Of a DNA stretch of 64,000 nt, positions 1 to 64,000 are shown one piece after another; position 1 is the first letter of the stretch, and every line of letters starts with the position of its first letter. This stretch comes from Candidatus Spongiihabitans thiooxidans (GTDB lineage: Bacteria > Pseudomonadota > Gammaproteobacteria > Arenicellales > Poriferihabitantaceae), in assembly GCA_001543005.1 (NCBI GenBank), contig LFLB01000022.1, forward strand, positions 62,001 to 126,000, read 5' to 3'. The translations under genes and the position numbers were made by a program. The notes below the pieces were generated by a model. That model saw only the letters and a program-made list of their open reading frames with translations, was not told where the DNA came from and did not search any database.

Positions 1-459
1 TATATCTCCTACATCTTTCCATAAAAGCACGACTACGCCGAAGAAAGCCACGCAGACACCTATGATTTTTTTTGTGGATATTTTCTCGTCTTCGGTAAGC
101 AAATGAGCCAGTAGTAAAGAAAATACAGGAATGGTTGTCATGTATATTCCCGCCAGGCCGCTATTTATTTCTTTTTCCGCCCACGTAATCAGTGAAAATG
201 GAATTATATTTGCGGTAAGGCCAAGAACAACCGATGTTCTCCAAAAATGTTTTTCTTGAAGTGCTGGAAATGAAAAACGTTTGATTTTCAAAAAGGCATA
301 TAAAACGAGGAACGCCACTACCAATCTAAAAAAAACCACATGGAATGTTGGTACAGTTTCAACGGCAATTTTCATCAGCAAAAAACTGCTTCCAAACATT
401 ACGCCAAGTAGCACTAGAAGCGCATAATCAAAAAAAATAGGAGGACGTAATCGGTGCAC
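1..459 (-). CDS. EamA/DMT-family exporter, 5' part (runs off the window)
   Basis: About 153 codons of a drug/metabolite transporter are visible; the C-terminal part lies beyond base 1. The translation is a run of hydrophobic helices with typical EamA features: 'FFRLVVAF' near the start, a short cytoplasmic linker, then 'ITWAEKEINSGLAGIYM' and 'PVFSLLLAHLL' followed by 'EKISTKKIIGVCVAFFGV'. I start it at a GTG (457-459) because a perfect GGAGG lies 5-6 bases upstream (complement of 465-469). The start is only 18 bases after the stop of the halogenase-like gene, so the two are probably co-transcribed. Inference: it could export the halogenated or otherwise modified amino acid. EamA proteins are rarely specific enough to assign a substrate from sequence alone. 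Confidence 0.85.
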   Translation of the reverse strand, partial: MHRLRPPIFFDYALLVLLGVMFGSSFLLMKIAVETVPTFHVVFFRLVVAFLVLYAFLKIKRFSFPALQEKHFWRTSVVLGLTANIIPFSLITWAEKEINSGLAGIYMTTIPVFSLLLAHLLTEDEKISTKKIIGVCVAFFGVVVLLWKDVGDI

Positions 460-477
460 AGATGCCTCCGTTATGCG

Positions 478-1276
478 CTAGTCTCTGAAAGCAAAAGTTT
501 CATGTGTGACTGCGCGGTCTCTATCCATTTCTCTCTCCCATGCCATATTTACAATGATTCTAGTAGCATCCTTGACAAGCGGGGTAACTCGATGCAATGT
601 TGTATCCGATTTCAAGACATATATGTCTCCGGCGATATGGGCTCTGGTCGAAATAGGATTTTGCAGTACATGTTCTTGAATCATCAGTTCTTTTTTATCC
701 CAATAAGTATGCGGAATACATTCTAACAGGCCACCACACGACATATCGGGAGCTTGAATAATCCAAATCATACTGTATGGGTAGTCACCCCAGTGCCAGC
801 CATGTGTGTCACCTGTTTTCTCCTGTCTGTTAATTATAAATTTCTCATATTCCCATGGATTAGGTATTATACTTTCCTTGGCTAATTCGCCGAGGAATTT
901 TAATAATGGAGGAGAGTGATATACTGCCGGAATAACTTCTCCATGTTCTGCGATGTCTTGTTGGCGCACATTGCTCATGAATCTGGGGCTATTACCAGTA
1001 AACCTCTATATGAATATCTCTTCGTTTAGCGAATTGCGACAATAAAGATCGCACATCTTCATGGAAAACTCTTTTGACCGAATCAGGCACAATATTGCTG
1101 ATTTTAAGATATCCGTCCTTTAGAAGAGATTCAGCCATCCATCGAATATTATTGGTATTACAAAATGTTTTATCAATATGTTGTTGTATTTGTGTGTTTA
1201 TGTCGGAAAACGCCTTGTTTAATTTTCCATCAAAACCAATAGGCTCTTTTGTTTCCTGTTCGTGAGTTTTATTCAT
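478..1276 (-). pseudogene. BesD/HalD-like Fe(II)/2-oxoglutarate radical halogenase, split by a frameshift
   Basis: Two minus-strand ORFs (992-1276, 94 codons; 478-978, 166 codons) together make one protein of about 265 residues. Removing one A from the AAA at 1000-1002 joins them through 'EVTGNSPRFMSNVRQ'. The second ORF has 'THGWHWGDY', whose H62-W63-G64 is the HxG iron site of 2-oxoglutarate halogenases (hydroxylases of the same fold have HxD). A second His sits in 'TTLHRVTPL' (H129) and Arg140 can bind 2-oxoglutarate. The H-to-H distance is 67 residues, matching BesD (H137, G139, H204) as I remember it. BesD-type enzymes chlorinate free amino acids such as lysine. The first ORF has GAGG upstream of its ATG at 1276. 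The frameshift may be a real mutation or a sequencing error in an A/T run. The exporter follows in the same operon. Confidence 0.82.
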
Positions 1277-1323
1277 AGATCAAGTCCTCTTTAGTTGGGT
1301 TTGAAGTCGACTAGAAATTTATA

Positions 1324-1555
1324 GTGTCCGGGTTCACCACATATGAGACAAAATCAGGTCGCCAAGGTGAGTTGCCGATAATACGCCGTCGGCATCATTA
1401 AATCCAAACTATCGTGTTGTCGGTAATGATTATAGGTCCGCTGGCAGCGGGCCAGGTCGGGGTTGATCGCAGTCACAGTCAACGGCCTTTCATACAGTGG
1501 GTAGAACTCACAACGACTGCATTGGCGCGCTCGACATGTGGCTGAGCCCGGACAC
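1324..1555 (-). mobile_element. IS481-like element relic with inverted-repeat ends
   Basis: The left end (1324-1349) and right end (1533-1555) are inverted copies of a GTGTCCGGGYTCAGCCACAT-type sequence. Between them, read on the minus strand (1354-1535), lies the decayed C-terminus of a DDE transposase: 'VERAN', then after a frame change 'EFYPLYERPLTV' and 'RTYNHYRQHDSLDL', ending at TGA just before the end repeat. This fits the IS481/IS3 pattern of a 'YNxxRPHxSL' tail. Nearly all of the transposase is gone, so the element is an internally deleted, MITE-like derivative that cannot move by itself. Further copies of its end and tail occur at 1656-1822, 20429-20458, 50702-50730 and 51681-51860. 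Confidence 0.7.
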
Positions 1556-1596
1556 TTCCGAGATGGGCATGATTGCCGGAAGTGAGGCTTCAGCCT
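1405..1596. repeat. 192-bp direct repeat, copy 1
   Basis: This stretch is repeated at 1672-1863 with a single difference that I can see (C versus T in the 'GCGCGCTYGAC' part). It contains the transposase-tail relic, the IS end and the start of a palindromic repeat. Near-identity implies a recent duplication or gene conversion. Confidence 0.9.
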
Positions 1597-1637
1597 CGCA
1601 AAGCCATTGCAGATTGCGGGACTAAAGTCCCACTTCC
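1578..1637. repeat. REP-like palindromic repeat unit
   Basis: A 60-bp unit bounded by GGAAGT and ACTTCC. It holds two small hairpins: GAGGC-TTCA-GCCTC and GGGACT-AA-AGTCCC. Related units, in the other orientation, lie at 50763-50822 and 51715-51778. The arrangement (two palindromes in mirrored order, intergenic, several copies) resembles REP/BIME elements. No RAYT transposase is visible in the window. Confidence 0.65.
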
Positions 1638-1671
1638 GAGCTTAATAGTCTCATTTGTGGCTGAGCCCGGA

Positions 1672-1863
1672 CAAACTATCGTGTTGTCGGTAATGATTAT
1701 AGGTCCGCTGGCAGCGGGCCAGGTCGGGGTTGATCGCAGTCACAGTCAACGGCCTTTCATACAGTGGGTAGAACTCACAACGACTGCATTGGCGCGCTTG
1801 ACATGTGGCTGAGCCCGGACACTTCCGAGATGGGCATGATTGCCGGAAGTGAGGCTTCAGCCT
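1672..1863. repeat. 192-bp direct repeat, copy 2, reaching into the LysR gene
   Basis: Second copy of 1405-1596. It again holds the IS481-like transposase tail (minus strand) and an IS end at 1800-1822. Its last bases supply the stop codon of the LysR gene to the right, so this copy or its parent insertion removed the end of that gene. Confidence 0.9.
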
Positions 1864-2645
1864 AAAACATTGCTTACCAAAGCAATACCATTTCCAATCT
1901 CAGCAGATTGAAGTGCCAGATGAGAACGACTGTAACGGTATCCTTCTTTGGTATCTATATCAATCATTTCGGTTTGCTTATCGAATGCCGCTGAAATCCA
2001 TTCTTGCCAAGAAATGCCCACATTAAAATTATGAATCAGGGAAAGATTTGCCAAGTCTGTAATTTGGATTGATTTAATATTTTTGATAATCCCGGGGCTG
2101 CATACTGGAAATATTTCTTCAGCCAACAATAAACGCTGATTTTCACGTTGTTTTTTATCATTCACAAACAATATCCCTAAGTCAGCCTCGGAAGAACGAA
2201 ACTTCTCCCTAAAGTCATAAGTCACAATTTTTACCCCCATTCCCGGGTTAAGTGACTCAAATTCGGATAATCGATGGATTAACCAACGAGATGCAAACGA
2301 GTCAGTCGTCTGTATCGTAATGGTATTTTTTTGAGGTTTGATTTCATAACAAGAAACGGTTTCAAGGCGATCAAGTAACGGGCTTATTTCTTTGCTATAA
2401 TGAATTCCCGCATCGGTCAGTTCAATACTACGAGTGCTACGCTCTAGTAATTTCAATCCCAACCAGTCCTCAAGCAAACGCACCTGATGGCTTATTGCCG
2501 ATGAAGTAACGCACTGTTCATCTCCAGATTTTTTAAAGCTTTTATGGCGAGCAGCGGATTCAAAAGCAACAACCGCATTGAGGGGGGCAGTTTTCTTTTC
2601 ATGGGTGTTTAATTGTTGGTCGGTCACTCCGGAAAAACAGATCAA
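1857..2645 (-). pseudogene. GcvA-like LysR-family regulator, 3' end cut off by a repeat
   Basis: 262 codons. The N-terminal winged helix-turn-helix is clear ('PLNAVVAFESAARHKSF', 'CVTSSAISHQVRLLEDWL', 'LLERSTRSIELTDAG'), of the GcvA subgroup of LysR regulators. The effector-binding domain follows ('TIQTTDSFASRWLIHRL' to 'GNGIALVSNVL'). GcvA-type proteins normally run to about 300 residues. This one stops at the point where the 192-bp repeat begins (1863), so about 40 C-terminal residues are missing. LysR proteins of this type often activate a neighbouring metabolic gene; here the aminotransferase at 3392 or the gcv genes are candidates, but that is inference. Whether the shortened protein still binds DNA is unknown. 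Confidence 0.75.
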
Positions 2646-2757
2646 ACAATCTAATATCGAAACGATTCAAGAGACGACCGCCACAAATTCCCTTTATTAG
2701 ACAAAATAAGGTATCTTCAACATGCAGGCGCTTCATAAACACCCACTCGCAATAAAG

Positions 2758-2782
2758 AGCCTAAGCCACTACGGCTTAGGCT
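2758..2782. terminator. Perfect 10-bp hairpin, possible terminator
   Basis: AGCCTAAGCC, a 5-base loop, then GGCTTAGGCT. A weak T-rich tract (CTCTTTATT) follows on the minus strand only, so it would act on minus-strand transcripts entering the LysR gene or serve as a bidirectional barrier. No strong U-tract is seen on either side. Confidence 0.35.
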
Positions 2783-2956
2783 AACCCTGTGTCATGCAAA
2801 GAATTCCATGGTGATATCAGTATCCGCTTATTCAACTACACATTCTGATACCGCTCAATACTCAGTCCTTACCCTTTGAGCCTACCGATCTTTAATCCAA
2901 TCCATTGGTTACATGTCTTGGGTAATCGGATTATCCATTGCTTACAAAAATAATTA

Positions 2957-2972
2957 TGTGATTTTTGTCACA
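2957..2972. promoter_or_regulatory. CRP/FNR-type operator
   Basis: TGTGA-TTTTTG-TCACA is a perfect match to the Escherichia coli CRP half-sites with the standard 6-base spacer. It lies about 420 bases upstream of the aminotransferase start, so it would act there only with a distant promoter, or on an unseen transcript. Confidence 0.45.
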
Positions 2973-3168
2973 CTTTATCCGTTATTTTCGCTTTATTTAC
3001 TGTCGTCATTATCGACGATAATTGGATAGACCCGCCATGACCACCATAATGACCAGACGGCACGCTGCGCTTACAACGCAAATCTAAGGAAGAATGCCAA
3101 AGGGGGGTGGACTTATACAGAAACTTGCTGGTTAATGACCTGTTGCGATAAACTGCGATAGCTGCCCA

Positions 3169-3198
3169 GACTCTCGAAATCGGGACTCTCGAAATCGG
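3169..3198. repeat. 15-bp tandem duplication
   Basis: GACTCTCGAAATCGG occurs twice, head to tail, with no mismatch. It looks like a slippage product in the leader region. Confidence 0.8.
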
Positions 3199-3391
3199 GG
3201 TATGTCCAAGTCAGGCGCAAATCAAATCAAGCTCCCGGAGTGACTCCGATGAGCGCGTGACAGGGAGTGAGTTTAATCTGGCGGTCGCTCACTTTAGACG
3301 CTAAACCGGCGCGGCTTTATGGGCGAATGCTGGTATCTAGTCAATCCATTCCCGAGCATAAACCATTAACAATAAACATGACTAATAAACC

Positions 3392-4762
3392 ATGAGAACC
3401 TACAACACCGCACAATTACGCGAACTTGATGCCAAGCATTATATGCACCCGTTCACCGACCATAAGGTCATGCGCGAAAACGGCGCACGTATTATTACTG
3501 GTGCGGAAAATATTTATATTTACGACAGCGATGGCAATAAATATCTTGATGCGATGTCGGGACTATGGTGCGTAAATATTGGCTATGGCAGGACCGAATT
3601 AGCTGAAGTTGCAAAATTACAGATGGAGCAATTGCCTTACTACAATAGTTTCTTTCAAACCGCGCAGTTGCCGGCGGTGGAATTGGCGGAGGCTCTCGCC
3701 GAAGTCGCGCCGCCACAAATGAATCGCACTTTTTTTGGTTGTTCAGGCTCTGATGGCAACGATACCGTGGTGCGTCTAGTGCGTTACTTCTGGGAAGTTC
3801 AAGGTCAGGAAGATCGTAATATCGTTATCAGTCGAAACAATGCCTACCATGGCAGCACGATGGCCGGCGCCAGCCTGAGTGGAATGAACGCCATGCATGC
3901 TCAAGGCGGATTGCCCATCCCGAATATCGAGCATATCGATCAACCTTATTTCTACGCCGAGGGCGGTGATCTCAGCTTGGAAGAATTTGGCTTGCAGCGC
4001 GCCCAGGTGCTCGAACAGCGAATACTGGAAGTGCGCCCTGACCGGGTTGCGGCATTTATTGCCGAACCCATCCAGGGGGCTGGAGGGGTAATTATCCCAC
4101 CGGATAATTATTGGCCGGAAATCAATCGCATCTGTAAAAAGTATGATGTGTTGCTGTGCGCGGATGAAGTGATTTGCGGTTTCGGTCGAACCGGCGAGTG
4201 GTTTGGCTCAGACACATTCAGCATTGAAGCGGATGTGATGACCCTGGCAAAAGGGTTGTCTTCAGGCTATCAAACCATTGGCGCAGTGATGGTTGCTGAT
4301 AGAATAACCGAGGTTCTGGACCGCAAAGGCGGCGAATTTGCACATGGCTACACCTATTCCGGTCACCCGGTGGCTTGCGCGGTGGCGTTAAAAAATATTC
4401 AAATTTTGCGGGCTGAGCGCATCATAGAAAATGCTCGCGAGAACACTATGGATTATTTTCAATCTAAAGTTTCCGCGCTTGGGGATCATCCTTTAGTGGG
4501 AGACGCACGCGGCACAGGATTTCTTGGCGGCTTGGAACTGGTCGCGGACAAAGACACTAAACAGAGATTTGATGAGGATGGCGGCGCGGGAACGGTGTGC
4601 CGTAAAATGTGCCTGAAAAATGGCTTAGTGATGCGCGCGGTCGGGGATATAATGGTGATATGCCCGCCGCTCATCATCACCCGCGAACAAATCGATGAAT
4701 TTTACGATCTCGCGTGGAAGAGCCTGGATCAGTCGTTGGCTTCGCTCAAAAACGCCACATAA
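3392..4762 (+). CDS. Class III aminotransferase, putrescine/polyamine:pyruvate type (SpuC-like)
   Basis: 456 residues, the same length as Pseudomonas SpuC and similar along its full length ('PFTDHKVM', 'LWCVNIGYGR', 'AEPIQGAGGV', 'ADEVICGFGRTGEWFGS', 'YTYSGHPVACAVAL'). It is a PLP-dependent enzyme of fold type I: the Schiff-base lysine is K287 in 'TLAKGLSSGY', the cofactor-binding Asp is D258, and 'CSGSDGNDT' around 117-125 binds the phosphate. Known family members move an amino group from putrescine, cadaverine, beta-alanine or taurine to pyruvate. No good ribosome binding site precedes the ATG. The exact amine substrate cannot be read from sequence. The neighbouring AsnC regulator and LysE exporter fit an amine/amino-acid role. 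Confidence 0.85.
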   Translation: MRTYNTAQLRELDAKHYMHPFTDHKVMRENGARIITGAENIYIYDSDGNKYLDAMSGLWCVNIGYGRTELAEVAKLQMEQLPYYNSFFQTAQLPAVELAEALAEVAPPQMNRTFFGCSGSDGNDTVVRLVRYFWEVQGQEDRNIVISRNNAYHGSTMAGASLSGMNAMHAQGGLPIPNIEHIDQPYFYAEGGDLSLEEFGLQRAQVLEQRILEVRPDRVAAFIAEPIQGAGGVIIPPDNYWPEINRICKKYDVLLCADEVICGFGRTGEWFGSDTFSIEADVMTLAKGLSSGYQTIGAVMVADRITEVLDRKGGEFAHGYTYSGHPVACAVALKNIQILRAERIIENARENTMDYFQSKVSALGDHPLVGDARGTGFLGGLELVADKDTKQRFDEDGGAGTVCRKMCLKNGLVMRAVGDIMVICPPLIITREQIDEFYDLAWKSLDQSLASLKNAT

Positions 4763-4782
4763 CGGACCCGCTTGAAAAACGC

Positions 4783-4905
4783 ATGCCGCCAATGCCAACA
4801 CCAAAAACAAAGTCCGTTGAAAACGGAACGATTCAAAAAATAAATGATGCGGAGCATATTTTTTACGATGATTACTGGATTCGTTATTACCCGCCCCGGC
4901 ATTAA
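4783..4905 (+). pseudogene. Relic copy of the N-terminus of the 6334-7257 gene
   Basis: The 40 codons from ATG 4783 read '..VENGTIQKINDAEHIFY' and 'DDYWIRYYPP', clearly matching the start of the unknown protein at 6334 ('IENGTISKTDGVEHIFY', 'DNYWIRYYPP'). After 'YYPP' the sequence jumps to bases matching the 'PGIN' codons further inside that gene and then stops, so about 20 codons have been deleted and the rest of the gene is missing. It sits between the aminotransferase and the AsnC gene. This is what remains of a tandem duplication, not a working gene. Confidence 0.75.
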
Positions 4906-4927
4906 CAGAAGCAATCGGTGAGATTCG

Positions 4928-5347
4928 ATGACCTCAAATGAAAAAAATATTTTATTGTTGCTTGAAAAAGATAGTCGAATATCTATTCAAAAAATCTGCA
5001 GAAATATGAATATCTCAAGAAGCACTGCTTATAACTTAATAAATGGTCTAAAAAATAAAGGTATCATAAAAAGATTCACTATTGAACGTGGAGACATTAA
5101 TGAAAGACATAAAATATCAGCCTATATCGTAATAAAATGCGAAAAAACACACTGCATTGACGCCGCCGAGAAATTTAAAACGCTACAAGGGGCAAAAAAT
5201 TGCAGTTATGTATTTGGTGAATACGATTTTGTCATATTCGCTTCTGTCTCCAGCATAAAAGAATTGCATCAATTAAGATTGGATATACACAATACAGAAG
5301 GCGTAACATTTGCTAATACCACGATTGTCCAGCATGAATGTTTTTAG
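4928..5347 (+). CDS. Lrp/AsnC-family transcription regulator
   Basis: 139 residues. The N-terminal helix-turn-helix is 'KDSRISIQKICRNMNISRS' to 'NGLKNKGIIKRF' (residues 14-50). The C-terminal RAM/AsnC-type domain has the usual alternating strands ('KISAYIVIKCEK', 'NCSYVFGEYDFVIFASVSS'). GGTGAG precedes the ATG at a good distance. Family members sense an amino acid and often control an adjacent exporter. Here a LysE exporter lies tail-to-tail 24 bases away and the aminotransferase is upstream. Base composition is AT-richer than the aminotransferase. Confidence 0.88.
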   Translation: MTSNEKNILLLLEKDSRISIQKICRNMNISRSTAYNLINGLKNKGIIKRFTIERGDINERHKISAYIVIKCEKTHCIDAAEKFKTLQGAKNCSYVFGEYDFVIFASVSSIKELHQLRLDIHNTEGVTFANTTIVQHECF

Positions 5348-5371
5348 TCATTATTCTGTGTTTCTTCCAGA

Positions 5372-5983
5372 TTAAAAGAAAAGTCTAATTGCCAATCCAA
5401 CAAAAATAATGCACAACAAATATTTTTGATACCTTAAATACTTATCATTTTTTAACAACGAATTTCCTATTGAGCCACTAAACAAACCGTATAGTGAGTT
5501 TATAGTCGTCCCGATTACTGTCAGCAATAGGCCGAGAAAAATTATTTGGTAACTGGTATTCCCCAATTCTTCATTGACAAATTGCGGAATGAACGCCATA
5601 AAAAATATAAGGGCTTTTGGGTTCAGAATATTAACCAATATTCCTCGTAACAATAATTCTTTTTTTGTTGTCGTGTTTTCCAATGAGTACGCGCTGACGG
5701 ACGACCTCCATATCCGATAGGCGAGCCACAATAAATAACACGCGCCAGCGTACTGTATAAGCAACAACGATCCGGGGAATAGCGCCACCAAAGCAGAAAC
5801 GCCAAAAGCGGATATCAAGGTCAGCATTAACCCGCCGATACCGACACCCAATGCGGAATACAGCCCACCCTTTTTCCCATAACTGATACCATTGGAAACT
5901 ACATAAACCATATCAGGCCCGGGAGTAATCATCAAAACAACGACTGCCGCCACATAAACATAAAGAGATTGAGCATCAAACAT
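5372..5983 (-). CDS. LysE/RhtB-family amino-acid exporter
   Basis: 203 residues with six hydrophobic segments. Family marks are 'MITPGPDMVYVVSNGISYG' near residues 18-36, 'LLWLAYRIW' near 84-92 and 'ILNPKALIFFMAFIPQFV' near 118-135. It sits in the inner membrane and exports amino acids or homoserine-type metabolites in known members. It is convergent with the AsnC gene, which probably regulates it by analogy with Lrp/LysE pairs. The region upstream (5984-6333) is shared with the divergent unknown gene. Confidence 0.9.
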   Translation of the reverse strand: MFDAQSLYVYVAAVVVLMITPGPDMVYVVSNGISYGKKGGLYSALGVGIGGLMLTLISAFGVSALVALFPGSLLLIQYAGACYLLWLAYRIWRSSVSAYSLENTTTKKELLLRGILVNILNPKALIFFMAFIPQFVNEELGNTSYQIIFLGLLLTVIGTTINSLYGLFSGSIGNSLLKNDKYLRYQKYLLCIIFVGLAIRLFF

Positions 5984-6333
5984 CAGGATGTTCCTAATTC
6001 ACATACAACTTTACCTTTCCGCATTTTAAGGATGCTCTTTAATCTATATTTTTGTGAATTTTCCAGTTGATGTACATCTGATTACAACAGTCCAAATGTG
6101 CAATCATGTTAAAATATTGTCCAAATCGGGCTGGACAAGAGGATTTTCCGCTGGATGCCGACCCTGACCAGAAAATTTGATAGGAAAAAGAATGCGAAGT
6201 GGTGATAGCGACAACCGTTTTCCACCAGCAATTCGGAATGACAATAACGATCAACCATAATACGATTGGCATCCCGCTGGGTTCGAAACTGCACCCTTGA
6301 AAAAAGTTTATTATGCAAAGTCTCCGAACAAAA
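5984..6333. other. Divergent intergenic region
   Basis: Promoter space for the LysE gene (minus) and the unknown gene (plus). I see no riboswitch, tRNA or clear operator. A GTTCGAA sequence at 6281-6287 resembles a T-loop but has no matching tRNA arms. Confidence 0.5.
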
Positions 6334-7257
6334 ATGACCATCAAGGAAAATACTCAGATCGAAAACGGCACCATCAGCAAAACCGATGGTGTGGAGCATA
6401 TTTTTTACGATAATTACTGGATTCGGTATTACCCGCCCCCGGAAGAAACCCTCGCCGAAAAAAAGAAACTGTTGGACGCCCTGACCCGTCGCACCTTTCA
6501 TCATACCGAACCCGGCATTAACACGCCTGGGGAAAAGCTGGATGAAGTTCGAGCGGCGTATGAAACCGAAAGTGACCCTGGTCGAAAGCGGGTCAATGCC
6601 GCCATGCTGGCCGGCGCGCTGTTCAATCGCGCCACGGATATATTCACGGCCATTGTTGACCTGGAGGAAAGCGGCATCAAAATCACCAAAGACGATGATT
6701 TCATGCTGCAATGCTCAAGCTGTTTCTCGGAAGCCCTGTCGTTGTCCGGCAATGTAAAACATCATAGCGGCGAAGAAGGTGTGGATGAACTTTGGGGCGA
6801 GCCGGTGAAAGTGTTTACCATGTCGATCGCCGAGTACTACTGTAGCCGCTACCGCAAAATCGCCCAAGCCATGCGCGAAATTGACCGAGTCGGGGAGACC
6901 ATTCAAACCACGCTTTGTTGCCTGCAATGGTTCTCCCAAGCAAAGCCCTTGGTGGAAGATTTCATCGGCATCGCCAAATACGAATGTGAAATCCTTCGCA
7001 GCGATCCGAACTATTTGGCGATATGGCCGGAATTTATCGCTGACGGTGAAAAAATCCTCGACTTTCGCGCCACTATTCCCGAAAATACAAACAATAAGTT
7101 GGAAAGACATATCAAACGCGGCACAATCTTGTTGCGCTCGGGAAAAGATTTAATGACCTGGATTGCAAATGTGCGCGTGCCGATGCCGGTGAGCACGACG
7201 CATTATCTGGAAACATGCGCCGAGTACCGCCAATCCACCGAAAAAATCGCTTACTGA
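6334..7257 (+). CDS. Unknown conserved-looking protein, mostly helical
   Basis: About 307 residues from ATG 6334 (an in-frame ATG at 6313 would add seven). I do not recognise the family. The start 'EHIFYDNYWIRYYPPPEE' is compact and aromatic and is conserved in the relic at 4783, which supports real coding. The rest looks alpha-helical, with Cys-containing stretches ('FMLQCSSCFSEAL', 'TTLCCLQWFSQA') but no signal peptide or membrane helix. GC content and codon use match the gcv genes that follow. It lies 41 bases upstream of the gcvT start used here (7299), so it may be transcribed with the glycine-cleavage genes. Confidence 0.7.
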   Translation: MTIKENTQIENGTISKTDGVEHIFYDNYWIRYYPPPEETLAEKKKLLDALTRRTFHHTEPGINTPGEKLDEVRAAYETESDPGRKRVNAAMLAGALFNRATDIFTAIVDLEESGIKITKDDDFMLQCSSCFSEALSLSGNVKHHSGEEGVDELWGEPVKVFTMSIAEYYCSRYRKIAQAMREIDRVGETIQTTLCCLQWFSQAKPLVEDFIGIAKYECEILRSDPNYLAIWPEFIADGEKILDFRATIPENTNNKLERHIKRGTILLRSGKDLMTWIANVRVPMPVSTTHYLETCAEYRQSTEKIAY

Positions 7258-7298
7258 AAAACTTGCTTACTTAAATAATGATAGATCATCATTCGGTA

Positions 7299-8450
7299 AT
7301 GAACTCACCTGAAAACTTGCAGCGTACCGCGCTATTTGATTTACACCAACAAGCTGGCGCAAAAATTGTGCCATTTGCGGGGTATGAAATGCCGGTTAAT
7401 TATGCGGATGGCATCATCAAAGAGCATCTTCATACTCGCGAAAAAGCCGGTTTATTCGATGTTTCTCATATGGGACAGATCCGGGTTTCGGGGTCAAATG
7501 CCGCGCTGTTGCTGGAAACGCTGATGCCAATAGATATCGTGTCTTTACAACCGGGACAGCAAAGATACGGGCTACTGTTGAATGCCCAAGGCGGCATAAT
7601 TGATGACCTGATGGTCGCGCGGATTGGTGAAAATGAGTTCATGCTGGTGGTCAATGCGGCCTGTAAAATCAATGACTTTAATCACCTGAATAATCAACTC
7701 GGCAGTCGTCTGCAGCTGGAAATGATGCCGCACCAAAGCCTGCTGGCGTTACAAGGCCCTGCTGCGGCCCAGGTCATGCAGCGTCTGGGACAGGAACTTA
7801 CGGATATGGGTTTTATGTCGGTACGGAAACTCCAGGTTAAGGGCATCACCTGTTGGTTTTCGCGCTCGGGTTATACTGGCGAAGATGGTTTTGAAATTTC
7901 CGTAGATGATGACCATGCGGTGGAAATCGCCGAGACCCTGCTGGCGGACGATGAGGTGAAATGGGTCGGGCTGGGGGCCAGGGATTCGTTGCGCCTGGAA
8001 GCGGGTTTATGTTTGTATGGCCACGACATTACTGATCAGACCACGCCGATTGAAGGCAATCTGTTATGGGCCGTGTCCAAGGCAAGACGCCGTGGCGGCG
8101 AGCGTGTCGGCGGCTTTCCCGGTGATGACATTATTTTGCCGCAGATTCCCAAGCAGGTTTCAAAATTATTAGTCGGACTGTCCCCGCAAGGTCGCGCGCC
8201 GATTCGCGAAGGCGCCATTATTGAAGATATTGAAGGCAATGAAATTGGCCGCCAAATCGCCCGTCAAATTGGTGCCGTGACCAGTGGCGGTTTCAGTCCC
8301 AGCCTCGGCAAGCCAATTTGCATGGGCTATGTCGATATCAAGCATAGCGCGGAAAATAATGTATTGAATGCGGTGGTAAGAAATAAACGATTGTCAATAA
8401 ATGTGTCAAAATTACCATTCGTTGCACGAAATTATTACCGACCAACGTAA
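7299..8450 (+). CDS. gcvT: Glycine cleavage system T protein (aminomethyltransferase)
   Basis: About 383 residues from ATG 7299; an ATG at 7278 would add seven and has no better binding site. The start 'LQRTALFDLHQQAGAKIV' and 'PFAGYEMPVNY' is typical of GcvT, followed by 'LFDVSHMGQIRVSG', 'SRSGYTGEDGFEISV' and 'GLGARDSLRLEAGLCLYGHD', which form the folate-binding core. The C-terminal barrel has 'VTSGGFSPSLGKPICMGYV'. It takes the aminomethyl group from lipoyl-GcvH, gives methylene-tetrahydrofolate and releases ammonia. It is first in a gcvT-gcvH-gcvP row. Confidence 0.95.
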   Translation: MNSPENLQRTALFDLHQQAGAKIVPFAGYEMPVNYADGIIKEHLHTREKAGLFDVSHMGQIRVSGSNAALLLETLMPIDIVSLQPGQQRYGLLLNAQGGIIDDLMVARIGENEFMLVVNAACKINDFNHLNNQLGSRLQLEMMPHQSLLALQGPAAAQVMQRLGQELTDMGFMSVRKLQVKGITCWFSRSGYTGEDGFEISVDDDHAVEIAETLLADDEVKWVGLGARDSLRLEAGLCLYGHDITDQTTPIEGNLLWAVSKARRRGGERVGGFPGDDIILPQIPKQVSKLLVGLSPQGRAPIREGAIIEDIEGNEIGRQIARQIGAVTSGGFSPSLGKPICMGYVDIKHSAENNVLNAVVRNKRLSINVSKLPFVARNYYRPT

Positions 8451-8485
8451 ACAAACTAACCAATTAAAACGAGAGAGGTTAATTT

Positions 8486-8860
8486 ATGTCAACAAGATAC
8501 ACAGATGATCACGAATGGGCCAGAGAGGAAGATGATCTGGTGGTGGTGGGAATTACCGACTATGCCCAGCAACAGCTTGGCGAAATCGTTTTCGTGGAGC
8601 CGCCGGACCTCGACCGGGAATTGGCGAAAGGCGAAGACGCGGCGGTGATTGAATCCGTTAAAGCGGCCGGCGAAGTAAAAGCCCCGGTAAGCGGGATTGT
8701 CGTTGCGGTCAATGAGTCGCTTGCGGATGCGCCGGAAAAAGTCAATGAAGCCCCCGACGGTGAGGGCTGGATATTCAAAATAAAACCTTCTGATAGTAGC
8801 GAAATGGCGAGCCTGATGGACCATGCGGCTTATAGTTCGTTGCTCGAATCTTTAGCTTAA
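8486..8860 (+). CDS. gcvH: Glycine cleavage system H protein
   Basis: 124 residues, full length. The lipoylation site is K59 in 'VIESVKAAGEVKAPVSG'. The start 'YTDDHEWAREEDD' and the 'GITDYAQQQLGEIVFV' stretch are standard. GAGAGAGG lies 7 bases before the ATG. The protein shuttles the aminomethyl group between GcvP, GcvT and the L protein. Lipoate must be attached, which links it to the lipA copies downstream. The L protein gene is not in this window. Confidence 0.96.
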   Translation: MSTRYTDDHEWAREEDDLVVVGITDYAQQQLGEIVFVEPPDLDRELAKGEDAAVIESVKAAGEVKAPVSGIVVAVNESLADAPEKVNEAPDGEGWIFKIKPSDSSEMASLMDHAAYSSLLESLA

Positions 8861-8929
8861 TTACCATAACTCTGATGAATTTCCTTACCAAACCATACCA
8901 AAACAAGCCCTGCCAAAACGAGATGAACC

Positions 8930-11788
8930 ATGCCTAGAGCCGATGATTTTACCACCCGCCATATTGGTTCCAGTCCTGAACATATTGCGCGTATGCTTAA
9001 AGTCCTGGACCTGGATTCCCTGGATCATCTTATTGAGCAAACTATTCCAGCATCAATCCAGAGCAAAAAAGAATTTTCCCTGCCACGTTCGCTGGATGAA
9101 AATCAACTTAATAAATTGAGCCGCCTGATTGCGGCGGATAACACCGCGGCGATCTCCATGATCGGGCTAGGCTATTATGGTACGGTAACGCCGCCGGTGA
9201 TTCGTCGCAATGTCATGGAAAACCCGGATTGGTATACCGCTTACACCCCTTACCAACCGGAAGTCAGCCAGGCACGGCTGGAAATCCTGATCACTTTTCA
9301 GCAAATGATTATGGATTTAACGGCTATGGAACTTGCCAATGCGTCATTGCTCGACGAGGCCACCGCCGCCGCAGAAGCCATGTTGGTCGCCCGCCGCATG
9401 ACGAAAAGCAAAACCAACCGATTTTTAGTTGACCAGGATTGCTTGCCGCAAACCATTGCGGTTGTGAAAACCCGCGCCGAGCCGTTAGGAATTGAAGTTG
9501 TGGTCGGCGATAGCGAGCGCGAGATTGAAAACGGCGAGTATTTTGCCGGGTTGCTGCAATACCCCGGCGCGTCGGGACAAGTGCGGGAATACCGCGAAAC
9601 AATCGATAAACTGAAATCCCAGGCTGCTTTGGTAATCATGGCCGCGGATCCGTTGGCGCTGACCCTGCTCAAACCGCCCGGTGAAATGGGGGTCGATATT
9701 GCCGTAGGTAGCACGCAAAGATTCGGCGTGCCCATGGGATTTGGCGGGCCGCATGCCGCCTACATGGCAACCCATGAAAAATACAAACGCGCACTGCCCG
9801 GAAGATTGATCGGTGCCACCATTGATGTCAATGGCAATCCGGCATACCGCATGGCATTGCAAACCCGGGAACAACACATACGCCGCGACAAAGCGACCAG
9901 TAATATTTGCACTTCCCAGGTTTTGCTGGCAATCATGGCAACGGTTTACGCCATGTATCACGGCCCCGAAGGCCTGACCCGCATCGCTAGCGGGGTCAAC
10001 CGATTGGCCCGCGCCTTGGCACAGGAACTAAAAAGCCTGGGTTTTGAGATCGTCCACGATCAATTTTTCGACACCCTGCTTATCCGCGCAGTGGGTCAAG
10101 CGAAAAGAATTCAGGATAAAGCCGAACAGGCTGGATATAACTTGCGGCTGGTGGACGACGATCATTTAGGCATCAGCCTGGACGAAACCATCTCCCGGGA
10201 AAAAGTCGTTGGGCTACTGGAAGTATTTGCCGGCACCACCGCACAACAAGTTAGCGGCTCATTATTTGACATTGATTTGAATCAATCCATTCCAGAGAAT
10301 CTAAAACGCTCAAGCGATTTCCTGACCCACCCGATTTTCCATCGCTATCGCTCTGAAACGGAATTTATGCGCTACCTCAGAAAAACCGCCAGCAAGGATA
10401 TTACCCTGGCGCGCGCCATGATTCCGCTTGGTTCATGCACCATGAAGCTCAACGCCGCCAGCGAAATGGAGCCCATTTCAAATCCATTATTCGCGCACAT
10501 CCATCCCTTCGCCCCGGCCAAGCACACCAAAGGCTATCATCGAATAATCAATCGACTGGATTCGATGTTGTGCGAAATCACCGGCTTTGATGGCTTCACC
10601 TTCCAGCCCAACGCCGGCTCCCAAGGCGAATACACCGGTCTATTATGCATCCGCGCCTTTCATCACTCCCAAGGCAGAACACAACGCAACGTCTGCCTGA
10701 TCCCGTCCTCGGCGCACGGCACCAATCCGGCCAGCGCGGTCATGGCCGGGATGAAAGTGGTGGTGGTCAAGTGCGACCACCACGGCAATATCGATATCAA
10801 CGATTTCAAGGAAAAAGCCGAATTGCACGCCGATTGCTTAGCCGCCACGATGGTGACCTATCCCTCCACCCACGGCGTTTTTGAGGAGTCCATCAAGGAA
10901 ATTTGCGACCTCGTCCATGCCAATGGCGGCCAGGTTTATATGGATGGCGCCAACATGAATGCCATGGTGGGCATTTGTCGGCCGGCCGAGATCGGCGCCG
11001 ATGTCATGCACCTTAACCTGCATAAAACCTTCGCTATTCCGCATGGCGGCGGCGGCCCCGGCATGGGTCCGATTGGCATGAAGAAGCACTTGCTACCGTT
11101 TCTTCCCGACCATCCGGTGGTCCGGTGCAACCGCGGCGGCTCAAGCCCGTTGGGCACGGTATCCGCGGCGCCGTGGGGCTCGCCATTGATTCTGCCCATC
11201 TCCTGGGCCTATATGCGGCTGCTCGGCAAGCATGGATTAAAGCGCTCAACCCAGGTCGCTATTCTTAATGCCAATTACATCGCCCATCGCCTGGACCCGC
11301 ATTACCCGGTCGTGTATAAAGGCAAGAACGGGCGGGTTGCTCACGAATGTGTCATCAATCTGGCGCTGATCAAGGAAAGTTGCGGAGTGACCGTCGAGGA
11401 TGTCGCAAAGCGATTGATCGACTACGGTTTTCATGCGCCCACCATGTCTTGGCCGGTGCCTGATTCGCTCATGATCGAACCGACCGAGAGCGAGTCCCTG
11501 GAAGAGATCGACCGATTCTGCGACGCCCTGATTTCGATTCGAGCCGAGATTCGGGAAATCGAGCAGGGCAAGGCAACCCTGGAAAACAGCCTGTTGACCA
11601 ATGCGCCACATAGCTATCATCTGCTGGTCAAAGACGACTGGAATGCGCCCTATTCCCGCGAGCGCGCATTCTTTCCCACCGAAGCCACCCGAAATAATAA
11701 ATTCTGGCCGCCCGTGGGGCGGATCGACAATGTCTATGGCGATAAAAATCTTGTATGCAGTTGCCCGCCGATGTCGGATTATGCCTAA
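8930..11788 (+). CDS. gcvP: Glycine dehydrogenase (decarboxylating), single-chain P protein
   Basis: 952 residues, the fused form with both halves in one chain. The start 'TTRHIGSSPEHIARMLKVL' is typical. The N-half has 'MIGLGYYGTVTPPVI' and 'RPxx'-type contacts; the C-half carries the PLP lysine K699 in 'LNLHKTFAIPHGGGGPGMG'. It decarboxylates glycine and loads the residual aminomethyl group onto lipoyl-GcvH. GC-rich codon use matches gcvT and gcvH. The ancestral order was probably gcvP-lipA, since a truncated lipA start begins 83 bases after its stop. Confidence 0.96.
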   Translation: MPRADDFTTRHIGSSPEHIARMLKVLDLDSLDHLIEQTIPASIQSKKEFSLPRSLDENQLNKLSRLIAADNTAAISMIGLGYYGTVTPPVIRRNVMENPDWYTAYTPYQPEVSQARLEILITFQQMIMDLTAMELANASLLDEATAAAEAMLVARRMTKSKTNRFLVDQDCLPQTIAVVKTRAEPLGIEVVVGDSEREIENGEYFAGLLQYPGASGQVREYRETIDKLKSQAALVIMAADPLALTLLKPPGEMGVDIAVGSTQRFGVPMGFGGPHAAYMATHEKYKRALPGRLIGATIDVNGNPAYRMALQTREQHIRRDKATSNICTSQVLLAIMATVYAMYHGPEGLTRIASGVNRLARALAQELKSLGFEIVHDQFFDTLLIRAVGQAKRIQDKAEQAGYNLRLVDDDHLGISLDETISREKVVGLLEVFAGTTAQQVSGSLFDIDLNQSIPENLKRSSDFLTHPIFHRYRSETEFMRYLRKTASKDITLARAMIPLGSCTMKLNAASEMEPISNPLFAHIHPFAPAKHTKGYHRIINRLDSMLCEITGFDGFTFQPNAGSQGEYTGLLCIRAFHHSQGRTQRNVCLIPSSAHGTNPASAVMAGMKVVVVKCDHHGNIDINDFKEKAELHADCLAATMVTYPSTHGVFEESIKEICDLVHANGGQVYMDGANMNAMVGICRPAEIGADVMHLNLHKTFAIPHGGGGPGMGPIGMKKHLLPFLPDHPVVRCNRGGSSPLGTVSAAPWGSPLILPISWAYMRLLGKHGLKRSTQVAILNANYIAHRLDPHYPVVYKGKNGRVAHECVINLALIKESCGVTVEDVAKRLIDYGFHAPTMSWPVPDSLMIEPTESESLEEIDRFCDALISIRAEIREIEQGKATLENSLLTNAPHSYHLLVKDDWNAPYSRERAFFPTEATRNNKFWPPVGRIDNVYGDKNLVCSCPPMSDYA

Positions 11789-11870
11789 GGCTTGTACCTG
11801 AGGCTTATACCTGAAATTTAGGTCTAAACATTTTTGTCAAACAACGCGAAAGCACAAAATTAGGGCAAAT

Positions 11871-12068
11871 CATGCAACCCGCCGCCGATAAATTAAATAA
11901 AGTAATTCAGGGCGAAAAACTTTGCGGCAAGGAAAAGATGGCGCGAATTCCGGTCAGGATTGCGCCCCTGCCGCGCGCTCAGCTGCTCAGAAAACCGAAA
12001 TGGATTCGCGCCAGTTTCATCGGCACCGCGGCGGTCTCGGAACTCAAGAAAGTGTTGCGGTCAAAAGG
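11871..12068 (+). repeat. 198-bp lipA direct repeat, left copy
   Basis: Paired with 16919-17116 at a spacing of 5048 bases. Homology begins exactly at the base before the ATG and ends at GTCAAAAGG. About 97% identity by eye (six mismatches), mostly transitions, so the duplication is not brand new or came from a related strain. Confidence 0.92.
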
Positions 12069-12096
12069 CGGCGAAAAACAAGTTAAATACCGTTAA
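11872..12096 (+). pseudogene. lipA: Truncated copy of the lipoyl synthase 5' end
   Basis: Bases 11871-12068 match the start of the intact lipA (16919-17116) with about six differences in 198 bases. The reading frame then runs nine more codons into unrelated sequence and stops. Only the N-terminal extension of LipA is encoded ('[17 protein letters not shown]' to '[10 protein letters not shown]'), with none of the radical-SAM cysteines, so it cannot be active. It keeps the native position behind gcvP. This pattern (stump with native upstream, intact gene with foreign upstream) is what single-crossover integration of a molecule carrying a lipA 5' fragment would leave. Confidence 0.9.
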
Positions 12097-12547
12097 CAAA
12101 TCCCGGGTTTCCAATCAGATATAAATGTTTGAGAATAAAATCCGACCATTTGAATGGCGTAGCCTTCAATCAGAGGTTCCTTAAGTCAATAAAGCGTCTA
12201 AACATTGAATCCCTGGCAATTTGTTTTTCTAATGCTTCATCGCTCATCTTATACTAAGCTTGCAGGATTAGAATCTTAAACATCATTAGTGGCGGGTAAG
12301 CCGACCTCTTTTAGATGAGTATAGATCGGACAGGGTGGTTTCTATCTCTTTCCAGTTAATGATGCTGTGTCATCGTCAAGTTCGCTCAGGCATTTATGCT
12401 CGACCACAAGCAAGTCTGCAATTGAGTGTTGGGCGGTTTGTTTTCAGGACATTTTGAGTTAGTTTGGGCGGTTGTTTTAGAGGTTTTTCATTTCACCAGA
12501 TTTGGTATGATTTAGGCTTGATTTATGCAAAGGTCTCGGAGAATATT
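12069..12547. other. Left junction and leader of the inserted cassette
   Basis: No gene recognised. The AT-rich sequence begins directly after the lipA stump. Near the right end (12496-12536) is a 41-bp IS-end-like sequence whose inverted copy lies at 20383-20422. The promoter of the N-hydroxylase operon must lie here or in the IS end. Confidence 0.5.
12496..12536 (+). mobile_element. IS terminal-sequence relic
   Basis: The sequence around ATTTGGTATGATTTAGG and ATTTATGCAAAGGTCT matches the inverted complement of 20383-20422 with one gap and a few mismatches. ACCTTTGCA-type ends are common in IS5-like elements, but no transposase is present, so the family is a guess. It lies just upstream of the N-hydroxylase start and may carry its promoter. 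Confidence 0.5.
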
Positions 12548-13852
12548 TTGAGAAATTATAGTTCCGTTGGAATTGGTTTTGGCCCAGCAAATATAGCAGT
12601 GGCTATAGCATTAAATGGGGCATCTTATAAATCCTATAATCGCCACATTTTCTTCGACTCTCGGGAAGAGCCGTCATGGCATCCGGGTCTTTTATTTGAT
12701 GTGTCAACAATGCAGATTTCTTTTCTAAAAGACTTAGTTACAATGGTGAATCCAACCTCGGAATTTACGTTTCTTAATTATCTAAAAGAACGAGGTAGGA
12801 TGCATGAGTTTATCAATTTACGAACATTCTATCCTCGCCGTACAGAGTTTGACGATTATCTGAGATGGGCTAGCGATAAGTTATCAAACTTTTCTAGATT
12901 TAATCATGAGATAACGGAGATAAATTTAGAAGATGACAATAACGTTGAATACACTAGCTTGATTGTTACAGTTAAAGATAAAAAATCTGGCCGTGAAGAA
13001 AATGTCATAACAGACAACATTATTGTTTCTGATGGGGGTATTCCGAAATGGCCATTTGATATAGATCAAACTACAACTAACAGGATTTTCCACGGGTCAG
13101 AGACGTTAGGAAAGTTAGAAAAATACGATCTAAACCGAGAAGAAGATTATATTTTTCATGTTGTTGGGTCGGGTCAATCGTCAGCAGATATTATAAACTA
13201 TCTTGGAGACCAATATCCAAATAGTAAAATAATATTAACTCATCGCTCATTTTCCATGAGACCAGAAGACGATAGCCATTTTGTGAATGAACTATTCATG
13301 CCCGATGCGGTTAGTATGTTTCAGGAAATGTCGCAAGACGCCCGTGATAGTGTCATAAAAGACTACTGGCATGTGACACACAGTGGCGTAACCCTTGATT
13401 TGTTGCCTAAGCTGTATGAGAAGGTCTATTATGACAGGGCAAGTGGTAGGAATAGATATAGTTTCAATAGATTTTCGGAGATCATAGCCGGTTATGAGGT
13501 TGATAATCGCACCTTTATAAAGGTTAGGAACATTCACACTGGTGATGTAGAGGAAATTGGGGCGGATTTTACTATCCTTGCTACAGGATACCAGCGGCCA
13601 TGTCCGCACCCGCTATTGAAGTCTTTTGACCATATCTTGGAAAAAATAGAAGACCAAACTGCATATGAAATTGATCACAATTACAGAGTGAAAACGAAAG
13701 CCAAAACCAATTTTAGCATTTATATGCAGGGGTATGCAGAAAGAACTCATGGGTTTTCAGAGACACTCCTTTCATTAATGCCAGAAAGAGCCGCTAGAAT
13801 TGCTGCGGAATTGGCAGTCACAGATAATCAATACAGAAAGTTAGCTGTGTGA
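12548..13852 (+). CDS. L-lysine/L-ornithine N-hydroxylase-family flavin monooxygenase
   Basis: About 434 residues from a TTG at 12548, chosen because GGAG lies six bases upstream and because the flavin site starts right after it; the open frame extends back to 12464 but that part is leader and IS relic. FAD site: 'SVGIGFGPANIAVAIAL'. Then 'FDSREEPSWHPGLLFD' and 'MQISFLKDLVTMVNPTSEF', both strong marks of the SidA/PvdA/IucD group. NADPH site: 'HVVGSGQSSADI'. Further family mark: 'PEDDSHFVNELFMPD'. Such enzymes add oxygen to the side-chain amine of lysine or ornithine (or related diamines) using FAD, NADPH and O2. No siderophore synthetase is nearby, so the product probably feeds the next gene. 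Its stop overlaps the next start (TGATG). AT-rich compared with gcvP and lipA. Confidence 0.85.
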   Translation: MRNYSSVGIGFGPANIAVAIALNGASYKSYNRHIFFDSREEPSWHPGLLFDVSTMQISFLKDLVTMVNPTSEFTFLNYLKERGRMHEFINLRTFYPRRTEFDDYLRWASDKLSNFSRFNHEITEINLEDDNNVEYTSLIVTVKDKKSGREENVITDNIIVSDGGIPKWPFDIDQTTTNRIFHGSETLGKLEKYDLNREEDYIFHVVGSGQSSADIINYLGDQYPNSKIILTHRSFSMRPEDDSHFVNELFMPDAVSMFQEMSQDARDSVIKDYWHVTHSGVTLDLLPKLYEKVYYDRASGRNRYSFNRFSEIIAGYEVDNRTFIKVRNIHTGDVEEIGADFTILATGYQRPCPHPLLKSFDHILEKIEDQTAYEIDHNYRVKTKAKTNFSIYMQGYAERTHGFSETLLSLMPERAARIAAELAVTDNQYRKLAV

Positions 13853-15411
13853 TGGATGCCAGTACTTCAAATGATATTTCACTTAAGGAAAGTTTCGAAA
13901 GAATACTGGAATGTCAAATATCTGATGCAGCTATTATATTCACATTCCCTGGAATTAGCATAGGTAAAAAATACTGTGAATTAAGTGGCTGTACGTTTGA
14001 ATCAGAGGGGTACGAGCGACTTGCTAATAAATTTATGGGGTTAGGAATAGATGTGATAGGCGTCTCTACAGGGGAAGTTCCTAAAAAAGCACAGTATGTA
14101 AATTATTACCAGTTATCAGAACCGCAAGCACCTTTCCGTTCCGTTCTGGTTGAGGGAAGGGAGTTCCTCGCCCGTGATACGTATTTTATAATCGGAGATA
14201 ATATCTCAGTAGTAGAGGTGGATGATGTAGAAAAACATCTGCTCGTAGCCGAGAAGTGGGTAGGTAGGCAGCTACAGAAGTTACTAAGATTAACAATAGA
14301 AGATACCAAGATAATTGATTTAGAGAAAAATATAGAGTTATCAGAACGCTTAAAAAGTGGCGCAGATTCATTAGCTATATTAAAATTTGAAACTGATCCA
14401 AAATCAGTTCTAAAGATCGGCGTTTCTAGGATAATTGACCTAGAGATAGATTTTATCTCCAACGTAAGTGGGATTGGAGTAAAAGCATTTCCTGCTATCT
14501 ACTCCAGTGGTAAATTATCTGATGGAAATAGCTGGTATTTGATGGAAGGGGCAAATCCACATAAAGGTGTGGAATATGAGCTCTTTCGTTCATTAGAGCA
14601 TGGAATATTGACAGATGACTGGCGGAACAAGCTTTGCGATATAATAAGTCCATTCAAAACTATATATAAGGACAGTATAGTTAAACATAGTTGCCGTATC
14701 GCCCAATATCACTATGTTGATAGAGTTAAATCTATAATAAAGAGAAAAGACTTTATCGACATCTATGATAAGCTTTATATATCACATTTACCGTGTGATG
14801 AGTTTCTGAACCAAGAAATAATCCTAAATGACAGTAACCTTGGCAAATTCTATGGGGCTGTTAATCATGTTTCAGCAATTCATGAAAAAAATAATTCTAC
14901 TTATTCATGTATGGTACACGGTGATTTACATCTGAAGAATATCCTATATGCTAATAAAGGTGGCCGATATGTATTTATTGATCCACGTCTGCAATGGGAT
15001 GATCAACCGATAGATAAATTTGGATACAGTGACCCAGTTTATGATATGGCGACTATGTTGCATAGTATTAGTAGTATGTCATTTATTTTGGAGCGTATTA
15101 ATACAAGAAAAACGAAAGAAATTGTTAAATATGAAGTACAAAAAGGGTTTATAAAAGTAGAATTGTCCGATGATCTATTTAATAATTTAACGACAGCAGA
15201 TGGTGGGATTGTCGACGTTTGTAAAAATATTTTTCCTAGAGAAATATTAGAAGGGCATTGGGAAAGCAGGCTATATGCTGGTGCATCTAATGCTTTGTTT
15301 GGTTGGTTAAAATATATAAATGCTATTAGAACTAAAGAAGCATGGATTAGTATTTACGCGATATCTGCCCATTATGCATCAAAATCAATAAAGTGTATGG
15401 CAGATGGGTGA
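13852..15411 (+). CDS. Fusion protein: peroxiredoxin-like domain + APH/choline-kinase-like phosphotransferase
   Basis: 519 residues from ATG 13852 (a GTG at 13849 is possible). Residues 25-130 look like a peroxiredoxin/BCP-type thioredoxin fold: 'AAIIFTFPGIS', a Cys in 'ELSGCTFESEG' at the peroxidatic position, then 'LGIDVIGVSTGEVP'. Residues 160-480 look like a protein-kinase-fold small-molecule kinase: a lysine in 'SVLKIGVS' (about 189), the catalytic 'VHGDLHLKNIL' (about 356-366) and metal-binding Asp in 'VFIDPR' (about 378). I know no characterised protein with this pairing. Translational coupling on both sides (TGATG upstream, 8-base overlap downstream) ties it to the N-hydroxylase and the MFS exporter. 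Possible roles are phosphorylating the hydroxylamine product or a self-resistance step. The peroxiredoxin call is weaker than the kinase call. Confidence 0.7.
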   Translation: MDASTSNDISLKESFERILECQISDAAIIFTFPGISIGKKYCELSGCTFESEGYERLANKFMGLGIDVIGVSTGEVPKKAQYVNYYQLSEPQAPFRSVLVEGREFLARDTYFIIGDNISVVEVDDVEKHLLVAEKWVGRQLQKLLRLTIEDTKIIDLEKNIELSERLKSGADSLAILKFETDPKSVLKIGVSRIIDLEIDFISNVSGIGVKAFPAIYSSGKLSDGNSWYLMEGANPHKGVEYELFRSLEHGILTDDWRNKLCDIISPFKTIYKDSIVKHSCRIAQYHYVDRVKSIIKRKDFIDIYDKLYISHLPCDEFLNQEIILNDSNLGKFYGAVNHVSAIHEKNNSTYSCMVHGDLHLKNILYANKGGRYVFIDPRLQWDDQPIDKFGYSDPVYDMATMLHSISSMSFILERINTRKTKEIVKYEVQKGFIKVELSDDLFNNLTTADGGIVDVCKNIFPREILEGHWESRLYAGASNALFGWLKYINAIRTKEAWISIYAISAHYASKSIKCMADG

Positions 15412-16606
15412 AGTAAGGCATCTTATTTTAGGGTTTTATGCATTTCGTCTGTTTAGATATAGTTATTTCCATGTAGCAATAGGATTGATCTATTTTCAGA
15501 GCGTTGGCTTGACGTTGAGCCAAGCACTAAGCTTGGAGAGTGTGTATTATGTATCTAAAGCAATTTTTGATATTCCGGGGGGGTATTTCGCGGATAGAGT
15601 AGGAAGAAAACCAAGTCTAATTATTAGCGGCTTACTGTGCGCGCTAGCCTATGTGATTATAGGGACAAACGAAACATATTTAGTATTTACATGTGCTGAG
15701 ATATTATTAGGATTAGCTATGAGCATGGCAATTACATCGGACTCGGCGCTCCTATTTGATGAATTAAAAGAACTTAATGCGGAGGACCAATACCAGAAGG
15801 TAGAAGGTAGAGGATGGGCATTACGTAACTTTGGTTTTGGGGCGGCATCAGCAATGGGAGCATGGATTGCTGCACAGACCACCCTTGGGATACCATTTCT
15901 GATAAGTGCTGGCGTCATTTTGATTGCGAGCATTATTGCTATATTCTACATAAAAGAACCCAATTTCAAGCCAACATCAAGTGGAAAATTATGGTATAAA
16001 AATGTGATGGTGGTTCTAAAGAAACCATCGTTTATTCCCATCGTCCTATTTTTTGCTGTAATGTTTATAGCTGTTAGGATAGGATTTTGGGCATTTCAGC
16101 CTGTGATGGAAGGGATCGGCGTAGATTTGGTGTGGTTTGGCGTGTTATTTGGAATAACATTGTCGGTGTCATTGTTTTCAGCGATTAATATTGATTGGGT
16201 TAGTAAAACGTATATGGCTCCGTGGGGAGCGATAACGGTTATGCTTAGTTTCTGCTTTTTTGTTATTGTTGCTGGCTTGTCTATGTCGAGGCAGTTCGTA
16301 CTAGTTGTAGTAATGATGGGGTTCTGCATCCATGCAGTTGGGCAGGGAATTTATGATCCTATCATGAGAGAAGAGATCAATAGCCTATCAAGTGGTTCTG
16401 TGAGAGCAACGATGATGTCTGTTGCAATTATGCTTGGAAATTTAGGATTTGCGGCTTTTGCCCCGATTTATGGATATTGTCTAGAAAATTATGGTCACTT
16501 CCAAACGCTCATATCGGTGGGTGTGGTAATATTGGTTTTTGGGTTGTCTTTATCTGGCTGGATAAGAACGTCACAGAGGCGGGAAAGTATAATAAAGGAA
16601 GCATGA
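15404..16606 (+). CDS. MFS transporter (probable exporter of the cassette product)
   Basis: 400 residues with about 12 hydrophobic segments. The loop between helices 2 and 3 has the MFS motif A as 'GGYFADRVGRKPSLIIS' (about 59-75). The middle loop ('KEPNFKPTSSGKLWYKN') divides the two six-helix halves. It starts inside the end of the fusion gene, so all three are one operon. MFS members with this layout commonly export small molecules; direction and substrate are inferred. AT-rich like its two partners. Confidence 0.85.
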   Translation: MGEVRHLILGFYAFRLFRYSYFHVAIGLIYFQSVGLTLSQALSLESVYYVSKAIFDIPGGYFADRVGRKPSLIISGLLCALAYVIIGTNETYLVFTCAEILLGLAMSMAITSDSALLFDELKELNAEDQYQKVEGRGWALRNFGFGAASAMGAWIAAQTTLGIPFLISAGVILIASIIAIFYIKEPNFKPTSSGKLWYKNVMVVLKKPSFIPIVLFFAVMFIAVRIGFWAFQPVMEGIGVDLVWFGVLFGITLSVSLFSAINIDWVSKTYMAPWGAITVMLSFCFFVIVAGLSMSRQFVLVVVMMGFCIHAVGQGIYDPIMREEINSLSSGSVRATMMSVAIMLGNLGFAAFAPIYGYCLENYGHFQTLISVGVVILVFGLSLSGWIRTSQRRESIIKEA

Positions 16607-16918
16607 ACTAAATCATTCATACACATAATTTCTAACGAGTAAATTCGCATAATAAACGCACCACTTGGTTTAACCGCAAAGGTCCCCTTTATTAGTGGCA
16701 GTTTGGTTGTTGTTACAACTTGATTTTTAGTTATCATGGTAGCAGACCCGTTGTCGTTGGCCCTGCTCAAGCCTCGCTGGTAAAAATGACCGGTTGAAAA
16801 TGAAAGCAATTTACATGTATGAACAATATAAACAGGATAATCGTTATGAAAAGAGAATCAACAAAACAAAAATTAAAAAATCTTGTCTCTCCTGTCGATC
16901 CATATAATGGAAGAAAAC
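16607..16918. other. Right junction of the cassette, with gcvP relic
   Basis: No full gene. It contains a short degraded gcvP piece (16731-16774) and a 32-codon ORF (16846-16944) that runs into the lipA start. No terminator was recognised after the MFS gene. This stretch supplies whatever promoter drives the intact lipA. Confidence 0.5.
16731..16774 (+). pseudogene. gcvP: Short relic of gcvP
   Basis: The bases encode 'VIMVADPLSLALLKP', matching gcvP residues 235 onward ('VIMAADPLALTLLKP'). By eye 35 of 44 bases agree. The relic lies about 145 bases upstream of the intact lipA, in the same relative order as gcvP and lipA. It suggests that the incoming DNA carried a diverged gcvP-lipA segment, or that the locus rearranged more than once. 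Confidence 0.6.
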
Positions 16919-16944
16919 CATGCAACCCGCCGCCGATAAATTAA
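16846..16944 (+). CDS. Short ORF fused into the lipA start
   Basis: 32 codons starting '[19 protein letters not shown]', then 'YNGRKPC', continuing out of frame into the first bases of lipA. The first 24 codons are hydrophilic and lysine-rich. It could be the cut-off beginning of a gene from the inserted DNA, or chance. No family recognised. Confidence 0.25.
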
Positions 16945-17116
16945 ATAAAATAATTCAGGGCGAAAAACTTCGCGGCAAGGAAAAGATGGCGCGAATTCCG
17001 GTCAGGATTGCGCCCCTGCCGCGCGCTCAGCTACTCAGAAAGCCGAAATGGATTCGCGCCAGTTTCACCGGTACCGCGGCGGTCTCGGAACTCAAGAAAG
17101 TGTTGCGGTCAAAAGG
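16919..17116 (+). repeat. 198-bp lipA direct repeat, right copy
   Basis: Partner of 11871-12068. Here the homology continues into a complete lipA gene, so this copy marks the right edge of the inserted cassette. Confidence 0.92.
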
Positions 17117-17888
17117 ATTGCATACCGTTTGCGAGGAGGCGGCCTGCCCTAATCTCGGCGAATGTTTCGGCAACGGCACGGCGACATTTTTAATTATGGG
17201 CGATATTTGCACCCGGCGATGCCCGTTTTGCGATGTGGCACACGGGCGACCCAATCCCCTGGATGTGGATGAACCACGCAATCTCGCCGAAACCGTGGCC
17301 GCGATGGGCCTGAACTATGTGGTCATCACTTCCGTGGACCGCGATGATTTGCGCGATGGCGGCGCAACCCATTTTGTAGCGTGTATCCGCGCGATTCGAT
17401 CTCGGTGCCCAAATACGAAAATTGAGATTCTCACGCCGGATTTTCGCGGAAGAATAGACGTTGCCGTGGAGATTCTGGAAAAATCCCCGGCCGATGTGTT
17501 CAATCATAATCTGGAGACGGTTGCACGATTGTATAAACAGGCGCGACCGGGTGCCGACTATCAATATTCGCTCGACCTGCTTTTACGCATGAAGCGAAAC
17601 CAGCCTGCGCTGCCGACAAAATCCGGCATCATGCTGGGGCTCGGCGAAACCCGAGAGGAAGTGATCGAGGTGATGACGGATTTGCGCCGACATGAGGTGG
17701 AAATGCTCACCTTGGGACAGTACTTGCAACCCAGCCGCCATCATTTACCCGTGCAACGATATTGGCACCCGGACGAATTTGCGGAATTGGGCGAGATTGG
17801 AGAGGCACTGGGATTCGCCAATGTTGCGTCCGGGGCGATGGTCAGATCGTCCTATCACGCCGATTTGCAGGCGCATATGGACGCATGA
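16920..17888 (+). CDS. lipA: Lipoyl synthase
   Basis: 322 residues, full length. The auxiliary cluster cysteines are in '[12 protein letters not shown]' and the radical-SAM cluster in '[13 protein letters not shown]'. '[19 protein letters not shown]' and '[13 protein letters not shown]' are standard. It inserts two sulfurs into octanoyl groups on GcvH and 2-oxoacid dehydrogenases, so it completes the glycine cleavage system upstream. GC content matches gcvP, unlike the cassette between them. Its native upstream region now sits 5 kb away with the stump at 11872, so expression may have changed. Confidence 0.97.
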
Positions 17889-17945
17889 GCCAGAGAACGA
17901 AGCCCCTTCTACTGCGCACCACTTCCCCTGTTCAGCGCAGGGCCG

Positions 17946-17974
17946 TCATTCCGGCAAAAGCCGCAATCCAGTGG
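17946..17974. repeat. Short 'GTCATTCCGGC' type repeat
   Basis: GTCATTCCGGCAAAAGCCGC followed by AATCCAGTGG is the widespread proteobacterial intergenic palindrome. Related pieces are at 24313-24334 and around 50642-50690. Confidence 0.5.
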
Positions 17975-18012
17975 AAAAAGCCAGTTGCGCAAGCCGCTGA
18001 CATTTATAGCAA

Positions 18013-19482
18013 CTATGTGTTTCCTGGGCCAAGGTAGTATATTAACCCGCCCAGAACGACGCTCACCGCCAGGGTCTTGCCCATTCCAACCTTGAACCGC
18101 ATGAGAATCAAGGCGCTAATAGCCAGCAGAGCCGACCACGGGTCCAGTGTGTCCCAGACCGGTATCTGAATGTGCATTCCCCTGCTATGGATTTCATTCA
18201 ATTCACTAAACAACACATGCAGGCTGAACCAAACCGACAGATTTAGAATTACGCCGACAATGGCCGCCGTAATTCCGCTCAGGGCGGCACTCAGGGAGCG
18301 GTTCCCGCGCAGGGATTCGATATAGGGCGCACCCAAAAAGATCCAAAGGAAACAGGGCACAAAAGTCACCCAAGTGGTTAACAAAGCACCCAACATTCCG
18401 GCAACCATCGGATCAAGCATGCCCGGGTTCCGATACGCGCCGACGAAGCCGACGAACTGAACCACCATGATCAATGGCCCGGGTGTGGTTTCGGCCATTC
18501 CCAAGCCATCCACCATCTCGCCCGGGCTGAGCCAGCCGTATGTATTGACGGCCTGTTGAGCCATGTAGGCGAGCACAGCATACGCCCCGCCGAAGGTAAC
18601 AACCGCCATTTTGCTGAAGAACACGCCCTCCTGCACATACACATGCCCGGCGCCCAAAGTAATCGCCAACGCAATGACTGGCACGAACCAAAGGGCCAAG
18701 CAACAGCCCAACACCTTCAAGGCGCGCGCGCGCGACGGCGCCACATGATCCAACTTTCCTTGCTCCAACGCACGATCCAAAGCATAATCCGGCGCCAGCA
18801 CAGTGTCGTCGTCAACGCTCTTCTCGGGCTGGATGATTTGGAACTTGGCTGGAGTTATTTTCCCGCCTAGAAATCCCGCCAGACCAGCGCCGATAACAAC
18901 CAACGGAAACGGCACTCCAAAGAAAAATATCCCGACAAAAGCCGCCACCGCAATAGCCACGAAAAATTCGTTCTTCAGCACTTTCCTGCCGATGCGCAAA
19001 ACTGCTTCGAAAACCACCGCAAGGATGGCTGCCTTGACACCAAAAAAAACGGCTTCGACAATGCGCAAATCCCGGTATTCCACATACAGAATGCTGATTA
19101 ACAGAATGATTGCCGCGCCCGGCAGAACAAACAGCACGCCGGCGACCACGCCGCCGCGGATACGGTGTAGCAACCATCCCATATAAATCGCCAACTGCTG
19201 CGCCTCCGGACCTGGCAATAACATGCAATAGTTGAGTGCGTGCAGAAACCGACTTTCGCTAATCCACTTTTTTTCTTCCACCAGTATGCGGTGCATCAGG
19301 GCAATTTGCCCGGCCGGCCCGCCGAAACTTAACCAGCCGATTTTCATCCAGACCCAAAAGGCTTCGGTAAAACCAATGCCAGAGCCCGCCGTGGAATCCT
19401 GCCCCCTTGGCAACGCGCTATCCGCTGGCAAAAATTGTCCGACTCTATTTTTTCGCTTTTTCTTTTTGTTCAATGGAGGCAT
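18013..19482 (-). CDS. chrA: Chromate transporter, CHR family (long, two-domain form)
   Basis: 489 residues from ATG 19482; the open frame extends further up but only inside the upstream gene in another frame. Two CHR domains are visible: N-half 'WLSFGGPAGQIALMHRIL' with 'LPGPEAQQLAIYMGW', and C-half 'FFSKMAVVTFGGAYAVL' with 'LGMAETTPGPLIMVVQFVGF'. About ten to twelve membrane segments. ChrA exports chromate and protects against Cr(VI) and sometimes sulfate imbalance. The start overlaps the chrB-like gene by 38 bases, so the pair is translationally coupled. Confidence 0.93.
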   Translation of the reverse strand: MPPLNKKKKRKNRVGQFLPADSALPRGQDSTAGSGIGFTEAFWVWMKIGWLSFGGPAGQIALMHRILVEEKKWISESRFLHALNYCMLLPGPEAQQLAIYMGWLLHRIRGGVVAGVLFVLPGAAIILLISILYVEYRDLRIVEAVFFGVKAAILAVVFEAVLRIGRKVLKNEFFVAIAVAAFVGIFFFGVPFPLVVIGAGLAGFLGGKITPAKFQIIQPEKSVDDDTVLAPDYALDRALEQGKLDHVAPSRARALKVLGCCLALWFVPVIALAITLGAGHVYVQEGVFFSKMAVVTFGGAYAVLAYMAQQAVNTYGWLSPGEMVDGLGMAETTPGPLIMVVQFVGFVGAYRNPGMLDPMVAGMLGALLTTWVTFVPCFLWIFLGAPYIESLRGNRSLSAALSGITAAIVGVILNLSVWFSLHVLFSELNEIHSRGMHIQIPVWDTLDPWSALLAISALILMRFKVGMGKTLAVSVVLGGLIYYLGPGNT

Positions 19483-20245
19483 GGCGACACCAACTGTATA
19501 ACGCATCATAAAAAACCATTCCCTTTTCCAGCAGCGCCTGATCATCCCGATAGAGCACCGATAGCCCCAGGGACAGCGCGACCAGACCGGCCGTCTGCGG
19601 TGCCAAATCCAGTTGCGCGGTATCTGCGCCGCGGACAATAGTAGCCATTTTTTCCAACACCGCATCGCGCATGTCAAAATGGCGGATATAGGCATCGAAA
19701 CTACAAAACTCGCGGTCATGCGCGAAGGGTGTATCCGCACCCGCAACATCAAAAACGATTGCGCCGGTTTCCACGGCGATTTCCTGAACCCAGTCGGCTT
19801 CCACATAATGAAAAACCGCGCTCGGATCGATGAACCGCCGAATCAGCCAAGGGCAGGCGATACGGTCGATCTTCGGATTTTCCCGCGTTATCCAATGCTT
19901 TCCCTGATGCGCCGTCATTTCCTTGCGTAGCAGAGTGGTTGCACCGGCCGCCTCCCATGCATCAAAACCTCCAGTTAGATAACGGGCCTTAACGCCTCGC
20001 GCTCGCAAGATCGTGACGGCTGCTTGACTGACCTGCTGACCATGAACACAATAGATAACCACCTCTTTTTCATCGGGAATCTCTCTCGCCCAGTCGTCAG
20101 CAACCAGATGATCCCGCCAGCAGGCGGTGGAAATCATGCGCTCAGCCTCCTCAAAGGTCGCCAAACGGCGAACATCAATAATAATCGGCGCCTTATCCGT
20201 ATGCATCACCGAAAACAGATCATCTGAAACAATAGAATTTTTCAT
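19445..20245 (-). CDS. Rhodanese-ChrB-like chromate resistance protein
   Basis: 266 residues. Residues 15-100 form a rhodanese domain ('APIIIDVRRLATFEEAE') with an active-site loop 'VIYCVHGQQVS'. Residues 115-260 match the ChrB C-terminal domain ('KIDRIACPWLIRRFIDP', 'GADTPFAHDREFCSFDA'). ChrB-type proteins accompany ChrA as a chromate-responsive regulator or helper; the rhodanese fusion replaces the usual DNA-binding N-terminus, so a sensing or reducing role is more likely than direct repression. No strong ribosome binding site at the ATG. Confidence 0.85.
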   Translation of the reverse strand: MKNSIVSDDLFSVMHTDKAPIIIDVRRLATFEEAERMISTACWRDHLVADDWAREIPDEKEVVIYCVHGQQVSQAAVTILRARGVKARYLTGGFDAWEAAGATTLLRKEMTAHQGKHWITRENPKIDRIACPWLIRRFIDPSAVFHYVEADWVQEIAVETGAIVFDVAGADTPFAHDREFCSFDAYIRHFDMRDAVLEKMATIVRGADTAQLDLAPQTAGLVALSLGLSVLYRDDQALLEKGMVFYDALYSWCRHASIEQKEKAKK

Positions 20246-20344
20246 CTTGGGAATACCGCCTCATATAATGATCGTAGATTCAACTCGTAAGTGCAACAGT
20301 TAACGAAGTCTTGGTATTAAAAAAGACTTCTATGGTGTGCGAAA

Positions 20345-20364
20345 GCCCAAGGTCTTTCTTGGGC
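20345..20364. terminator. Hairpin, possible terminator
   Basis: GCCCAAG, six-base loop, CTTGGGC. No U-tract follows on the plus strand; TTTCGC follows on the minus strand. It may simply be a palindromic repeat. Confidence 0.3.
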
Positions 20365-20382
20365 GGTGGTTAAGTTTATCCT

Positions 20383-20422
20383 AGACCTTTGCATAAATCA
20401 TCCTAAATCACACCAAATCCAG
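20383..20422 (-). mobile_element. IS terminal-sequence relic, inverted relative to 12496-12536
   Basis: AGACCTTTGCATAAATCATC and the following ATTTGG-complement match the cassette-side relic in reverse. The two could be the outer ends of one former composite region of about 8 kb, or independent remnants of the same IS. Confidence 0.5.
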
Positions 20423-20428
20423 ACTGAG

Positions 20429-20458
20429 GTGTCCGGGCTCAGACACATATGAGACTAT
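20429..20458. mobile_element. IS481-like end relic
   Basis: GTGTCCGGGCTCAGACACAT followed by ATGAGACTAT matches the ends found at 1324, 50702 and 51681. No transposase remains here. Confidence 0.55.
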
Positions 20459-20492
20459 CAAGAGGATAAAGAATCGGGTGGTCTCCGGAAGT

Positions 20493-20583
20493 GGGGGGTC
20501 GCTTACCATAGTATGGTTCATGACTGGGGTGAAGTCGTAACAAGGTAGCCCTACGGGGAACCTGGGGCTGGGTCACATCCTAA
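20493..20583 (+). pseudogene. Relic of the 16S rRNA 3' end
   Basis: The stretch from 'TCGCTTACC' through 'TTCATGACTGGGGTGAAGTC', 'GTAACAAGGTAGCC' and 'GGGGAACCTGGGGCTGGGTC' matches the last about 90 bases of a gammaproteobacterial 16S gene. The anti-Shine-Dalgarno end is damaged (GGGTCACATCCTAA in place of GGATCACCTCCTTA). The next bases include 'GAGCATCCACAC', like the start of a spacer after 16S. Nothing resembling the rest of 16S, a tRNA or 23S is nearby, so this is a fragment carried here by rearrangement. Confidence 0.85.
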
Positions 20584-20757
20584 ACCTAATACGAGGTTGT
20601 TGCGTTTCGGAGCATCCACACAGTTCTGCTCGATTTTGTTGTTTTTCAGTTTGCATGACTTGAATAGTGGAAAATACTCAACACAAATAGAAACACCTTG
20701 ACAAATAGAAACACTTGAATTAAATCGAATACTTTCACAGCAATTTATATCCGAATT

Positions 20758-22023
20758 ATGTGTCCAGCAGAAAATTTTGAATCATCCAATAGTTCACGCA
20801 CAGTGCTTGAAAGATGCTTGCAGTTATCAAAAATTACTGATGAAGAACAGCGTTTAACCCGCACGTATTTCACCCAAGCACATAGTGACTGTAACAATCT
20901 TGTTGACGAATGGATGAAGCAAGCGGGGATGCAGGTTCAACATGATGATATGGGTAATATTATCGGCAGTTATTCTACTCATGGGAAAAACGAAAACCCT
21001 CCTGTACTCATTATTGGCTCTCATTTGGACACCGTTGTTGATGCTGGGAAATTCGACGGCATTTTGGGCGTTCTTGTCGCTATAGAATCTATATCGAACC
21101 TCCATCAAAATAAAATGCGCTTGCCTATTTCGATAAAAGTTATTGGTTATGCGAATGAGGAAGGTGTCAGGTTCCCGTGTGCGAGGACTGGATCGAAAGC
21201 AATCGCAGGAGTTCTAAACAACAGAGAGTTAACTGTGTCAGACAAAAATAACGTAACGTTTCAAGATGCACAATATCAATTTATTAATCGGTCTAGCCAC
21301 CCAATAGTACCGGTGGAAGTATTAAATCAGAATTTAGTTGGCTGTCTAGAGATTCATATTGAGCAAGGTCCTGTTTTATCAAGTTCCGATATTCCAGTTG
21401 GCATAGTTACATCTATTCAGGGAGCCGATCGCTATACAGTAAAAATTCTCGGAACTGCGGGTCATGCGGGAACAGTGCCAGTATCATCTAGAAAAGATGC
21501 AATGAGATATGCATCAAAATTAATTGATGCTCTATATGAGTTGAGCATTAAAAACGATTTTATGCTCACGATAGGCGTTGTAGATATCAAGCCAGGGGCT
21601 ACTGGCACCATCCCAGGGGAAGTGGTGTTCACTATTGATGCAAGATCTGAAGATGATATAAAAAGAAGAAAACAAATTAACCAGTGCGTATCCAATTTTA
21701 GCGAATGTCTAAGCAAGCACGGATTAAAGATGCAATTTTTAAATACTTATTCATCTGATACGAAAAAGTGCTCAAAAGAATTGAATTCTGTTTTAGACGA
21801 ATTTATAAGAGAATGCGGAATAACTCCTTTTTATTTAAAGAGTGGTGCTGGTCATGATGTGCTTTCATTTTATGATATTGTGCCAATATCTATGTTGTTT
21901 GTTAGTTGTAAAGATGGCGTTAGTCATATTCCAGAGGAATACGTTTTTATTCAAGATGTTGACTTAGCGACAAAAATTTTAACTGAAGTAATAATCAAAA
22001 TGAGATCAGCAAATGAGTTTTGA
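20758..22023 (+). CDS. M20-family Zn hydrolase, N-carbamoyl-L-amino-acid hydrolase / allantoate amidohydrolase type
   Basis: 421 residues. Metal-site motifs: 'LIIGSHLDTVVDAGKFDG' (about 83-100), 'GYANEEGVRFPCARTGS' (about 128-144), 'LEIHIEQGPVL' (about 197-207) and 'KSGAGHDVLSF' (about 361-371). The lid domain has 'TVKILGTAGHAGTVPV'. The family removes a carbamoyl or ureido group, giving a free amino acid or ureidoglycine. The stop region overlaps the following LysE-type gene by 11 bases, so hydrolysis and export are coupled. AT-rich, unlike the Aap genes. Substrate not determinable; the hydantoin-utilising role is the family default. Confidence 0.85.
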   Translation: MCPAENFESSNSSRTVLERCLQLSKITDEEQRLTRTYFTQAHSDCNNLVDEWMKQAGMQVQHDDMGNIIGSYSTHGKNENPPVLIIGSHLDTVVDAGKFDGILGVLVAIESISNLHQNKMRLPISIKVIGYANEEGVRFPCARTGSKAIAGVLNNRELTVSDKNNVTFQDAQYQFINRSSHPIVPVEVLNQNLVGCLEIHIEQGPVLSSSDIPVGIVTSIQGADRYTVKILGTAGHAGTVPVSSRKDAMRYASKLIDALYELSIKNDFMLTIGVVDIKPGATGTIPGEVVFTIDARSEDDIKRRKQINQCVSNFSECLSKHGLKMQFLNTYSSDTKKCSKELNSVLDEFIRECGITPFYLKSGAGHDVLSFYDIVPISMLFVSCKDGVSHIPEEYVFIQDVDLATKILTEVIIKMRSANEF

Positions 22024-22642
22024 AGCGTTAAGTTTATATGTAATTTCGATTTTTGTTGTGATTATGATTCCGGGACCATTGTCTTTGTTCATGGTTTCCA
22101 ATTCCGTGAATTATGGAATTTTAAAATCGTATCCCGCTTTCCTTGGTGGCACCGTCGCGTCAACATTATACTTGGTGATTTCCGCCGCCGGACTTGGTGC
22201 ATTAGTTGTCGCTGCGGATAATTTATTTGCGCTGTTGAAAATATTGGGTGCAATCTATCTGGTCTATCTTGGGTATGTAACAATAAAAGAATCAATGAAA
22301 GGGAAAGCGACAGATTTTGCCAATGCAGAATTGCGCGAAGCCCCTGACTTTGGGAGGTTGTTTAAAAAAGCGTTTCTGCTGGGCGCAAGCAATCCGAAAG
22401 ATATTATATTCTTTATGGCTTTTTTGCCGCAATTTATCTCCACTGATGGAAACTTGAAACAGCAAATTTTTATCATTGTCATTACCTGGATTGTTGTTGA
22501 CCTGTTATGCAAAATCCTTTATGGACTTTTGGCGAAACCCATCAGACCATTTCTGGATACGAGAAAGAACATCTCAAGGTTTGAGAAGTCGATCGGAGTT
22601 CTATACATCATGGCTGGTGGAATAGCCGCCGTGGTGGCTTGA
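22013..22642 (+). CDS. LysE/RhtB-family exporter
   Basis: 209 residues, six hydrophobic helices, with 'MIPGPLSLFMVSNSVNYG' near the start and 'LGASNPKDIIFFMAFLPQF' in the middle, the two conserved family regions. It begins inside the end of the M20 hydrolase gene, so both come from one mRNA. Inference: it exports the amino acid made by the hydrolase, or protects against an N-modified analogue. It differs clearly from the LysE gene at 5372. Confidence 0.9.
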   Translation: MSFEALSLYVISIFVVIMIPGPLSLFMVSNSVNYGILKSYPAFLGGTVASTLYLVISAAGLGALVVAADNLFALLKILGAIYLVYLGYVTIKESMKGKATDFANAELREAPDFGRLFKKAFLLGASNPKDIIFFMAFLPQFISTDGNLKQQIFIIVITWIVVDLLCKILYGLLAKPIRPFLDTRKNISRFEKSIGVLYIMAGGIAAVVA

Positions 22643-22673
22643 TTCGATGCAACGCGAACAACCTTAGTCGCTG

Positions 22674-22809
22674 GCTGGTGCGCTTCGGCAACCGTTAAAT
22701 GTTCCGAATGGTATGTACGGATAACATTGAAAGAGATGCTCTTGTCGGACAATACACGCGGAATTTCCCCGGGTGTGTCTCCTCGGTCAAATTGCAATAT
22801 TAACGCTTT
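22674..22809 (-). pseudogene. N-terminal relic of a class I glutamine amidotransferase
   Basis: On the minus strand the bases read 'KALILQFDRGDTPGEIPRVL', then 'FNVIRTYHSEHLTVAEAH', which is the first strand, loop and helix of GMP-synthase-like glutamine amidotransferases. The similarity ends there and the frame runs on antisense to the LysE gene. No catalytic Cys or His is present. Confidence 0.55.
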
Positions 22810-22813
22810 TCGT

Positions 22814-22939
22814 TCAGTTCTTTTCGCGACTAAATATCATTCCAACACACATTGCGCATAACACCAAAAACGCACCGAAAAATTGCACCAACAAGATGTT
22901 TTTGTCAAGAAAATGACTTACACACCCGGCAATTTGCAT
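22814..22939 (-). pseudogene. C-terminal relic of an EamA-type transporter
   Basis: 41 codons ending 'FLDKNILLVQFFGAFLVLC' and 'AMCVGMIFSREKN', the last helix and tail expected of a DMT transporter. The upstream part of the gene is missing. It is followed within a few bases by the amidotransferase relic, so a former two-gene operon decayed here. Confidence 0.5.
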
Positions 22940-23220
22940 GGCTTATCCTCTTGGGTTAAGGAGTGCCATTATGTTTCTGAGCCTATAACATATCCGGTAT
23001 TTTGTGCCAAACTAACCTTTATGTGTTCGGCATCTGCTTGTATAATCGCATGGCGCCAGTAATTTCAAATTTAAAGTAGAGGATTGGTAGCAAGAAATTT
23101 TTTTTATTTTGGCTGATTTTGTGTTATGGTGAATCTCTCAACCATCAAATTCTATAACTCAATATTAGCGCTATCTTAATATATCAACATAAATAATTCA
23201 TTAATATAGAGGAAAATCTC

Positions 23221-24249
23221 ATGAAAGTTGTAAAAACCGCGGCAATCGCCGCTACACTATCGCTAACCGCAGCACTATCTCTGGGCGCTCAAGCCAGCAC
23301 CCTTCAGGATGTTCAGGCGCGTGGTGAACTTAACTGCGTTGTTACCACAGGCGTGGCTGGCTTTGCCGCGCCGGATGAAAATGGCCGTTGGGAAGGCTTC
23401 GACGTTGACTTATGTCGTGCGGTAGCTGCCGCGGTGCTTGGCGACGCCGAAAAAGTTAAATTCATCCCGACCTCCGCTAAAACCCGTTTTACCATTTTGA
23501 ACTCCGGTGAAGGCGACATCCTGTTCCGCAACACCACCGAGACCATGAGCCGTGATGTCGATCTGAAACTGACCTTCCTGCCAGTGAACTACTATGACGG
23601 ACAAGGGTTCCTGATTCGCAAGGAACTCGGCATTACCTCGGCCAAGGATTTGGATGGTGCTTCGATATGTATCCAGACCGGCACCACCACCGAGCTCAAT
23701 CTGGCTGATTTCTTCCGCACAACCGGGATTTCCTATGAGCCGGTTGCGGTTGAAACCAACGAAGAAGGCATCACCAACTACAGCGCCAATCGGTGCGACG
23801 CGTACACCACCGACGCTTCCGCGCTGGCTTCTATCCGCGCCGCGCTTGAAGATCCGTCAGCGCACATTATTCTGCCGGAAATTATTTCCAAAGAGCCTCT
23901 GGGCGGCGCGGTTAGACAGGGCGATGACCAGTGGGCCGACATCGGCAAATGGGTTGTCAATGCCATGATTAATGCCGAGGAACTTGGCGTTACCCAAGCG
24001 AATGTTGCAAAACTCGCATCAAAAGCTGGCAATAACCCAAGCATTAACCGCCTGCTCGGCACTGAAAGCAATATGGGCGAGATGGTCGGTCTGGACAATG
24101 CGTGGGCGGTGCGCGTCATTGCCGCGATCGGCAACTATGGCGAATCCTTTGACCGCCACATCGGACCTAATACGCCGATTGGTCTTTCGCGCGGTCTCAA
24201 TGCGTTGTGGAAAGACGGTGGTATTTTATACGCCGCGCCGATTCGATAA
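23221..24249 (+). CDS. aapJ: General L-amino-acid ABC transporter, periplasmic binding protein
   Basis: 342 residues. A signal peptide ends at 'LSLGAQAS' (about residue 26). The mature part starts 'TLQDVQARGELNCVVTTG' and has 'RWEGFDVDLCRAVAAAVLG' and 'CIQTGTTTELNLADFF', typical of AapJ/BztA in the polar amino-acid SBP family. A leader GGAAA lies upstream of the ATG. It is followed by a hairpin terminator, which would allow more binding protein than membrane components. It feeds amino acids to AapQ/AapM. Confidence 0.94.
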   Translation: MKVVKTAAIAATLSLTAALSLGAQASTLQDVQARGELNCVVTTGVAGFAAPDENGRWEGFDVDLCRAVAAAVLGDAEKVKFIPTSAKTRFTILNSGEGDILFRNTTETMSRDVDLKLTFLPVNYYDGQGFLIRKELGITSAKDLDGASICIQTGTTTELNLADFFRTTGISYEPVAVETNEEGITNYSANRCDAYTTDASALASIRAALEDPSAHIILPEIISKEPLGGAVRQGDDQWADIGKWVVNAMINAEELGVTQANVAKLASKAGNNPSINRLLGTESNMGEMVGLDNAWAVRVIAAIGNYGESFDRHIGPNTPIGLSRGLNALWKDGGILYAAPIR

Positions 24250-24344
24250 TCGGTTGTTGCATCGTTTTTCATAAAGCTTTGCATCTGGGGTGTGCACCGT
24301 GACCCCCATATCGTCATTCCAGCGAAAGCGGGAAAACACTCTAC

Positions 24345-24389
24345 GGCGCAACCGCATCATTCATAATGTTGCGGTTGCGCCACGTTTTT
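24345..24389 (+). terminator. Rho-independent (leaky) terminator between aapJ and aapQ
   Basis: GGCGCAACCGCA, a 13-base loop, then TGCGGTTGCGCC, followed by CACG and TTTTT. The 12-bp perfect stem plus T-run is a convincing terminator. Placed after the binding-protein gene, it probably lowers expression of aapQMP. A second small hairpin (ATTGTCG/CGACAAT) follows near 24393-24415. Confidence 0.75.
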
Positions 24390-24460
24390 CTGGATTGTCG
24401 GGTTAAGCTCGACAATGACGAGCAAAACCGCGCTATAAAACGCCAACGCCGAACAATCCA

Positions 24461-25654
24461 ATGAATGAAGTAGCCCTTCCCCAACCGCAGCGAAATATTG
24501 TCTCACGCCTGTGGAATGACAAAGAAACCCGCCAAGTAATCATTCAGATACTGGCCTTTGTGGTGATATTCGCGTTCTTCTTCATTATGGTTCGCAACGC
24601 CATCACCAATCTGGAGGCGATTGGCAAGGACATCAGCATGGATTTCCTGTCGCAGCCATCTAACTACGACATCAGCCAGTCGTTGATTGAATACAGCTCA
24701 CGTTCGACCCATCTCCGTGCGATGACGGTCGGCATCATCAATACCTTGCTAGTGGCAGTTTTCGGCATCGCATTAGCGACCGTTATTGGTTTCTTGTTGG
24801 GGGTATGCCGGCTGTCCAAAAACTGGATCGTCAACAAATTGGCATACGTGTATATTGAATATGTGCGTAACGTGCCGGTGTTGCTGCATATCTTGCTGGT
24901 GCATGGCATTATCGTCAATTCCCTACCAACGCCGAAGAACGCGGTGGTTGTGAACGAGGTGGCGTTTCTCACCAATCGCGGATTCTTCATCCCCAGCCCC
25001 GACTTCCAGCCGTTGTATTGGGTGGTAGCCGCGCTGTTTGTCATCGGCGTCATTTTCAGCCTGCGGTTCCGAAAATACGCTCAGAAAGTGCAAGATCAAA
25101 CCGGCAAGCATTATCCGGTATTCTGGATATGTTTTGGTGCCATCGTTGGCGTTCCATTCATTATGTATTTCCTGTTGGGTTCTCCCATCGTCTGGGAGAT
25201 TCCCGAACTCAAAGGATTCAATTACAGTGGCGGCTTGGTCATCCGCCCCGAATTCATCGCCTTGTGGCTGGCATTGTCCATTTATACTGCGGCTTTCATC
25301 GGCGAGATTGTGCGCGCCGGCATCAGCGCAGTGGATTGGGGACAAAACGAGGCGGCCGCGGCATTAGGCGTTACCCGTGGCCGTACCCTGAGCCTAGTGG
25401 TGATTCCGCAGGCGTTGCGCATTATCATCCCGCCTTTAACCAGCCAGTATTTAAATCTTGCCAAAAACTCGTCGCTGGCGATCGCCATCGGCTATATGGA
25501 CATCGTCGCCACCATCGGCGGCATCACCCTGAATCAGACCGGGCGCGAAATGGAATGTATGGCCATCGTATTGACGTTGTACCTGATATTCTCGCTGTTG
25601 ATATCGTCTGGCATGAACTGGTACAACAACCGAATCAAACTGGTGGAAAGATAG
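24461..25654 (+). CDS. aapQ: General L-amino-acid ABC transporter permease
   Basis: 397 residues. The start 'QRNIVSRLWNDKETRQVI' is typical of AapQ. Eight or so membrane helices; the permease coupling region is 'RAGISAVDWGQNEAAAALG' with 'IPQALRIIIPPLTSQYLNL'. It is longer than simple HisQ-type permeases, as usual for the Aap/Bzt group. It pairs with AapM to form the membrane channel; the next gene starts 6 bases after its stop. Confidence 0.94.
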   Translation: MNEVALPQPQRNIVSRLWNDKETRQVIIQILAFVVIFAFFFIMVRNAITNLEAIGKDISMDFLSQPSNYDISQSLIEYSSRSTHLRAMTVGIINTLLVAVFGIALATVIGFLLGVCRLSKNWIVNKLAYVYIEYVRNVPVLLHILLVHGIIVNSLPTPKNAVVVNEVAFLTNRGFFIPSPDFQPLYWVVAALFVIGVIFSLRFRKYAQKVQDQTGKHYPVFWICFGAIVGVPFIMYFLLGSPIVWEIPELKGFNYSGGLVIRPEFIALWLALSIYTAAFIGEIVRAGISAVDWGQNEAAAALGVTRGRTLSLVVIPQALRIIIPPLTSQYLNLAKNSSLAIAIGYMDIVATIGGITLNQTGREMECMAIVLTLYLIFSLLISSGMNWYNNRIKLVER

Positions 25655-25660
25655 GCAGCC

Positions 25661-26788
25661 ATGGCATCAAACGAAAAAAGTTATGCCCCCGGCCAACATC
25701 CGGATCTGCCGGCACCGACAAATCTGGTTGGTCCAATCGCGTGGATTCGCGGAAATCTGCTGTCGTCGCCGACCAACATTGTGCTGACGGCTTTAGCGGC
25801 CTGGTTCCTGTACACGATTCTGCCGTCGACACTCAACTGGCTATTTTTTGATGCGGTATTTACCGGCGAGGATCGCAATGCCTGCCGGGCCGCCGGAGAG
25901 GGTGCCTGCTGGGCTTTCATCGGTGAAAGATTCAAACTTTTCACTTATGGCTTTTATCCGCTGGAACAACGCTGGCGTGTCAATCTTTCGTTTGTGTTGC
26001 TGTGCCTGGCGATGGTGCCGGTGCTATTCGATAAGGTCCCCTACCGCCAATACGGCCTCTACTATGCGATGGCATTCCCGTTTATCGCCGGCTGGTTGCT
26101 GGTAGGCGGGAATATTCTGGTTCTTGAACTGCCCATAGTGCCCACCGACAAATTCGGTGGCATTATGCTGACCCTGGTTATCGGCGTGACCGGCATCGCC
26201 TTTTCCCTGCCCCTCGGCATTCTGCTGGCGTTGGGCCGGTCATCCAGACTGCCGCTGATCAGGATTTTCTGCATCGGCTTCATCGAATTTATCCGCGGCG
26301 TGCCGCTGATTACGCTACTATTCGTGGCTTCCACCATGCTCAGTTACTTTTTGCCGCCGGGCACCAAGTTTGATTTGTTGTTGCGCGTGCTGATCATGGT
26401 AACGCTGTTTGCCTCGGCCTATATGGCCGAGGTCATTCGCGGTGGGCTACAAGCGATTCCCAACGGCCAGATTGAAGCGGGCGATGCGCTGGGGTTGAAA
26501 TACTGGCCGGCGATGCGCCTAATCGTGCTACCGCAGGCGTTAAAAATTTCCATACCGGGCATCGTCAACACTTTCATCGGCCTGTACAAAGACACCACGC
26601 TGGTCATTATCATCGGCTTGCTCGACCCGCTCGGCATCGGCCGTGCCTCGCTGTCCGACCCCAAATGGACCGGGCTTTCCAATGAAGTGTATCTTTTCGT
26701 CGCTCTATTTTTCTTTATCTCGTGCTTCGCGATGTCGCGCTATTCGCTCTATCTCGAAGGAAAACTCGAAACCGGCCACAAAAGATAA
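25661..26788 (+). CDS. aapM: General L-amino-acid ABC transporter permease
   Basis: 375 residues. A cytoplasmic N-terminus with 'LVGPIAWIRGNLLSSPTNI' is typical of AapM, then membrane helices and the coupling helix 'GGLQAIPNGQIEAGDALGL' with 'VLPQALKISIPGIVNTFIGL'. The residues 'FKDTTLV'-type segment appears as 'YKDTTLVIIIGLLD'. It lies between aapQ and aapP in one operon. Confidence 0.94.
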   Translation: MASNEKSYAPGQHPDLPAPTNLVGPIAWIRGNLLSSPTNIVLTALAAWFLYTILPSTLNWLFFDAVFTGEDRNACRAAGEGACWAFIGERFKLFTYGFYPLEQRWRVNLSFVLLCLAMVPVLFDKVPYRQYGLYYAMAFPFIAGWLLVGGNILVLELPIVPTDKFGGIMLTLVIGVTGIAFSLPLGILLALGRSSRLPLIRIFCIGFIEFIRGVPLITLLFVASTMLSYFLPPGTKFDLLLRVLIMVTLFASAYMAEVIRGGLQAIPNGQIEAGDALGLKYWPAMRLIVLPQALKISIPGIVNTFIGLYKDTTLVIIIGLLDPLGIGRASLSDPKWTGLSNEVYLFVALFFFISCFAMSRYSLYLEGKLETGHKR

Positions 26789-26829
26789 CCCGAAACGATA
26801 ACGCCAAAAAATAATGAGGTATTTCTGCT

Positions 26830-27621
26830 ATGCCTAATCAAACCGATGGGGCTAATCAAAACCAAGCCGATCAAAATCAGAACGCCAATCTAGCCATCAA
26901 TATTGTGGCCATGCACAAATGGTATGGCGAATTTCATGTGCTGAAAGATATTAACCTTGCGGTGACCAGCGGTGAACGAATCGTTATCTGCGGCCCCTCC
27001 GGCTCCGGCAAGTCCACCATGATTCGCTGTATCAACCGGCTGGAAGAGCACCAGCAAGGGGATATTATTGTCGATGGCGTGGAACTTACCAATGACCTGA
27101 AAAATATCGAAACGGTGCGCCGGGAAGTCGGTATGGTGTTCCAGCATTTTAATCTTTTTCCACATTTAACCGTCTTGGAAAACTGCACACTGGCACCGAT
27201 TTGGGTGCGCAAAACACCCAAGTCCGAAGCCGTGGAAGCCGCCATGAAGTATCTCGAGCGAGTCAAGATACCGGAGCAAGCCAACAAGTTCCCCGGCCAG
27301 TTATCCGGCGGCCAGCAACAGCGCGTGGCCATCGCCCGCAGTTTGTGCATGAACCCGCGCATCATGTTGTTCGACGAACCGACCTCGGCCCTTGACCCGG
27401 AAATGATCAAGGAAGTGCTGGACGTCATGGTTGAACTGGCGCAGGAAGGCATGACCATGTTATGCGTAACCCACGAAATGGGCTTCGCCAAAACCGTCGC
27501 CAACCGGGTGATTTTTATGGATGTCGGCGAAATTATCGAAGAAAACACGCCGGATCGGTTCTTCGACCACCCGCAACACGACCGCACCAAACTGTTCTTA
27601 AGCCAGATACTCAGCCATTAG
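26830..27621 (+). CDS. aapP: General L-amino-acid ABC transporter ATPase
   Basis: 263 residues. Walker A 'GPSGSGKST' at 55-63, signature '[13 protein letters not shown]' and Walker B '[12 protein letters not shown]', then the switch His in 'CVTHEMGFA'. The first 20 residues are rich in Asn and Gln, which is an unusual extension before the usual start '[12 protein letters not shown]'. It drives uptake through AapQ/AapM. An 18-bp piece of its end (GAAAACACGCCGGATCGG, 27541-27558) is repeated just after the stop at 27622-27639. Confidence 0.95.
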
Positions 27622-27710
27622 CGAAAACACGCCGGATCGGCCAACAATAATTGGTTGACGCTACACTGAATAAGTGATTACCGACCGTAAATAATCATTC
27701 TCTGTTTAGT

Positions 27711-27738
27711 GTGGGAGCTTTTCCACAGCTCCTTTATT
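27711..27738 (+). terminator. Possible terminator after aapP
   Basis: GGAGC and GCTCC (27714-27718, 27728-27732) can pair across a 9-base loop and are followed by TTTATT. The stem is short, so confidence is modest. Confidence 0.4.
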
Positions 27739-27788
27739 CGACAATAACGGTGAAGTGAAAATTTGAAACAGCCGATAATTCTTATTCC

Positions 27789-29189
27789 ATGCAGGGCATC
27801 CCCATAGCACTGGCTTTTTGTCTGACGCTCTTTGGCCAGGTTTTCGCACAAGATACGCCGCCCGCGACCGAGCAGGAAGCGTTGGACCCGGAGAATAATT
27901 TTTGTGAAAAAGTACCCACTGACCAGCTTTGCTCGTATCTGCCCCATGATATTACGGATTTCAGTGCGTCTTTTGTCTATCGGCTGATCATCCCGTCCGC
28001 GCAAAACCCATTTGACTTGTTTTCCTGGAAGTCATTCATCGCATTGAATTGGCCCACGGATGACGAGGGGCATCCCCAAAGCAACCTGATTGGCGCTGAT
28101 CCGGAGGCGCCACGAGTATGGAACCACTATAAAAATCCTGCACAGCTATTCGACCTGCTCGGTAATAATGTTTGCGCCGACCCGCCCGGGAATAAGTCGA
28201 TTTTGGTGACGGATGAGTTCATACAGGCCACGGGTCAGCCTTTGATCGACCGCAACCTGAACTATGTTGTGTATGATGTCCGGGTGAACCCGGTGGTGAC
28301 GGAATACATCTATACAAACGGCCTTGAGAGCGTTGCCGGCCAAATCGCATTTAAGAATAGCGGAATTCCAATTGAGTTTCCTCTGGGTCACTACACCAAT
28401 GTTGAAGCAAGAACGGGAGGTTCCGTGGGGGCCTTGGAAATTAAATCGGCGTGGCGTATTTTGTCGCCACATTCAAAGGATGACCTCAGGCGTTATCATG
28501 CTGTCAATGGTTTAATCGCCATAGATGGAAAAGACACTATCACTGGCGAACCTTTGTGCGTTAAGGCAAAACTTGGATTGGTCGGTATGCACATTATGCA
28601 TCGCACGCAAAGCGGCAATGGGGATGATTGGATATGGACAACTTTTGAGCATATAGATAATGTACCCACGGCGGATAACGCGCGCGGCCCAAACAGTATT
28701 TTTGCCGAAGAGTTATTTCCGGGCGGTTGTCAAATCGCCAATCCACCGGAAAATCGCTATTCTTTCTACCAAAAAGACTGCCCGGACTGCAAAACAAATT
28801 GGATCGATTCCCAAGATAGACAGAGCTGGAAATGGTCGTCGCTGGCACCCTTTGCCGCCACCGCCGTGGCAGAAAATGGCTATGGTGTTCAGGCGGTTCG
28901 GTGCTGGAAACCGTCTTTAGGCACGCAGGCGATCAATCAAATCTGGCAACAAAAACTATCTGGCACCGTTTGGGCAAATTATCAATTGTTAACCACGCAG
29001 TGGAAAGGAGCCAATAAGGATCTGATGTTTCCAAACGGTGAAGTTCCCAGATACTTGACCAATTCAACCATAGAAACCTATATTCAAACCAATCACGATG
29101 GAACTTGCCTGGGCTGTCATAGCACTGCGACAAGCGCCACCCAACAACCCGCTAATTTCACTTTTGTGTTAAAACGGGCACGTCAGTAA
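27789..29189 (+). CDS. Exported protein with a C-terminal c-type heme motif, function unknown
   Basis: 466 residues. A signal peptide is likely ('IALAFCLTLFGQVFAQ', cut near residue 21). The body has 'FDLFSWKSFIALNWP' near 75-90, which I associate with uncharacterised cytochrome-family proteins of proteobacteria, plus several Cys pairs ('KDCPDCKTNW'). Near the end is 'CLGCH' (C440-H444), a covalent heme c site. Only one CxxCH is present, so it would hold one heme. It stands alone between aapP and a convergent gene. A periplasmic electron carrier or oxidase subunit is plausible but not shown. Confidence 0.7.
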   Translation: MQGIPIALAFCLTLFGQVFAQDTPPATEQEALDPENNFCEKVPTDQLCSYLPHDITDFSASFVYRLIIPSAQNPFDLFSWKSFIALNWPTDDEGHPQSNLIGADPEAPRVWNHYKNPAQLFDLLGNNVCADPPGNKSILVTDEFIQATGQPLIDRNLNYVVYDVRVNPVVTEYIYTNGLESVAGQIAFKNSGIPIEFPLGHYTNVEARTGGSVGALEIKSAWRILSPHSKDDLRRYHAVNGLIAIDGKDTITGEPLCVKAKLGLVGMHIMHRTQSGNGDDWIWTTFEHIDNVPTADNARGPNSIFAEELFPGGCQIANPPENRYSFYQKDCPDCKTNWIDSQDRQSWKWSSLAPFAATAVAENGYGVQAVRCWKPSLGTQAINQIWQQKLSGTVWANYQLLTTQWKGANKDLMFPNGEVPRYLTNSTIETYIQTNHDGTCLGCHSTATSATQQPANFTFVLKRARQ

Positions 29190-29242
29190 GCGACCTGGCC
29201 ACGGCATCCGATACCCCCTGCGAGTCGGCTTTGATACGGTTA

Positions 29243-30130
29243 TCATTGGCCGATGTGCTGTTGTAAAAAGGCTTGAACCTGATCACCAACCCATCACATT
29301 CGGTCAATATCGAACTCGCGTTCAGCGCCTTCAATTATTCTGAGGGTAAATAAATGCTTTTGATTTGGCTCGGTATTTTCCAACATCTTTTGGCAGAGCA
29401 AGGGACGCAACTCGTCTTTCTCGCCCACAAACACCAAGGATGGCGCAATATATTCCGAGTGCATTTCACAATCCGGATAAAACGCCACAGCCGCCTTGAA
29501 TCGTCGCTTAAACAGCCGCGCAAATCCCTGGGCATTCACGGATTTTACCGCCCCCGAACCGCCCAACCCCCATCCTATGACGGCGACTCTTTCTGCATCA
29601 ATGTAAGGCAAGGTGCTCAAATACTCCAGCGCACCCATGCCATCGAACAACAAATCAGTGCCGCCCACAGCGCCGTCATAGCGGGCTGGATCACAGTTCA
29701 CACCGATATGCGGACGTGATGTCACGCTATTTACTTGCAACGCGACATAGCCCCATTGAACAATTTGCGAGCGCCAGTCCTGGTTCTGGTCCTTGTCCAT
29801 GTCGGTCCAGCCCTTGCAGGTGGGAAACATGAGAACCACGGCAAACGGGCCTTCCCCTTCCGGCTTTGCCAGTGTCGCTGATAATGCAATCCCAGGTTTT
29901 CCTTGTCTGGTCGGCACACCTTGTGCTTTGGATATACGAATCATGAATGGCGTCGGCGGCAGTACCGCGCTGTTGAATGAGATCATTTCCTTGGCCAACG
30001 ACACGCTGATGAACGGGATATTGCCAATCAGAAAACCGATGCACGCAAAGACGAGGGAGCGCACCCACCTCAGGAAGATATGGCGGGTCAAGTCAGTACC
30101 GTGTAATTCTATTGAATAACTGTTGGGCAT
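29243..30130 (-). pseudogene. Dienelactone-hydrolase-like alpha/beta hydrolase, degraded
   Basis: From ATG 30130 the frame runs 279 residues to a TGA at 29294-29296; reading on gives 'WVGDQVQAFLQQHIGQ', the normal last helix of the family, ending at 29243. So the TGA looks premature. A membrane anchor or signal lies at about residues 20-45. The core is recognisable ('FAVVLMFPTCKGWTD', 'VFVGEKDELRP'), but the nucleophile elbow reads 'IGWGLGGSG' with Gly where Ser or Cys should be, and the catalytic His after 'EGA' is replaced ('GAEREFD'). Both catalytic losses plus the stop point to a dead gene. The annotated frame upstream of 30130 overlaps the glycosylase gene. Confidence 0.65.
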
Positions 30131-30260
30131 TTTAGTAACGGGATTCTGGTTAGCATTTCCAGCTATATTAGAGTAAGTCACGTTTCGGGTCAACCAAAGT
30201 CTCTGCGCTCGTGAATTCAACGAGCATCCGGCCATTGTCGATGCCCGTAATGTCCCGCAG

Positions 30261-30893
30261 TCAATCCAGCGTCGCCGACCCATAATACTTCCACATCAAC
30301 AACGCCACGCTGGTTCGATGCGGCGACCATTTCTCGCTGAGCTTCCTGGTTTGTTTTTCATCAGGGCGACTGCGCAGTTTTTGATAACGCTGCACCGCCG
30401 TTTGCAACGCCAGGTCATTTGCCGGAAATATGTCGGCGCGGCCCAAAGCGAACATAGCGTAAATTTCTGCTGACCACCTCCCCATTCCCTTAATTTTGGT
30501 AAGTTCAAAAATCACCCCGCTGTCGGTCAGTGTTTCCAGGGTTTCCAGCCTCAAGTCTTTGGCCAACAGCATTTCGGCTAATCCTCTAACATAACTTATT
30601 TTTCTTGACGACAACCCGCACTGCCGTAGCTGGGCCGGCGTCCGATTCAGTATTTTTCTTGGGGTAACCGCGCCACGGTTCAATTTTTCGAGTCTGCTCC
30701 AGATTGCAGAAGCCGCTTTGGCGGATAACTGTTGCGCATTAATAATTTCAACCAAAGTCGAGAAACCTGTTTTTCTTATACGTGGCTCAGGATAACCAAC
30801 TTGATCGATGACATGGGGCAAGCCCGGATCAAGTTGACAGGCCCTGTTCAGTTCTGATTCAATCAATGCACGCCGTATTCCGGCATGTTGCAT
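30261..30893 (-). CDS. DNA-3-methyladenine glycosylase II (AlkA-like, HhH-GPD)
   Basis: About 210 residues from ATG 30893 (an upstream in-frame ATG at 30950 is possible). The helix-hairpin-helix is 'LTKIKGMGRWSAEIYAMF' and the catalytic Asp follows in 'IFPANDLAL'. 'STLVEIINAQQLSAKAA' is the family's DNA-wedge region. It removes alkylated purines from DNA to start base-excision repair. It is divergent from the response regulator gene, sharing about 110 bases of upstream DNA. Confidence 0.9.
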   Translation of the reverse strand: MQHAGIRRALIESELNRACQLDPGLPHVIDQVGYPEPRIRKTGFSTLVEIINAQQLSAKAASAIWSRLEKLNRGAVTPRKILNRTPAQLRQCGLSSRKISYVRGLAEMLLAKDLRLETLETLTDSGVIFELTKIKGMGRWSAEIYAMFALGRADIFPANDLALQTAVQRYQKLRSRPDEKQTRKLSEKWSPHRTSVALLMWKYYGSATLD

Positions 30894-31007
30894 TCCAATA
30901 TACCGAACTTTATTGGCTGACAGCCGTGCCGATTGACAATCGATTATCATTTACAATACCATATCATTTTTCGCTCAACATAGCACATTCCTGCCTTGAG
31001 AGATCTC

Positions 31008-31688
31008 ATGCGTGTATTGATAATCGAAGACGACCAAGCTACCGCAGCCTACATACAAAAAGGATTGGTGGAGGCCGGACATACCGTTGACATAGCGGTT
31101 CAGGGTGATGAGGGTTTGTTGATGGCGACCAGCGAAAGCTACCAGGCATTAATTGTTGACCGAATGTTGCCGGTTATGGATGGACTCACTGTCATTGCCG
31201 CCTTGCGGACACAAGATAACCATACCCCTGCCTTGATTTTAAGCGCTTTGGGCGATGTGGACGAACGAGTGGAAGGTCTAAAAGCGGGGGGTGATGATTA
31301 TTTATCCAAACCATTCGCGTTCTCTGAATTGCTGGCACGGCTGGAAGCGCTGGCAAGAAGATCCGCTGCAGGCGCTCAGGAAACTACTTTGGCGGCCGGG
31401 GATCTGGTAATGGATTTGCTCGATCGGGAAGTTAAGCGAGGCGACACACCCATCGATTTACAACCGCGCGAATTTCGGTTGCTTGAATATTTGATGCGTC
31501 ATCGCAATCAGGTGGTCACCCGAACCATGTTGCTGGAAAATGTCTGGGACTATAATTTTGACCCGCAAACTAATGTCATCGATGTGCATATCAGCCGTCT
31601 GCGCGGCAAAATAGATAAAAATTTTGATACCCAGCTGTTAAATACCGTGCGCGGCGCGGGATATATTTTACGTGCGGCAAAGACATAG
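31008..31688 (+). CDS. OmpR/PhoB-family response regulator
   Basis: 226 residues from ATG 31008 (a TTG at 30996 is less likely). Receiver domain: acidic pair 'EDD' at 7-9, phospho-acceptor D51 in 'LIVDRMLPVMDG', conserved Lys in 'YLSKPFAF'. Winged-helix domain: 'LQPREFRLLEYLMRH' and 'VIDVHISRLRGKI'. It overlaps the kinase gene by 17 bases. The input signal is not evident; metal or envelope stress regulators share this architecture. Confidence 0.94.
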   Translation: MRVLIIEDDQATAAYIQKGLVEAGHTVDIAVQGDEGLLMATSESYQALIVDRMLPVMDGLTVIAALRTQDNHTPALILSALGDVDERVEGLKAGGDDYLSKPFAFSELLARLEALARRSAAGAQETTLAAGDLVMDLLDREVKRGDTPIDLQPREFRLLEYLMRHRNQVVTRTMLLENVWDYNFDPQTNVIDVHISRLRGKIDKNFDTQLLNTVRGAGYILRAAKT

Positions 31689-33150
31689 TTTATTTCATAG
31701 TTACACCCTTCGACTGGCGTTGCTGTACGCCATCATCTTTAGCGCGTCAACATTATTGCTGTTTTATTTCTTCTATATTTTTACCGCATCCTATATGACC
31801 CAGCAAATGGACAGCACGATACAGGCGGAAATCCAGGGCCTGGTCGAGCGATACGATCAGGAGGGACTTCCGGGATTAACTGCATTGATCGCTGAACGGG
31901 TAAACCGGCAACAAGCTACGGGTAATTCTATTTATTTACTGACTACATTCACCTTGCAACCGGTGGTTGGAAATCTCGACCGCTGGCCCAGCAATGTGTC
32001 CAGTAATAACGACTGGATTGAATTCAGTTTAGAAATAAATGAACAAACCAATGAAACCCATCTGGCGAGAGCCAAGATTTTTCGCCTGCCCGAAAAGCAT
32101 GGATTGTTGGTCGGTCGCGATATAAACCAGCTCACCGAAGCTAAAAGAAGAATAATTCTGGCATTGACCTGGGGGCTAGTCATCATGGCTTTGCTGGCAT
32201 TACTCGGCGGACTGGTATTGAGTAGAAAAACGGTAAGAAAGATCGAGCGGATAAACCAAACCACCAAAAGCATTATGTCCGGAGATTTATCGAGACGCGT
32301 TCCGATGACCGGTCGTAATGATGATTTTGACCAGATGGCAGATAATCTCAACCAAATGCTGGATCGAATACAAATGCTTATGGAAGATGTGCGCCGGGTA
32401 TCCGACAACATTGCACACGACTTACGCACGCCGCTGGCAAGGTTGCGACAACACTTGGAAGAAGCAAAGCTACAGGAAGATCCGACCTCGAAATCCGCCA
32501 TAAATCTGGAACAATCGATCAATGAAGCTGACTCATTACTGACAACCTTTAATGCGCTACTTCGTATTGCGCGAATTGAAGCAGGCCAGGTCAGGGCCGG
32601 ATTTTACAGGATTGATTTCCATACACTGCTGGAGGACATCGTTGAATTTTATGAGCCGTTGATTGAAGAAAAACACCAGGTCCTGGAAACAACTTTGCAA
32701 GCCAACATAAAATCTCAGGGCGATCAGAACCTTTTATTCCAGGCATTCGCCAATGTGATTGAAAATGCGATCAAATACACGCCCGATGGCGGCAATCTCT
32801 CGCTATCGTTAATTCGATTGCGCACCGAGCTTGTGGTCACCATCACCGATAATGGCCCGGGCATTCCCGAGTCGGAGCGGGACAAGGTTTTTCGTCGATT
32901 TTACCGACTTGATCAAAGTCGCAGCAAAAGTGGCAACGGCCTTGGTTTGAGCATGGTGTCGGCAGTCATTGCATTACATAATGGCACCATTAGCCTGCAG
33001 GATAACGCGCCAGGATTACGTGTTATTATCAAACTATCACTAATGGAAAGTTCGGCCAAAACAAACCTCGTGAAGACCCCGCCTATGGTCGAATCTGTCG
33101 TTCAAGAAATTGCTCTCCCGACAGAGGCGAACCGCACAACGATAAGCTAA
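31672..33150 (+). CDS. Sensor histidine kinase with HAMP domain
   Basis: 492 residues from a GTG inside the regulator gene. Two membrane helices (about 14-38 and 162-182) enclose a periplasmic sensor. HAMP 'KTVRKIERINQTTKS' region at about 185-235. Phospho-acceptor H249 in 'SDNIAHDLRTPLARLR'. N box 'NVIENAIKYTPDGG', G1 'DNGPGIP', F 'VFRRFYRLDQS', G2 'GNGLGLSM'. It pairs with the regulator. The last 40 residues are a low-complexity tail. The permease gene begins 20 bases later. Confidence 0.95.
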   Translation: MRQRHSLFHSYTLRLALLYAIIFSASTLLLFYFFYIFTASYMTQQMDSTIQAEIQGLVERYDQEGLPGLTALIAERVNRQQATGNSIYLLTTFTLQPVVGNLDRWPSNVSSNNDWIEFSLEINEQTNETHLARAKIFRLPEKHGLLVGRDINQLTEAKRRIILALTWGLVIMALLALLGGLVLSRKTVRKIERINQTTKSIMSGDLSRRVPMTGRNDDFDQMADNLNQMLDRIQMLMEDVRRVSDNIAHDLRTPLARLRQHLEEAKLQEDPTSKSAINLEQSINEADSLLTTFNALLRIARIEAGQVRAGFYRIDFHTLLEDIVEFYEPLIEEKHQVLETTLQANIKSQGDQNLLFQAFANVIENAIKYTPDGGNLSLSLIRLRTELVVTITDNGPGIPESERDKVFRRFYRLDQSRSKSGNGLGLSMVSAVIALHNGTISLQDNAPGLRVIIKLSLMESSAKTNLVKTPPMVESVVQEIALPTEANRTTIS

Positions 33151-33170
33151 TACACACGTCAATAAATACG

Positions 33171-34199
33171 ATGGAATTTTCAAATAATTTTTCTCCAGCA
33201 GCAAGGATGATATTAGTCGGTGCTGCCATTGTCGTGTTGATCGCGGGGCTCAAGAGTGCAAGCGGCATAGTTTCTCCATTATTAATGGCGGTGTTCATAT
33301 CCATCGTCTGCACCCCGGCATTATTTTGGATGCAGCGTCGCGGATTCCCAACTATTGTCGCATTGATTGTTATCCTCGGGATAGTTGGACTATTAGGCGT
33401 TGCGGTGTTTAGCCTAATCGCCAACTCCCTCGACCAATTCAGCAATTCGCTGCCGAGATATAAACAAAACCTCGCGGCAATGTATGAACAATTCGACGCA
33501 ACCATCATGCACTGGGGATATTCGTTACCCGTGGACGGCATTACCGAACAAGTGAATCCTGACTCGCTGATCAAGCTGCTCAATTATATGCTCAGTGGCT
33601 TGAGCAACATTCTGGCAGACGGACTCGTGGTATTTCTGGCCGTGCTGTTTATCCTGGCAGAGGTGGCAAACTTACCCAATAAACTCAGGCACGCCTTAAA
33701 AAGCCCGGATCAGTCAATGAAAAGACTCCAGACATTTACTGGAAAAGTGATTCATTATCTCGCGTTAAAGGCGGCCACCAGTGTATTGACTGCGATTTGC
33801 GTTGCCGTGGTGTTGTGGATATTGAAAATTGACTACGTTTTTCTTTGGGCGGTATTGGCGTTTTTTCTGAATTTCATACCCTATGTCGGCTCCGTTCTGG
33901 CCGGCATCCCGGCCGTATTGCTGGCATTGGTTGACCACGGTTTATTCACCGCGTTATGGGTCGCTGCGGGTTATGTGGTCATTAACATCGTGATTGGAAA
34001 TATTATCGAAACCCGACTAATGGGCGGCGGTTTGAACCTGTCTTCCTTCGTCGTGTTTGTTTCCCTGATTTTCTGGGGCTGGGTATTGGGGCCGGTCGGG
34101 ATGTTTCTCTCCATTCCCTTGACCATGTTGATCACCATTGCGTTGGAAAGCGGACCGGATTCACAACGCATTGCCCAGTTAATGCAAAATACTCACTAG
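33171..34199 (+). CDS. AI-2E transporter-family permease (PerM/YdiK-like)
   Basis: 342 residues, about seven to eight helices. Family marks: 'PALFWMQRRGFPTIVALIV' in the first part, 'INFI'-type 'FFLNFIPYVGSVLAGIPAV' near 222-240 and 'GNIIETRLMGGGLNLSSFVV' near 276-295. The family includes proteins tied to autoinducer-2 export, Na+/H+ antiport and others, so the substrate is open. It directly follows the sensor kinase and may be controlled by it. Confidence 0.9.
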   Translation: MEFSNNFSPAARMILVGAAIVVLIAGLKSASGIVSPLLMAVFISIVCTPALFWMQRRGFPTIVALIVILGIVGLLGVAVFSLIANSLDQFSNSLPRYKQNLAAMYEQFDATIMHWGYSLPVDGITEQVNPDSLIKLLNYMLSGLSNILADGLVVFLAVLFILAEVANLPNKLRHALKSPDQSMKRLQTFTGKVIHYLALKAATSVLTAICVAVVLWILKIDYVFLWAVLAFFLNFIPYVGSVLAGIPAVLLALVDHGLFTALWVAAGYVVINIVIGNIIETRLMGGGLNLSSFVVFVSLIFWGWVLGPVGMFLSIPLTMLITIALESGPDSQRIAQLMQNTH

Positions 34200-34289
34200 C
34201 CAGTTATCCGCTCTGTACCCACTGTTAATTTGATTATCCCGCATTTTTCGGTTTTAATCAGGATTCCTCAATTCCTCTGGCATCTTTTA

Positions 34290-35072
34290 ATGTCAACTCG
34301 AAATCGTATCCAGCCGTTGTTTCAATTGGAGGGTAAAGTCGCCTTAATCACTGGCGCCAGCAAAGGAATTGGCGAGGCCATGGCGCGCGGGCTAGCAGAA
34401 TTTGGGGCCAAGGTAGTGGTCAGTAGTCGTGACCAAAAAGCGGTCGAAGCCGTCGCCGAGGCCTTTAGGGCGGATGGGCTGGAGGCCATCGGTATTGCTG
34501 CGAACATTGGAGATATCGACCAGGCCCACGCCTTGGTCGATAAAACGGTGGAAGCATATGGCGGCCTGGATATTATCATTAACAACGCCGCAGCCAATCC
34601 CGCATCTGGTCCAATTCAAAAAACCGAACAACGCGCTTTCGACAAGGTCATCAATGTCAATCTAAAAGGTCCGCTTGAATTATGCAAAAAAGCCTACCCG
34701 ATTCTCAAACAACGCGGCGGCGGCTCGATTATTCACATCAGCTCGATAGGCGGCATCACCCCGCAATCGGGCATCGGCATATACAGCATCAGCAAAGCGG
34801 CGATAAATAACCTGACCCAAGTCATGGCACAGGATTGGGGCGCGGACAATATTCGGGTGAATGCGATTTGCCCCGGATTGATCGAAACAAAATTCAGCAA
34901 AGCCCTGTGGAGCAATCAAGCGATTTTGGAACGGTTTCTAAAGCGCATACCGCTCAAACGCATCGGCACCGCTGACGAGGTCGCCGGGCTGGCGGTTTAT
35001 TTGGCGTCGGATGCTGCGGCTTATTGCACCGGCGGTATATACATACTTGATGGCGGCTATTCGGCGAATTGA
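34290..35072 (+). CDS. Short-chain dehydrogenase/reductase
   Basis: 260 residues from ATG 34290 (the frame is open from 34230, but the first 20 codons are not family-like). NAD(P) site 'TGASKGIGEAMA' at about 20-31, 'NNAAANPA' near 98, catalytic Ser in 'SIIHISSIGG', Tyr and Lys in 'YSISKAA', and 'ICPGLIETKFS'. A classical SDR with substrate unknown; the DHRS4/ketoreductase-like subgroup is the nearest I can name. Confidence 0.92.
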   Translation: MSTRNRIQPLFQLEGKVALITGASKGIGEAMARGLAEFGAKVVVSSRDQKAVEAVAEAFRADGLEAIGIAANIGDIDQAHALVDKTVEAYGGLDIIINNAAANPASGPIQKTEQRAFDKVINVNLKGPLELCKKAYPILKQRGGGSIIHISSIGGITPQSGIGIYSISKAAINNLTQVMAQDWGADNIRVNAICPGLIETKFSKALWSNQAILERFLKRIPLKRIGTADEVAGLAVYLASDAAAYCTGGIYILDGGYSAN

Positions 35073-35251
35073 TGGATACAGGAAATCCAGGGCGCCTGCA
35101 GCAGTCCCGCGTAAAAAAAATCGGGGCAAATAGGGTTGACTGAAAGGCTGTCATTTTGATCAGTCATCGGTTGTTTCTTTAAACCTGCCACATTCATTCA
35201 TGACACAATCGCCCACATCTTAAAACATTCAACGCTCAGGTTTTTAGAGAC

Positions 35252-36178
35252 ATGGCTTCGTTAAGTGAACGATTAGACCGTAATGAGATCATCCTGATGG
35301 ATGGCGGTGTCAGTACTGAAATTCAGAAACGAGGTGTGCCGCTGGACGCCAATGTCTGGAGCGGATTAACCACCAAAACTCACCCCAACCAAGTACGGCA
35401 GGTACACGAAGACTATATCCGTGCGGGTGCCCAGGTCATAACCACAAACACCTATTCCACCGCACGGCATGTTTTGGAAAGTATCAATCTGGGACATGAA
35501 GCTAAGGCGCTTAATTTTAAATCTGTACAACTTGCAAAACAGGCGCGTGACAATGCTGCCGATGACGATGTATGGATCGCCGGATCCATGTCCAGCATGC
35601 CGCCATTGACCAGCCATCAGGAAGTCGCCACAGGCGCACATGTCGAAGCAAGTTATCAGGAACTTGCTGAAGTGCTGGCGTTGGCCGGGGTCGACCTGAT
35701 CATTACGGAAATGATGAGGGATATTGACAATGCAACCATGGTTATCAACGCAGCCGTCTCCACCGGCCTTCCGGTCTGGATCGGATACAGCACGATGATG
35801 GCTGAAGACGGCATTGATGTTAAAAGCTTGCGTTGGAAAAACACCGATAGCATCGCGACTGCTCCTGATTTCACCACGCTGGTTAAAACGCTGAGCCCGC
35901 TCGGTGGTCAGGCTGCAGGAATCATGCACACCCAGGTGGGTAATATTGAACCCGCTCTTAAAGTGCTGGAAAAACACTGGTCAGGCGCAAAACTTGCCTA
36001 TGCCGAAACCGGCTGCCTGTTGTTGCCGGAATGGCGTTTTGAAGAAGTTTGCTCACCTCTGGACTATGCCGCAGAAGTCGAAAAATGGATAAAAAAGCAC
36101 GATGTACGGATCGTTGGCGGTTGTTGCGGAACCGGCCCTGAGCATATCCGCGCGCTAAAACATTTACTAAGCAATTAA
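35252..36178 (+). CDS. Homocysteine S-methyltransferase-family protein with an altered Zn site
   Basis: 308 residues. The fold is clear: 'ILMDGGVSTEIQKRG' at the start, 'AGAQVITTNTYST' and the C-terminal 'VGGCCGTGPEHI' with C291-C292, two of the three Zn-binding cysteines. The first Zn cysteine, normally in 'GVNC', falls in 'AAGIMHTQVGN', where I see H226 and no Cys. His can bind Zn, so activity is possible with a changed acceptor. A stop-gap role in S-methylmethionine or selenocysteine methylation cannot be assigned. It is preceded by a 180-base gap after the SDR gene. Confidence 0.85.
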   Translation: MASLSERLDRNEIILMDGGVSTEIQKRGVPLDANVWSGLTTKTHPNQVRQVHEDYIRAGAQVITTNTYSTARHVLESINLGHEAKALNFKSVQLAKQARDNAADDDVWIAGSMSSMPPLTSHQEVATGAHVEASYQELAEVLALAGVDLIITEMMRDIDNATMVINAAVSTGLPVWIGYSTMMAEDGIDVKSLRWKNTDSIATAPDFTTLVKTLSPLGGQAAGIMHTQVGNIEPALKVLEKHWSGAKLAYAETGCLLLPEWRFEEVCSPLDYAAEVEKWIKKHDVRIVGGCCGTGPEHIRALKHLLSN

Positions 36179-36316
36179 AGAAACAGCCATTTAATTACCG
36201 GCGCAATTACTGACAAAAAGCGCCGCTCGTCTTGCACCGATATTATTCGGAAATTTTCAGAATCAGGTTGCTCAGGTTGTTATTATGTTGGCGCGCAAAG
36301 GGTATAATTCGTTACC

Positions 36317-36673
36317 ATGGCTACTGACATTATTAAGCGAGGCGACTGCGTTGCCGTCACTAGAGAGTTAACAGATGAATCAATAGATTTGTCTGTATTC
36401 TCTCCGCCTTATGACAGTATTAGGGATTATAAAAAAGGCTGGATTTTCGATTTCCCTGCGCTTGGCGAGAATCTATATCGAATTACTAAAGACGGCGGTG
36501 TATGCGCGGTCGTTATTGGCGATGGAACGAAAAACTTCGCAAAATCTTTGACTACTTTTAAATTAGCAGTGGATTGGTGCGAAAATGCAGGTTGGCGTTT
36601 GTTTGAGACTTGCATTTATCAACGGGATGGCAATCCTCAAATAACTGTTGGCAGAATTAAATGTTCGAACTAA
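36317..36673 (+). CDS. DNA methyltransferase stump (N4/N6, beta-type order)
   Basis: 118 codons. 'IKRGDCVAVTRELTDESI' and 'LSVFSPPYDSIRDY' give the catalytic SPPY motif, then 'GGVCAVVIGDG' and 'LFETCIYQRDGNP'. A full enzyme continues for 100-200 residues and includes the SAM-binding FxGxG motif; here it is missing. The frame ends right where the PLD-fold nuclease gene begins (overlap 13 bases), so a deletion has joined the two. A TATAAT lies 9 bases before the start. Probably inactive. Confidence 0.75.
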   Translation: MATDIIKRGDCVAVTRELTDESIDLSVFSPPYDSIRDYKKGWIFDFPALGENLYRITKDGGVCAVVIGDGTKNFAKSLTTFKLAVDWCENAGWRLFETCIYQRDGNPQITVGRIKCSN

Positions 36674-37524
36674 TCCAGACCCCATTTAATCCTGCTTTTA
36701 AAAAGTTTGCCGAAGATATTGCCACAGATTGTTTTATTTGCTCCCCATACATAACATATGAGCCGATAAAAATGCTTGTCGAAACAATCGCTGAAAAAAA
36801 ATCTAAAAATAATATCAGGATTAACATTTTGACGGATATTTCTTATCGAACATTGGTGCAAGGCGCAACGGAAACATTAGCCCTGCTTTATTTGTTTAAA
36901 AATTACCATAATGTTTGTATTACATACTTGCCGAAAATCCACGCAAAAATTTATATTGCCAACCAAACGAATGCGATCATAACATCGGCTAATTTTACAC
37001 GCGGCGGCGGAAAACTAAATTTCGAATACGGCATTAAAATAAACGATTACGCTATCGTTCAAAAGATACAAAACGACATCAACGAATACAAGAAACTTGG
37101 TGCGGATGTAACCGAAAATGAACTTGAGGTTATTCATTCTCAGGTTAAAGAAATAAAGAGACTGATTCATGCAGAGCAAAAGCATATTTCCAAAACCATC
37201 AAATTACACTCTATAGACCAACAACGAAAAATAGAGGATAACCTGATTAGGACAAGAATCAAAAACAAGAGTGTAAACTCAATTTTTTCTGAAACACTAT
37301 TATATTTGTTGTCCAAAAAGCCTGCTAAAACTTCTGAATTGAATGTGCTTGTAAGCGGTATTCATCCAGATTTATGCGATGACAGCACCGACAGGGTTAT
37401 TGACGGTACGGCTTTTGGAAAGTTATGGAAACATCAAGTCAGAAACGCGCAAGTATACCTGCGAAAATCAGGTTTAGCGTTTTACGATAGAGACACAAAA
37501 CTATGGCACAAAACAAACAAATAG
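36661..37524 (+). CDS. PLD-fold (HKD-like) nuclease, probable restriction enzyme
   Basis: 287 residues. A phospholipase-D-type active site is seen as 'LPKIHAKIYIANQTNAII' with 'TSANFTRGG' following, the H-x-K ... N arrangement of one HKD half; BfiI/NgoFVII-type restriction enzymes use such a site as a dimer. Residues 130-210 are a charged helical linker. The C-terminus 'AFGKLWKHQVRNAQVYLRK' and 'YDRDTKLWHKT' resembles a winged helix for DNA binding. It abuts the methylase stump. If the methylase is dead, the nuclease is either inactive, kept silent, or the host lacks its target methylation need. Confidence 0.7.
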   Translation: MFELIQTPFNPAFKKFAEDIATDCFICSPYITYEPIKMLVETIAEKKSKNNIRINILTDISYRTLVQGATETLALLYLFKNYHNVCITYLPKIHAKIYIANQTNAIITSANFTRGGGKLNFEYGIKINDYAIVQKIQNDINEYKKLGADVTENELEVIHSQVKEIKRLIHAEQKHISKTIKLHSIDQQRKIEDNLIRTRIKNKSVNSIFSETLLYLLSKKPAKTSELNVLVSGIHPDLCDDSTDRVIDGTAFGKLWKHQVRNAQVYLRKSGLAFYDRDTKLWHKTNK

Positions 37525-37539
37525 GTATACCAATCATCT

Positions 37540-37747
37540 GTGAAAAATTCACATTGCAAAAATTTCAATCGTTTTGTAAATGTTGTTAGTGAAATATCTA
37601 TTGAGGATTTGGATTTGTTTTACGAGAGTTATGACGGCTCTGAAGAAGCCGATTATTGTAAGGTTTGCGGAAGATTAGGTGTGGCAGAAGATGCCATATT
37701 ATTGTGATCGTTGTTTCAAACTAGTAGCAAAACGCGCTAAAAATTAA
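37540..37747 (+). pseudogene. Small zinc-ribbon protein, frameshifted
   Basis: From GTG 37540 the frame reads 'EISIEDLDLFYESYDG', 'YCKVCGRLG' and stops at 37707. Shifting the frame by one base near 37680-37690 continues as 'VWQKMPYYCDRCFKLVAKR' to 37747, giving a second CxxC. The two CxxC pairs make a plausible zinc ribbon of about 69 residues. It follows the nuclease closely and may be the third member of that restriction locus. The break may be real or a sequencing error. Confidence 0.5.
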
Positions 37748-37957
37748 ACGATATATCGCGATGGCGGATTGGCAGACGGCGGTGTTTTTGCAAGCGGAAA
37801 CCGATGGATATTTCTCAACGACGCGCATTTGGTAGACATGGCGGCGCTACCGCTTCGACATGGTGTCAATCATCGACGAGAAAAATCAAACATTAAAATG
37901 CGATTGCCCCTGTCATCCGAGCCACCCGTGTCATTCAGGTCATCCGGGGCATCTAAA

Positions 37958-40900
37958 TCAGGATGGGTTATTTTTGAGTTTCCGGTGAAGTGCTTGCAGT
38001 TTGTTAACCGTTACCGTTCCAGCATGTCGGTGTCCTTCTACCGACGCTTTGGCTGCCGCCAATGTCGTATAGTAGGTCACTTTATGAAGCAAAGCTTCAC
38101 GGCGAATTGTATAGGAATCTTTTAGGCTCTGTTTACCGGAAGTGGTATTTATAATTAAATCGAAATCGTCATTTTTTATCATGTCCACGACGTGCGGCCG
38201 ACCTTCGATCACCTTGTTGACTCTTTCAGCTGGAATCCCCGCATGGTTAATCACTATAGCGGTCCCTTCCGTCGCAATAATTTTAAAACCGACCTTGTGA
38301 AAGTAACCTGCAATTTCAATTGCATCGGCTTGATCTTCTCTGCGTAAACTAAATAACACTGTGCCGCTGCGTGGAATCATATAACCGGCAGCATTTTGTG
38401 CCTTTTCAAACGCTTCGCCAAAACTTTCGCCAATTCCCATCACCTCGCCTGTACTTTTCATTTCCGGGCCCAGCACGGTATCAACGCCGGGAAATTTAAT
38501 AAACGGAAATACCGCCTCTTTTACCGCATAAAATCCAGCAACCTGTTCGCTGACAATTCCCTGATCAATTAAAGATTGGCCGACCATACATCGGGCTGCA
38601 ATTTTTGCTAACGGCCGGGCCGTTGCTTTGGATACAAATGGCACCGTTCTTGAGGCTCTGGGATTGACTTCGAGCACGTAAATTTTTTCTCCCTTGACCG
38701 CAAATTGTACGTTCATCAATCCAACCACGTTGAGCGCCAATGCCAGGGCCTTGGTCTGCTTTCGCAACTCATCTTGAATTGAAGTCGATAAGCTAAATGG
38801 GGGTAACGAACAGGCCGAGTCTCCAGAATGCACTCCGGCCTCTTCGATATGTTCCATGATGCCGCCAATCACAACTGTCTGCCCGTCGCATACCGCATCG
38901 ACATCGACTTCTACGGCGTCATTTAAAAACCGATCGAGCAACACAGGCGAGTCAAATGAGACGCTCAAGGCGGACTTCATATAAGCGGATAAATCTTCGG
39001 AACCGTAAACAATTTCCATCCCTCGCCCACCCAAAACATAGGACGGTCGTACCACCAGTGGATAGCCAATTTGTTCGGCCACAGTGAGCGCCTCCGTTGA
39101 ATTATTTACAATTCGATTGGGCGGTTGCAACAGCCCCAGATCAGAGAGTAGCTTTTGGAAGAACGCCCTATCTTCTGCTTGATGTATAGATGTCGGTGTC
39201 GTGCCAATAATTGGCGTACCTGCCTGCTCTAACGCCCGCGCCAACTTCAATGGCGTTTGTCCCCCAAATTGCACAATCACGCCAAACGGTTTTTCAATCC
39301 GAACAATTTCCAGCACATCTTCCAAAGTCAGGGATTCGAAATACAATCTATCTGAAGTATCGTAGTCTGTGGACACGGTTTCCGGATTGCAATTGATCAT
39401 AATGGTCTCAAATCCATCCTCCCGCAACGCCATAGCGGCGTGGACACAGCAATAATCAAATTCAATTCCCTGTCCAATTCGATTTGGGCCGCCGCCCAAG
39501 ACAATAATTTTCCGGTTATCGGTAGGCAGTGCTTCACATTCATCCTCATAGCTGGAATACAAATACGCCGTGGTTGTATCAAACTCCGCCGCACAAGAAT
39601 CCACGCGCTTATACACTGGGTGAATATTATGGTTATACCTAAAGTCTCTGATTGCTTGCTCATCAACACCCATTAACGTAGCCATTCTTCGATCAGAGAA
39701 TCCTTTTTTCTTCCATTGCCTGATTAAATTGGCATCACATTTTTCAAGCGTCGCTTTGGAAATAGCACTTTCTGTGATGATCAAATCTTCGATTTCCGCA
39801 AGAAACCAATGATCAATCTTGCAAATTTTGTGGATGTCTTCCACCGACATCCCAAATCTGAACGCTTCGGCGACATACCAGGGTCTGCTCGCACCGGGAA
39901 TTCGAAGTTTTGCGGTTATAAATTCCTCGGCTGAATTGTCATTTGGAATGGTTTGCTCATCCAACCCATGCGAGCCAATTTCCAATCCACGCAGTGCTTT
40001 TTGGAAAGATTCCTGAAAAGTCCGGCCAATTGCCATGACCTCGCCAACGGATTTCATTTGGGTGGTTAAAGTTGCATCCGCCTGGGGAAATTTTTCAAAA
40101 TCGAAGCGTGGAATTTTAGTCACCACGTAATCAATACTTGGCTCAAAAGACGCCGGGGTCGCGCCTCCGGTAATATCGTTGCTTAACTGGTCCAGGGTGA
40201 ACCCGACGGCCAGTTTAGCCGCCACCTTGGCGATCGGAAAACCCGTGGCCTTGGACGCTAACGCTGAAGACCGCGACACCCGTGGATTCATTTCGATGAT
40301 AATCAACCGACCGTTCTGTGGATTGACTGCGAACTGAACATTTGCACCGCCGGTATCCACTCCAATTTCACGAAGCACCGCGATGCTCGCATCGCGCATA
40401 ATCTGGTATTCCTTATCGGTGAGCGTCTGCGCCGGCGCAACGGTTATTGAATCCCCGGTGTGCACGCCCATCGGATCGAGGTTTTCAATGGCGCAGATAA
40501 TAATGCAGTTATCGTGACTATCCCGCACCACTTCCATTTCATATTCTTTCCAGCCGATGATGCTTTCTTCGATTAACAATTCTTTGGTTGGTGATGCATC
40601 CAGTCCGCGGCTACATATCTGGTTGAACTCACTGCTATTGTAAGCAATTCCGCCGCCGCTACCGCCTAAAGTGAAGGACGGTCGAATAATTGCCGGAAAG
40701 CCAATTTTTTCCACTATGGCATGGGCATCCTCAATTGAATGCGCGATTTCGCCATTAACGGTTTCCAGATTTATTTTTTTCATTGCCATACGGAAAAGCT
40801 CGCGATCCTCGGCTCTGTCAATGGCTTCACTGGTTGCGCCAATCATCTCAACCTTGTACTTACTCAAAACCCCATGGCGATTTAAATCCAGCGCACAATT

Positions 40901-41188
40901 CAAACCGGTTTGTCCGCCCATGGTGGGCAAGATCGCGTCTGGTCGCTCCTGTTCGATTATCTTCTCCAGAGTGCGCCAGGTTATTGGTTCGATATAGGTC
41001 GCATCGGCGAAATCCGGATCGGTCATAATCGTAGCCGGGTTGGAATTCACCAGAATCACCCGATAGCCCTCTTCTTTTAACGCCTTGCAGGCTTGCACCC
41101 CGGAATAATCAAATTCGCAGGCTTGACCAATGACAATAGGCCCTGCGCCAATGATTAGAACCGACTTTATATCGTTGCGTTTAGCCAT
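37958..41188 (-). CDS. carB: Carbamoyl-phosphate synthase large subunit
   Basis: 1076 residues, normal length. Start '[20 protein letters not shown]', two ATP-grasp halves ('[15 protein letters not shown]' and '[18 protein letters not shown]'), '[20 protein letters not shown]' and '[20 protein letters not shown]', and the C-terminal MGS-type allosteric domain ('[15 protein letters not shown]'). It uses ammonia from CarA plus bicarbonate and two ATP to make carbamoyl phosphate for pyrimidine and arginine synthesis. It overlaps carA by 8 bases. Confidence 0.97.
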
Positions 41189-42359
41189 TAAACCGACTCC
41201 CGGCCTTAGCGCTGTTCTCGATCATAGTGATAAATCTATCAAATAAGTAACTAATATCCTTCGGGCCAGGGCTCGCCTCGGGATGGCCCTGGAATGAAAA
41301 GGCAGGTTTATCTATGTGTTCAATGCCCTGAATTGAGCCATCGAATAATGATCGATGTGTGACCTTGATTTTATCGTTTAACGAATTTTCATCGACCATG
41401 AACCCATGATTCTGGCTGGTAATCAATACCTGTTTGGTGCGCAAATCCTGAACCGGGTGATTCGCGCCATGATGCCCAAATTTCATTTTCATGGTTTTTG
41501 CGCCGCTGGCAAGCGCTAATAGCTGATGGCCAAGGCAAATACCAAATACGGGTATATTCCTGTCCAGAATTTCCCGGATAGCGGTGATCGCATAGTCGCA
41601 GGGTTGTGGGTCCCCGGGCCCATTGGACAAAAATACGCCATCCGGGCTACACGCTAGTATTTGATCGGCGGTGGCGGTGGCTGGCATCACGGTAATGTCG
41701 CATCCGCGCTGCGCCAACATCCGCAATATATTGTGCTTTACGCCAAAATCACAGACCACAATTTTCCAATCATGTTTTGCTGTGGCCGGTTTTGCTGTAG
41801 ATGGATATCCCGATTCCAGATTCCAGATCCCGTCGCACCAATGATAAGGTTGCTCCACGGAAACCTCCTTTGCCAAATCCATACCCGCCAATCCCGCAAA
41901 TGCCCTTGCGGCATTCAGGGCGGTCTCCAAAACGGCATCGCCATCAATGCTTTCTCCAGCGGCGATACAACCGCGCTGAGCGCCTTTGGTTCGAAGCAGC
42001 CGAGTCAACTTTCGGGTATCAATATCGCTGATCGCCACCACGCCCTGCTCTATCAGAAAATCCGGGAGTGATCGTTGGGCTCGCCAATTGCTATGCCGTT
42101 GCGGCACATTTTTTACGATTAGACCGGCGCAGAAAACTTTTCTGGATTCAGCGTCTTCGGAATTAACCCCGACATTACCGATATGGGGATAAGTCAGGGT
42201 GACCAGCTGTTTTGCGTAGGAAGGGTCGGTCAGGATTTCCTGGTAGCCGGTGATCGCGGTGTTGAAAACCACCTCTCCCGCGCTCATTCCATTGGCGCCA
42301 ATTGATTGACCATAGAACGTACTGCCATCTTCAAGGACAAGCAAGGCAGGCATATTCAA
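41181..42359 (-). CDS. carA: Carbamoyl-phosphate synthase small subunit (glutaminase)
   Basis: 392 residues. '[18 protein letters not shown]' at the start; glutamine amidotransferase core with the nucleophile Cys in '[15 protein letters not shown]', and the His/Glu pair in '[11 protein letters not shown]'. It makes ammonia for CarB. Located between the small secreted-protein gene and carB on the minus strand. Confidence 0.97.
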
Positions 42360-42407
42360 TAATTTCTCCCGTCAAGTATGCAAGGGCATCATATTACTTT
42401 CGAGGCA

Positions 42408-42629
42408 TCACCCCAATGAATCTTTGGCGTCATAGGCTACCAAGTCCCCATTTTCATAGAGAATAAAATACTCGCCAAATTTACTCCCCGCTTTTTGCAC
42501 TGTAACATCGGTCTCAAAAAACGCACCATCGGAATATTCATATTCACCAATAAATGCCTGCCCTTGGGCACCGACGGTAGCGAGTAACAGCCCTACAAGA
42601 ACCACGCCGATTTTACTCATGTATTTCAT
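42408..42629 (-). CDS. Small exported protein, unknown
   Basis: 73 residues with a signal peptide 'MSKIGVVLVGLLLATVG' (the start may be the internal Met4) cut near 'GAQGQA'. The short mature part ('EYEYSDGAFFETDVTV', 'FGEYFILYENGDLVAYD') looks like one beta-rich domain. It sits between dapB and carA on the same strand, an unusual place for a secreted protein. No family recognised. Confidence 0.6.
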   Translation of the reverse strand: MKYMSKIGVVLVGLLLATVGAQGQAFIGEYEYSDGAFFETDVTVQKAGSKFGEYFILYENGDLVAYDAKDSLG

Positions 42630-42650
42630 ATTCGTTTATCCTGTAAATTA

Positions 42651-42779
42651 TTAACGTACAAGGTCTGAGGGAACATACAGAACGACAAAGGCGTCATCAA
42701 CATAAACCCGGATTTTGGAGGTAAGAAAACCACGATCAATCATCGAGTATTTGTATCCTTTTAACCCAACAGTGCACAT
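42651..42779 (-). CDS. Small ORF between dapB and the exported protein
   Basis: 42 codons from ATG 42779 (or 30 from ATG 42743): '..YKYSMIDRGFLTSKIRV' and 'YVDDAFVVLYVPSDLVR'. The pattern of charged and beta-strand residues looks protein-like rather than random, but the ORF is short. It may be a gene relic. Confidence 0.3.
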   Translation of the reverse strand: MCTVGLKGYKYSMIDRGFLTSKIRVYVDDAFVVLYVPSDLVR

Positions 42780-42806
42780 GAGTCGGACAGGTCGATGCAA
42801 ATCGCG

Positions 42807-43616
42807 TTAGCGATTTGCATCGACATAAGGGAGAGTATCCTGCATATTAAACAGTCCTTTTTGTTGGGTTGATAACCAGTGTGCAGCCCGAATCGCGCCT
42901 TGGGCAAAAATTTTTCGATCCGTGACCCTGTGGGTAATCTCGATTCTTTCGCCGTCGCCAATAAACATCACGGTATGTTCCCCGGCGATATCGCCGCCAC
43001 GAATGATCGAAAATCCAATGCTTCCGGGTTTTCTCTCTCCGGTATGCCCTTCTCTGGAGAATACGCCACAACGACTGAGATCTTTGCCTAAGGCTGATGC
43101 CGCTGCCTCACCCAACAATAACGCAGTACCTGAAGGCGCGTCCACTTTGTGGCGGTGGTGGGATTCAATGATTTCAATATCTGTTACATCGCCTATGACC
43201 TTACTTGCCATTTCAACCAACGATACGCATAAATTGACACCAATGCTGGTATTTGCGGCAAACAAAACCGGAATGTGGCTGGCTGCATCTGCGATCTGTT
43301 GATTTTGAGATTCATTCAACCCAGTGGTACCAATAACGATGGCTGCCTTCCCGTCTTTACATAATTCAAGATGTTCTGACACCGCTTCGGGTTTAGAAAA
43401 ATCTATCATCACATCGAACGCCATGTCGCTGACATTGGTGGAAATTGGCACACCAATGCTGTCCCGGCCAGCCACCAGGCCAGCATCCTGCCCAATAATA
43501 CTACAGCTTTTGTGCTCAAGCGCAGCCGCTACCGCCATGCCGCCGGATTGATCCAGCTCACGAATAATAGCCCGACCCATTCTGCCTGCGGCACCAGAGA
43601 TTGCGAGTTTAATCAT
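42807..43616 (-). CDS. dapB: 4-hydroxy-tetrahydrodipicolinate reductase
   Basis: 269 residues. NAD(P) site 'KLAISGAAGRMGRAI', 'VIGTTGLNESQ', 'FAANTSIGVNL' and the active-site stretch 'IIESHHRHKVDAPSGTALLL'. It reduces HTPA in the lysine and diaminopimelate pathway. dapB next to carAB is a usual gammaproteobacterial layout. The lysine link is worth noting because the halogenase and N-hydroxylase families both use lysine. Confidence 0.97.
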   Translation of the reverse strand: MIKLAISGAAGRMGRAIIRELDQSGGMAVAAALEHKSCSIIGQDAGLVAGRDSIGVPISTNVSDMAFDVMIDFSKPEAVSEHLELCKDGKAAIVIGTTGLNESQNQQIADAASHIPVLFAANTSIGVNLCVSLVEMASKVIGDVTDIEIIESHHRHKVDAPSGTALLLGEAAASALGKDLSRCGVFSREGHTGERKPGSIGFSIIRGGDIAGEHTVMFIGDGERIEITHRVTDRKIFAQGAIRAAHWLSTQQKGLFNMQDTLPYVDANR

Positions 43617-43860
43617 AAGAATAAGTTAATTGCCAGAGAGTGTAAAATACGACAGTAACGCAATTCGCGCAACAAAATTATCATGGTTTCTGACCCTTAT
43701 TTCGGCCCTTATTCCTAAAGCATCAGGCATACTGTTGTCAATGTCGACGCGGTTGAACGAGCGCTACAATTCGGTGAAGTGCCAACGGGTATGTATGGTT
43801 ACTGTCCAAAGCCGTTTTATTTGCGGTATGATAATCAGGATGCACTAAAGAGGGGTCATT

Positions 43861-45198
43861 ATGTCAGTAAACAGCCAGCACGATGCCCGGGAAGTTCCGG
43901 TTTCAGCTTGTAATCCACGAAGCCTTGAAGATTTTGAAACTGCTCTGGTTCAGTTTCACAGTTACTTCGGCGACCCGGTTGAAACACTGGAAGCGACACT
44001 AAACAACGACCCTGAATTTGTCCTCGGACATATCTTCGTCGCCAGCGCCATGCTGATTATGGGTGAGCGGCAGTATATTTCGGCGATCAGAAATAGCATT
44101 GAGCGCGCCGAAGCGCTCTCCACGAAATCCAATGAAAGGGAAAAAATGCTCGTTCATGCTGCTCGTCAGTGGATGGAGGGGCGTTGGGACAAAGCATGCG
44201 AAACCTGGGACCGGGTACTGACAGACCACCCGCGTGATGCCATGGCGCTTCAACTTGCTCATTTAACCGATTTTTTCCGAGGTGATGCGCTCAATTTGCG
44301 CGATCGGGTGGGGCGCACGTTGACACACTGGCACCGGGATATTCCCGGATATTCCTATATTCAAGGCATGTACGCTTTTGGATTGGAAGAATGCAATCAG
44401 CATAACATATCTGAAGAGACAGGTTATTATGCACTTTCAATTGAACCACGCGACGGCTGGGCGGTTCATGCGATTGCCCATGTCCTGGAGATGCAGGGGC
44501 GATATGACGAGGGCATAACCCTGTATACCGAACGGGTCAATGACTGGGCTCCCGACAATGGCTTTGCGTTCCATAACTGGTGGCACCTCGCTCTGTACTA
44601 TATGGAAAGGAATGATTTTAACGGTGCCTTGGGATTATATGATAGTCGGATTCTTCCACAACCCTGTGATTTATCATCACAACTTCTCGATGCTTCTGCA
44701 TTGTTATGGCGGTTAATGTTGCAGGGGGTCGATACCGGGCCGCGCTGGAACGAGCTAGCCGATATGTGGGCCCGTAAAACCGAATTGGAAAACGGTTACT
44801 ACGCCTTTAATGACTTTCATGCCTTGATTGCATTTGTGGGTGCGGAAAGATTATCTGCTGCCCGGGAAATTCTGGCGGCAGTTGAAAATACTGCCGAGCA
44901 TTCGACCGGGCTTAATGCCATGATGTCTCGGGATGTGGGAATCTCGGCGTGCCGTGCAATGTTGGCATTTGGAGAAAAACGGTATGCTGAGACGGTATCC
45001 TGCCTGGTTAATTTACGACCTATTGCCAACCGCTTTGGGGGCAGTCACGCTCAGCGCGATATACTCTCTCAAACCCTCCTGGACGCCGCGATCAGGGATG
45101 GCCAATTGGCTCTCGCTTCGAATTTATTGAGTGAGCGAAAGTGTAATAAGCCAATGACGCCATTGAGCAAACTGTATGAAGCCAGGATATATCATTAA
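43861..45198 (+). CDS. TTC38-like tetratricopeptide-repeat protein
   Basis: 445 residues. Helical repeats throughout, with TTC38-family marks 'WAVHAIAHVLEMQGRYDEG' and 'NGFAFHNWWHLALYYMERN' around 201-260. GAGGGG lies eight bases before the ATG. It has no signal peptide, so it is cytoplasmic. Known members are widespread but unassigned. It stands alone; dapB is divergent upstream and a small gene follows after 100 bases. Confidence 0.85.
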   Translation: MSVNSQHDAREVPVSACNPRSLEDFETALVQFHSYFGDPVETLEATLNNDPEFVLGHIFVASAMLIMGERQYISAIRNSIERAEALSTKSNEREKMLVHAARQWMEGRWDKACETWDRVLTDHPRDAMALQLAHLTDFFRGDALNLRDRVGRTLTHWHRDIPGYSYIQGMYAFGLEECNQHNISEETGYYALSIEPRDGWAVHAIAHVLEMQGRYDEGITLYTERVNDWAPDNGFAFHNWWHLALYYMERNDFNGALGLYDSRILPQPCDLSSQLLDASALLWRLMLQGVDTGPRWNELADMWARKTELENGYYAFNDFHALIAFVGAERLSAAREILAAVENTAEHSTGLNAMMSRDVGISACRAMLAFGEKRYAETVSCLVNLRPIANRFGGSHAQRDILSQTLLDAAIRDGQLALASNLLSERKCNKPMTPLSKLYEARIYH

Positions 45199-45300
45199 TA
45201 CTGCTTCAACAATTCTGCTTTGTTATTCTAAATAGTTCGGGAATCCTGGAATGATTTCTGATAGACTTGGTTTCAACATTTTGAAAATCAGGAGCAAGAC

Positions 45301-45561
45301 ATGAACTTATCAAACGTGGCCACTAAAGCTGCTACGGATGCGAGTAAAGCACTTAGCGCATCGTTGACCGAAAGCGAACTTGAAAAAGTCGCCGCGATCA
45401 TTGCCAAAGCTATGGAAAACGCCGTGCTCGAAGCCAGTAGCCAGCATTCCACAGTCTGCGTCGATTGCCTTACTCACGATCAGGATTTGGCGCACAAGAT
45501 ACAGAAAAAAATTGAACTCAAGAAAGTAGCGCTGATTGCTAATTTATCAAGTTTTCGCTAA
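45301..45561 (+). CDS. Small hypothetical protein
   Basis: 86 residues with AGGAGC nine bases before the ATG, so it is probably translated. 'ESELEKVAAIIAKAMENAV' is an amphipathic helix and 'VCVDCLTHDQDLAHKI' has a CxxC. No family named. The next gene is on the other strand and convergent. Confidence 0.6.
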   Translation: MNLSNVATKAATDASKALSASLTESELEKVAAIIAKAMENAVLEASSQHSTVCVDCLTHDQDLAHKIQKKIELKKVALIANLSSFR

Positions 45562-45620
45562 TTCACAAGTTTTGCCACGAGTTTTGTCACGAGTTTTGTT
45601 AAGCCAATCGGAATCGCATC
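45562..45620. repeat. Short tandem repeat between convergent genes
   Basis: AAGTTTTGCCACGAGTTTTG and TCACGAGTTTTGTTAAG form two to three near-repeats of 'CACGAGTTTTG'. T-rich; may stop transcription from either side. Confidence 0.4.
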
Positions 45621-46559
45621 TTATGCGATTCCCAAGGACTCCAGAATAAAGTCAATGTAGCGGTTTTCAGGCGAAAACTGCAAAAGCGCTTCCCCATTGC
45701 TGACAAAATTCGAATAGGGGTTGAAGTCATAAAAACAGGGCGCACCGGTATTCGGATCGATAAGGTATTCAACCCCACCAAGATCGGCACCACAATGGCG
45801 GACAATTTTAATGACCTCATCAACGATTGATTCACTCGCACTAAATGCTTCAATCCGGTCGGTGCCATGCACACAGAAATCGGACGTGTCGTCGCTATTT
45901 TCTGATGGATGCCGTGATTCATCCGCCGCGCAATAGTTATAGCACCCTTCGTTGATCGGCTGCCTGATGCTGTAAAACAACTGGTCGCCAAGCACTTCTA
46001 CGCGGTATACATAACCATCGGATTGGATGTATTGCTGCACCAGTCCACTGCGATCAATGCCCAGATCAAGCGCACCAAAGCGGATTGTTTCTGCAAGCTC
46101 TGCCCGCGTGTTATAGCGTGCAACGCCACTGCCTGAGCCACCGATATTCGGCTTAATGATCACCGGATAGCCAATCTTGTCAGCCGCGGCCAGCGCATCT
46201 GCTGGCCGATAAATCACGATCGCCCGGGGATGGGGTAGCCCTAACGCAGAAAAAACGCCATTTTGCATCGCTTTCGAGGCACCAATAAAATGCGCCCGGG
46301 CACCATTGATTACGCGCACACCGGCCAGCTCCAGCCAGTTCAGATAGTGCAAAGTTTGAAACACAATCTGTGGTTCCCGCTCTGCGGAAGGCATTACATT
46401 AATACGGTTAATGGCCGCGTCAAAGGGCTGGTCGGTCGTGTCCGTGTCGAAACTGAGTTCGGCAATGTTACGCAAAGTCAGCGCCACTCCTTGATGCTTA
46501 AATTCGGCTATCAGCGTATCAGACCAAGTCGGGTGTTCATACAGGAATGCGATTTTCAT
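45621..46559 (-). CDS. ATP-grasp ligase (RimK-like), substrate unknown
   Basis: 312 residues. ATP-grasp features: 'DKIGYPVIIKPNIGGSGSG' (about 128-146, P-loop-like Gly-rich), 'VEYLIDPNTGAPCFYDFN' with metal-binding residues (about 270-288). The N-terminus 'FDAAINRINVMPSAERE' is the substrate-binding pre-ATP domain. It would join an acid to an amine using ATP. It precedes the SRAP gene by 14 bases in reverse order, so the two may share an mRNA. Confidence 0.85.
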   Translation of the reverse strand: MKIAFLYEHPTWSDTLIAEFKHQGVALTLRNIAELSFDTDTTDQPFDAAINRINVMPSAEREPQIVFQTLHYLNWLELAGVRVINGARAHFIGASKAMQNGVFSALGLPHPRAIVIYRPADALAAADKIGYPVIIKPNIGGSGSGVARYNTRAELAETIRFGALDLGIDRSGLVQQYIQSDGYVYRVEVLGDQLFYSIRQPINEGCYNYCAADESRHPSENSDDTSDFCVHGTDRIEAFSASESIVDEVIKIVRHCGADLGGVEYLIDPNTGAPCFYDFNPYSNFVSNGEALLQFSPENRYIDFILESLGIA

Positions 46560-46573
46560 TCAGGCTCTCATCA

Positions 46574-47236
46574 TTACAAATTCACGTCTCTGGAAATCAA
46601 TCCCTCTCCTTCGCTGGTTGAGAGATTGACTGTTTTACTGACCGGATAAATATCCAGACGGTCGGTATGCTGTTGTTTGACGATCAGGTTAAATCGGTTG
46701 ATGCCATCCTTTAGCCAGACCTCGGCTTGTCTTAACTCCAGCGTCACTGGCATTCGGTCATGCACTTCGGTTAATTGACCCGCAGCAGGTTGGGTAATGA
46801 TGGTGCATGAGTAAAGTTCAAGATCGTCGCCGTGCCAGTAGTCCCACAACCCGGCCATGACCAGAGGCTCAGAATTTTTGGTGCGGATAAAATAGGGCTG
46901 TTTGCTGCCCTTTTCTCCTTTCCATTCGTAATAACCCAATGCCGGGATCAAGCAGGTTTGGGATTTTTTCCAAGCCGTTCTAAAGGCGGGTTTTTCCGCC
47001 ACAGTTTCTGAGCGAGCATTAAACGTGGCGAATTTCGGGGCCGATTCCTTTGACCAACTCGGCACCAATCCCCAGCGCATGCCCATTCCTTTGTGTTGGT
47101 CTTTGTCGTCGATAAAAACCGGCACAGTTTGGGTCGGGGCGATGTTATATCCCAAGGCGATGTCATCAGGCCAATCGCCCAGGATTTTCTCCCAGTCACC
47201 CAGGTCTCGAATATAGTTGGCGTAGCGTCCACACAT
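46574..47236 (-). CDS. SRAP-domain protein (HMCES/YedK-like), abasic-site DNA crosslinker
   Basis: 220 residues. Begins 'MCGRYANY', where Cys2 becomes N-terminal and links to abasic DNA. 'LGYNIAPTQTVPV', 'RWGLVPSWSKE', 'FNARSETVAEKPAFR' and 'YYEWKG' with the catalytic Glu, then 'IITQPA' and 'VHDRMPV' with His, are all family marks. It shields abasic sites in single-stranded DNA. Confidence 0.95.
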   Translation of the reverse strand: MCGRYANYIRDLGDWEKILGDWPDDIALGYNIAPTQTVPVFIDDKDQHKGMGMRWGLVPSWSKESAPKFATFNARSETVAEKPAFRTAWKKSQTCLIPALGYYEWKGEKGSKQPYFIRTKNSEPLVMAGLWDYWHGDDLELYSCTIITQPAAGQLTEVHDRMPVTLELRQAEVWLKDGINRFNLIVKQQHTDRLDIYPVSKTVNLSTSEGEGLISRDVNL

Positions 47237-47307
47237 TTCAGTCAGGCATCTCTTTGTGTTTCAAAGAAAGTATAACCATTTTACCGCGCACCTGCGGTTA
47301 TTTCGCC

Positions 47308-48237
47308 CTACATATGATACGCATGAGTCAACTCTCCAATTATGTCGTCAGAGCGCGGCATGAAGCGTTCTAAAACTTGTATTTTATTAGTCGCAGATCG
47401 ACCGGGCTGTATTCTTTGTCTGCTCATCAACAAAGATTGGTAATCCAGAGCCTGGACTAATTCATAGGTTGCTGAATTTATATCCTGGTCGCTTCCAAAA
47501 GGCGCAGAAAAACACTCACAAAGGGTCAGGTCAGGAATATCCCGTAAACACTGATGGGCTCGCTCGATTTCCTGTGCCTGCTGTGGGTTGGTCAACGATG
47601 ATAGTACATAATGGTTTTGGCTATGGTTGCCGTAACTAATTAGCGGGTGATGGGTTAGCAGATCCGGTATCTGGATATAGGGGCTATTACCATAAAGATC
47701 GTCACAAAGATTATTTCGAGGGCCTTTCAGAAAATTATCCAGAAAATTATCCAGGGCTTGGTCAAGCAACGCGCTGTTATTTTGAGGATGCTTGCTATAG
47801 CGATAAAAGCGCCCCGATTCATTGTGAAATGTAAACCCACTGGAAAATTCTTGTTCCAGTTGGTGGTGAATCAAATATCGAATTTTGTCTCTCCAGTTGC
47901 AGCGTTTTGAAAACGTTATCGGATTTAGAAAAAGTGTAGCAGGATAACCAAAAGATTCGAGAATCGGCAAAGCGTTTTTAATCACATTCTTATAACCATC
48001 ATCAAATGTAATTGCCGCCAGGCCGCGTTTCGACTTAGCCCGCGAAAACTCCCGCAGCGACACAAATTTAAAAAACCGGCATAAAACCTCGATATGTCTT
48101 TGTAGCGTTATCGGCGGGACATTATGAAGGGTATTTAATAAGGCATCAGGAATTTCGTGGTCGATGAAGTGATACAACAAAATCAAACCATTATCCTGAG
48201 CGATTAACTTGATTTGTCGGTCTGATTTACCGGGCAT
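47308..48237 (-). CDS. Polysaccharide deacetylase (NodB domain)
   Basis: 309 residues. 'LAAITFDDGYKNVI' (about 70-83) gives the catalytic Asp and metal Asp, and 'GNHSQNHYVLSSL' (about 200-212) the metal His pair. 'CFSAPFGSDQDIN' is motif 3. No signal peptide is evident, so it may act in the cytoplasm or be anchored otherwise. Likely acts on N-acetylated sugars of the envelope or a lipid-linked intermediate. Confidence 0.85.
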   Translation of the reverse strand: MPGKSDRQIKLIAQDNGLILLYHFIDHEIPDALLNTLHNVPPITLQRHIEVLCRFFKFVSLREFSRAKSKRGLAAITFDDGYKNVIKNALPILESFGYPATLFLNPITFSKRCNWRDKIRYLIHHQLEQEFSSGFTFHNESGRFYRYSKHPQNNSALLDQALDNFLDNFLKGPRNNLCDDLYGNSPYIQIPDLLTHHPLISYGNHSQNHYVLSSLTNPQQAQEIERAHQCLRDIPDLTLCECFSAPFGSDQDINSATYELVQALDYQSLLMSRQRIQPGRSATNKIQVLERFMPRSDDIIGELTHAYHM

Positions 48238-48369
48238 TATTCATGACTAGAAATGTGGTTTGAAAGCATTATGAGACAGGGGCATAACAATTTAATCTCG
48301 GCAACTTGATATCGAGACTCGGGAATTGACGAACTTTTCCTGGTACGTCATAAAATTAAGCCGATAGAA

Positions 48370-49293
48370 TCAAACCGGCGTGCGCGGTGGGGGCGCCGAT
48401 ATCGACCCGCCAATTAGTTCAACCACGGCGCGTACCGCAACCGCAAGAATGATCAACATGCCGCCGATGACGGTCCATCTCGAAGGTTGCTCGTTGACAA
48501 CCAGCCATACCCATACCGGCCCGAGGGCAAATTCCAGTAGCATGAACAGGGTTACTTCGGCCGCGGCAAGATGCCGCGAAGCGTAGATAAACAACCAGTT
48601 TCCCACCCCCGAAAGCAAGCCGCCCCAGACAAAACTTAATAGCAAATCGTGCACCGAAACGAGTAGATCGTCGGCTTGCATGATCAGCGAAATGATGATG
48701 ATGCAGATCGAAGAGATCAGCAACGTCGGCAACATATCTTGTTGCCGTTTGCTACGCACGATGACCGCGTACAGCGCGAACATAACTGCGGTCAATAACG
48801 CAAATCCATTGCCCGCGCCCGAGCCGATGGTAATGCCCTCAAGCACCATTACGGTCAGCCCCGCGGCGGCAACAAGCATGGTCAGCAAAGTCGCTCTGGT
48901 TAGTTTTTCTTTGAGTAAAATTCGCGCGAACAACGCGGCAAAAAATGGAATGGCACCGAGGATAAATAGCGTATTGGCAACCGTGGTGTACGTCAGGGCT
49001 TGCAAAAATGCCATGCCGGCAATGCCGAGCAACACCCCCGCGAGGCAACCCAGCGCACCGATGTTTTCGATGGTTGAAATAAATTTGCCGCGATACCGCA
49101 ACAGGATCATGACGCTAACAACGCCGAACAATGCAACCGAGCGGTAAAAATTGATCTGCCATGGAAGCGCCGCTTCCATACTGCGCATAATCAATCCACC
49201 AAAGCTGATTACCACCGAGCTGACCACCATCAGCATCATCGCAAGTCCACGGTTTGAATCAACCGCCAGTGGCGTTGGTCGGATGTTATTCAT
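48370..49293 (-). CDS. EamA/DMT-family transporter
   Basis: 307 residues, ten helices in two EamA repeats ('FGGLIMRSMEAALPWQINFYRS', repeat 1; 'LSGVGNWLFIYASRHL', repeat 2). 'VANTLFILGAIPFFAALFA' and 'LFMLLEFALGPVWVWL' are the conserved ends of each repeat. GC-rich. Substrate unknown. Divergent from the kinase gene. Confidence 0.9.
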   Translation of the reverse strand: MNNIRPTPLAVDSNRGLAMMLMVVSSVVISFGGLIMRSMEAALPWQINFYRSVALFGVVSVMILLRYRGKFISTIENIGALGCLAGVLLGIAGMAFLQALTYTTVANTLFILGAIPFFAALFARILLKEKLTRATLLTMLVAAAGLTVMVLEGITIGSGAGNGFALLTAVMFALYAVIVRSKRQQDMLPTLLISSICIIIISLIMQADDLLVSVHDLLLSFVWGGLLSGVGNWLFIYASRHLAAAEVTLFMLLEFALGPVWVWLVVNEQPSRWTVIGGMLIILAVAVRAVVELIGGSISAPPPRTPV

Positions 49294-49649
49294 GGCCGGA
49301 TTTTACCCCGAAGCCAGCCCAGCGGGCGTAAATTTGCGCGCCTTTGAATAGACTTGCTCGGAGTTTTTAATGTCGCAGCGACACCAGCAGAAGTCGGGCG
49401 ATAATTCTTTTTTGCCGCGCTGGATCTGGGCTCGGTGCAATGCCCTGCTCTGGAAGAGCGTGCGGCGCACGGCATGCAAGAGGCTATGCAAATGGTAGCG
49501 GCTTGACACGTTCACGAAAGCGTGGCAAACAGGGTTGGATTTGAGTGAAACCAAAAGTTTGGTGCGTTTCGATGATGCTGCGGCTATCGCCACTTTTTTA
49601 TGGATTACCGGATCGCGCTTGGTAATGACCAAGATTGGAGAGTATTAAT
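49294..49649. other. Intergenic region with a gene fragment
   Basis: Mostly non-coding. The last part (49499-49648, plus strand) reads 'AWQTGLDLSETKSLVRFDD' and 'FLWITGSRLVMTKIGEY', ending one base before the kinase start. It lacks a start codon and looks like the tail of a deleted gene that once preceded the kinase. Confidence 0.4.
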
Positions 49650-50549
49650 TTGACCACGAATTCTATTGAACGACCGCTTGATAAGGCCAGGCGGCTACCG
49701 TGCTGGCATGGCGTGGTCGAACCGCAACCGCTGGACGGCGGATTAAGCAATCACAACTATCTGGTGGAGGATGCCGGAGCGAAATACGTGGTGCGGATCG
49801 GCGGCGACGCGCCAATACACAATGTAATGCGGTTTAATGAGCAGGCTTGCGGGCGCGCCGCGGCGGCTATCGGTATTGCGCCACAACAGGTTTACACCGA
49901 AGCGGATGTGCTGGTCATGGATTTTATTGAGGGCACTACTTTCGATGCCGAATTGGTGCAGAGCCACATCGCCAGAATTCTGCCGCCGCTAAAAACATTG
50001 CATCAGGCCGGTACCCGTGCGGTGCGCGGCGCGGTTTTGGGTTTCTCAGTGTTCCATGTGGCGCGGCACTACCAAAAACTGCTTGATGAGAGCGATTGCC
50101 GCAGTGCCGCGGCGCTACCGCGATTGATGAAAATATCCGCGCAACTGGAGGCAGCAGTCGGTGCCATCAAGCCCGCTCTTTGCCACAACGATTTGCTCGC
50201 CGCCAATTTTATCGACGATGGCGAGCGCATCTGGATTATTGACTGGGAACACGCCGGATTCAATACGCCGCTGTTTGATCTTGCCAATATCGCCTCAAAC
50301 AGCGTATTTCCCGCGGCGCTCGAACGCGAAATGCTTGAACGCTATTACGGTGAAGCGGCCAGCAAGGCGCTATGGCGACGCTTCAAGGCATTGCGTGCCG
50401 CCTCCCATCAACGCGAGACGATGTGGAGCATGGTGGCCGAGATTTATTCCGAACTCGGCCATATCGACAATCAAAGTTTCATTGACTACACGGAAAAAAA
50501 TCTCGATGACTTCAACCGCGCTTATGAGGAATTTTTACGATATGCGTGA
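49650..50549 (+). CDS. Choline-kinase/aminoglycoside-phosphotransferase-like enzyme
   Basis: 299 residues from a TTG at 49650 (GGAGAG nine bases before). 'PLDGGLSNHNYLVED' forms the N-lobe start, 'YVVRIGG' has the phosphate-handling region, and 'PALCHNDLLAANFI' with 'IIDWEHAGFNTPLFDLANI' is the catalytic and metal-binding segment of choline/ethanolamine kinases. It would phosphorylate choline or a similar small alcohol. A copy of its last 20 codons, changed, recurs at 51542-51600. Confidence 0.9.
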   Translation: MTTNSIERPLDKARRLPCWHGVVEPQPLDGGLSNHNYLVEDAGAKYVVRIGGDAPIHNVMRFNEQACGRAAAAIGIAPQQVYTEADVLVMDFIEGTTFDAELVQSHIARILPPLKTLHQAGTRAVRGAVLGFSVFHVARHYQKLLDESDCRSAAALPRLMKISAQLEAAVGAIKPALCHNDLLAANFIDDGERIWIIDWEHAGFNTPLFDLANIASNSVFPAALEREMLERYYGEAASKALWRRFKALRAASHQRETMWSMVAEIYSELGHIDNQSFIDYTEKNLDDFNRAYEEFLRYA

Positions 50550-50701
50550 CCACGATGCGGGCATGCTCACGCTGTGGCAATACGCAGCCCAGCCTCACCG
50601 TTCCCGCTTTTATAATATTGCGGCTTGCGTCTCGGTGTTTCACTGGATTCCCGCCCCTGCTTCCGCGGGCCTGCCCTCGCGCAAGCGGGGGAATGGCAAA
50701 C

Positions 50702-50730
50702 CTGTCCGGGCTCAGACACAAATGAGACTA
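50702..50730. mobile_element. IS481-like end relic
   Basis: TGTCCGGGCTCAGACACAAA followed by TGAGACTAT, matching 1324, 20429 and 51681. No transposase in this place. Confidence 0.55.
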
Positions 50731-50762
50731 TAAGAGGATAAAAAAATTGGGTAGTCTGATCG

Positions 50763-50822
50763 AAAGTGGGACTTTAGTCCCGCAATCTGCAATGGTTTTG
50801 CGAGGCTGAAGCCTCACTTCCG
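50763..50822. repeat. REP-like palindromic unit
   Basis: GTGGGACTTTAGTCCC and GAGGCTGAAGCCTC hairpins with the same order as the unit at 1578-1637 read in reverse. A third, related half-unit follows at about 50839-50860. Confidence 0.6.
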
Positions 50823-50962
50823 GCAATCATGCCCATCTCGGAAGCGGGACTTTAGTCCTGTAATCTGCACGATAGTTTGGATTGATGACGCCGATGGATA
50901 AATTGTTGTTGTGTATGCGTGTGTGTATAGTGCTACCAAACATTGAGTAAAGAGGCTTTAGT

Positions 50963-51235
50963 ATGCAAGCAACCCGGGCAAATTTAGTGAGAAAACAAGT
51001 CATGTTATCGGTTGATAATGTTCATAAATTAGAGCGCATGGCGGTTGCGCGCGGGTCTTCGGTGGCCGAAGCGATCCGTGTGGCGGTCGATGCTTACAAC
51101 CCCGATACGGCTGATATGGAGGAAACCGAGTTAATCGAATTGGTATCCGTCAGGCTAAAAGAAACCATCGCCGATACCGCCAGGACGAGGAAACGTCTCA
51201 ATAAAACTCTCAATCGGTTGGAGGCGAAAGGTTGA
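50963..51235 (+). CDS. Ribbon-helix-helix protein, antitoxin-like
   Basis: 90 residues. 'LVRKQVMLSVDNVHKLERM' and 'GSSVAEAIRVAVDAY' (about 8-45) form the strand and two helices of a RHH/CopG DNA-binding fold; the rest is a coiled-coil-like helix ('VSVRLKETIADTARTRKRL'). The stop overlaps the next start (TGATG). It is duplicated in truncated form at 51923. Confidence 0.75.
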   Translation: MQATRANLVRKQVMLSVDNVHKLERMAVARGSSVAEAIRVAVDAYNPDTADMEETELIELVSVRLKETIADTARTRKRLNKTLNRLEAKG

Positions 51236-51414
51236 TGTCTGGCTGGAAAGAACTATTGCTGGATGTATTGAAATTAACCGACGAGGTAAAACGCTTGAAT
51301 CGAGATAAAACAGATCGGGGTCAGTGTAAAAACTTTTGCGAGAGCCTATGTCAATGGACATACGAGACGCACTGGATACTGCCAGAGGGTAGAGCAGAAT
51401 TGCCGGAAGCGTAG
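51235..51414 (+). CDS. Partner of the RHH gene, probably truncated
   Basis: 59 residues. Only the first about 24 ('MSGWKELLLDVLKLTDEV' and 'KRLNRD') look like a genuine helical start, of the type seen in RHH-linked coiled-coil partners. After that the sequence ('CESLCQWTYETHW') does not continue the pattern, which suggests a deletion or insertion. Translationally coupled to the RHH gene. Confidence 0.5.
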   Translation: MSGWKELLLDVLKLTDEVKRLNRDKTDRGQCKNFCESLCQWTYETHWILPEGRAELPEA

Positions 51415-51922
51415 AATATCCGAAATGGGACTTCAATCATCGCTTTATCGTACTCTGCGAACTGTCGCGCCCATCTCGCAACACCGCGGCGTGAGGTGCT
51501 TGAACTGGCCGTCGACGGCCCGGTGTAGCGTTTTGGCTTGGCGGAAAAAATCTCCCTGACTTCACCGCGCTTATGAGGAATTTTTGCGGTATGCGTGACC
51601 ATGATGCGGGCATGCTCACGCTGGGGCGATACTTGCAATCCAGATTCGTTGTTCCCGTTTTGGCGAGAGTGACAAACCTGTGTCCGGGCTCAGACACAAA
51701 TGAGACTATTAAGCTCGGAAGCGGGACTTTAGTCCTGCAATCTGCAATGGTTTTGCGAGGCTGAAGCCTCACTTCCGGCAATCATGCCCCTCTCGGAAGC
51801 GGGACTTTAGGCCCGCCATTACCGACCACGATAGTTTGGATTTAATGACGCCGATGGATAAATTGTTGTTGTGTATGCGTGTGTGTATAGTGCTACCAAA
51901 CATTGAATAAAGAGACTTTAGT
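51415..51922. other. Intergenic region: duplicated kinase tail and IS/REP sequences
   Basis: 51542-51640 is a degraded copy of the kinase 3' end and the bases after it. 51681-51710 is an IS481-like end, 51715-51778 a REP unit, and 51823-51860 a transposase-tail relic ('SLDLMTPMDK' in one frame). No gene. Confidence 0.65.
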
Positions 51923-52074
51923 ATGCAAGCAACCCAGGCAAATTTAGTGAGAAAACAAGTCATGTTATCGGTTGACAATGTTCATAAATTAGAGCGCATG
52001 GCGATTGCGCGCGGGTCTTCGGTGGCCGAAGCGATCCGTGTGGCGGTCAATGCTTACAACCCCGATACGGCTGA
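51542..52074. repeat. Segmental duplication, copy 2
   Basis: Second copy of 50491-51114. It diverges in the early part and is nearly identical over the RHH coding region, with a few substitutions. Confidence 0.85.
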
Positions 52075-52087
52075 ATGTGTCGTCTAA
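51923..52087 (+). pseudogene. Truncated second copy of the RHH gene
   Basis: 54 codons. 'ANLVRKQVMLSVDNVHKLER' and 'GSSVAEAIRVAVNAYNP' are nearly identical to the copy at 50963. After 'DTA' the duplication ends and four unrelated codons lead to a stop. The RHH fold itself is nearly complete, so the stump might still bind DNA and compete with the full copy. Confidence 0.75.
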
Positions 52088-52108
52088 TCAGTTTTGAGGA
52101 TAGTATGT

Positions 52109-52685
52109 ATGACTAAAGATGCTGAATATGAATATAAAGTTAAAGCGGAAAAAAGAACCTTTGTTTATCTTGCTATCGGGGCTAATATACTCATTAAGAA
52201 AACAGAGCAAGATAATTGTGGTAGTTTCTATACAACAATGGCCAGCCTTCTCTTAACAGCATTCTCTTTTGAAGCATATCTGAATCACCTGGGCAGTAAA
52301 ACTTTTAAGTTATGGGATAAAATCGAGTCTATTAAGGTAATGAACAAATACTGCGTTTTATGCGAGCATTTGAACATTACGCCTGTTTTCTCCCAGCGTC
52401 CTTGCCAGACATTAAAGACCCTTTTTAAGTTTCGTAATTTAATGGCGCATGGAAAAACGGAGGTCATTGAAGAGACACATGATCTCAATTTCCAAAACGA
52501 CCCTTATGATATACCGAGCCCGAAAACAGGATGGGAAGAGTATTGTGGAATAGATAATGCAATAGAGAGCAGAAGAGGATATTTCGATAATTATCAAAGA
52601 ACTACACAAGGCCGCTGGTTTAAGAGATGATCTTCTTATGGCCACGAAAGAAACCGGTCAATCCTCATTGAAAACATCCAACTAG
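52109..52685 (+). pseudogene. HEPN-type protein with a C-terminal frameshift
   Basis: From ATG 52109 (GAGGA eight bases upstream). A helical protein with 'KFRNLMAHGKTEV': R109, N110 and H114 fit the HEPN RNase motif R-N-x3-H. The frame ends at 52630 with 'YFDNYQRTTQGRWFKR', but another frame from about 52570 reads 'RAEEDISIIIKELHKAAGL' and 'RDDLLMATKETGQSS' to a stop at 52685, which is far more protein-like. A loss of two bases in a GAGAG run at 52564-52569 would explain it. HEPN proteins are often toxins or phage-defence RNases. Confidence 0.6.
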
Positions 52686-52729
52686 TAAATCAAGCGGACA
52701 GAAAAAAGTTAAGCCACCACGGAGCGACT

Positions 52730-53368
52730 ATGCGCGTTTATCATTTTATAAACAAAAAATATGGTCTTGAGGCTTTACGCAACGAGCGTTTGAAAATCTC
52801 AGGAATTATGGACTTGAACGACCCATTTGAATTTTTAAGCGTTAACCTTTCAGATAAATCTATGCGTGAAGCAGTTGCAGGACTCAAACGCCATCTTGCA
52901 AAAAGTAAAGGGATTTTATGTTTCAGTGAAGACTGGCGAAACCCGGTTCTATGGGCGCATTATGCTGAAAAACACAAAGGCTTATGCCTGGGTTTTGATG
53001 TCCCATACAAAAATTTGATGAAAATGAACTACGAGGAAAAAAGAGTTGCTTCGCCAAAAAACAATGATGCCCTCAACCTGGATTTCGTGAATAAGTTACT
53101 TAAAACGAAATTCGCACACTGGGAATATGAACAAGAATACAGGCTTTTTGTAGTCCTAAAAACCAAAACGGATGGTTTTTACTTTTCCGATTTTTCCAGC
53201 GAGCTTGATCTTAAACAGATCATTGTGGGCGCAAAATCCGATATATCTCGTGATGATATTTCCAAAGCGCTTGGTGATGATGAATCTAATATTGAAACAT
53301 TTAAAACTCGTGCAGCATTCAAGTCATTTAGAATTGAGCGGCAACAGAATGAGAAGAGATGGACTTAA
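52730..53368 (+). CDS. DUF2971-family protein
   Basis: 212 residues. 'VYHFINKKYGLEALRNERL' at the start, 'LNDPFEF', 'ILCFSEDWRNPVLWAHYAE' and 'HKGLCLGFDVP' in the middle and 'EYEQEYRLFVV' near 133 are the marks of DUF2971. Function unknown; the family is found often in accessory and defence regions. It follows the HEPN-type gene and has no signal peptide. Confidence 0.85.
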   Translation: MRVYHFINKKYGLEALRNERLKISGIMDLNDPFEFLSVNLSDKSMREAVAGLKRHLAKSKGILCFSEDWRNPVLWAHYAEKHKGLCLGFDVPYKNLMKMNYEEKRVASPKNNDALNLDFVNKLLKTKFAHWEYEQEYRLFVVLKTKTDGFYFSDFSSELDLKQIIVGAKSDISRDDISKALGDDESNIETFKTRAAFKSFRIERQQNEKRWT

Positions 53369-53425
53369 CAAGCCCGCTAAAGCAAAATTATGATTAGCTT
53401 GACTCTAGAAAAATTGCTTAGGAAA

Positions 53426-54616
53426 ATGATGAAAGCACCGACATTGCGTATTTTTTATTTTCTCGCTTTGGCGACGGTAATGATGTGCAACGTCGCCATC
53501 GCGCAAATTTCAAACGAATATATTGAGAAATGGCGCGAGGAAGCCGAGCAGGGGGATGCGCGGGCGCAATATAATTTGGGCGTTGCCTACGCTAACGGCA
53601 AAGGCGTTGCCGAGGACAAGCGCGAGGCGGTGCGCTGGTATCGCCTGGCGGCCGAGCAGGGGGAGGCGATAGCGCAATATAGTTTGGGCGTTGCCTACGC
53701 TAACGGCGAGGGCGTCGATCAGGACCAGCGCGAGGCGGTGCGTTGGTGGAGCAAGGCGGCGGAGCAGGGGGATGCGGACGCGCAATTCAAAATGGGCGGT
53801 GCATACTGGCGTGGCAAGGGCGTTATTACGGATGAGCGCGAGGCGTATATCTGGTTTTCCATTGCCAAGACAAACGGCAATGAAAGGGCGGCTGATGGTC
53901 TGCGTATATTGGAGGAAGCCGATATTTTATCCCAATACGAAATCCGTTCGGCACGAAAAGAAGCGGCGCGGCGAATGGAAGCGATTGACCGGCGTAAGGA
54001 TGAGTCTGCGGGAACGCCATCCGTCGCCGAAAATATCGCCTTGTCAAAGCCGCCTGACGGCGCGAGTGTCGCCGAGAAAGTATTCGAGAACGCATGGCGG
54101 TCGGTTGTCATTGTTATTAACGGCGATGGTCAGGGCAGCGGCGTGATTATCCGCCCCAACATTGTCGCCACTAATTGCCATGTTGTGAATGAGGGCGGCG
54201 ATATTATCGTGTATAAATCTGCGAATCGCCGCGCCGATACGGACTCGGCTTTTTCCGCCACCATCCGTCGCGCCGACGAGGAGCGGGATTTTTGCCTGCT
54301 GGATGTTGACGGCTTGTGGGGCGTTCCGGTATCGGTGCGCCGCTATGACACCTTGAAAGTAGGCGAACAAGTGTATGGCTTGGGCGCGCCTAGCGGCTTG
54401 GATTTATCGCTTTCATCGGGACTCGTCTCGCAACTGCGGACTATCGACGGCAATCGTTTTATCCAAACGGATGCCGCCATATCGCCCGGCTCATCCGGCG
54501 GCGGTTTGTTCGATAACGAGGGCAATCTGGTCGGAATCATGACCTTCAAAATCGCCGATGAAAGCGTCGAAGGCATCGGCTTCGCCATCCCCGCCGATTT
54601 GGTTTTGGAGAATTAA
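53426..54616 (+). CDS. Secreted Sel1-repeat / trypsin-like serine protease fusion
   Basis: About 396 residues from ATG 53426 (AGGA just upstream; the frame is open from 53390). Signal peptide to about 'NVAIAQ'. Three Sel1 repeats follow ('AQYNLGVAYANGKGVAED', 'AQYSLGVAYANGEGVDQD', 'AQFKMGGAYWRGKGVITD'). Then a helical linker and an S1/DegP-like protease with His in 'NIVATNCHVVN', Asp in 'DFCLLDVDG' and Ser in 'ISPGSSGGGLFD'. Sel1 repeats can bind partners, so this may be a periplasmic quality-control or targeting protease. It ends tail-to-tail with the SecB-like gene (stops overlap by 4 bases). Confidence 0.85.
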   Translation: MMKAPTLRIFYFLALATVMMCNVAIAQISNEYIEKWREEAEQGDARAQYNLGVAYANGKGVAEDKREAVRWYRLAAEQGEAIAQYSLGVAYANGEGVDQDQREAVRWWSKAAEQGDADAQFKMGGAYWRGKGVITDEREAYIWFSIAKTNGNERAADGLRILEEADILSQYEIRSARKEAARRMEAIDRRKDESAGTPSVAENIALSKPPDGASVAEKVFENAWRSVVIVINGDGQGSGVIIRPNIVATNCHVVNEGGDIIVYKSANRRADTDSAFSATIRRADEERDFCLLDVDGLWGVPVSVRRYDTLKVGEQVYGLGAPSGLDLSLSSGLVSQLRTIDGNRFIQTDAAISPGSSGGGLFDNEGNLVGIMTFKIADESVEGIGFAIPADLVLEN

Positions 54617-55143
54617 ACTTTGCCCGCTTCTCTATCAATCTTTAATTCTTGATCTGCCAGAGGTTGGTAAAACGGCAAAACCAGTTTTGGCGCCCCCATT
54701 TTTTGGGTTTGAGAAGAAACATACTCTCGCCAATAGGGCCAAATATTAAAGACAACGTTTTGGCTCCCGAAAGCCAGAACATGATCTTTCGTTAGGTCGG
54801 CAGTTTTTGAGTAGGTCGCGGCGTACCTAGTTTCAATTTTGCAGACATCTATTGCATCTTTAGAGATCCAGCCCTTGGATAACTTATGACCGTTTTTGTC
54901 TAATGACCACTTAATTCCCATTTCTGCAAAGAATATCAGCTTGTTGTTCTGTCCTTCCTCTTTGTGTTCTTGAGAGTCAGTAACCTGAGCCAAATTCGCA
55001 AGCACATAATCTGCATGGTTTAGATTCAATCCAGCAAGATGGTCTATATTACAAAACCCAGAGAAATTTATAATCTGAACATCAATAATGTTTAGGGCTT
55101 GAATGGACTCTTTAAGAAGTTTTAGATAGGTTGTTTTGTTCAT
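54613..55143 (-). CDS. SecB-like chaperone
   Basis: 176 residues from ATG 55143. The ending 'VFNIWPYWREYVSSQTQKMG' and 'APKLVLPFYQ' is the signature of SecB-family proteins, as in the chaperone of toxin-antitoxin-chaperone (TAC) modules. The start 'YLKLLKESIQALNIIDVQI' also fits. It directly follows the HicB-like gene (4 bases apart), a known TAC arrangement. No secA or classic secB neighbours are near, so this is not the housekeeping SecB. Confidence 0.75.
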   Translation of the reverse strand: MNKTTYLKLLKESIQALNIIDVQIINFSGFCNIDHLAGLNLNHADYVLANLAQVTDSQEHKEEGQNNKLIFFAEMGIKWSLDKNGHKLSKGWISKDAIDVCKIETRYAATYSKTADLTKDHVLAFGSQNVVFNIWPYWREYVSSQTQKMGAPKLVLPFYQPLADQELKIDREAGKV

Positions 55144-55147
55144 ATTT

Positions 55148-55555
55148 TTAAGCTGCGACTTCACCGACTTCCAAAACTTTATACATACAATTAACATTGA
55201 AATTCATGCTCTCTGTAATAATTTGTTGCGCGCCTCCTAAAATATTTTTATGGTTTGGATTATCTCCGGTAATTACGACCCACCTGTTATCCGAAGCTGA
55301 TTGCATATAACCCGAGGAAAAAGACAGCAAGGTATTAACATACTGATTCAAGCTCACTCGCTCATTTTGCGCTTGCTGTGTTAGATAATGATGTAAATTT
55401 TTAGCGATGCGGAGCGTCACCCGCCCACTGTAATCATCATTAGGCATAATAGTATTTGGAATAGAACGGCCTTCTTCGGTCAAGTCTTCAATAATCTCGT
55501 GTAGTAAGTCGGCGGCTTCCTCGTATGCCTGAGCATGCGTTTCTGCATAAATCAC
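55148..55555 (-). CDS. HicB-like antitoxin, toxin not seen
   Basis: 135 residues. 'AYEEAADLLHEIIEDLTEE' and 'GRSIPN' match the end of the HicB RNase-H-like domain and 'SGRVTLRIAKNLHHYLTQQ' with 'NERVSLNQYVNTLLS' the ribbon-helix-helix domain. About 25 N-terminal residues of the HicB domain seem missing, so the front has been cut. The extended C-terminus ('SMNFNVNCMYKVLEVGEVA') could be the chaperone-addiction region that SecB-like partners bind in TAC systems. No HicA gene is found upstream. Confidence 0.7.
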   Translation of the reverse strand: MIYAETHAQAYEEAADLLHEIIEDLTEEGRSIPNTIMPNDDYSGRVTLRIAKNLHHYLTQQAQNERVSLNQYVNTLLSFSSGYMQSASDNRWVVITGDNPNHKNILGGAQQIITESMNFNVNCMYKVLEVGEVAA

Positions 55556-55771
55556 TAAATCAGGGAATTTTCATCGCTTTTATTGCGCTGTATCACGGTA
55601 ATGGGGTCGTATCCAATGAAAATTTGCGGGAAATAGGCGGCGGCGTTGATGATGCGGCTTGCGCCGCGGGTGTGCTCATGGTGGCTGGAAGTTTATATTT
55701 GTTACAGTGAATACACATCAATAATTGTTATACTCCGGTTGAACAAGCACGAAAGTAATTACTAATTTCTT
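55556..55771. other. Intergenic region between HicB-like gene and the ABC operon
   Basis: The frame on the plus strand from about 55567 to 55710 reads 'GIFIAFIALYHGNGVVSNEN' and then 'LREIGGGVDDAACAAGVL'; this may be the tail of a deleted gene. No HicA toxin is seen on either strand. The promoter of the ABC operon lies toward the right end. Confidence 0.4.
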
Positions 55772-57694
55772 ATGAACGTCCTGGATATCAGGAATCTAAA
55801 AGTTGTTTTTCAGTTGCATGACGGATTACTTCCGGTTGTGCGCGATATTTCATTCAAAATCCCCTACGGCAAAACCGTGGCGCTGGTTGGCGAGTCTGGC
55901 TCTGGCAAATCTGTAACTGCACTGGCCATCATGCGTATTCTCCCTAAAATCGCACAAATTTCCGGTGGGGAAATTCTGTTGCAACCAGACCCGAATCAAG
56001 GCGTTACCGACATCGCGCTTTTGAAAGCCGATAGCGAACAGATGCGCGGCATCAGAGGTGGAAAAATTTCAATGATTTTTCAGGAGCCTATGGCTTCTCT
56101 TTCACCGCTTCATACCATTGGCAATCAGATTAGTGAGTGTGTGTTGTTGCATCAGGACGTGAATTCAAGCCAAGCAACTAAACTTACCCTGGATATGCTG
56201 GATATGGTTGGATTCCCGGATCCGAACCGGGCATTAAAAACTTTTCCATTCGAGTTGTCCGGTGGTTTGAGACAACGGGCGATGATTGCCGCCGCGCTGG
56301 TCTGCCGACCCGCATTGTTAGTCGCCGATGAACCGACTACCGCGCTGGATGTGACCATACAGGCGCAAATTCTTAAGCTGATAAAAGATCTGCAGCAGGA
56401 GTTGCACATGGCCGTGCTGTTGATAACCCATGATTTGGGCGTAGTTGCCAACATCGCCGATGAAGTCGTGGTGATGTACCACGGCGAGGTCATGGAAAGC
56501 GGCAGCGTACACGAAATTTATTCCAATCCTAGACATCCGTACCTCAAAGCATTGTTACAGGCGGTGCCGCATTTCGACATGAAACCGGGCGAGCGTTTAA
56601 CGCCGGTACGAGAAATAGAAACAAAGCTTGGGCATTTGCTGCTCAGCGGAGGACAATCTCAAAAAATGCAGGCTCAAAAAGCGCAGTCGGACACAAAACC
56701 TCCAAATACAATACATTTAAGTGTAAAAAAAGTTTTTCGTACATTTAGTATTCGCAACAAGCCGCTGTTCGGCAAATCAGATAATCGGATAATCCGCGCA
56801 GTTGACGATGTTAGTTTTGATGTATTACGAGGTGAATGTTTTGGGTTGGTAGGGGAAAGTGGCTGTGGCAAAACGACCCTATCCAAGATTTTAATGAAAG
56901 CGTTGCAACCGGATAGTGGCAGTATTACTTATTTTGATTCTGAACAGGAGATTGGTCAGGAGATTGCCCCAGGAATTGCCCTAGGAATTGATGTACTCGC
57001 CCTTGAACATGAACAGTTGTTTGATTTTCGACGTAAAATGCAATTCATTTTTCAGGATCCGTTTAGTTCACTAAACCCGCGCATGACGGTTTACGATATT
57101 ATTCGAGAACCTTTGGTCATTCATAATGTGGGTGACCGCGCATATCAAGTTGAGATGGTAAAGGAGCTGATGCGCTTAGTGGGACTTGATCCCCGATGTC
57201 TGAGCCGTTATCCACATAGCTTTTCCGGAGGACAAAGACAAAGACTCGGCATAGCCCGTGCGTTGGCATTGCGCCCCGAATTTATTATTTGCGATGAACC
57301 GGTTTCCGCGCTTGATGTTTCGATACAGGCGCAGGTCCTGAATTTGCTTAAAGATTTACAGTCTGAGCTGAATTTAACTTATATATTCATTTCGCACAAT
57401 CTCGCGGTGGTCGATTACATCGCTGACCGAATCGCGGTAATGTGTCATGGCTGCCTGGTTGAAATTGCATTGAAAGAGGAATTATTCAATAACCCGGTGC
57501 ATCCATATACAAAAGCATTGCTGTCGGCAGTGCCCTTTCCCGATTTAAATAAACCGCTCGATTTTGATGCGGTCATGGATGGCAAGTCATCGGTGCCGAG
57601 CGCATGGCCCATGCCATATACCCAAACTCCGCACACACAGACTCAACTCACTGCGGTTGCGCCTGAACATTATGTTCAAACCCAGGTAGCGTAA
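55772..57694 (+). CDS. Peptide/microcin-type ABC transporter, fused double ATPase (YejF-like)
   Basis: 640 residues with two full ATPase domains. First: Walker A 'GESGSGKS' (about 46-53), signature '[15 protein letters not shown]', Walker B '[13 protein letters not shown]'. Second: '[12 protein letters not shown]', '[15 protein letters not shown]', '[13 protein letters not shown]'. Such fusions power Opp/Yej importers. The order here (ATPase, binding protein, two permeases) differs from E. coli yejABEF. It reads into the next gene by one base (TAATG). Confidence 0.93.
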
Positions 57695-59604
57695 TGAGTC
57701 AGCCAGCTAACTTTTTCTTGCTGAGCAGCATTATCTTATGTGCCCCATTAAATGTGGGGGTGTTAAATGCACAATCGCCAGAGCCGGATTACTTTCGCGA
57801 ACAACTAGCCAGCGGCAAATTGCCGCCAATGGCACAGCGTTTGCCCGAGAATCCGTTATTGATGGATGAAACCATGAATAACTTGATGCCCGGCAAATAT
57901 GGCGGAAAAATGAATCTGCTGATGGGTAAGGACAAGGATATTCGTCGGATGGTGGTCTATGGTTATTCCCGAGTCGTCGGCTATAACGAAAGCCTGAAAT
58001 TGATTCCCGATATTGTCGAATCATTTGAGGTTCGCGACAACAAGGAATTTATTTTTCATCTTCGTAAGGGACATCGCTGGTCGGACGGTGCGCCGTTAAC
58101 TTCCGAGGATTTCAAATACTACTGGGAAGATGTGGCCAACAACCCGGAGTTAAATCCATTCGGGCCATCCAAAAAACTGCTTATCGATGAACAACTGCCG
58201 GTGGTCGAGTTCCCCGACGCTTACACCGTAATCTATCGTTGGCAGCAACCCAACCCCTATTTTTTACCGGCCTTGGCTGCGCCTAGCCCGCTGTTCATTT
58301 ACCAACCCAAACATTATCTAACAAAATTTCATCCCAAGTATGCCGACCCACAAAAACTGGAAGCTCAGGCTAAACAGTCCGGCAAACGAAACTGGGCCGG
58401 TTATTATTTAAAAAAGGCGCGTCAGTACAAACTGACCAACCCGAAACTACCCTCCTTGCAACCCTGGGTCAACACCACCAAACCCCCGGCAGAACGATAC
58501 GTTTTTAAACGCAACCCGTATTTTCATCGTGTTGACGTTAACGGCTTGCAGATGCCTTACATTGACGAGGTCATTATCAATATCGTCTCCAGCAGCCTGA
58601 TTCCGGCCAAGTCTGGAGCAGGAGAATCGGATTTGCAGGGCCATTATTTACGGCTCGATAATTATACATTTCTGAAAGAAGGCGAGAAGCGAAATAACTA
58701 CGATGTTCGCCTTTGGAGAAACATCAATGGCGCGCACAAGGCGCTTTACCCGAATTTGAACAGCAGCGATCTGGTTTGGCGGGCGTTGGTTCGTGATGTC
58801 CGATTTCGACGTGCGTTGTCGCTGGGGGTTGATCGCCATGAAATAAATCAGGCGATTTATTTTGGTCTTACGAATGAAAGCAATAATACGGTGCTGCCCG
58901 ATAGTAAATTTCACAATATCAACTTGCAACAGCGTTGGGCAGTGTATGACCCTGAGCGGGCTAACCGCTTGCTCGATGAAATGGGATTGACCGAACGAAA
59001 CAGCAAAGGTCTGCGTCTGCGGCCTGACGGCAAGCCGCTGGAAATCATAATCCATAGCGCCGGCGAAAGCACCGAAGAAACCGATATTCTGGAGCTTATT
59101 CACGATAGCTGGTTAAAGCTGGGCATCAAAATTTACAGCAAACCTTCACAACGGCAAGTGTTCCGTGAGCGAATTTTTTCCGGCGAAGCGATGATGTCGA
59201 TTTGGAGCGGCATTGAAAATGGTTTGCCAACGGCGGACATGAGCCCGGCTGAATTAGCGCCGACCCGACAGGATCAATATCAATGGCCGAAGTGGGGGCA
59301 GTATTACGAAACCAAAGGCGAAATCGGAGAAATGCCAGACATGAAAGAAGTCCAGGAACTGTTTGAATTAAACCAAAGTTGGCGCCGCTCTATCGATCTT
59401 TCTGAACGTGAACAAATATGGACAAAAATGCTTAAGAATTTTTGTGAGCAAGTTTACAGTATTGGTATTGTGAATTCTGTTCCGCAACCGATTGTGGTCA
59501 ATCGATTGTTAAGAAATGTGCCGGAAAAGGCGATTTATGCCTGGTCGCCAACCTCCTATTTCGGCATTTATCATCCTGATATCTTCTGGTTGGCCACCGA
59601 GTAA
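57694..59604 (+). CDS. Extracellular solute-binding protein, family 5 (YejA-like)
   Basis: 636 residues. A signal peptide is likely in residues 1-26 ('FFLLSSIILCAPLNVGVLNA'). 'RKGHRWSDGAPLTSEDFKYY' and 'YWEDVANNPELNP' are typical of peptide-binding SBP_bac_5 proteins, with a long C-terminal lobe ('RERIFSGEAMMSIWSGIENG'). It would deliver peptides, or peptide-like compounds, to the two permeases. It is one long chain without internal breaks. Confidence 0.92.
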   Translation: MSQPANFFLLSSIILCAPLNVGVLNAQSPEPDYFREQLASGKLPPMAQRLPENPLLMDETMNNLMPGKYGGKMNLLMGKDKDIRRMVVYGYSRVVGYNESLKLIPDIVESFEVRDNKEFIFHLRKGHRWSDGAPLTSEDFKYYWEDVANNPELNPFGPSKKLLIDEQLPVVEFPDAYTVIYRWQQPNPYFLPALAAPSPLFIYQPKHYLTKFHPKYADPQKLEAQAKQSGKRNWAGYYLKKARQYKLTNPKLPSLQPWVNTTKPPAERYVFKRNPYFHRVDVNGLQMPYIDEVIINIVSSSLIPAKSGAGESDLQGHYLRLDNYTFLKEGEKRNNYDVRLWRNINGAHKALYPNLNSSDLVWRALVRDVRFRRALSLGVDRHEINQAIYFGLTNESNNTVLPDSKFHNINLQQRWAVYDPERANRLLDEMGLTERNSKGLRLRPDGKPLEIIIHSAGESTEETDILELIHDSWLKLGIKIYSKPSQRQVFRERIFSGEAMMSIWSGIENGLPTADMSPAELAPTRQDQYQWPKWGQYYETKGEIGEMPDMKEVQELFELNQSWRRSIDLSEREQIWTKMLKNFCEQVYSIGIVNSVPQPIVVNRLLRNVPEKAIYAWSPTSYFGIYHPDIFWLATE

Positions 59605-59619
59605 ACAGGCCAAGTAAAC

Positions 59620-60618
59620 ATGCTCAGTTACATCGTTAAACGCTTGTTGTTGATGATTCCGACGCTGTTGGTAATCAGCATATTGGTTTTTGTCATTATC
59701 CAGCTTCCCCCCGGTGATTACCTGGAAAGTCATATCGCCGAACTTCAAAGCCAGGGAGAGTCGGTCGATCAGGACAAAATAAAATTTTTACGCCAAGAGT
59801 ATGGCCTGGACAAACCCTTCCATGAACAATATTTCATTTGGGCTATCGGGATGCTACACGGGGATTTTGGTTATTCTTTTGAATACGATTTGCCGGTTCG
59901 GGAAGTCGTTGGCAACCGAATGTTTCTAACCATAATGATTTCGGTGGTGACCATCATATTTACCTGGGTAATTGCTTTTCCAATTGGCATTTATTCTGCG
60001 ACTCACCAGTATAGCTGGGGCGATTATGGTCTGAGTTTTCTCGGATTTATTGGCTTGGCGACGCCAAATTTTTTACTGGCGTTGGTGATGCTTTATCTGG
60101 CCAATGTTTATTTTGGCACATCAATTGGCGGGCTGATGGCACCGCAGTATATTGACCAGCCCTGGAGCTGGGGGAAACTGCAATCGGTGCTTGAGCATCT
60201 ATGGATACCGGTTATCGTGATTGGCACTTCGGGGACCGCAGGAATGATACGCAGGCTACGCGCCAATCTGTTGGACGAATTGCAGAAACAGTACGTCACG
60301 ACTGCCCGAGCCAAAGGCATGAAAGAAAATAAGCTGGTCAGGAAATATCCACTTCGGATGGCACTGAACTTTTTTATCGCCGATATCGGAAGTTTATTGC
60401 CCAGTGTTATTTCCGGCGCGGAGATTACTGCAATCGTACTGTCCCTGCCCACTACCGGCCCAATGTTATTAACCGCTCTGCAAAGCCAGGATATGTATTT
60501 GGCCGGGTCATTTCTGATGTTTCTGGCAATGCTAACGGTTATCGGTGTTTTAGTATCTGATTTATTACTGGCCGCTATCGATCCTCGAATCCGTTTACAA
60601 GGCGAGATTGCAAAATGA
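59620..60618 (+). CDS. ABC transporter permease (YejB-like)
   Basis: 332 residues. 'MLSYIVKRLLLMIPTLLVIS' is the typical first helix, 'LDKPFHEQYFIWAIGMLHGD' follows and the coupling loop is 'YVTTARAKGMKENKLVRKYPL'. Overlaps the next gene by 4 bases (ATGA). Confidence 0.94.
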   Translation: MLSYIVKRLLLMIPTLLVISILVFVIIQLPPGDYLESHIAELQSQGESVDQDKIKFLRQEYGLDKPFHEQYFIWAIGMLHGDFGYSFEYDLPVREVVGNRMFLTIMISVVTIIFTWVIAFPIGIYSATHQYSWGDYGLSFLGFIGLATPNFLLALVMLYLANVYFGTSIGGLMAPQYIDQPWSWGKLQSVLEHLWIPVIVIGTSGTAGMIRRLRANLLDELQKQYVTTARAKGMKENKLVRKYPLRMALNFFIADIGSLLPSVISGAEITAIVLSLPTTGPMLLTALQSQDMYLAGSFLMFLAMLTVIGVLVSDLLLAAIDPRIRLQGEIAK

Positions 60619-61760
60619 GTCAGCACTTTGTTTCGGATAAACCGTTTGATCCCCATTCAATTGAGAATCTGACGGCTGCACAAGAACGCTATTACTTTGC
60701 ATCGCAATGGCAATTGATGTGGTGGAAACTCAAGCGCCACAGGCTCGCTATAGTTTCCAGTATCGTTTTGTTTTTCATTTATTTCGGTGCTTTATTCTGC
60801 GGATTTTTGACCCCGTATAACCTGCACACCCGAAATATAGATTTTATTTATGCGCCACCGCAACGAATTCATTTTTTTAATGAAAGTGAATTCGTAGGGC
60901 CGTTTGTGTATGGTCTGGAATACCAACTTAATATGGAAAATCTAAAACGCGAGTACCAGTCGAATACAAACGATATTCAGAAGCTGCGGTTTTTCTGTAG
61001 CGGTGATAAATATAAATTCTGGGGATTGATTAGTACCGACAAGCATTTTGTCTGCCCGGCTGAGGGCGGACAGTTTTTTCTGTTGGGCACTGATCGACTT
61101 GGTCGGGATATGTATTCGAGAATTTTTTATGGCGCTCGTATTTCTCTTACGATTGGTTTGGTTGGTATTATCGTGAGTTTTACACTGGGCATTGTGATTG
61201 GCGGCATCGCCGGTTACTACGGCGGAATTATTGATAATGTTGTGCAACGGATGATCGAAATACTGCGCTCGTTTCCGGAATTGCCTTTGTGGATGGCATT
61301 GTCCGCAGTCCTGCCGGTAACCTGGAGTCCGTTATCGGTGTTCTTTGGCATCACAATAATACTGGCAATGCTGGATTGGACCAGCCTGGCTCGTGCGGTT
61401 CGCTCCAAATTACTCGCGCTTCGCGAAGAAGATTACTGCACCGCCGCGCAACTCATGGGCGCGAAACCAAAACGGATTATCGGCAAACATCTATTACCGG
61501 GTTTCATGAGCCACTTAATTGCCTCAGCGTCGCTGTCAATTCCCGGCATGATACTTGGAGAGACCGCACTTAGTTTTTTGGGATTAGGTTTACGCCCCCC
61601 CATCACCAGCTGGGGCGTGTTATTAAACGAAGCACAAAACATCAATGTTGTCGCCCTCTATCCCTGGCTGATGCTGCCGGTGATTCCGGTCATCATTGTT
61701 ATTCTTGGATTTAATTTTTTGGGCGATGGATTAAGGGATGCCGCTGATCCCTATAAATGA
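60615..61760 (+). CDS. ABC transporter permease (YejE-like)
   Basis: 381 residues. A long periplasmic segment (about 70-160) follows the first helix, as in YejE/OppC. 'LGTDRLGRDMYSRIFYGARI' is the family mark and 'REEDYCTAAQLMGAKPKRII' the coupling loop. It closes the operon; a gap of about 300 bases follows. Confidence 0.93.
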   Translation: MSQHFVSDKPFDPHSIENLTAAQERYYFASQWQLMWWKLKRHRLAIVSSIVLFFIYFGALFCGFLTPYNLHTRNIDFIYAPPQRIHFFNESEFVGPFVYGLEYQLNMENLKREYQSNTNDIQKLRFFCSGDKYKFWGLISTDKHFVCPAEGGQFFLLGTDRLGRDMYSRIFYGARISLTIGLVGIIVSFTLGIVIGGIAGYYGGIIDNVVQRMIEILRSFPELPLWMALSAVLPVTWSPLSVFFGITIILAMLDWTSLARAVRSKLLALREEDYCTAAQLMGAKPKRIIGKHLLPGFMSHLIASASLSIPGMILGETALSFLGLGLRPPITSWGVLLNEAQNINVVALYPWLMLPVIPVIIVILGFNFLGDGLRDAADPYK

Positions 61761-62061
61761 AGCCACAATCCGGCAATGGAAATTTGAGTAACACGCCACA
61801 TCCAAGAGTTGAGTTGTTTCACCCATACCGCAACTCCACCAACTGTTTTTTAATTTCGGTTTCCAACTCTGCTGATTCCGTAAACAAGGTTCAGGGATTG
61901 ATTGATCTTCCAAAATATCGCGATAAAGTATTGCCATATTTTAGAGCATGAAGATGGGGGTATGATGGTGCTGTTTTTGGTAGTTTAATATCCCTTTGCA
62001 ACTCAGTATTTAATCAGTGTGACAAGATGACGGGCGTAATTGTCGTGGACTGGAAAGAAGA
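61761..62061. other. Intergenic region after the ABC operon
   Basis: No gene supported. A plus-strand ORF of 64 codons begins inside the permease end but has no family likeness or binding site. No clear terminator. Confidence 0.5.
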
Positions 62062-62502
62062 CTATTGAATGATTGCCTTTGTCGTCTCATTACCTGCTGA
62101 TAACCAGCCTGAAATGCCATTTTTGACATAATAAACCTGTTCAAATTTTAGTTTATCAGTTAAAAATTTAGAGGTATGTCTGGCACGCACATCGGTGTGA
62201 CAAATTAAAATAATCGCTTGTTTCTTATCAAATTGAGCCAATTTTTCTAATGATTCTGGTATTGTTTGACCGCGATGATCAAAAACGGTTATTAGTTGAC
62301 TGTTTGGTATAACACCTGTATATCGCCATTCTTCTGGGCGGCGAATGTCTACTAAAGCGGTTTTTTGAGATAACAGTTGCTTTAATTTTTGATGCTCTAT
62401 ACCTTGATAAGCGGTATTCCCAAATAAATCAGAAAAAGAAAAGGCAGAGAGTAGCAAAATAGATACTAATACTAGCGTTGTTAAGCCAATATTTTTTATC
62501 AT
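62062..62502 (-). CDS. Exported or membrane-anchored rhodanese
   Basis: 146 residues from ATG 62502, chosen because GGAGG lies seven bases upstream; the open frame extends to 62634. One N-terminal hydrophobic segment ('NIGLTTLVLVSILLLSAF') and a rhodanese domain ('QKTALVDIRRPEEWRYTGVI') with the active-site Cys in 'AIILICHTDVRARHTS'. It would transfer sulfane sulfur in the periplasm or act as a phosphatase-like homologue. AT-rich, unlike the ABC genes. Confidence 0.88.
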   Translation of the reverse strand: MIKNIGLTTLVLVSILLLSAFSFSDLFGNTAYQGIEHQKLKQLLSQKTALVDIRRPEEWRYTGVIPNSQLITVFDHRGQTIPESLEKLAQFDKKQAIILICHTDVRARHTSKFLTDKLKFEQVYYVKNGISGWLSAGNETTKAIIQ

Positions 62503-62774
62503 ATGTTGCCTCCTGAATGAATAATAACCACTCATTAAATTGAAAAAAACAGTTTCATCGCTTCGCCCATCTTCGTCACTTTTAAAAACCCCGATAAACT
62601 TTATCAAGTAAAACCAGGCACTTAAAAAATACAAATTCTAACTATGGTACTACACTTTGTTGTTTTGTATCACTTTTCCAGCGTACAGACTAACCGGTAT
62701 ATTAAGCTGGCTTAACAAGGATAATTCATAAGTCTAGGGTCTGGTGTCTCTAAGACGAAATATAAATCAAAACT

Positions 62775-63866
62775 ATGGCACCCATTAAAAAAACCACAAA
62801 CCGCACTCTTTTTATAATTTTTTTACTAAGCGCCCTGGTTTCTTTACAGTCTCCAGGGGCAGAAGTACAGGTCAAGCCTGAGATACTCATTAACAATCTT
62901 AATCACCCATGGTCTGTAGTGTTTTTAGATGATAAGCAATTATTGATTAGTGAAAGAAATGGCGATTTATTATTGTTTGATGAGGGCAAAAAAATAATTT
63001 TAGATTTACCTATTGTAGATATTTACGCAACAGGGCAAGGTGGATTACTGGACCTGGCATTGCCACCAAACCATAAAAAAACGGGCTGGATTTATTTAAG
63101 TTACAGTCAAACCAACGATGACTTTCGTTCAACCACTGCATTAACACGATTTCAATTAAAAAATAACCAGATAACTAATTGGCAACTACTTTATGTCGCC
63201 AAACCTTATAGTGGAAACAGTCAGCATTTTGGCGGTCGCATTGCATTTGATAAACTGGGCTTCGTTTATTTATCAGTAGGTGATAGGGGTAATCGCCACT
63301 TTGCACAGAAAACCACTAATGATATTGGCAAAATATTAAGGCTTAATTTAGATGGGAGCATACCAAGTAATAATCCTTTTAATAATGCAATTTATAGTTA
63401 TGGTCATAGAAACCCTCAAGGGCTTATTTATCTTGATAATCATCTTATTGCACACGAACACGGTCCCAGAGGCGGTGATGAGTTAAATATTGTTCAAAAG
63501 GGTGTTAATTATGGCTGGCCAGTAATTAGCTATGGCAAGGAATACATCAGTGGCAGACAGGTTGGTATCGGCACACACAAAGAGAGTATGGCACAACCAA
63601 AATATTATTGGACACCTTCGATCGCCCCATCTGGATTAGCAGGGTTGAGGAAAAATGAGAAAATAATACTCTTTGTTGGTTCATTAAAATTTAAAGAATT
63701 GGTGCAACTAACTTTAAAAAAACAACAAGTATTAAATGAAAGAAAACTTTTTAACAATCGTTTTGGTCGTATTCGCGATGTCAAGATATATAAAAACTAT
63801 TTATACTTACTCACAGATAGCAGTAATGGACAACTCATTAAAATATCTCTAGGAGCACTGCTATAA
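62775..63866 (+). CDS. PQQ-dependent aldose sugar dehydrogenase (Gdh/YliI-like)
   Basis: 363 residues, close to the family's usual length. Signal peptide likely to about residue 29. 'ILINNLNHPWSVVFLDD' and 'LLISERNGDLLLFDEG' open the beta-propeller; 'QHFGGRIAFDKLGFVYLSVG', 'YGHRNPQGLIY' and 'HEHGPRGGDELNIV' hold the catalytic His, Arg and calcium/PQQ-binding residues. It oxidises sugar hemiacetals in the periplasm and needs PQQ, whose synthesis genes are not in the window. The base composition is AT-rich, like the rhodanese next door. Confidence 0.9.
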   Translation: MAPIKKTTNRTLFIIFLLSALVSLQSPGAEVQVKPEILINNLNHPWSVVFLDDKQLLISERNGDLLLFDEGKKIILDLPIVDIYATGQGGLLDLALPPNHKKTGWIYLSYSQTNDDFRSTTALTRFQLKNNQITNWQLLYVAKPYSGNSQHFGGRIAFDKLGFVYLSVGDRGNRHFAQKTTNDIGKILRLNLDGSIPSNNPFNNAIYSYGHRNPQGLIYLDNHLIAHEHGPRGGDELNIVQKGVNYGWPVISYGKEYISGRQVGIGTHKESMAQPKYYWTPSIAPSGLAGLRKNEKIILFVGSLKFKELVQLTLKKQQVLNERKLFNNRFGRIRDVKIYKNYLYLLTDSSNGQLIKISLGALL

Positions 63867-64000
63867 ACCCCAATATACACACCACTGAGAAATTCGGTAA
63901 ATTCGAGAAGACAAGAAAATAGCACTAAACAATTGGTGTCGTCCAAGATGCTTTAAGGAAAATATTATGGCGATAAGTTATCATAAACTATGAAAAAAAT

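What the first reader, a model, noticed from the sequence alone, without database searches (positions are those of the whole stretch)
12548..16606. Compact operon: amino-acid N-hydroxylase, peroxiredoxin-like/kinase fusion, MFS exporter
Three translationally coupled, AT-rich genes encode an oxidase for side-chain amines, a two-domain protein with a thioredoxin-fold front and a choline-kinase-like back, and an exporter. There is no siderophore synthetase, NRPS or acetyltransferase. That is not a siderophore pathway I know. A small N-oxygenated metabolite, possibly phosphorylated, is the simplest reading.
Basis: partly seen in the sequence, partly recalled or inferred. Interest (0 to 1): 0.88.

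Follow-up and report, generated by a model that had tools for sequence, protein, structure and literature searches.

The report
Orphan N-hydroxylase, peroxiredoxin-kinase, exporter operon
A small, horizontally acquired three-gene operon pairs an enzyme that puts oxygen on an amino-acid nitrogen with a kinase fused to a peroxiredoxin-like domain and an exporter; the same pairing recurs in a few unrelated bacteria, which points to an undescribed family of small nitrogen-oxygen metabolites whose product has not been seen.

Summary
Three overlapping, AT-rich genes lie at 12548-16606: a SidA/PvdA-type flavin N-monooxygenase (NMO), a peroxiredoxin-like domain fused to an APH/choline-kinase-fold kinase with intact catalytic motifs, and an MFS exporter. 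They form a 5-kb insertion between gcvP and lipA, bounded by a 202-bp lipA direct repeat; 18 relatives have gcvP and lipA side by side. The gene set is not unique. A Roseibium MAG and a contig binned as Mariprofundaceae carry peroxiredoxin, NMO, kinase and MFS. Two Agrobacterium plasmids carry NMO, kinase, ATP-grasp ligase, peroxiredoxin, epimerase and MFS. Two Vibrio plasmids carry the same peroxiredoxin-kinase fusion beside an iron oxidase and an ATP-grasp protein. The five NMOs form their own clade (support 100/100). They keep three of the four ornithine contacts known from SidA, but replace the invariant Asn-Tyr with Thr-His. I found no NIS synthetase in the genome and no Fur box in the leader. 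The best reading is a small exported N-oxygenated amino-acid metabolite that the kinase phosphorylates, with the peroxiredoxin domain handling peroxide or N-O redox chemistry. Product, kinase target and peroxiredoxin role are inferred. I found no description of the set in the papers searched.

The parts
11867..12068 (+). Left copy of the direct repeat: first 197 bases of lipA plus 5 bases before it, still attached to gcvP
   Evidence: the repeat finder D1, 195 of 202 bases identical to 16915-17116; tblastn shows 63 of 66 residues of LipA
12069..12547 (.). Leader of the operon, non-coding; no Rfam match, no Fur box
   Evidence: best Fur-box match 12 of 19
12548..13852 (+). SidA/PvdA-type flavin N-monooxygenase, 434 aa, TTG start
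   Evidence: PF13434 E=2.3e-91; closest solved relatives PvdA, MbtG, KtzI, SidA; own clade 100/100
13849..15411 (+). Peroxiredoxin-like domain (about residues 1-160) fused to APH/choline-kinase-fold kinase (about residues 165-520)
   Evidence: full-length match to the Vibrio protein, E=4e-32; Prx profile comparison E=3.8e-5; kinase motifs VLKIG, HGDLHLKN, DPRLQWDD with catalytic residues invariant; fold match
15404..16606 (+). MFS exporter, 400 aa
   Evidence: PF07690 E=5.9e-23; 55-57% identical to the MFS next to the kinase in L012 and L013
16726..16784 (+). Short remnant resembling internal gcvP DNA (9628-9686), between the operon and lipA
   Evidence: 38 of 48 bases; LVIMVADPLSLALLKP
16915..17116 (+). 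Right copy of the direct repeat: start of the intact lipA (16920-17888)

Best explanation
The operon is a horizontally acquired, minimal biosynthetic cassette for a small exported N-oxygenated amino-acid derivative. Proposed steps: (1) the NMO, with FAD, NADPH and O2, hydroxylates an amine of an L-alpha-amino acid or a close derivative that is not ordinary ornithine; (2) the APH-fold kinase transfers a phosphate from ATP to the product, most simply to its new N-OH group; (3) the fused peroxiredoxin-like domain, with one conserved Cys, removes peroxide leaking from the oxidase or manages the redox state of the N-O intermediate; (4) the MFS protein exports the product. Shown: the genes, their coupling, the conserved catalytic motifs, the separate NMO clade with an altered pocket, and recurrence of the oxidase + Prx + kinase + MFS set in unrelated bacteria. 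Inferred: substrate, site of phosphorylation, role of the Prx domain, direction of transport. Confidence is for one shared pathway that makes an exported N-oxygenated metabolite which the kinase phosphorylates, stably or transiently; the chance that phosphate lands on N-OH itself I put near 0.3.
For: NMO-kinase adjacency with overlapping or touching frames in the window, L013, L002 and L003; in the Roseibium MAG Prx and NMO end one contig and kinase and MFS begin another. A standalone Prx lies next to the NMO in L013 and L016 and in the Agrobacterium operons, while window and Vibrio carry it fused to the kinase: a fusion signature of shared function. GCT with the conserved Cys is invariant in all six Prx sequences. 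The NMO keeps K61, N247 and S409, equal to SidA K107, N293 and S469, while the N323-Y324 positions are T277-H278 in all five clade members against N-Y in all 31 others; these four SidA residues bind ornithine (PMC8009421; PMC7347517). None of 28 siderophore-type NMO loci has this kinase or MFS within 1.5 kb. Kinase catalytic Lys, HGD..H..N and D are invariant.
Against: No product, substrate or activity is known. The Prx domain lacks the canonical PxxxTxxC motif, so it may not be a peroxidase. Agrobacterium and Vibrio loci have an extra ATP-grasp protein that the window, Roseibium and Mariprofundaceae loci lack nearby, so the products may differ or the window cassette may be incomplete. MFS genes of Agrobacterium and Vibrio are not orthologous to the window's. 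Kinase, Prx and MFS could be self-protection rather than biosynthesis.
Confidence: 0.6

Rival explanations
1. Self-resistance: the NMO makes a toxic N-oxygenated amino-acid analogue; the APH-type kinase inactivates it inside the cell, the Prx domain and MFS protect and export. Phosphate is then not part of the final active product.
For: The kinase-domain model matches APH resistance enzymes best, and APH-fold kinases are known self-resistance genes in aminoglycoside and tuberactinomycin clusters (general knowledge). MFS next door.
Against: The kinase overlaps the NMO directly and is the constant element across loci with different oxidases and different MFS proteins, which fits a pathway enzyme at least as well.
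Confidence: 0.2
2. Remnant or variant of a hydroxamate siderophore pathway, with the ligase elsewhere in the genome.
For: The NMO family is best known from siderophores; PvdA is the closest solved relative.
Against: No IucA/IucC in the genome, no acyltransferase in the operon, no Fur box, separate NMO clade without the substrate Asn, no kinase near siderophore-type NMOs. NRPS genes elsewhere in the genome were not searched.
Confidence: 0.05
3. O-phosphorylation turns the hydroxylamine into an electrophilic nitrogen, so that the cassette forms an N-N bond or a strained ring (a kinase-driven counterpart of heme-dependent piperazate synthase), and phosphate leaves.
For: NMO followed by nothing but a kinase and a redox domain leaves few other uses for ATP; NMO products are known precursors of N-N bonds (PMC7347517).
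Against: No direct evidence; pure chemical inference.
Confidence: 0.12

Closest known systems
Ornithine/lysine N-hydroxylases PvdA, SidA, KtzI, MbtG
   Same: Same family and cofactor motifs; three of four substrate contacts kept
   Different: Asn323-Tyr324 replaced by Thr-His in every clade member; no siderophore ligase nearby; coupled to a kinase
Aminoglycoside phosphotransferase / choline kinase fold
   Same: Catalytic Lys, HGDxHxxN and Asp; fold match probability 1.00
   Different: About 10% identity to solved members; fused to a peroxiredoxin-like domain in window and Vibrio
BCP/DOT5-type peroxiredoxins
   Same: Profile of the Prx set matches DOT5 E=2e-11; GCT motif with Cys
   Different: PxxxTxxC motif not kept; fused to a kinase; the window domain alone is a weak match
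Agrobacterium pAt loci (NZ_CP132056, NZ_CP123840)
   Same: NMO 54-55% and kinase 37-40% identical, adjacent and in the same order; a peroxiredoxin and an MFS gene in the operon
   Different: Extra ATP-grasp ligase and dipeptide epimerase; unrelated MFS; no described product found
Guanitoxin pathway (from memory; not examined here)
   Same: N-hydroxylation followed by phosphorylation of an amino-acid-derived nitrogen compound, as recalled
   Different: Different gene set as recalled; a resemblance only, not a test

Membership tests
SidA/IucD/PvdA flavin N-monooxygenases | Family profile PF13434 | tested here: met
   306.9 bits, cut-off 21.3
Ornithine N5-hydroxylases (SidA/PvdA/KtzI function) | Four ornithine contacts K107, N293, N323, S469 (SidA numbering) | tested here: not met
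   K61, N247, S409 kept; N323 is T277 and the next Tyr is H278 in all five clade members. Fits family membership but not ornithine-hydroxylase function
SidA/IucD/PvdA flavin N-monooxygenases | NADPH-dependent amine hydroxylation | not testable with these tools
   needs enzyme assay
APH/choline-kinase-like kinases | Catalytic motifs (Lys, HGDxHxxN, DFG-equivalent Asp) | tested here: met
   invariant in alignments A2 and A9
APH/choline-kinase-like kinases | Pfam APH cut-off reached | tested here: inconclusive
   window 21.5 against 23.2; relatives 29.5 and 27.9
APH/choline-kinase-like kinases | Fold | tested here: met
   model pTM 0.72, APH(4)-Ia E=9.7e-4, probability 1.00, though TM-scores stay at 0.39-0.45
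Peroxiredoxins | Homology to peroxiredoxins | tested here: met
   profile comparison E=3.8e-5, probability 71%; joint profile to DOT5 E=2e-11
Peroxiredoxins | PxxxTxxC active-site motif | tested here: not met
   KKYCELSGCT: Cys48 kept, Thr and Pro positions are Leu and Lys
Hydroxamate siderophore pathway | NIS synthetase, NRPS or N-acyltransferase with the NMO | tested here: not met
   none in the operon; no IucA/IucC in the genome; NRPS genome-wide not tested
Hydroxamate siderophore pathway | Fur control | tested here: not met
   best box 12 of 19 in the leader

The most novel reading that the evidence does not exclude
A family of tiny biosynthetic cassettes in which a kinase phosphorylates an enzymatically made N-hydroxyl group, either as a stable N-O-phosphate natural product or as a leaving group for N-N or ring formation, with a peroxiredoxin-like domain as a dedicated partner; flavin or diiron oxidases are interchangeable in front of the same kinase.
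Probability: 0.25. Interest if true: 0.85.

Novelty: new variant of a known kind. Interest (0 to 1): 0.6.

Why it matters
Flavin N-hydroxylases feed siderophores and many known N-N and N-O natural products, so a separate clade with a changed substrate pocket, found in every locus seen with the same kinase and a peroxiredoxin, points to unseen chemistry. The cassette is only three genes and 4 kb, so the whole pathway can be expressed and tested in a laboratory host, and homologous loci on sequenced Agrobacterium plasmids offer a route to a genetic test. The apparent exchange of a flavin oxidase for an iron oxidase beside the same kinase fusion would show which part of such pathways is constant.

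Tried and rejected
Siderophore operon: rejected. Anti-phage system: no PADLOC match. Riboswitch or RNA control in the region: none. Phage-borne cassette: no relative in viral contigs. First active-site comparison was faulty: some references were read on the wrong strand and the column was off by one; redone, so the Asn position is Thr277, and His278 replaces the next residue, Tyr. In L013 the NMO is cut at its 5' end, so its K107 position cannot be judged (the 'R' is a misalignment). Degenerate peroxiredoxin in the Roseibium-type kinase N-terminus: tested by profile comparison, not supported. Full-length structure model: low confidence (pLDDT 52), its fold matches not significant; only the kinase-domain model is used. 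Literature: eight searches for the gene set or its chemistry gave nothing relevant; subscription journals are mostly not held.

Full report
What is there. Three ORFs run in one direction at 12548-16606: an N-monooxygenase (NMO, TTG start with GGAGA upstream, 434 aa), a 520-aa two-domain protein whose start overlaps the NMO stop, and a 400-aa MFS protein whose start overlaps the kinase stop. Pfam puts the first in Lys_Orn_oxgnase (306.9 bits) and the third in MFS_1; the middle protein matches APH just under its cut-off and AhpC/TSA weakly. GC is 0.35-0.41 against 0.54-0.55 in gcvP and lipA.

How it got there. A 202-bp direct repeat (195 of 202 identical) at 11867-12068 and 16915-17116 is the start of lipA. 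In 18 relatives gcvP is followed at once by lipA, so the window carries an insertion of about 5 kb that left a truncated lipA start beside gcvP and an intact lipA on the far side. A short gcvP-like remnant precedes the intact lipA. No transposase or integrase was seen among the ORFs of the inserted stretch. The arrangement fits recombination through a lipA fragment carried by the incoming DNA, which is inference. The kinase is absent from the other 108 genomes searched in the order.

The same set elsewhere. tblastn on plasmids gave two Agrobacterium and two Vibrio records. The Agrobacterium operons read NMO, kinase, ATP-grasp, peroxiredoxin, DgcA-like epimerase, MFS. The genome scan gave a Roseibium MAG and a contig binned as Mariprofundaceae. 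The latter reads peroxiredoxin, NMO, kinase, MFS, with broken frames in NMO and kinase; its MFS is 81% identical to that of Roseibium, so the bin may be wrong. In Roseibium the kinase and MFS start one contig and peroxiredoxin plus NMO end another. The Vibrio plasmids have MFS, a Haem_oxygenas_2 iron oxidase, the peroxiredoxin-kinase fusion (23% identity over 504 residues, E=4e-32, same architecture) and an ATP-grasp protein. The set is rare: besides the window's own genome, one clear relative in 398 genomes of the phylum, none in 369 of the class, and only the Roseibium MAG itself in 397 genomes of its order. The collection scan used strict peptide patterns, so these are lower bounds.

The NMO. 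Its closest solved relatives are PvdA, MbtG, KtzI and SidA. A tree with 28 NMOs from the phylum and three solved enzymes puts the five NMOs of this set in one clade, support 100/100 on a long branch. SidA binds ornithine through K107, N293, N323 and S469 (PMC8009421), and Asn323 also touches the nicotinamide ribose (PMC7347517). The clade keeps the Lys (where readable), Asn and Ser but has Thr-His in place of Asn323-Tyr324, and His in place of Pro three residues before N293; all 31 others keep Asn-Tyr. The substrate is therefore probably still an alpha-amino acid, but not plain ornithine. None of the 28 reference NMOs has this kinase or MFS within 1.5 kb.

The middle protein. The kinase half has VLKIG, HGDLHLKN and DPRLQWDD, with the catalytic residues invariant in relatives; relatives pass the APH cut-off; the domain model (pLDDT 68, pTM 0.72) matches APH(4)-Ia at probability 1.00, E=9.7e-4, with modest TM-scores. 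The front half is related to the standalone peroxiredoxins of the sister operons (E=3.8e-5, probability 71%), and P34, G47, C48 and T49 are invariant. The canonical PxxxTxxC motif is not kept, so I call it peroxiredoxin-like. The Roseibium-type kinases have a different N-terminal stretch without detectable relation but a standalone peroxiredoxin upstream of the NMO.

What it does. The constant elements are an O2-activating oxidase, this kinase and, in window, Roseibium, Mariprofundaceae, Agrobacterium and Vibrio loci alike, a peroxiredoxin, with an MFS exporter. Fused in two lineages and separate in three, peroxiredoxin and kinase behave as pathway partners. The simplest pathway is N-hydroxylation, phosphorylation, export. 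No NIS synthetase is in the genome, no clear orthologue of the Agrobacterium ATP-grasp protein (best 30% to part of a 441-aa frame), no standalone peroxiredoxin of this type, and no Fur box in the leader. Whether phosphate is part of the product, a leaving group, or a self-protection mark cannot be decided from sequence.

Known or new. Each protein belongs to a known superfamily. The combination was not found in the papers searched, though subscription journals are mostly not held. I rate it a new variant of a known kind: an NMO-based small-molecule cassette with an unfamiliar kinase and peroxiredoxin partner.

Noticed in passing
11867-12068 and 16915-17116: 202-bp lipA direct repeat (97%) flanking the insertion; 18 relatives have gcvP-lipA adjacent.
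   Followed up: yes
16726-16784: Short degenerate gcvP-like remnant between the operon and the intact lipA, possibly carried in by the donor DNA.
   Followed up: partly
L004:4921-12741: Vibrio coralliilyticus plasmid p319: VioC/GntD-like dioxygenase, aminotransferase, MFS, iron oxidase, peroxiredoxin-kinase and ATP-grasp in one neighbourhood; looks like a larger amino-acid-derived pathway.
   Followed up: partly
6313-7257: 314-aa ORF without any Pfam match in an AT-rich stretch upstream of gcvT.
   Followed up: no
L013:673-3077: NMO 5' end cut and a TAA inside the kinase; contig probably alphaproteobacterial although binned as Mariprofundaceae.
   Followed up: partly
5372-5983 and 22013-22642: Two LysE-type amino-acid exporters within 10 kb on either side of the operon region.
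   Followed up: no
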